A stretch of DNA of 21,090 bases from a virus: positions 1 through 21,090 of IMG/VR virus record IMGVR_UViG_3300042402_002467, one strand, 5' to 3'. Below the pieces are notes generated by a model that had not been told where the DNA came from, made no database searches, and saw only the letters and a list, made by a program, of their open reading frames with translations. Positions 1 to 21,090 of this stretch are shown here, one piece after another. A program made the position numbers and the translations under genes. Position 1 is the first letter of the stretch; the number at the start of each line of letters is the position of its first letter.

Positions 1-2
1 AA

Positions 3-326
3 CTACCGGGCATAACAGAGCATCGCTTCAATCAACTGCAAGAGATTGAAGCAGTGCTTAACTTTCTAAACATACAGTTACGTAAGATTCGTCGCAGACA
101 TTTTCAAAAATACTTAGAAGGTTATGCCCGTGCTTTGACCAGTAGAGATGCTGAAAAATACGTAGACGGTGAAGACGAAGTGATTGACTTTGAAACTGTG
201 ATCAACGAAGTGGCCCTGCTGCGCAACAAATGGTTGGGTGTCATGAAGGGGCTTGAAAGCAAACAATGGATGAGCGGTCACATTGTGAGACTGAGAACTG
301 CCGGAATGGAAGACGTACAGGTATGA
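3..326 (+). CDS. uvsY: Probable UvsY-like recombination mediator, 5' end outside the window
   Basis: The frame is open from the window edge, so the N-terminus is missing; a GTG at 54 is an internal codon more likely than a start. The visible 107 residues are helical and highly charged, with a basic stretch (LRKIRRRHFQKYLEGYAR), then YVDGEDEVIDFETVINEVALL, and end in KGLESKQWMSGHIVRLRTAG. This order of a basic helix, an acidic linker and a C-terminal helix ending in a 'G..I..L' motif resembles T4-type UvsY, which loads UvsX recombinase onto gp32-coated single-stranded DNA. The assignment rests on remembered family pattern. Its stop overlaps the next start as ATGA (323-326), so the two are probably co-translated. 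It could instead be an unrelated small phage protein. Confidence 0.45.
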   Translation, partial: LPGITEHRFNQLQEIEAVLNFLNIQLRKIRRRHFQKYLEGYARALTSRDAEKYVDGEDEVIDFETVINEVALLRNKWLGVMKGLESKQWMSGHIVRLRTAGMEDVQV

Positions 327-1081
327 CACAATTCAGCAGTCCTGAACTTAGCCATCAACACAGCCTTGAAACTCTCAACTGCTTGTATGAGTACGATGAC
401 TTTATGCAAAGTATTACCACAGTTATTGACATGGGCTGCGGGGCTGGCCACGACCTAGAATGGTGGGCCACAAGAACCACTAGAGATGAGTCTGCTAGAC
501 CACTCAACATCAGATGTGTGGGCGTGGATCACGCTGAAGATTTGGGTATGACTCGCAAGTACAAGAACATACGCTATGTCTCTAAAGATTTCGAGCAACC
601 GTTTCCATCGCAGAAAAACAAGTACGATGTAGTGTGGTGTCACGATGCTTTTCAGTATGCAATCAATCCTGTGGCCACACTGTCAAACTGGTGGTCTGCT
701 ACGAGTGATGGTGGTATGCTGACTGTTATTGTGCCGCAATCTACCAATCTTGAATTCAACGTACAGGCCTATGATCAGTATGACTATTGTTATTACAACT
801 GGACCATGGTCAGTCTGATACACGCTCTTGCTGTGGCAGGATTTGATTGCGGCAGTGGATTCTTTAAGAAAAAGCCCACCGATGCTTGGCTACACGCTGT
901 GGTATACAAAAGCGCACACAAGCCAATGGATCCAAGATCCACCACATGGTACCAACTGAGCGAGCTGGATCTATTACCTGAGTCTGCCATGCGTTCTATT
1001 CAGCGTCACGGATATCCAAGACAAAGAGATTTGCTATTGCCTTGGCTTGATAAAAGTCTTATGTCAATGGCACAACACTAG
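323..1081 (+). CDS. Class I SAM-dependent methyltransferase
   Basis: A 252-residue protein with a Rossmann-type SAM-binding signature: motif I VIDMGCGAGHD at about residues 34-44, an acidic loop VGVDHAEDL that would hold the ribose, and a KYDVVWCHDAFQY segment where motif IV is expected. A GGMLTVIVPQ strand follows, as in Methyltransf_11/25-type enzymes. The start is the ATG at 323, because it overlaps the upstream stop as ATGA and falls at the head of the conserved part; an in-frame upstream ORF extension to 266 runs inside the previous gene. The substrate is unknown. Next to an FkbM methyltransferase and glycosyltransferases, a sugar or glycolipid substrate is a reasonable inference. Confidence 0.8.
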   Translation: MTQFSSPELSHQHSLETLNCLYEYDDFMQSITTVIDMGCGAGHDLEWWATRTTRDESARPLNIRCVGVDHAEDLGMTRKYKNIRYVSKDFEQPFPSQKNKYDVVWCHDAFQYAINPVATLSNWWSATSDGGMLTVIVPQSTNLEFNVQAYDQYDYCYYNWTMVSLIHALAVAGFDCGSGFFKKKPTDAWLHAVVYKSAHKPMDPRSTTWYQLSELDLLPESAMRSIQRHGYPRQRDLLLPWLDKSLMSMAQH

Positions 1082-1090
1082 GAACAAGCA

Positions 1091-1738
1091 ATGTACGAAC
1101 ATTTAGGCTGGCACTTTCCTGACTTTGATCGACATTTTGCTCGTACTGTATCGCAATGGCCCGGCACTGACTATCAACAGGCCACTATTGATCAAGCTGT
1201 ACAGCATGCAAAAAGATTTGGCTGTGCGATTGATGTAGGTGGCAACATTGGCCTACACACTGTTAGATTTGCACAAAAATTCCAACAGGTACATTCGTTT
1301 GAACCCACTGCTGTCAACTTTGAATGCCTACAAAAGAATACTGAATCCTTTGCTAATGTCACACTGCATCGTTGCGGCTTAGGTGACAAAGAAACTGTAC
1401 TGTCAATCAAATTACCGCAAGATTCCAACAACTGCGGCAACTTCTCCTTGGTTGATTTTGGCACCGACACTGACACAGTTGAAGAATCTATCTCCGTAGT
1501 GACCTTGGATTCGTTAAATCTTGCCCCGGACTTGATCAAGATAGATGTGCAGGGTTTTGACTATAATGTGTTAGTGGGTGCTGCCGACACTATTGCACAG
1601 CATCGGCCAGTGATCATCATAGAGTCTGAAACTAAAAAATCAAGAAACAGCATCGGCGAATTCTTAACTGCACATGGCTACACCACAGCAGCTAAAATCC
1701 GCCATGATCAAATTTGGGTGTATTCTGAAACAATCTAG
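1091..1738 (+). CDS. FkbM-family methyltransferase
   Basis: This 215-residue protein carries the FkbM-type signature: DVGGNIGLHT (about residues 48-57) for SAM binding, SFEPT (69-73), a VTLDSL segment, then LIKIDVQGFDYNVLVGA and a PVIIIES strand. FkbM-family enzymes are O-methyltransferases of small molecules and sugars and are common in polysaccharide loci. The ATG at 1091 has a purine-rich AGGAACAAG upstream and follows the previous stop by 9 bases, so it belongs to the same operon. Its 3' end overlaps the tail of the minus-strand gene at 1692-2552 by 47 bases, a convergent overlap with no visible terminator. Confidence 0.9.
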   Translation: MYEHLGWHFPDFDRHFARTVSQWPGTDYQQATIDQAVQHAKRFGCAIDVGGNIGLHTVRFAQKFQQVHSFEPTAVNFECLQKNTESFANVTLHRCGLGDKETVLSIKLPQDSNNCGNFSLVDFGTDTDTVEESISVVTLDSLNLAPDLIKIDVQGFDYNVLVGAADTIAQHRPVIIIESETKKSRNSIGEFLTAHGYTTAAKIRHDQIWVYSETI

Positions 1739-2552
1739 CAATGGGTTGCCCTGTGGCTAATTCTGCACAGGTCCACTCTGTGTGAGACAAGTTAATCAGC
1801 CACTCGCTGCGATCCGGCCTTGCAGGCGATTCAATCTGGCTCCAATCTAAGTTGGCCACTGGTGCAGCCAAACTTGTAGGACCCACAAAAGCAGGAACTC
1901 CTGACACGACAGCCTGACTGCCGGGGCCACTGTTCCAGTTTACCACAGCCCAGGCATTATTAAGCACACGATCAAAATCAAAATCGTCGTAAGTGTTGGG
2001 CATGTGCAAGGGCTTGTCTATAATACAACCTGGTAATACCACAACTTCCTGCCTGGGATGACTGCGTATCACTATGGGTCTTTGTGTGTGTTCACGAAGA
2101 TGATCAACTGTTTGTTTTAACCAAGTGTCAACAGCAGGTTGCCCTGCCCATTGCTCACTGTCATGCCGCTGTAAGGCAATCACAATGTCCTCGCCAGACT
2201 CGCGCCACGGCTTCAATCCCAAGTTTAGTTTTTGTGGTCTTTGTAGATCTATGCCGTGTCCGTAAAAGGCCGCAGATCCTGTGCCGTTGATGCCCATCTT
2301 CCAGGTTTGCCCGCGTTGCAACATACCAACTTCCAGCACAATCACTGGACGACCGCTGCGGCGAAACGCAGACCATACAGCGTGATTCTGTTGCATACGA
2401 CCAGACCATAGCACACTCCAGATAACAGCAACATCTGCAGACATGTCGTGACTGCTGTGAGCTAACCCCAACTGATCAAGCCCTTGCTGAAATGCAGCAA
2501 ACACTGGCTGACTGTTTAGGGCACCAAACTTATTAAATAGACCGAATCGCAT
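1692..2552 (-). CDS. GT-B/capsule-synthesis-like glycosyltransferase paralogue A
   Basis: A 286-residue protein, one of five related copies in the window. The C-terminal half shows the shared features: RPIVIRSHPR (an HP-containing loop), AVVNWNSGPGSQAVVSGVPAFV, which resembles the nucleotide-sugar loop of capsule polysaccharide synthesis proteins, then LDWSQIESPARPDRSEWL and a Trp-rich tail ending with a G.P...L motif. The N-terminal half has VIVLEVGMLQRG and WKMGINGTGSA, matching the other copies. Known relatives transfer or process surface sugars; the precise reaction is unknown. It stands apart from the other four, as a single minus-strand gene. The start at 2552 gives the natural N-terminus MRFGLFNKFG and lies downstream of one half of the divergent promoter repeat. 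Confidence 0.7.
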   Translation of the reverse strand: MRFGLFNKFGALNSQPVFAAFQQGLDQLGLAHSSHDMSADVAVIWSVLWSGRMQQNHAVWSAFRRSGRPVIVLEVGMLQRGQTWKMGINGTGSAAFYGHGIDLQRPQKLNLGLKPWRESGEDIVIALQRHDSEQWAGQPAVDTWLKQTVDHLREHTQRPIVIRSHPRQEVVVLPGCIIDKPLHMPNTYDDFDFDRVLNNAWAVVNWNSGPGSQAVVSGVPAFVGPTSLAAPVANLDWSQIESPARPDRSEWLINLSHTEWTCAELATGQPIARLFQNTPKFDHGGF

Positions 2553-2556
2553 GAGA

Positions 2557-2580
2557 TTAAATACCTGAGACAGTATTTAA
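2557..2580. promoter_or_regulatory. Symmetric divergent late-like promoter pair
   Basis: The 36-base gap between two divergent genes holds a perfect inverted repeat: TTAAATAC (2557-2564), 8 bases, then GTATTTAA (2573-2580). Read on either strand the arm is TTAAATA, close to the T4 late -10 motif TATAAATA (6 of 8 with the base before it). Each arm points at its own start: 26 bases to the plus ATG at 2589, which has an AAGGA Shine-Dalgarno, and 21 bases to the minus ATG at 2552. It may be two late promoters, or an operator for one regulator. Confidence 0.5.
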
Positions 2581-2588
2581 GGACATTT

Positions 2589-3410
2589 ATGACACGCAAA
2601 TTTTCTGTAGTAACAACATTTCATCAAGCCGGATACGACAAGTATGGCAGCAGAATGATTGATACATTTTTGGCAAATTGGCCTCAAGAAGTACATCTGT
2701 ATGTGTATGCAGAAGATTGCACTGTGACACAAACAGCACCAAATCTCACAGTGTATGATTTCCACAGTCGTGTTCCGGCTCTAGTGGCATTTAAAGATCA
2801 GTACCGAGACGATCCACGTGCCAATGGCCGACTACCAATGGGACCTGTTGATGCCAAGGGCAAGCAACGTGGTATTGGATTCAAATGGGATGCAGTGAGA
2901 TTCAGTCACAAGATTTATGCCATATGCGATGCTGCTCGCAATACTACAGACACTGTGTTTTGGATGGATGCCGACATGGTATGCCACAGTCCCATCACCT
3001 TGGCAACCATAGATCGCTTGATGCCACCTACCGCAGACATTGCGTTCTTGGGCCGCAGCAAAAAGTACACAGAATGTGGCTTATGGGCCATTGACATGAG
3101 TAACAGTGCCAACATGTTGTTCATGCAATGGATGCAGGCAGCATATGATGATGCAGAAACAGGTGTATTTGCCATGAAAGAATTTCACGACTGCTGGGTG
3201 TTTGATCGCACAAGAGAACGATTACAAGCTGCTGTACCTGCGTGGCGCCAGCTGAACTGGGCCGCACACTTTGTTATGGGCGAAGGACATCCACTTATCA
3301 ATACAGAATGGGGTGCGTATTTGGATCATCTCAAAGGCAATCGCAAAGATACAGGACGTAGCAAGATCAAAGACCTTGTGGTCAACAGAACTGAAGGATA
3401 TTGGCAGTGA
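2589..3410 (+). CDS. GT-A-fold glycosyltransferase with DxD motif
   Basis: A 273-residue protein that opens with a beta strand (KFSVVTTFHQAGYDKYG) typical of the nucleotide-binding half of GT-A enzymes. A DxD motif, FWMDADMVCHSPI, sits at about residues 125-136 and would bind the metal and the sugar nucleotide. Later segments AFLGRSKKYTECGLWAIDM and EFHDCWVFD resemble the acceptor-side part of phage-borne glycosyltransferases. AAGGA at 2579-2583 lies 5 bases before the ATG. It is the first gene of a three-gene plus-strand operon and is followed by a GTGA overlap with the GT25-like gene. The sugar donor and the acceptor cannot be told from the sequence. Confidence 0.75.
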   Translation: MTRKFSVVTTFHQAGYDKYGSRMIDTFLANWPQEVHLYVYAEDCTVTQTAPNLTVYDFHSRVPALVAFKDQYRDDPRANGRLPMGPVDAKGKQRGIGFKWDAVRFSHKIYAICDAARNTTDTVFWMDADMVCHSPITLATIDRLMPPTADIAFLGRSKKYTECGLWAIDMSNSANMLFMQWMQAAYDDAETGVFAMKEFHDCWVFDRTRERLQAAVPAWRQLNWAAHFVMGEGHPLINTEWGAYLDHLKGNRKDTGRSKIKDLVVNRTEGYWQ

Positions 3411-4090
3411 AATCTTTTATCATATACCTGTCTAAAATTGCCAGCAGTTTAGAGTCTGCTGTTAAGACACAACAGGATCTTGCTGCCATTGGTATAACTG
3501 CTGAACTGTTTGAAGGCACTTACGGCAACGAAGCTGAGAAAATTTTTGCCGAAGAAGGTAGAACTGTACATCCTATTGATTTCAAAGGCAATGCTACTGA
3601 CGAACGAGATGCCAACAAGGCACAACGCCCAGGAGTAATGGGTTGCTTCTACAGTCATTACAGATTATGGAAACGGTGTGTAGAGCTCAACGAAACTATC
3701 TGTGTGTTTGAGGATGATGTAAAAGTACTTAGACCATTGGTGCCTGTAGAATTTGTGGATATTTTAGTGATTGCTATGGGCGCCAGAAAAAATGAAAAGT
3801 ACCTACACTACATACACGATCCCCGGGGTGAATGTCACGCAGCTGAGTATATTCACAGATCAATGCCGGGTACTGTGGGTTACATGATCACGCCAGATGC
3901 AGCTAAAAAATTATTGACCAATTACAAAAAAACTTTCTTGTCATCAGACAATGCCATCAATAAAGGAGTAGTTACGATCCAAATACACAGCCATATTATA
4001 GGAGCTGCCAATCTTGACAAGCAGAGTCTCACAGCCAGCAAAAAGTTTTGGGAAAGATATAAGAATAGGAATAGTAATAGTAATCAATGA
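3407..4090 (+). CDS. GT25-family (LPS-type) glycosyltransferase
   Basis: A 227-residue protein with the features of glycosyltransferase family 25: an N-terminal strand FIIYLSKIASSLES, then GVMGCFYSHYRLWKRCVE (about residues 76-93), and CVFEDDVKVL (99-108), where EDD acts as the metal-binding motif. GYMITPDAAKKLL fits the conserved late segment. GT25 members add galactose or glucose to lipo-oligosaccharide or to collagen. The GTG at 3407 is preferred to a TTG at 3401, because AAGGA (3394-3398) is 8 bases from the GTG but only 2 from the TTG, and the GTG overlaps the previous stop. The C-terminus RNSNSNQ comes from a short AATAGT-type DNA repeat and may be length-variable. Confidence 0.8.
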   Translation: MKSFIIYLSKIASSLESAVKTQQDLAAIGITAELFEGTYGNEAEKIFAEEGRTVHPIDFKGNATDERDANKAQRPGVMGCFYSHYRLWKRCVELNETICVFEDDVKVLRPLVPVEFVDILVIAMGARKNEKYLHYIHDPRGECHAAEYIHRSMPGTVGYMITPDAAKKLLTNYKKTFLSSDNAINKGVVTIQIHSHIIGAANLDKQSLTASKKFWERYKNRNSNSNQ

Positions 4091-4668
4091 AAACATATTT
4101 TATAAAAGAAGGTTATCAGCACAGATTAGATAACCAATACTTTGACGATACCGAAAACACCGACAAGTGGCAACGAGAAGTGTATACCTTTGCCAAAGAC
4201 GTTGCAGTAAAAAACAACTTTACCAAAGTCATAGACATTGGCACCGGCTCTGCTTACAAGCTGTTGGACAACTTCAGAGATTTTGAAACTGTGGGTATTG
4301 ACGTTCCTCAGACAGTGGCTTGGTTGCGAGAAACATATCCCGACAGAACTTGGGTAGACAAGTTTGAACCCATTACAGGTTATGATCTTGTTATTGCGTC
4401 AGATGTAATTGAGCATATTCCAGATCCTGACCAACTGTTGGATTTAATAGAACAGTCTGCCCCTCAATTGATAGTCTTAAGCACACCCGACAGAGATCTA
4501 TTGGAAAGAACACCAGATGGCCCTCCTAAGAATCGCGCACATGTGAGAGAATGGACCATGCCAGAATTTTACAACTACATTGATAGTAGATTTGAAGTTC
4601 TTGACCACTTTGTATCAAATCGCAAACAGTCAACACAGACCTTGTTAGCCCGGCTGAAATCTAAGTAA
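4087..4668 (+). CDS. Class I SAM-dependent methyltransferase
   Basis: A 193-residue protein with motif I VIDIGTGSAYKLL (about residues 48-60), VGIDVP for motif II, and LVIASDVIEHIPDPDQLLDLI, the typical 'D.IEH..dP' motif IV of Methyltransf_11/23 proteins that methylate small molecules or sugars. A later segment, LSTPDRDLL followed by HVREWTMPEF, matches the C-terminal part of such enzymes in glycan loci. The start overlaps the GT25 stop as ATGA. It is the last gene of its operon and overlaps the convergent minus-strand gene by 8 bases. The substrate is unknown. Confidence 0.85.
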   Translation: MKTYFIKEGYQHRLDNQYFDDTENTDKWQREVYTFAKDVAVKNNFTKVIDIGTGSAYKLLDNFRDFETVGIDVPQTVAWLRETYPDRTWVDKFEPITGYDLVIASDVIEHIPDPDQLLDLIEQSAPQLIVLSTPDRDLLERTPDGPPKNRAHVREWTMPEFYNYIDSRFEVLDHFVSNRKQSTQTLLARLKSK

Positions 4669-5497
4669 AGTTGTAATTGAATTCTGGGTCGTAGTATTTG
4701 AAAGGACCCAGATATCGCTCTAGTAAGTCCAACGCCTCACCTGACTGCCATTCTGCTCTGGTATACTGACACCAGGCTATGTGTTCGTGCCACGCTGATC
4801 GCAAAGGTGGTTCTGTGGGATCGGCCCAATTCTCAAGTATAGAACGACCAGCAGCCCATGTTGGGCAAGGTTCTGTGCTGATAACTTTTTTGCCGTACCA
4901 AAATGCTTCGCAAGTGATGGCCGAGCTTTGAGATACCACTAAATCAGCCCAATCTAAATCAGTCCACAAGGTAGAATATCTATTACCAGCTTTGCCAGGC
5001 TTGGCTCTAATTCTTACCTCAGCTCCGGGAAACTGTACCGACATAGCATCGGCCCACTCAGTGGATGATTGTCCACTCCAGACTCTAGTGGTTACCTTGC
5101 TGGGTGCAATCAGTACCTTACGAACTTCTTGTACTTTCCAAGGATGACGTGGCAACCCCATTACGGCCCATCGCGAATGCGGCACAGGCCGCAAAACAGT
5201 ATTAGCCCACCCGTTTACACTGGCCCTATAGAACATTCTTTTCTTGTGTAGATGATTGCCCAAGTATCCACGGCCTACATACACCGCAGGTTGTTGATTC
5301 TGTAGCCACGTAGGTACATTTGGATTGGTAAGATCAGAATAGCAGAAAACAGGAGTATTGGCCGCTGCATTTTTCCAGTTGCGGCACAAGATTATGTTGC
5401 GTTTTTGTTTGATCCAAGCGTCAACCCATTCTTGTATGAACTGATCTTGTGCAACATCAGTAGTAAGTACTTGTAATTTTTTCACAAACGTGCCCAT
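4661..5497 (-). CDS. GT-B/capsule-synthesis-like glycosyltransferase paralogue B
   Basis: This copy is 278 residues from the ATG at 5497, the last gene of the six-gene minus operon. It is the most diverged of the five: the HP loop reads RIRAKPG, and the nucleotide-sugar loop is LVVSQSSAITCEAFWYGKKVIS. GYLGNH and FYRASVNGWANT keep the N-terminal pattern, and RSAWHEHIAWCQYTRAEWQSGEA keeps the Trp-rich C-terminal pattern. A longer reading frame reaches 5575, but the extension lies inside the previous gene and looks like its shadow; the 5497 start overlaps the upstream stop by 16 bases. Loss of the HP pair may mean altered chemistry. Confidence 0.65.
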   Translation of the reverse strand: MGTFVKKLQVLTTDVAQDQFIQEWVDAWIKQKRNIILCRNWKNAAANTPVFCYSDLTNPNVPTWLQNQQPAVYVGRGYLGNHLHKKRMFYRASVNGWANTVLRPVPHSRWAVMGLPRHPWKVQEVRKVLIAPSKVTTRVWSGQSSTEWADAMSVQFPGAEVRIRAKPGKAGNRYSTLWTDLDWADLVVSQSSAITCEAFWYGKKVISTEPCPTWAAGRSILENWADPTEPPLRSAWHEHIAWCQYTRAEWQSGEALDLLERYLGPFKYYDPEFNYNFT

Positions 5498-6429
5498 TGA
5501 CGCATATGAGACCAACAACGTCCAGATACCAAGTCTGCGTGACTCCAATGAAACTGACTGATACGATGCAACCAAGCAGTGCGGTCTGGCATTGAGGGTG
5601 TTTCTATTTGACTGAGATCAGTGTTGGCAATATCTCTACATTGACTACGTGCAGGATCAGTTACAAATACAGGAACTCCTTCTATAGCAGCCCCTACTGT
5701 AGGGCTAGAATTATGAGCTACTGCTGCCCAGCAATATTTTAAATCGCGGGTCAAGGGATTATCGGCATCACCAACAACAACATTATGCAAAGAACTATTT
5801 TTAGCAAAATCATTTAGATACTTGCGAGCATGTTTATCACCTGGATGTGGGCGTACCAGAATGGATCTGTCTGTGTATTTTCTCAATTCTCGAATAGTAT
5901 TGGCGGCCCAGTCTACGACTGACATGTTACCCATGCTCCAGCCACCATTTCTTTGTAAGCAAACTAGGACATGATTGCCAGTAGTACGCCAGTTACGCAC
6001 ACGAATTCCTATGTCTTGCTGTATACGATTCCATTGAGCAGGGTTTGGGTTGCTGTCACAGTACTCACCGGTGTCAGGGAATACACCATCATAACTGTAG
6101 CGCAAATAATAGTGAGGATTCTTAGTGTCGTGATATAAAAATAAATTACTGTCGGCAATCACAGTACGTCCTCCTTGTTGGCGTTGCTGATCTACAATGC
6201 TTCGTCTAAAATTTAAATGTGGAGCACTTTTACCGTGTTCATGTACCCATCCTAGCATGACTGCTACGTCTGCTGGCTCGTGCTGCATTGCGGTAGACAC
6301 AATGCCTATATCTCCAGCAACAGCGGCACCTTCTGCATACTTTGTAAGAGTTAAAAGTTTTTCATTGGTATTATAAGCACCAGATAACATCTTGGCAGGT
6401 AACGTAGCAAGATAGCTTACTACTTTCAT
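5482..6429 (-). CDS. GT-B/capsule-synthesis-like glycosyltransferase paralogue C
   Basis: A 315-residue copy that keeps the family signature best: RSILVRPHPGDKHARKYL (HP loop), AAVAHNSSPTVGAAIEGVPVFV (nucleotide-sugar loop), and TDLSQIETPSMPDRTAWL followed by FHWSHADLVSGRCWSHM. HVLVCLQRNGGWSMGN and VDWAANTIRELRKYTDR form the middle segment shared with paralogues A, D and E. The start overlaps the previous stop as ATGA (6426-6429). Proteins with these motifs are related to capsule polysaccharide synthesis proteins; the sugar is unknown. Confidence 0.7.
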   Translation of the reverse strand: MKVVSYLATLPAKMLSGAYNTNEKLLTLTKYAEGAAVAGDIGIVSTAMQHEPADVAVMLGWVHEHGKSAPHLNFRRSIVDQQRQQGGRTVIADSNLFLYHDTKNPHYYLRYSYDGVFPDTGEYCDSNPNPAQWNRIQQDIGIRVRNWRTTGNHVLVCLQRNGGWSMGNMSVVDWAANTIRELRKYTDRSILVRPHPGDKHARKYLNDFAKNSSLHNVVVGDADNPLTRDLKYCWAAVAHNSSPTVGAAIEGVPVFVTDPARSQCRDIANTDLSQIETPSMPDRTAWLHRISQFHWSHADLVSGRCWSHMRQWARL

Positions 6430-7427
6430 TTAATTTTTTCCAATACTGGCAACAGGTGTGACCACGCTGTTCCGTCGCGCATTTCATCTGCAGACCATTG
6501 ACACCCTGCAAGATTGCGTAACCATGCTCGAACTTCTTCGTTGGATGCCATCTTGACATCGTTGATATCATGTACCAGTCGAGAACTTATACCCCAGGTA
6601 AAATTACCAGCATCGCAGGCCACAGTGGGAATACCACTCAACACACTGTCAATGGCCAAACCGCTGGTGTAAGTCACTGTACAATAGGCGCCCGTGAGAT
6701 CTTGAATCCAAGGAACTATTTGCCCGTCGCTAAATCTAATATTTTGTACACCTGACAATAACAGTTTTCTAGCCAGCTCCTCGTGATCTCCAAACGCACG
6801 TTGACTGGCCAGGGGATGATTACGAACTATTACAAAACGATCAGTCTTTTTTCTGATATCCATAATAGTTCTATATGCCCAGTCATTTATGTCAGCACCG
6901 CGTAAGCTGGCATCGCCGGGCAATTGAAGTGCTACTAATATGTGTCCGCTGGGATCAGAATTCCAACCCGACCATCGGATTTCGAGCTCCGAAAGTCTAA
7001 GATCTGCAGCTTCTTTATCTAACACAGGCCAATCTGCGTCTTGGTTTAAAAAGCCATTTACCCCAACACGCCAGTATTGATTTTCACTGTCTGTGACACG
7101 GTTCAGCAATGGAGTTTCTATACAGACAAATCGACGGGCATTTGCAGCCACAGACGTTCTGGTTTGGTGTGTTCCTTTTTCTCTGGCCTTCCAAGATCCA
7201 AAAAACACAGCCACATCGCACTCTTTATAAGCTTCGGCATATTCGTAAGAAATATGATTTTGAGCCACGTTGCCTTCTGCCCATCTACCAATCCTGGTGA
7301 CATTTTCAAACTGTTGTTCTTCAGTGGAATCATTCTCAATCCAAGATTCTATTCCGGCTGCAAAATCTTTAAGTAAATCTCTTTCTTGCGTGTTGTTGGC
7401 TGATGCCATAAAAATCTTAACGTGCAT
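6426..7427 (-). CDS. GT-B/capsule-synthesis-like glycosyltransferase paralogue D
   Basis: At 333 residues this is the longest of the five copies. It has HILVALQLPGDASLRGADINDWAYRTI, then RFVIVRNHPLASQRAF (HP loop) and CTVTYTSGLAIDSVLSGIPTVA (nucleotide-sugar loop). The C-terminal part AWLRNLAGCQWSADEMRDGTAWSHL fits the shared Trp-rich tail, but the SQIE motif is replaced by HDIND. The N-terminal half has CDVAVFFGSWKAR and VETPLLNR-like segments matching paralogue A. The start overlaps the previous stop by 11 bases. It is part of the coupled six-gene minus operon. Confidence 0.7.
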   Translation of the reverse strand: MHVKIFMASANNTQERDLLKDFAAGIESWIENDSTEEQQFENVTRIGRWAEGNVAQNHISYEYAEAYKECDVAVFFGSWKAREKGTHQTRTSVAANARRFVCIETPLLNRVTDSENQYWRVGVNGFLNQDADWPVLDKEAADLRLSELEIRWSGWNSDPSGHILVALQLPGDASLRGADINDWAYRTIMDIRKKTDRFVIVRNHPLASQRAFGDHEELARKLLLSGVQNIRFSDGQIVPWIQDLTGAYCTVTYTSGLAIDSVLSGIPTVACDAGNFTWGISSRLVHDINDVKMASNEEVRAWLRNLAGCQWSADEMRDGTAWSHLLPVLEKIK

Positions 7428-8208
7428 TTAGTATCCTATAAGCTGTGCCATCTTTGAGTTCTCTAACATGAAACTGTCCATAGGCCAAGTGGCAAGCCCA
7501 TGCATGTAATTTATCTGCATCTGCCCAATAGGGAGATTCAATTTGACTTAAATCACTGTTGCTCACTGGAGCCGCTGCATTAACTGGTGCCAAAGTAAAC
7601 ACAGGAATACCTAACATAACACTTTCGGTTGCAGCATTGGAATTAAAGGTCACTAAAGCATGCACATCATCAACTAAAACTTTAGACAAGGGATCAGTGG
7701 CAATACGATCTATTCTGTTGGCAGCACGTTGTCTGACCACAATGGGTCTATCTGTGTGTTGTTGAATAGTGGCCACTGTGTCGGCGATCCAAGACTCCAA
7801 GTCAATGCCATAGAATTTACAGGGCTTTTCGTCAGGTACTGCTAGCACAATCTTCGTACCGTAACGCCGGGGCTGTAAAGCAATACCCATCTGCTGCCAT
7901 CTATCGGGGGGACGATCCACAATCTCGCCGTGCTGTAGATTGTTCTTAACTATGCGATGCCACACTTTCCATCCTTGCGGATTTTTAGGATTGGGATTGT
8001 TGCCAAAATACCCAGAGTCCATGTAATAAAAATCACGACCATCTGCCCAGCACTGTTTCATCAACTTGTGCTTGAGTATCCCGCGCAGCACTATGGGATC
8101 ACAGCCAGCTGCATAATCAAACTCAGCAACAGGTTCTCCGCCACTGCCGCGAGCAAGCATGTTGATGTACTCGTCCTCGCCGTTTTTACTGAAAAAGATC
8201 CATGTCAT
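7417..8208 (-). CDS. GT-B/capsule-synthesis-like glycosyltransferase paralogue E
   Basis: The shortest copy, 263 residues. The C-terminal nucleotide-sugar loop is present (ALVTFNSNAATESVMLGIPVFT), as are SDLSQIESPYWADADKLHAW and a GQFHVRELKDGTAYRIL tail. The HP loop is altered to RPIVVRQRAANR, and the N-terminal domain is trimmed compared with paralogues C and D. A substituted key loop plus a shorter N-domain suggests a changed or partner-dependent role. The ATG overlaps the upstream TylF-like stop as ATGA (8205-8208), so translation is probably coupled. Confidence 0.65.
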   Translation of the reverse strand: MTWIFFSKNGEDEYINMLARGSGGEPVAEFDYAAGCDPIVLRGILKHKLMKQCWADGRDFYYMDSGYFGNNPNPKNPQGWKVWHRIVKNNLQHGEIVDRPPDRWQQMGIALQPRRYGTKIVLAVPDEKPCKFYGIDLESWIADTVATIQQHTDRPIVVRQRAANRIDRIATDPLSKVLVDDVHALVTFNSNAATESVMLGIPVFTLAPVNAAAPVSNSDLSQIESPYWADADKLHAWACHLAYGQFHVRELKDGTAYRILNAR

Positions 8209-8864
8209 TGTGTTACAACAACACTACACTGTTGATGACCACTGCGCAATAATGGTCTGAATTTGCGATCATATTCAGCCAGCCATTCGCCTACAGCACG
8301 ATATTCACCTTCAGCCCAGAGATCGTATTCAGCAGGATCAGACCAAGGATACATTTCGTCAAACGCAATCACAGTGCCAGGAACAATACGATCATTCAAC
8401 AAGGTCAGCACATCTCGGGTGCTGCTGTATAAGTCGCAGTCCACGTGAAGAAAGCTGATGACACCAGGATGTTGTTCTTTCCAAGGCGGAATACTATCAC
8501 AAAACCACCCAGGTACTAGTTTGACATTGGCAGCAAAAACTGGTTGAACAGGTTCCTTGCGCATGTCAAACTTGCCAGCAGGGTGTGTTTTACCTTCGTC
8601 TCCGGTGCGTATGTACCAAGGTTCTGGCAAGCCAACAAAGCTGTCAAACCCCCACACAGTTTGATTACAAAAGTGTTCACTGATGTGAGCCATGGTCTTA
8701 CCGCGATAAACACCAAACTCTAATACATGTCCTAGGATTTTGGCCGCAGGCAGTATTTGTAATAGATGTCTTTTGCGATCAATGCCCTTGCTTTTGAACA
8801 CTCCTCCAACAAGCGGAGCAGAATGAAAACAGTCTATTGTGTAGTTTGTTTTATCAACAATCAT
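8205..8864 (-). CDS. TylF/MycF-like O-methyltransferase
   Basis: A 219-residue class I methyltransferase. HVLEFGVYRGKTMAHI (about residues 46-61) is the SAM-binding motif, WGFDSFVGLPEPW follows, HVDCDLYSSTRDVL (140-153) has the acidic metal- and substrate-binding residues, and VIAFDEMYPW (165-174) supplies the second acidic site. This order is typical of the macrocin O-methyltransferase (TylF) family, which methylates sugar hydroxyls in a metal-dependent manner and is often found in glycan loci. The ATG at 8864 is chosen because it overlaps the upstream stop as ATGA; a longer frame to 8915 lies within the previous gene. Confidence 0.85.
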   Translation of the reverse strand: MIVDKTNYTIDCFHSAPLVGGVFKSKGIDRKRHLLQILPAAKILGHVLEFGVYRGKTMAHISEHFCNQTVWGFDSFVGLPEPWYIRTGDEGKTHPAGKFDMRKEPVQPVFAANVKLVPGWFCDSIPPWKEQHPGVISFLHVDCDLYSSTRDVLTLLNDRIVPGTVIAFDEMYPWSDPAEYDLWAEGEYRAVGEWLAEYDRKFRPLLRSGHQQCSVVVTQ

Positions 8865-9547
8865 TCTGTGCCTCGCTGTAGACAGTAGTCTGTTAACATG
8901 CGTTCTCTGTGCCACTCATCGGCCTGGTCTGTGGTCGCAAACTCGTGGAAGCAAGGTGCACCTAAGGTATAGTGCAACAGCTTGGCCGCAGGATTGGCAC
9001 CGTATTCGTCTGGCAACCAATTCCACTCCCGAGGTAGCTCGCCAATGCGCCCGTCTTTGATCCAGGTAAAACGATGCAGTTCAGCACCAGTGGCCTTTTC
9101 AATAAATTGCGGAGTCAGTCGCTTGTTGGCAGGATTTTGACAGTTCCACAAGATCACACTGGACCAGTTTTTTCGCGGATAGTTTTCGTTTTTGGCACCC
9201 AAGTACTTTTCGGTCATGCGTGTTTGATAGTCGTGTTTGACAACCTGTACATCCACAGTGTAATCACGCAGATCCCACAGTTCTGCAATGTCTGCGCGAA
9301 CAATCATGTCGCCATCAATAAAAATAGCATGTCCCAGATAATCCATTAGGTGCGGCACTAGGAATCTACTGTAGATAAAGTGATTGCTACCGTCAGTGTG
9401 CGTTTCTGTGTAGTCCGTGAACAAGTTTAAGGCCAGGGGAATAATGGCAACCGGACGACTGGCATGTCTGATAATGCTGTTGGCACATGTATGGTAAACC
9501 ACGGCTTCTCTGGGATCGTACCCAACAAAAATAGGAATAGGTTTCAT
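8861..9547 (-). CDS. GT8-like GT-A glycosyltransferase
   Basis: A 228-residue protein starting PIPIFVGYDPREAVVYHTC, as in many phage and bacterial GT8-like enzymes that begin 'I.vG.D.re...Y'. SRFLVPHLMDYLGHAIFIDGDMIVRADIAELWDL (residues 60-93) holds the DGD motif for metal and sugar-nucleotide binding. A later WNWLPDEYG and LLHYTLGAPCF match the C-terminal part, where a His binds metal in this family. It is the first gene of the six-gene minus operon. No Shine-Dalgarno is visible; a perfect TATAAATA ends 5 bases before its ATG. The sugar and acceptor are unknown. Confidence 0.85.
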   Translation of the reverse strand: MKPIPIFVGYDPREAVVYHTCANSIIRHASRPVAIIPLALNLFTDYTETHTDGSNHFIYSRFLVPHLMDYLGHAIFIDGDMIVRADIAELWDLRDYTVDVQVVKHDYQTRMTEKYLGAKNENYPRKNWSSVILWNCQNPANKRLTPQFIEKATGAELHRFTWIKDGRIGELPREWNWLPDEYGANPAAKLLHYTLGAPCFHEFATTDQADEWHRERMLTDYCLQRGTE

Positions 9548-9552
9548 ATAGA

Positions 9553-9560
9553 TATTTATA
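9553..9560 (-). promoter_or_regulatory. Perfect T4-type late promoter motif TATAAATA
   Basis: On the minus strand the 8-mer TATAAATA, the T4 late consensus, ends at 9553. Counting from T4 late promoters, where the motif covers about -13 to -6, +1 would fall on 9547, the A of the ATG of the glycosyltransferase. The six-gene operon would then begin with a leaderless or nearly leaderless mRNA, and no purine-rich ribosome site is visible upstream of the ATG. The perfect match and position make a promoter likely. The start site itself is predicted. Confidence 0.6.
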
Positions 9561-9592
9561 TGCGTCTATAATGCGCAGGGAGTAAATATGTA

Positions 9593-10309
9593 ATGAAAAA
9601 AGTAAAAAACTATGCCTGCGTGATACACGGCGATGCATATGATTGGATGTATGTAGATCGCCTGTACAAAATGTTGCAGACACAAACTTCTTACCCAGTT
9701 AGATTACATGTGTTTACAGAACCCACACGACCGGTGCCAGAACCCTATGTCAAACACGAACTGACAGAATGGCCCGGCATTGCAGGACCTAAAAAATCCT
9801 GGTGGTACAAGATGCAGATGTTCAATCCTGCACACAACCTGGGCAGAGTTTTGTACTTTGATTTGGATACAGTGATCACCAAAAACATCGATTGGATGTG
9901 GCAGTTGAGTGATGATTATTTTTGGGCAATCAAAGATTTTAAACACCTATGGCGCACGACCTGGAATGGCATCAATTCCAGCGTAATGATTTGGGACACC
10001 GCACGATTTGCTTGGATATGGGACGACTTTGATAGTAAAAATATCAATGCCACTGTGAAACTATTTCACGGTGACCAAGATTATCTCAACACAGTGCTGT
10101 CGGATCGAGATCGTAGATTTATTGATCCAGAAGTTGTAAAAAGCTGGCGATGGCAGTGCAAGGACGGCGGCATGGACATGCGTACCAGACAGTACCGAAG
10201 TCCCAATGCTGGCACAGTAGTAGATCCCAAAACTGCTGTAATGATCTTTCACGGCAGCCCCAAACCGCACGAAGTTGCAGATCCTGTAATCTCACAATAT
10301 TGGAGTTAG
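9593..10309 (+). CDS. GT-A-fold glycosyltransferase, conserved phage type
   Basis: A 238-residue protein with VRLHVFTEPTRPVPEPY and PKKSWWYKMQMFNPAHNLGRVLYFDLDTVITKNI; the DLD (about residues 90-92) is the DxD metal and sugar-nucleotide site. WNGINSSVMIWD, then FHGDQDYLNTVL, are the acceptor-side segments seen in relatives of this type carried by marine phages (from memory). AGGGAG at 9577-9582 is a plausible Shine-Dalgarno, 10 bases before the ATG. A TATAAT hexamer at 9567-9572 could be a -10 but has no clear -35. An ATG-TAA pair at 9588-9593 overlaps this start. The stop is followed at once by the first beta-rich gene, so it is likely co-transcribed with it. Confidence 0.8.
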   Translation: MKKVKNYACVIHGDAYDWMYVDRLYKMLQTQTSYPVRLHVFTEPTRPVPEPYVKHELTEWPGIAGPKKSWWYKMQMFNPAHNLGRVLYFDLDTVITKNIDWMWQLSDDYFWAIKDFKHLWRTTWNGINSSVMIWDTARFAWIWDDFDSKNINATVKLFHGDQDYLNTVLSDRDRRFIDPEVVKSWRWQCKDGGMDMRTRQYRSPNAGTVVDPKTAVMIFHGSPKPHEVADPVISQYWS

Positions 10310-10310
10310 T

Positions 10311-10832
10311 ATGACAGTAAGAAAATTTAAACAAATGGGCGAATCCTACGGAACCCAGCCAGTTCTTGTTGTAGCTACGCTGAATGGAGTTGAATCCTGC
10401 AGACGCTATACAGATCCAGTGGCTGAAAATTTGCCAGTATTCCCAGATCACCAAATACACGGTGTAGACTTGTTTGCGTGGACTGATCCCAAAGCCTGGG
10501 CCGGTACCAAAACCATGACCATCACAGTAACAGGCGGCCTGTACCTGCTGACAGATACTTTGGCTACCTACGGATTATATAGGGATTTAACAAGCCCTAC
10601 ATATCCGCCACCACTATTGCCGGGAGGCCCTGATCGATTCTGCATGCCTTTTACCACAGTAATCGATGAAGTTACTTTTAAAGATCCCTTAACTGATGTC
10701 ACCATCAACGGGGTAGTACAAACAAGGGAACGATCGTCAAACACCACAGGGCAGTGGTACTGGGTTATCCCAGACGGAGCTACATTCAGCTGTACAATTA
10801 ATGTTCAACCCGGCATTGATTTGTCTGAATGA
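10311..10832 (+). CDS. Beta-rich probable virion protein, paralogue 1
   Basis: A 173-residue protein with no enzyme motif. It is paralogous to the next gene: both begin MT.R.FKQ.G..YG..P and share a VEIYSWT/VDLFAWT strand, a DPL..V.I.GV.....R segment and QWYWV. Alternating hydrophobic and polar residues, with many Thr and Val, suggest a beta-sandwich fold. Such proteins in T4-like marine phages are often virion surface or decoration proteins, which is inference here. GGAG at 10302-10305 is the ribosome site, 5 bases from the ATG. It follows the glycosyltransferase stop with a 1-base gap. Confidence 0.6.
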   Translation: MTVRKFKQMGESYGTQPVLVVATLNGVESCRRYTDPVAENLPVFPDHQIHGVDLFAWTDPKAWAGTKTMTITVTGGLYLLTDTLATYGLYRDLTSPTYPPPLLPGGPDRFCMPFTTVIDEVTFKDPLTDVTINGVVQTRERSSNTTGQWYWVIPDGATFSCTINVQPGIDLSE

Positions 10833-10846
10833 TTTAAAAGATACAG

Positions 10847-10854
10847 CATAAATA
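10847..10854 (+). promoter_or_regulatory. Late-like promoter motif CATAAATA
   Basis: CATAAATA matches the T4 late consensus TATAAATA at 7 of 8 bases and lies in the 41-base gap before the second beta-rich gene. Transcription would begin near 10860, giving a leader of about 14 bases that carries GGAGAG (10864-10869) before the ATG at 10874. The spacing suits a standard late gene. Confidence 0.55.
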
Positions 10855-10873
10855 ACTGCAATCGGAGAGAAGT

Positions 10874-11416
10874 ATGACAACAAGAACTTTCAAACAATAT
10901 GGACAAGGATACGGTGCTACTCCTGCCACTATCACAGTTACCTTAGACGGCGTTGAGATTTTTAATGGTGATATTGCCACTTTAAACCAGCCTGTTCCAG
11001 ACATGCCTATTGTACCAGGTGAAAACCTTGGTGTAGAAATTTACTCCTGGACCAAAGACTTGACGTTTCAAGGGTCGGATACTGTACAAATCACAGTTGC
11101 AGACGGCACACTATTATTGTCAAAAAGCGTAGCCAACTACTTTAAGTACATTGATCCTGCTCTTCCTGATGGTCCTTATGCCAGCTCTGGTCCCAACAAT
11201 TTTGTATATTTTTATGATGTTGCTGTAGATGGCGATGTCATATACGATCCTTTAAGCAATGTCAGTATTGACGGTGTTGCAGAAACAGTGACACGAGTAG
11301 AAGGCGAGTTTGGACAATGGTATTGGGTTTTAGGCCCTGGTCAGACAATGACAGCTACCTTAAATGTGCTAGCCGGTTACGAATCCGACAACATATATCC
11401 CCCACCAGCTCCGTAA
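10874..11416 (+). CDS. Beta-rich probable virion protein, paralogue 2
   Basis: A 180-residue protein, paralogue of the preceding gene (MTTRTFKQYGQGYGATP opening, LGVEIYSWT, YDPLSNVSIDGVAE, FGQWYWVLGPG). It ends in a proline-rich tail. No signal peptide, membrane segment or catalytic motif is visible. A late-like promoter and a good GGAGAG ribosome site precede it, and a terminator follows within 50 bases, so it is the last gene of the late block. Late timing and a beta-sandwich-like pattern fit a capsid decoration, neck or fibre component. The exact role is not recognised. Confidence 0.65.
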   Translation: MTTRTFKQYGQGYGATPATITVTLDGVEIFNGDIATLNQPVPDMPIVPGENLGVEIYSWTKDLTFQGSDTVQITVADGTLLLSKSVANYFKYIDPALPDGPYASSGPNNFVYFYDVAVDGDVIYDPLSNVSIDGVAETVTRVEGEFGQWYWVLGPGQTMTATLNVLAGYESDNIYPPPAP

Positions 11417-11442
11417 TACTGTTGCTGAAATACAACAAAAAT

Positions 11443-11466
11443 AAGCTCCTTTTTAGGGGCTTTTTT
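11443..11466 (+). terminator. Rho-independent terminator closing the late block
   Basis: AAGCTCC (11443-11449) pairs with GGGGCTT (11456-11462), seven pairs with one G-U, around a 6-base loop TTTTTA. A run of T at 11461-11466 follows. It lies 27 bases after the stop of the beta-rich gene and before the first early promoter, so it insulates the two blocks. Confidence 0.8.
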
Positions 11467-11488
11467 GTGGCAAAAATACTGATTTTGG

Positions 11489-11517
11489 TAGACCTGAAAT
11501 AGCCGATTTGTTATACT
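11489..11517 (+). promoter_or_regulatory. Sigma70-like early promoter
   Basis: TAGACC at 11489-11494 (4 of 6 to the -35 consensus), a 17-base spacer, then TATACT at 11512-11517 (5 of 6 to the -10). The predicted +1 is 11524, exactly where the leader shared with the ATPase gene begins. It drives the gene at 11548. Confidence 0.65.
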
Positions 11518-11523
11518 AGTTTT

Positions 11524-11542
11524 ACAGTAACAAAACAGGAGC
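11524..11542 (+). repeat. Conserved early 5' leader, copy 1
   Basis: ACAGTAACAAAACAGGAGC begins at the predicted +1 and includes the AGGAG Shine-Dalgarno. It differs at one base of 19 from the leader at 12040-12058. The same distance from the -10 in both places suggests a copied or selected untranslated region. Confidence 0.75.
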
Positions 11543-11547
11543 TCAAA

Positions 11548-11742
11548 ATGAGCAAAGCTACCACAGCAAAAGATATAATCCGTGAGATGCTAGAGACTCT
11601 GAGGGAAGCCGCTGTTAAAGCCCTTCCAGATGCCACAGAAGCAGAACGTGAAGAAAGCATAGCCAAATTCCTGGGTATTATGAGCGATGCCATGTTTGCT
11701 GGCCCAACAAAAACGTTGCGTAAAAACAACACTAATACTTGA
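11548..11742 (+). CDS. Small early protein of unknown function
   Basis: A 64-residue helical, charged protein; the middle has a heptad-like helix (IIREMLETLREAAVKAL) and an acidic stretch ATEAEREES, followed by a hydrophobic IAKFLGIMSDAMF segment. No known family is recognised. It has its own early promoter and a strong AGGAG 5 bases before the ATG, in a leader shared with the ATPase gene. It is probably made soon after infection. The next promoter's -35 lies at its 3' end. Confidence 0.7.
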   Translation: MSKATTAKDIIREMLETLREAAVKALPDATEAEREESIAKFLGIMSDAMFAGPTKTLRKNNTNT

Positions 11743-11767
11743 CAATAAATGGATTTAGGTGTATAAT
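11739..11767 (+). promoter_or_regulatory. Perfect consensus sigma70 promoter giving a leaderless mRNA
   Basis: TTGACA (11739-11744), a 17-base spacer, then TATAAT (11762-11767): both hexamers match the consensus exactly. +1, 7 bases after the hexamer end, would be 11774, the A of the next ATG. No Shine-Dalgarno is present in the 6 bases between. Confidence 0.85.
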
Positions 11768-11773
11768 ACATTT

Positions 11774-11998
11774 ATGAAATCAAAAATCGTTATTACTCAG
11801 CGTGAAAATGACAGGTATTTCAAGCAAAAATTGCCCACTTGGCGCAATGGTTTCTGTGAAATAGTCCGTAATGTCACGATTGAAAAGGACCCACACAACA
11901 TTTACCAAGACGGTGAGTGGGGTTACATCACAGTCTATGGCCGTGAGATTTATGTCACTAGAAACGGCACTGAATCTGCGTTTGAAATTCGTGGCTGA
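11774..11998 (+). CDS. Small early protein, probably translated without a leader
   Basis: A 74-residue, mostly beta-strand-like protein (KIVITQREND, GYITVYGREIYVTRNG) with no recognised domain. The ATG at 11774 is chosen over an in-frame GTG at 11759, which lies within the promoter. The promoter's predicted +1 coincides with the ATG, so the mRNA should start with AUG and need no Shine-Dalgarno. The gene overlaps nothing; a second promoter follows for the ATPase gene 7 bases after its stop. Confidence 0.7.
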   Translation: MKSKIVITQRENDRYFKQKLPTWRNGFCEIVRNVTIEKDPHNIYQDGEWGYITVYGREIYVTRNGTESAFEIRG

Positions 11999-12004
11999 CA
12001 AAGG

Positions 12005-12033
12005 TTGACCGATAATACAATATCGGCTATAAT
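12005..12033 (+). promoter_or_regulatory. Sigma70-like early promoter of the ATPase gene
   Basis: TTGACC (12005-12010), 17-base spacer, TATAAT (12028-12033). The predicted +1, 12040, is the first base of the shared 19-base leader. The spacer contains a palindrome described separately. Confidence 0.85.
12009..12026. promoter_or_regulatory. Palindrome within the promoter spacer, operator candidate
   Basis: CCGATA (12009-12014), six bases, then TATCGG (12021-12026): a perfect inverted repeat that overlaps the last bases of the -35 and fills nearly all of the 17-base spacer. It lies upstream of +1, so it is a DNA site rather than an RNA hairpin. A bound repressor would block the ATPase promoter. 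A chance palindrome is not excluded. Confidence 0.4.
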
Positions 12034-12039
12034 GTACTT

Positions 12040-12058
12040 ACACTAACAAAACAGGAGC
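12040..12058 (+). repeat. Conserved early 5' leader, copy 2
   Basis: ACACTAACAAAACAGGAGC, one base different from the copy at 11524-11542 and starting at its predicted +1. AGGAG ends 6 bases before the A of the ATG at 12064. Confidence 0.75.
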
Positions 12059-12063
12059 AGTAA

Positions 12064-13083
12064 ATGACCCAAGTTCTCATCCGCAACGGCGTTTATCGTA
12101 ACAAACCCGTACACAACGAAGTTTTTGAATTGGTTAGAGACTTCACAGTTGGCGCAAAAGGCGGCTTTGTGACTGTTGACAGCAAGGGCTTCTTTGGCCC
12201 AGAATACGGCATTGCTCGTGTCACAGTAGATAGCATGGAAGACATTGAAATCCAAGGTGCCACAGCCACCACTGAAACTGCTGTAAAGGCAGCACCTGCG
12301 GCAGAAGCCTCTGATGCAGAAGTGATGGCTCGTATACGCGAGCGTTTTGAAATTCTTGATGAAATGACCAAAGCAGCCGTGGCCGGCGACGTCCGTGCTA
12401 TGATTGTATCCGGCCCTCCGGGCGTGGGCAAGAGCTACGGCGTTGAGAAGATTGTGGAAGCTGCCTGCTTGTTTGACAAGATCTCCGGCAAGCGTCTACG
12501 TGCCGAGGTTGTGAAAGGTAGTGCTACAGCATTAGGCCTGTACCAGACCCTGTACAAATACAGCGACAAAAACTGTGTGTTGGTATTTGATGACTGCGAT
12601 TCAATCTTGCTAGATGACGTGGCCTTGAACTTGTTGAAAGGTGCCTTGGACTCGGGTAAGAAGCGTAAGATTTCCTGGTTGAGTGACAGCAATGTGTTAC
12701 GCCGTGAAGGTATCCCAGACAGCTTCAACTTCAACGGTACTGTGATCTTCATTACCAACTTGAAGTTTGACAAGATGAAATCGCAAAAATTGCGCGATCA
12801 CTTGGATGCCTTGCAGTCGCGCTGCCACTACTTGGACTTGACACTGGACACCATGCGTGACAAGATCTTGCGTATCAAACAGATTGCCAACGACGGTCAG
12901 TTGTTTGAAGAATACGAGTTTGACACAGAAACGCAAGAAGAGATCATTGACTTTATGACGCACAATGCCACTCGCTTCCGTGAGATGAGCTTGCGTATGG
13001 CAATCAAGATTGCAGACTTGCGCAAGAGCTTTCCGCTCAAGTGGAAGGCCATGGCTGAAGTTACTTGCATGAAGTCAGCGTAA
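12064..13083 (+). CDS. AAA+ ATPase, phage type
   Basis: A 339-residue protein. Residues 1-65 form a small beta-rich N-domain, then an Ala-rich linker to about residue 90. The AAA+ core follows: Walker A GPPGVGKS (117-124), Walker B VLVFDDCD (172-179), and sensor-1 strand VIFITNLKF (227-235) with Asn at 232. Basic residues around DHLDALQSR (about 245-253) could include an arginine finger. AAA+ proteins of this length with a short N-domain are common in T4-like marine phages; the partner and exact role are not known. The gene has a strong early promoter, a candidate operator and a shared leader. Base composition is GC-richer than in the B12 gene downstream. Confidence 0.85.
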   Translation: MTQVLIRNGVYRNKPVHNEVFELVRDFTVGAKGGFVTVDSKGFFGPEYGIARVTVDSMEDIEIQGATATTETAVKAAPAAEASDAEVMARIRERFEILDEMTKAAVAGDVRAMIVSGPPGVGKSYGVEKIVEAACLFDKISGKRLRAEVVKGSATALGLYQTLYKYSDKNCVLVFDDCDSILLDDVALNLLKGALDSGKKRKISWLSDSNVLRREGIPDSFNFNGTVIFITNLKFDKMKSQKLRDHLDALQSRCHYLDLTLDTMRDKILRIKQIANDGQLFEEYEFDTETQEEIIDFMTHNATRFREMSLRMAIKIADLRKSFPLKWKAMAEVTCMKSA

Positions 13084-13097
13084 GGAGTTGAATGATG
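13084..13097 (+). promoter_or_regulatory. Recurrent ribosome site GGAGTTGAA deciding a start
   Basis: GGAGTTGAA followed by two bases and ATG. The same block occurs at 13616-13629 and 14208-14221. Aligning the three places the true start of this gene at 13095, the second of two adjacent ATGs. GGAG..TGA also matches the anti-Shine-Dalgarno beyond its core. Confidence 0.6.
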
Positions 13098-13355
13098 AAA
13101 ACCACTGTAAAGACAGTGCCTTGTTTAAAAATCACTGTACCATTCACAATGAATGGTGTTACCAGACCTGCGTCAAAGACTATTCGTAGAGCCCGTGTTG
13201 CCGCTGAGTTCTACGCCGCACACCTGAACCGAGAATGGTGGAATACCTATAGCCAAACAGCACCTGTGGGTCAAGGACGCTATGTTCAAATGGACGCTAG
13301 ATATGATCGTCTATATCGCCGGGCCCTACAAGTATTCAAACAGTACCTTCCTTAA
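13095..13355 (+). CDS. Small basic protein of unknown function
   Basis: An 86-residue, strongly basic protein. It begins with a beta-like segment (KTVPCLKITVPFTMNG) and then has Arg-rich helices (KTIRRARVAAEFYAAHLNREWW, then ARYDRLYRRALQVFKQYLP), as in small nucleic-acid-binding or structural proteins. No family is recognised. The start at 13095 is set by the GGAGTTGAA spacing common to three genes here; an ATG 3 bases earlier is possible. It follows the ATPase gene by 11 bases, so it is likely co-transcribed. Confidence 0.6.
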   Translation: MKTTVKTVPCLKITVPFTMNGVTRPASKTIRRARVAAEFYAAHLNREWWNTYSQTAPVGQGRYVQMDARYDRLYRRALQVFKQYLP

Positions 13356-13365
13356 AGGAACCAGA

Positions 13366-13623
13366 ATGAACGAACGAATTAAAGAGATTACTGTACAGGC
13401 ATTAGAAAACAGTCTTTTTGAACCTATTGACCCCACCGTAACAGTAGGCGAGGGTGAAAATAAAGTAACCATCCCACTTGTGTTTATTGATAATTTTGCC
13501 AAGTTGATTATCGAAGAATGTGCCCGAAGATGTGACGTTGTTAGAGAAAGCAACGGCGGAGATCGACAGTTTGGTGCAAGATTATGTGCCGACGAAATTA
13601 GATCGATAAATCGAAGGAGTTGA
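13366..13623 (+). CDS. Small acidic protein with FAKLIIEECA motif
   Basis: An 85-residue protein. The C-terminal half, FIDNFAKLIIEECARRCDVV and then FGARLCADEIRS, resembles a short motif in many small phage proteins of unknown function ('fa.lIi.Eca'). The ATG at 13366 has AAAGGAA upstream at a suitable distance; a longer frame to 13282 covers the previous gene in another frame and would leave that ribosome site unused. The stop lies inside the GGAGTTGAA block that serves the next gene. Confidence 0.65.
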   Translation: MNERIKEITVQALENSLFEPIDPTVTVGEGENKVTIPLVFIDNFAKLIIEECARRCDVVRESNGGDRQFGARLCADEIRSINRRS

Positions 13624-13626
13624 AGA

Positions 13627-13719
13627 ATGAGTATAGTCGTTGATATTATATTCACCGTTATAATGATTGTGTGTGTCGGTCTTGTTGTCCGTGCAGTTAT
13701 TGATTTAACTAAGGAATAA
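13627..13719 (+). CDS. 30-residue single-membrane-segment microprotein
   Basis: MSIVVDIIFTVIMIVCVGLVVRAVIDLTKE: residues 3-21 are almost all hydrophobic and could span the membrane once, followed by a basic and acidic tail. It is preceded by GGAGTTGAA and two bases, the same ribosome block as two neighbouring genes, and its stop is 2 bases before the next ATG. Context and the strong site make translation likely although it is very short. Phage proteins of this kind may act at the inner membrane on host processes; the role here is unknown. Confidence 0.6.
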   Translation: MSIVVDIIFTVIMIVCVGLVVRAVIDLTKE

Positions 13720-13721
13720 AA

Positions 13722-13925
13722 ATGAACAAACTAACTAAAGAGCAGGCGATAGTAATCACTGGCTTCACTGGAATCACAGCATGCCGGTTCAGTGACTTTC
13801 ACGAGGATGTTGAACGCAGAATGGGTCGTCCAGTTTGGACTCACGAATTTAGTAATCCAGAATTTGAGGAAAAGATTAAAGAACTTTATAAGAATGACTT
13901 TTTAAGTTTATTGGAGACAGAATAA
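13722..13925 (+). CDS. Small conserved phage protein (DUF7736-like)
   Basis: A 67-residue acidic protein. The pattern KLTKEQA..I...TG......SDFHEDVERRMGRPVWTHEF and the closing DFLSL resemble a small protein family found in many phages, which I recall as DUF7736; no function is known to me. AAGGAA at 13711-13716 serves its ATG, and the stop overlaps the next start as TAATG at 13923-13927. It is part of the early cluster of small genes. Confidence 0.65.
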   Translation: MNKLTKEQAIVITGFTGITACRFSDFHEDVERRMGRPVWTHEFSNPEFEEKIKELYKNDFLSLLETE

Positions 13926-14197
13926 TGGCAGATAGATTTGATTTAGAACAACAGATATTAGACTGCTGGAAAATCACTGACGATATTGCCATGATGGAAT
14001 CGCAAGGTGCCAATACAGCAGACATGACCAGTTTGGCCTGTGTGTACGAATACAAGTTTAAACGACTATGGGAAATATTTGAAGGCATGGTTCACGAACA
14101 GCAGTTTAAATCTACGGAAGAATTTTTTGAATCTGGTCGAGAGTTAGCTCGTAAACTTGATAAAAAAAGCAAAAAGCATGCCGGCACAAACTCTTAA
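13925..14197 (+). CDS. Small conserved T4-like phage protein of unknown function
   Basis: A 90-residue helical protein starting MADRFDLEQQILDCWKITDDIAMM, an opening that I recall from hypothetical proteins of cyanophages and other marine T4-like phages. A second helix, YEYKFKRLWEIFEGMVHEQ, completes the pattern; the tail is basic. No catalytic motif is visible. GGAG at 13913-13916 is its likely ribosome site, and the start overlaps the previous stop by one base. The function is not established. Confidence 0.65.
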   Translation: MADRFDLEQQILDCWKITDDIAMMESQGANTADMTSLACVYEYKFKRLWEIFEGMVHEQQFKSTEEFFESGRELARKLDKKSKKHAGTNS

Positions 14198-14218
14198 ACA
14201 CTATTTCGGAGTTGAACA

Positions 14219-14470
14219 ATGACAAACCTAACAGACGCAGAAAAAATTGTAGAGCTCAACAAGCTGATCGAATTTGGCCACCGTACAGTAGAAGCGTGTC
14301 TGGAACGTATGGCTGCCGTTGAATCAGATGCCAGTATTGGTCGGGTGGTACGTGCAAAATTTAACAGTGGTAACAACATTCCGGTAACTACTATTACAAT
14401 GACTCGTAAAGAGATTGCAGACCAGTTGGAGAATGATGATGCGCAAGTTGGTAATGGAACGGTTAGGTAA
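14219..14470 (+). CDS. Small early protein of unknown function
   Basis: An 83-residue protein with an N-terminal helical half (TDAEKIVELNKLIEFGHRTVEACLERMAAVE) and a less ordered, Thr-rich C-terminal half. It resembles no family I can name. Its leader is the third copy of GGAGTTGAA followed by two bases and ATG. A 43-residue ORF overlaps its last 17 bases in another frame and may be translationally coupled to it. Confidence 0.6.
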   Translation: MTNLTDAEKIVELNKLIEFGHRTVEACLERMAAVESDASIGRVVRAKFNSGNNIPVTTITMTRKEIADQLENDDAQVGNGTVR

Positions 14471-14585
14471 TGTATGGTGTGACGCATTAGAATTAGAACA
14501 CTCAATTGCACAAAGTGAATTTAGCTTGCTCACGGACGAAGAACTCCTCGACTTGTACACTGATGTTTTTGGTATTGGTGGTTAG
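14454..14585 (+). CDS. 43-residue acidic ORF
   Basis: MERLGNVWCDALELEHSIAQ begins an acidic ORF ending in LLTDEELLDLYTDVFGIGG. The LTDEELLDLY segment is a typical amphipathic helix, which supports coding. It starts within the last codons of the previous gene, without a close Shine-Dalgarno, and would depend on coupling. It fills the gap before the structured RNA at 14596. No family is recognised. Confidence 0.45.
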   Translation: MERLGNVWCDALELEHSIAQSEFSLLTDEELLDLYTDVFGIGG

Positions 14586-14595
14586 ATTTTACCCG

Positions 14596-14668
14596 GATTG
14601 TCTGTAGTAAACGCTCCTGTTTAGACAATCTGTTTTGGGCATCGTAGCAATACGGTGCCTATTTTTTT
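14596..14668 (+). ncRNA. Structured 3' RNA with a leader-complementary loop
   Basis: A first hairpin joins GATTGTCT (14596-14603) and AGACAATC (14623-14630), with an inner stem TAAAC/GTTTA (14608-14612, 14619-14623) and a six-base loop GCTCCT (14613-14618). A terminator hairpin follows at 14637-14668. The ten bases GCTCCTGTTT (14613-14622) are the exact reverse complement of AAACAGGAGC in the leaders at 11524-11542 and 12040-12058. It could be a 3'-end derived small RNA acting on those mRNAs. No convincing promoter lies just upstream. Confidence 0.4.
14637..14668 (+). terminator. Rho-independent terminator with GNRA loop
   Basis: GGCATCGTA (14638-14646) pairs with TACGGTGCC (14651-14659), nine pairs with one G-U, around a GCAA tetraloop. 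TATTTTTTT follows. The last T residues are also the start of the next promoter's -35 TTGACT, so the two elements are fused. Confidence 0.9.
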
Positions 14669-14695
14669 GACTTTATGTGCTACATACTGTATAAT
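14667..14695 (+). promoter_or_regulatory. Sigma70-like promoter giving a leaderless mRNA
   Basis: TTGACT (14667-14672), 17-base spacer, TATAAT (14690-14695). Only ACATT separates the hexamer from the ATG at 14701, so +1 would be 14701 or 14702. The same TATAATACATT(T)ATG join occurs at 11762-11776. No Shine-Dalgarno precedes the ATG. Confidence 0.8.
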
Positions 14696-14700
14696 ACATT

Positions 14701-15237
14701 ATGAAACTTAAACTTGAATTATTCGGCAGCAAATGTAACGATTACCCTTCATTGTCAGTATTGCACAATAAACTCACAGTATATTCTGGCAATGTTGTAG
14801 AAAATTTTACAGTGGAGATCGATCTAGATCCAGCTGACTCTAATTTAATTACACTCGTTGGAATTAACAAAAGCGATGGCAAAAACGGAAAATGGGATAC
14901 AGTCGTAGATGCAGATGGTAATATTTTACAAGATAAATATTTACTTGTTAACGACATTTGCCTAGACGATATCTCAATGGGGCGTGAATGGATTAAAAAA
15001 TTACATTTTGAATCCTCAGATCACAATGACAATACTGTATTTACAGGATGGTGGAAAAATGGTACAGTGTCGTTCAAAATTGAGTTGCCGCTGTTCGATT
15101 GGATCATACAACAAAAGTTTATTCTGGCAGAATCAGCTGAGTCTCTGAACTCCAGTGATCGCAGTGGCGAAAGCAGATTTGGCTACAGATATATTCAAAA
15201 CAAAATTAACATTATCAAACACATACTAAATGATTAA
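14701..15237 (+). CDS. Unknown beta-rich protein preceding the B12 radical SAM gene
   Basis: A 178-residue acidic protein with beta-type strands (KLTVYSGNVVENFTVEIDLDP) and Asp-rich turns, including DADGNILQDKY and WWKNGTVSFKIELPLFDWIIQQKF. The turns could bind a metal, but no standard EF-hand is seen. Its 3' end overlaps the radical SAM start by 8 bases, so the two are probably co-expressed and may act together. It has its own promoter and terminator upstream, and no Shine-Dalgarno. The bases are AT-rich compared with the helicase gene. I do not recognise the family. Confidence 0.6.
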   Translation: MKLKLELFGSKCNDYPSLSVLHNKLTVYSGNVVENFTVEIDLDPADSNLITLVGINKSDGKNGKWDTVVDADGNILQDKYLLVNDICLDDISMGREWIKKLHFESSDHNDNTVFTGWWKNGTVSFKIELPLFDWIIQQKFILAESAESLNSSDRSGESRFGYRYIQNKINIIKHILND

Positions 15238-16750
15238 TACTTTAATATATAGTTTGCCGCCATTGGACCGACTGCGCCCACCACTAAGTGGTGCTATACT
15301 TGCTAGTGTGTGTAAAAATCTTGGACATACTTGCCACGCTGTTGACTTGCAAATGGAACTTGATAATTTTTTAAAAATAAACAATGTTAACGGTGAATAT
15401 TTTGATGATGTATTTTATGAACACAGTAATTCTTTTGACAACGATCAACTTGCATTATTAAAAATATTTATTTTACAAGAATTAGAAAAGTTAAAAGGTA
15501 CCAGTTATAATTTTGTGCTGGTAAGTTTTTTTTCATATTTGGCCTTGCCATTTGGACAAATTTTTTTAAAAGAGTTGCGCCAAGCAACCTCTGCGAAAAT
15601 TATAGTAGGAGGAGCGGGAATTACAGAAAAATATTTCACCAATGAACCGTGTCACGCAGTTAACAAATTAAAAAAACAAAACATCATTGATGAATTTATC
15701 ACCGGAGAATGCGAACATGCGCTTCCACTATATTTTAAGACCGGCGGTGGACCCGGAATTGGCAACAACAATTTTGTGCAAATTGACCAGTTAGATTTGC
15801 TACCTTGGCCTGATTATTCCTATTACAATTTAGACGCTTATCAAGCTAACCAACAAAAAGAATTGTGCATTATCGGCAGTAGAGGATGTGTGCGTCGATG
15901 TACCTTTTGCGATGTAGCTAAAACAAGTCCTAAATATAGATACAGATCCGGGCAAAATATTGCCAATGAAATTATACACCATTACAACCAGTTTGGAATT
16001 ACCAGATACTATTTTACGGATAGCTTAGTTAATGGTAGTTTTAAAGCATTTGACGAAATGGCTCAATGCCTAGCAGAATATCAGTTTCCGGATCCAATAT
16101 CGTGGTCTGGACAATACATTATTCGCTCTAAGAACACAACACCTAAAGATCATTTTAAAAAATTAAAAGAGTCAGGTTGCTCTACGCTGTTTATTGGAAT
16201 TGAATCAGGTTCAGATCGAGTTCGATTTGAACTTGGAAAAAAATTTACCAATGACGACATCGAATACTATTTAGAAAATTTTGCCCGCTACAATATTCAA
16301 GTGTTATTTTTATTTTTTACAGGGTATATCAGCGAAACTGCCGAGGATCATGCAGAAACTCTTACAATGTTTAAACGATGGCAAAAATACGTGGCTACAG
16401 GGACCATTCAAGGAATCGAAACATTAAATCTATTAGGTATACTTCCGGGTAGCCCATTGGAAGAAATAGCAAAGCATAATGGCTTTTTGTTTTTAACTGA
16501 CGATAATAATAAAATAAATTTACGCCACTGGATAAATCCGGCTCTGCCAGACTTTGACTTCAAAGAACGTGTAAAAAGACACTTAACCATGATGGAAGAA
16601 GCTATGCGGTACAAGTGGCCATTGTGGAACGGCCAATTATCAATGCGGTTGTATGAACAAGCAATAATAAAATTTATAAATTCTCCTAAGAAATACATTC
16701 CTTTGACACAAGCCCTAACAATTCCTACACCGACAATTACCAAACAATGA
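15230..16750 (+). CDS. B12-binding-type radical SAM enzyme
   Basis: A 506-residue protein. Residues 1-130 resemble the B12-binding fold of this class (RLRPPLSGAILASVCKNLGHTCHAVDL, then KIIVGGAGIT), but the usual DxHxxG cobalamin motif is not seen, so cobalamin use is uncertain. GCVRRCTFCDVAKTSPKYRYRS at about 219 onward gives C220-x3-C224-x2-C227 for the [4Fe-4S] cluster, and the RSGQNIANEII and YFTDS segments continue the SAM barrel. Class members methylate, isomerise or rearrange. The substrate is unknown. The gene is very AT-rich (11 G+C in 60 bases at 15361-15420), unlike the helicase after it. The stop overlaps the uvsW start as ATGA. Confidence 0.8.
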   Translation: MINTLIYSLPPLDRLRPPLSGAILASVCKNLGHTCHAVDLQMELDNFLKINNVNGEYFDDVFYEHSNSFDNDQLALLKIFILQELEKLKGTSYNFVLVSFFSYLALPFGQIFLKELRQATSAKIIVGGAGITEKYFTNEPCHAVNKLKKQNIIDEFITGECEHALPLYFKTGGGPGIGNNNFVQIDQLDLLPWPDYSYYNLDAYQANQQKELCIIGSRGCVRRCTFCDVAKTSPKYRYRSGQNIANEIIHHYNQFGITRYYFTDSLVNGSFKAFDEMAQCLAEYQFPDPISWSGQYIIRSKNTTPKDHFKKLKESGCSTLFIGIESGSDRVRFELGKKFTNDDIEYYLENFARYNIQVLFLFFTGYISETAEDHAETLTMFKRWQKYVATGTIQGIETLNLLGILPGSPLEEIAKHNGFLFLTDDNNKINLRHWINPALPDFDFKERVKRHLTMMEEAMRYKWPLWNGQLSMRLYEQAIIKFINSPKKYIPLTQALTIPTPTITKQ

Positions 16751-18243
16751 CAACCGCAACCATAATCATACATGACGAAGTCAACATCAAGATTGAAGGA
16801 TTGGAACTTGATGTGCGCCGTGCTTTAGTAAACAAATTTAAATATCTAAATCCGGCAGCACGTTATTTGCCAGCTGTTAGATTGGGACGATGGGACGGAA
16901 AGGTTGCTTACTTTCAGTTGGGCGGCAGCACTTATGTAAACTTGTTGCCGGAAATTGTACCCATCCTAGATGAATATGGCTACGACATTGAACTAGATGA
17001 TCGTAGAACCTACAGCAACAAGTTTGAATTTGCACTAATGGCAGAAGACACGTTTTCGGATCGTGTGTGGCCGCCTGGACACGAACGTGCGGGTCAGCCT
17101 GTGGTGTTGCGAGATTACCAAGTAGAAATCATCAACGAGTTTTTGAATAATCCTCAAAGCCTACAAGAGATTGCCACAGGTGCAGGCAAGACCTTAATTA
17201 CAGCCGCGCTAAGTTGGCAAGTTGGACTCTATGGTCGTAGCATTGTTATTGTGCCCAACAAGAGCTTAGTCACGCAGACAGAAACCGACTATCGCAACTT
17301 GGGACTGGATGTGGGTGTGTATTTTGGTGATCGCAAGGAATGGGGTCGTCAGCACACCATCTGTACTTGGCAAAGTCTCAATGTGTTACTAAAGAATACC
17401 AAGTCCGGCGAAGCCGACTGTACTATACAAGATTTCATAGAAGACGTAGTGTGTGTTATAGTCGACGAAGTACACATGGCCAAAGCAGATGCTCTTAAGA
17501 CTCTGTTGACCGGCGTCATGGCACATATTCCCATACGCTGGGGCTTGACTGGCACTGTGCCCAAAGAAGATTTTGAGTTTCAGTCTCTGCATGTGAGTCT
17601 TGGACCAGTTGTGGGCAGACTACGTGCCAGCGAATTGCAATCGCAGGGTGTACTGGCACAGTGCCATGTGAATATTGTGCAGCTAGTTGACCATGTAGAA
17701 TATAAGGACTACCAAAGCGAGCTTAAATACTTGGTAACTACACTAGAACGCATTGAAGCTGTCGCTAAAGTAATAGATAAAATTAAAGATTCTGGTAACA
17801 CTCTTATCTTGGTAGATCGAATTGAAACAGGTAAGATTTTACAAACACAAATGAGTTCCATGTTTAGTTTGTTATCTGATCAACCCGATGTGGTGTTTGT
17901 ATCGGGTGCAACCAAAGCCACAGACAGAAAAGATGAATACGACGAAATTGCCACCAGTACCAACAAGATTATCATTGCCACTTACGGTGTGGCTGCTGTG
18001 GGTATCAACATACCGCGTATCTTTAACTTGGTCATGATAGAATCTGGCAAGAGCTTTACTAGAGTGATTCAAAGTATTGGGCGCGGTATTAGAAAAGCCG
18101 AAGACAAGGACCATGTAGAGATTTGGGACATAACTTCAACTTGTAAATTTGCCAAACGGCACTTGACCAAACGTAAGGTTTTCTATCGGGAAGCCAACTA
18201 TCCTTTTTCAGCAGAGAAACTAGAATGGCAGACCGCAAAGTAA
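16747..18243 (+). CDS. uvsW: UvsW-family ATP-dependent DNA/RNA helicase
   Basis: A 498-residue superfamily 2 helicase. The N-terminal domain (residues 1-100, with LGRWDGKVAYFQ) matches the UvsW-type substrate-binding module. Motif I ATGAGKT is at 143-149, VIVDEVHMA (DEVH at 240-243) is motif II, WGLTGTVPKE (265-274) is motif III, and QSIGRGIRK (442-450) is motif VI. In T4, UvsW unwinds R-loops and recombination branches and helps switch replication origin use. The start overlaps the preceding gene as ATGA, and its 3' end overlaps the second radical SAM gene by 19 bases, so the three are tightly linked. GC-rich coding relative to the upstream B12 gene suggests an older local origin. Confidence 0.9.
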   Translation: MTTATIIIHDEVNIKIEGLELDVRRALVNKFKYLNPAARYLPAVRLGRWDGKVAYFQLGGSTYVNLLPEIVPILDEYGYDIELDDRRTYSNKFEFALMAEDTFSDRVWPPGHERAGQPVVLRDYQVEIINEFLNNPQSLQEIATGAGKTLITAALSWQVGLYGRSIVIVPNKSLVTQTETDYRNLGLDVGVYFGDRKEWGRQHTICTWQSLNVLLKNTKSGEADCTIQDFIEDVVCVIVDEVHMAKADALKTLLTGVMAHIPIRWGLTGTVPKEDFEFQSLHVSLGPVVGRLRASELQSQGVLAQCHVNIVQLVDHVEYKDYQSELKYLVTTLERIEAVAKVIDKIKDSGNTLILVDRIETGKILQTQMSSMFSLLSDQPDVVFVSGATKATDRKDEYDEIATSTNKIIIATYGVAAVGINIPRIFNLVMIESGKSFTRVIQSIGRGIRKAEDKDHVEIWDITSTCKFAKRHLTKRKVFYREANYPFSAEKLEWQTAK

Positions 18244-19469
18244 CTGAATATCCAGACAATCTTTGTTTAGCACCGTTTGCATATCTAACATTTGATCCTG
18301 CAAACAACGTAAGTCCGTGTCCGGCCCTGGGCGGCAGTGTTTGGCGTTTTCCAGATCAGACCATACACAAGATTTGGACCAACCCAGAGCTGACTGCTTT
18401 CAGACAAGACATGTTGGAAAACAAACGCCATGATGTGTGTAGTCGTTGCTGGGAGGAAGAAGCTGTGGGTATGCCCAGCCAACGTACACGCTTGTGGGAC
18501 ATGTCAGTTGATCCTGCCGGCACCGAAACCAGTATCTTAGAAACTGCTACCACTCCAGCAGATGTGTTACAACCAGCAACTTACGCAAAAGGTCCCATGC
18601 AGTTGGCCATCAAGATCAGTAATGTGTGTAACTTACGTTGCCGCAGTTGTAACAGCAACGACAGTGTGACCTTGTCTGTAGAAGGTCGCTATTATAATGA
18701 AAATTACCAGCTACATGACAATGTGTATTTTCAAGAAACCACTGCCAAGACTTTCACTGATCAGCAGATCGATAATGTAGTGGACATGTGCCACAATGTG
18801 CGACGCCTGGAATTTTACGGTGGTGAACCACTGTTAGACCGACAGTTGCCGCGCCTGTTACAAAAATTAATAGATCGCGGATATAATCAACAGATCACCA
18901 TCAACATCAGTACCAATATCACACAAACTTTGACTACTGGTTTAGTCAAACTGCTGTTGGCTTTTGAAAAAGTGCAGATTAATTTAAGCATGGATGGCTG
19001 GGCAGAAAAGTTTGAGTACTTACGGCATCCCGGAAACTGGAATCAAGTTTATCAAAATGCCTTGGCCTATATTAGATGGGCTCGCGCCAGTAACGGGCGC
19101 ATTACACTTTTACCAGTAATTACTGTGACTACAATGAATGTGCATCACTTGCCGGAACTGGTGACCAACATGAAGCAGCACTTTAGGCTAACACCATTCT
19201 TGATCTTGTGCCGCAAGCCATATTATTTCAGTGTTAGAAACATTCCCGATCCTATTGCACAAGAAATCATCAACCGACTAAACAGCTATCCAGATTACGA
19301 CTTTGGTTCTATTGCTCGTGCCTTGGCAGAATCTGCTGATTTGGACATGTGGAACGAGTTCAAATCCTGGACTCGGATGATCGATCAGTATCGCAAAGAA
19401 AGTTTTTCTACTACCTTTCCTGAATACGCAGATTTGATTAAACGTCATGACCAATCAGCAAATTTATAG
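18225..19469 (+). CDS. Twitch-domain radical SAM protein
   Basis: A 414-residue protein with two cysteine regions. The N-terminal part has C14, C32 and the pair C72/C75, as in the SPASM/twitch auxiliary-cluster domain placed before the core. The radical SAM motif VCNLRCRSC gives C135-x3-C139-x2-C142, followed by LEFYGGEPLLD (GGEP at 199-202). Relatives modify peptides, or are of unknown function in marine T4-like phages. The start inside the UvsW end (19-base overlap) indicates coupling. A peptide or protein substrate is likely from the family; the actual target is not visible. Confidence 0.85.
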   Translation: MADRKVTEYPDNLCLAPFAYLTFDPANNVSPCPALGGSVWRFPDQTIHKIWTNPELTAFRQDMLENKRHDVCSRCWEEEAVGMPSQRTRLWDMSVDPAGTETSILETATTPADVLQPATYAKGPMQLAIKISNVCNLRCRSCNSNDSVTLSVEGRYYNENYQLHDNVYFQETTAKTFTDQQIDNVVDMCHNVRRLEFYGGEPLLDRQLPRLLQKLIDRGYNQQITINISTNITQTLTTGLVKLLLAFEKVQINLSMDGWAEKFEYLRHPGNWNQVYQNALAYIRWARASNGRITLLPVITVTTMNVHHLPELVTNMKQHFRLTPFLILCRKPYYFSVRNIPDPIAQEIINRLNSYPDYDFGSIARALAESADLDMWNEFKSWTRMIDQYRKESFSTTFPEYADLIKRHDQSANL

Positions 19470-19470
19470 G

Positions 19471-19499
19471 TTGCTTTTTATCAAATACTTTGTTAAAAT
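19471..19499 (+). promoter_or_regulatory. Sigma70-like promoter giving a leaderless mRNA
   Basis: TTGCTT (19471-19476), 17-base spacer, TAAAAT (19494-19499). +1 would be 19506, the A of the next ATG. No Shine-Dalgarno is found upstream. The hexamers are less perfect than at 11739 and 14667. Confidence 0.55.
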
Positions 19500-19505
19500 T
19501 AACAC

Positions 19506-20006
19506 ATGAGAATACTAACCTTAGATAACTTGGCCTACGATTTAAACACACTTCCGGAAGAAGTTGATGACATGAGATTTGCTATACTAGACAATAGTGA
19601 TCCTCAAAATCCTGATTATCATTACATACCTTTAATTTTTCTGGAAAGTTTTAATGCGCCGGCATTGGTTTTACAAATCGGCGACTACACAGTTAAGATG
19701 CCAATGGACTGGAGAATTTTAATCGGAGAACCTGATTCGGGAGACCTAGAAGTTATACATCTTACCAGCATTAACGATCGTGGCTTCAAGGCATTTCAGT
19801 TCAATCCGCTAAGTAGTTTTAGTCCAACTTTTCCTGATATTGAGATAGTAGATGTCTATCATGATGTAGCTTGGTACAGTCCCAAACTAAAAAATGGACA
19901 GATGCTGGCAGTGCCCTTAAACGACGAACCCAAGCCTGACTGTGTTTATTTTGTCAAGGACATTAGCCGTAACTGTGAAATAGTTGACTACTCAAAGGCA
20001 TGGTAA
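19506..20006 (+). CDS. Conserved T4-like phage protein of unknown function
   Basis: A 166-residue protein that I recall as conserved among marine T4-like phages. Typical phrases are LDNLAYDLNTLPEEVDDMRFAILDNSDP, PMDWRILIGEP, LTSINDRGFKAFQFNPLSSF, IEIVDVYHDVAWYSPKLKNGQ and CVYFVKDISRNCEIVDYSKAW. No catalytic motif is evident. The MRIL opening agrees with relatives, which argues that the ATG at 19506 is the true start although it sits at the predicted +1. High conservation and its place beside replication genes suggest a core, perhaps regulatory, role; this is inference. Confidence 0.8.
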   Translation: MRILTLDNLAYDLNTLPEEVDDMRFAILDNSDPQNPDYHYIPLIFLESFNAPALVLQIGDYTVKMPMDWRILIGEPDSGDLEVIHLTSINDRGFKAFQFNPLSSFSPTFPDIEIVDVYHDVAWYSPKLKNGQMLAVPLNDEPKPDCVYFVKDISRNCEIVDYSKAW

Positions 20007-20007
20007 T

Positions 20008-20208
20008 ATGAAACAGTATGAAGATAACGGCACATCTGCACCCAAAATTGTAGCTAACAGCACAGACAAGAAAGACGCATCTATGGATAAACGAGTGAGA
20101 GAATTAGCAGATGTTGTCCAAGCACAGCAACAAGTGATTGACAGAATGCATAGAGATATAGTACGCTTACGAGTAGCCATCAACGAGGTATCAGCAAGGA
20201 TCAAGTAA
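20008..20208 (+). CDS. Small coiled-coil protein
   Basis: A 66-residue protein. After a polar, flexible N-terminus (to about residue 25) it has a helical heptad-rich region, DKRVRELADVVQAQQQVIDRMHRDIVRLRVAINEVSARI, that should form a coiled coil. The ATG at 20008 is chosen because it follows the previous stop by one base and has AAAGG at 19995-19999; an upstream in-frame TTG at 19984 lies within the previous gene. The stop overlaps the next ATG (TAATG). It probably oligomerises or binds a partner in the replication module. No family is recognised. Confidence 0.65.
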   Translation: MKQYEDNGTSAPKIVANSTDKKDASMDKRVRELADVVQAQQQVIDRMHRDIVRLRVAINEVSARIK

Positions 20209-20513
20209 TGACTCAACCAACCGATAAGTCCATTCGCGGTCGCAGAATACAACAAAAGAATAGACACATTGCTCGTCAAGTTAGAATTAGACAAGCACAC
20301 AAATTCCCAATACCTACCAAGGACGGACGTACAGAAAAGCCGCATCGTTATCACAAAACCAGCGGAGTGACCTGTGGTGACAGTCACTGTGCCATGTGTG
20401 GTAATCCACGCAAGTTTTTCAAAGAACCTACCATGCAAGAACGACGATTTGATCAAGATGTAGATCACCGCCGTGATCGACGCAGCAACGGAACAATGCC
20501 CAACAATGAGTGA
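20208..20513 (+). CDS. Small Cys-containing conserved phage protein
   Basis: A 101-residue basic protein with a central TCGDSHCAMCGNPRKFFKEPTMQERRFDQD. The Cys spacing C-x4-C-x2-C with a nearby His could bind zinc, and the 'CGNPRK....T.QE.R' phrase is familiar from hypothetical proteins in phages and bacteria. The N-terminal half is Arg- and Lys-rich (RGRRIQQKNRHIARQVRIRQAHKF) and may bind nucleic acid. It overlaps both neighbours, by 1 and 8 bases, so it is part of a tight operon. No function is established. Confidence 0.7.
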   Translation: MTQPTDKSIRGRRIQQKNRHIARQVRIRQAHKFPIPTKDGRTEKPHRYHKTSGVTCGDSHCAMCGNPRKFFKEPTMQERRFDQDVDHRRDRRSNGTMPNNE

Positions 20514-20955
20514 TAAACTAAACATTGCTAATGAGATGCGACAGCTGGATCTCAAGAATAGAGACTTTTACAATGAACTCACGCTGGAAGAGCGCAAAAA
20601 GTTTTCTAACTATCTCATGATCAGATGGGGATCCGCAGTTCAAGGCAGTAGAGAACTGCAAGAATATTATGTGCAAAGTTGCAATTACTATTTCAACAAG
20701 CACTTTTTTAGTATCAACAAGCATCCGGGACTGCAATGGTTATGTGCCACAGCAGTGAGTCCGGGAATGGGCAGTCATAGACATCAATGGATCAGTCCCA
20801 AGAAAAAAGAAGGCGGAAATAGTGCTGTTCGCAAACAGTTGGCAGAACTTTACCCCGACATGAAAGACGATGAGCTGGACTTGTTGGCCAAACTAACTAC
20901 CAAAAAAGAACTAGACGAATACATTCGCGATCATGGCAACGAAACTAAAAAATGA
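20506..20955 (+). CDS. 62: Clamp-loader small subunit, T4 gp62-like
   Basis: A 149-residue protein that fits the T4 gp62 pattern: a helical N-terminus (LDLKNRDFYNELTLEERKKFSNYLMIRWGSAVQG), then YYVQSCNYYFNKHFFSINKHPGLQWLCATAV, a basic RHQWISPKKK segment, and a C-terminal helical tail, LAELYPDMKDDELDLLAKLTTKKELDEYIRDHG. With gp44 it forms the ATP-driven complex that loads the gp45 sliding clamp for the DNA polymerase. The start is the ATG at 20506; the ORF extended upstream has no such motif. The N-terminus overlaps the previous gene by 8 bases. gp44 and gp45 are not in the window. Confidence 0.7.
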   Translation: MSDKLNIANEMRQLDLKNRDFYNELTLEERKKFSNYLMIRWGSAVQGSRELQEYYVQSCNYYFNKHFFSINKHPGLQWLCATAVSPGMGSHRHQWISPKKKEGGNSAVRKQLAELYPDMKDDELDLLAKLTTKKELDEYIRDHGNETKK

Positions 20956-21090
20956 AATATGAGTGTCGTTACTGCAAGAAATCTTTTGCAAGAGAAAACA
21001 CACTGGCAGTGCATGTGTGCGAACAAAAGAAACGTTACCAAAGTCAAAACGAAACTGGAATCCAGATCGGACTCAATGCTTATCTGTTGT
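20952..21090 (+). CDS. Zinc-finger-like phage protein, cut by the window end
   Basis: The ATG overlaps the clamp-loader stop as ATGA. The visible 46 residues begin MKYECRYCKKSFARENTLAV, followed by HVCEQKKRY and a GIQIGLNAYLL segment. Cys 5 and Cys 8 with His 21 and Cys 23 have C2H2-like spacing (here C2HC), so a zinc finger is likely. I recall similar proteins beside replication genes in cyanophages and related phages; the function is unknown. The reading frame runs off the window. Confidence 0.65.
   Translation, partial: MKYECRYCKKSFARENTLAVHVCEQKKRYQSQNETGIQIGLNAYLL

Follow-up and report, generated by a model that had tools for sequence, protein, structure and literature searches.

Autoregulation through pairing of a 3' UTR with a ribosome-binding region is known so far from a few bacterial genes. 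The 3' UTR of the icaR mRNA of Staphylococcus aureus contains an anti-Shine-Dalgarno motif, the 7-nt UCCCCUG; by pairing with the Shine-Dalgarno of that mRNA it prevents initiation and creates a substrate for RNase III (PMC3868564). In Vibrio cholerae, CarZ and OppZ are RNAs from the 3' ends of operons that use the operon's terminator and have no promoter of their own. In each, a stem-loop pairs with the transcript of its own operon and represses it, with compensatory changes as the proof, and both processing by RNase E and binding of Hfq were demonstrated (PMC7398697). A limited literature search, with subscription journals mostly outside it, found no described case of a lytic phage that encodes autoregulation by 3'-UTR pairing.

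In T4, the RegA repressor acts at, or close to, the ribosome-binding site of early mRNAs. Hairpins with exposed anti-Shine-Dalgarno loops are a feature of the Cuckoo RNAs/CcsR RNAs of proteobacteria, where they sometimes stand several in a row and carry a fixed CCUCCUCCC motif.

Here we analyze a phage locus in which an RNA hairpin at the end of an operon carries the exact complement of the leader at the operon's start. The window, meaning the whole 21,090-nt stretch of DNA analyzed, contains an AAA-family ATPase gene and, at the 3' end of its transcription unit, a hairpin followed by a terminator. We think it likely that the antisense loop of this 3' UTR pairs with the ribosome-binding site of its own operon and represses translation, as a negative feedback. 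The features concerned are as follows.

11489..11517, plus strand: promoter of the 64-aa gene, TAGACC-17-TATACT with an extended -10, a consensus match
11533..11542, plus strand: second target, AAACAGGAGC before the 64-aa gene at 11548-11742; exact match, also found in relatives L149 and L005
12005..12033, plus strand: sigma70-like promoter of the AAA operon, TTGACC-17-TATAAT, 11/12 matches
12049..12058, plus strand: first target, AAACAGGAGC, which includes the Shine-Dalgarno of the AAA-ATPase gene; exact match, predicted duplex
12064..13083, plus strand: AAA-family ATPase gene (phrog_1250, PF00004), the conserved partner of the element
14594..14632, plus strand: anti-leader hairpin, the 3' UTR element, with outer stem, 5' bulge, inner stem and apical loop
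14613..14622, plus strand: antisense site GCUCCUGUUU in the apical part of the hairpin, complementary at every base to the leader AAACAGGAGC
14636..14668, plus strand: intrinsic terminator that closes the AAA transcription unit, with a U7 tract and a GCAA tetraloop
14667..14695, plus strand: next promoter, TTGACT-17-TATAAT, whose -35 box overlaps the U tract of the terminator

An exact copy of the ten bases of AAACAGGAGC, Shine-Dalgarno included, stands at 11533-11542 (+) and another at 12049-12058 (+); the reverse complement, likewise exact, is found at 14613-14622. This bears out the earlier note, which had read the loop GCUCCU, when extended, as complementary to two early leaders across the Shine-Dalgarno. 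Both leaders lie close behind sigma70-like promoters, and the consensus matches predict an untranslated leader of ~24 nt. The AAA leader is short, A-rich and, by fold prediction, unstructured. When the region is folded, the hairpin has an outer stem of 11 bp (14594-14604 with 14622-14632), then a short inner stem and the loop GCUCCU, with a folding energy by itself of -12.5 kcal/mol (z -3.8). Directly 3' of it stands the GNRA-capped terminator that the earlier note had also recognized; by folding it has an 11-bp stem, a GCAA cap and a U7 tract. Hairpin and terminator together reach -29.5 kcal/mol (z = -4.6 compared with dinucleotide shuffles). The duplex of loop and AAA leader is predicted at -17.3 kcal/mol, and opening would cost ~3.6 kcal/mol in all, ~3.2 at the hairpin site and ~0.4 in the leader.

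The ten-base match alone is modest. Its expected frequency by chance, 2 x 21090/4^10 = 0.04, agrees with the few percent estimated before, and five to six of the bases are trivially anti-Shine-Dalgarno. The case goes beyond chance because relatives were compared, and the loop-leader comparison across them, together with covariation in the stem, rules out a chance match. On this comparative evidence the earlier observation is correct, and stronger than first stated.

Several neighboring features are observations in their own right. The terminator's U tract and the -35 box of the following promoter run together (14662-14672, TTTTTTTGACT), and terminator/promoter fusions of this kind were seen again in many relatives. 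At 11739-11774 and 14667-14701 stand near-perfect sigma70-like promoters (12/12 and 11/12 matches) whose ends are separated by 5-6 nt from an ATG (TATAATACATTTATG, TATAATACATTATG); leaderless mRNAs are therefore the probable templates for translation of the genes at 11774 and 14701. A further terminator-like hairpin at 11443-11462 (AAGCTCCTTTTTAGGGGCTT), kept in L002 and L007, contains GCTCC, which on the minus strand resembles the leader with one mismatch. The small genes at 13722-14585, between AAA and the hairpin, vary among close relatives, some of which lack one or another, but the hairpin keeps its place at the end of the operon; judged by these comparisons, the region is a gene exchange hot spot. 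Just before the hairpin, the small genes at 14219-14470 and 14451-14585 overlap by ~20 bases in different frames. Two radical SAM proteins (15230-16750 and 18225-19469, one of the B12-binding type and one of the twitch-domain type) flank a UvsW/XPB-like helicase (16747-18243), and their genes are unusual metabolic genes in a phage. For the AAA protein itself, a sequence search found no relatives in the PDB.

Relatives were gathered by similarity to the AAA-ATPase gene (12064-13083), so that elements without AAA would escape. In close relatives the hairpin and terminator are 96-97% identical and the AAA coding sequence 83-91%. Within the window's clade the antisense site GCUCCUGUUU is invariant, and several genes between AAA and the hairpin are absent or diverged despite the conservation of the hairpin. 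Across a wider range of relatives than this clade (18 sequences), the nine-pair outer stem shows 100% pairing in 18 of 18, with double changes at eight of the nine pairs; none of 500 shuffles was as good, and the signal was lost when the partners were slid against each other. By this covariation, the hairpin is real as an RNA structure.

In the loci examined, the element lies 6-2643 nt (median 272) past the AAA stop and ahead of the terminator, and in some phages it starts at or on the AAA stop codon. For 145 of 191 loci the site lies downstream of AAA and before a terminator hairpin, in a list that was selected with the AAA leader and is therefore biased toward it. About one quarter of the 191 loci have no clear site; in L040, L063 and L065 just 6 nt match the AAA leader, and the match in L022/L023 is weak. 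All four large genomes examined have a single element, and the element is carried by many uncultured phages, on contigs of up to ~360 kb. A blastn search with the element gave no match in 50,697 phage records nor in plasmids. The cultured AAA relatives in PA5oct (52% identity) and KARL-1 (34%) have no similar hairpin near AAA, and two bacterial bins with AAA relatives (Porticoccaceae and Methylophilaceae) have no element of this form.

From phage to phage, the loop changes together with the leader. At the 191 loci, which are related and non-redundant, the longest antisense match to the AAA leader within 2 kb downstream was determined automatically; it reaches 9 nt or more in 70% of them, compared with 26% for swapped leaders and ~11% in the control of 2 kb upstream; part of any match is trivial, since AGGAG is common to many other early leaders. 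A T-run follows 126 of the 134 sites of at least 9 nt, versus 25% of random positions. Leader positions +2, +4 and +5 after GGAG covary with the loop (0 of 2000 shuffles), with hairpins picked by structure and CTCC core, flanking leader bases unused, and with shuffles that ignore relatedness. For independent pairs on separate branches of the AAA protein tree, native pairing energy beats swapped pairing energy in 13 of 15 (p = 0.007), and the comparison repeated over 300 draws gave a mean of 13.6 to 1.0 in favor of native pairing; this test and the position test largely avoid the bias of site lists chosen with the AAA leader but share a small one, the type of element core having been matched to the leader core (CTCC, or GCCC for GGGG leaders). 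Single-position tests on the tree fell short of power, and the whole-pairing comparison was used in their place.

The variants themselves can be listed as natural partners, leader before loop: GGGGCUAGAAA/UUUCUAGCCC, AGGAGCCAACC/GGUUGGCUCCU and GGAGCGAA/UUCGCUCC among the relatives, and in another clade GGAGCCAACC/GGUUGGCUCC. Where the Shine-Dalgarno itself is altered, the loop tracks the change (GGGGCUAGAAACC/UUUCUAGCCC, AAAGGGCUAGUAACC/UUACUAGCCC, CAGGAGUUAAA/UUUAACUCCUG and UGGAGCAACA/UGUUGCUCCA). The pairing register also shifts, extending 5' of the Shine-Dalgarno in the window's clade and 3' of it in most others. These comparisons indicate that loop-leader pairing is under selection. Natural co-variation of this kind supports the interaction without experiment, and it supplies ready-made compensatory pairs. 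The hit AGGAGCTAGACTAAAATG in G003 was not counted as a leader, as it looks like the opposite strand of the hairpin itself.

Among the genes compared, the element matches AAA most consistently (one site list having been chosen with the AAA leader). The gene ~0.45-0.5 kb upstream of AAA also matches in several clades, as it does in the window. The main conserved target looks like AAA of the same operon, with 3'-UTR feedback as the primary role, and other early genes with the same leader are likely to be extra targets. In a clade other than the window's, several early genes have GGAGCGAA leaders, and the element, with the loop GAUUCGCUCCC, is present in one or two tandem copies; in some of these phages the second loop sits inside the terminator hairpin. 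Such an arrangement was seen at L119:5158-5236, L122:5057-5133 and L437:5148-5210, where two tandem hairpins have the same loop GATTCGCTCCC and the second is the terminator hairpin; several of the early genes near them have the matching GGAGCGAA leader.

Is the action confined to the mRNA that carries the loop? The 3' UTR could fold back on the 5' leader of the same molecule, as in icaR, with neither a free small RNA nor a target in trans, and we regard this as possible but on the doubtful side. It would agree with an element that, in divergent phages, remains part of the AAA transcription unit and is found once per genome in the four large genomes. It would also agree with G005, in which the loop matches the AAA leader (CGGAGCCA) although AAACAGGAGC precedes three other genes; the loop's tracking of AAA, and not of the AAACAGGAGC genes, argues for its own operon as the primary target. 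AAA is the most consistent match, yet unlinked genes have the same leader in two clades. In G009, a 160.6-kb relative from the window's clade, both strands of the complete contig together have six copies of AAACAGGAGC, five of them leaders and one the antisense loop. The five leaders, which precede genes for 152, 42, 63, 61 and 339 aa (the last being AAA), are the top 5 of 170 genes by duplex energy. Two of these genes lie at 6.1 and 11.1 kb and the element at 152 kb, so they must be on other transcripts. In L108/L113, one GGAGCGAA-leader gene lies beyond the terminator and would thus be reachable in trans only. There is close to an even chance that the hairpin and terminator are processed into a stable 3'-UTR-derived small RNA of ~75 nt that, like OppZ/CarZ, targets its own mRNA and further early mRNAs in trans. 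The two structures are compact and stay at the operon end while intervening genes come and go (6-2643 nt), and in two clades the leader is common to several genes. Such processing sits less easily with those phages in which the site touches the AAA stop codon, which leaves little separate RNA 5' of the site.

The remaining alternatives place the signal elsewhere or reverse its effect. The earlier note had taken the element for a dedicated small-RNA gene, which the structured RNA, the terminator at its end and the antisense loop could suggest. However, upstream of the element in 96 loci we found no sigma70-like promoter above random, as judged by consensus match (mean best promoter-like score 6.9/12, random positions 7.0), and by the same scoring the AAA promoter reaches 10.7 and the promoter after the terminator 9.7. 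The AAA transcription unit has the element at its 3' end, often right after the AAA stop, and a stand-alone gene with its own promoter is very improbable. Still harder to credit is a DNA-binding protein that recognizes one double-stranded site at the promoters and at the operon end. Complementary RNA segments are indeed an inverted copy of a DNA site as well, but the downstream copy, in the loci inspected, has the antisense orientation and sits in the loop of a hairpin with a covarying stem, and the site is centered on the Shine-Dalgarno and not on the promoter boxes. Finally, the pairing might protect or circularize the mRNA or activate translation. Pairing of 5' and 3' ends could shield them from RNases, and the direction of the effect is not revealed by sequence; nevertheless, the Shine-Dalgarno lies within the duplex, and the AAA leader lacks any inhibitory structure that pairing could open, which makes a positive effect unlikely.

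The reading that we prefer, translational feedback by a 3'-UTR antisense loop, would proceed as follows. A strong sigma70-type promoter would drive the AAA operon, whose leader is short, A-rich and predicted to be unstructured. The hairpin would be made only once RNA polymerase gets to the operon end, just before the terminator, and its exposed loop would then form 8-11 bp with the AAA leader across the Shine-Dalgarno, on the same molecule or on another copy. The duplex would block ribosome binding and end the burst of early protein synthesis; this would amount to negative feedback and might also time the early proteins. Where an extended Shine-Dalgarno is shared (five AAACAGGAGC genes in the window's clade, several GGAGCGAA genes in another), the same loop probably acts in trans to repress the other early mRNAs with that leader. 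The structure, the complementarity, the co-evolution, the position in the 3' UTR and the lack of a detectable promoter are read directly from sequence. From them we infer repression, action in trans, processing to a free small RNA and a role in timing. The view of the earlier note, that a phage RNA limits the phage's own early genes, holds as the best reading of the complementarity, selection and shared leaders, with the shut-off itself among the inferred parts.

More tentatively, and with somewhat less than an even chance of being right, the early regulon may be coded in RNA. A clade-specific Shine-Dalgarno 'address' would mark the early gene set, and the 3'-UTR loop would read this address in trans and shut the set off, in lytic phages in which no regulators of the RegA/RegB type were detected. 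Pfam models of RegA and RegB gave no match in nine phage contigs related to the window and both matched the T4 control; divergent homologues are possible, and this absence is suggestive only. If the proposal is true, address and reader would co-evolve into a private code for each phage clade. Where no protein regulators were detected, the element offers a candidate RNA mechanism for timing the early genes of a phage, and its leader/loop pairs would be naturally orthogonal translation switches.

A search of the window against Rfam at gathering score gave no match to a known RNA family, and the element is best read as a new RNA family whose mechanism would be of the icaR or CarZ/OppZ kind. The T4 RegB endoribonuclease, which cleaves at GGAG (from annotation), acts at or close to the ribosome-binding site of early mRNAs, as we propose for this element; RegB and RegA are proteins, whereas the phage element is an RNA. 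Unlike the Cuckoo RNAs with their CCUCCUCCC-type loop, the window has the loop GCUCCU, and the phage loops vary and follow a particular leader. The likeness to icaR is a 3'-UTR anti-Shine-Dalgarno motif complementary to the Shine-Dalgarno of the same mRNA. In contrast to icaR, which is one bacterial gene with a 7-nt motif, the phage element is a covarying stem-loop beside a terminator in many phages, with a pairing of 8-11 nt that tracks the leader and, in some clades, several genes with that leader. Like CarZ and OppZ, it lies in the 3' UTR of an operon, uses the operon's terminator, has no detected promoter of its own, and is complementary to, and co-evolves with, the ribosome-binding region of its own operon. 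Unlike them, it is borne by phages, is known here from sequence alone and covaries over many species.
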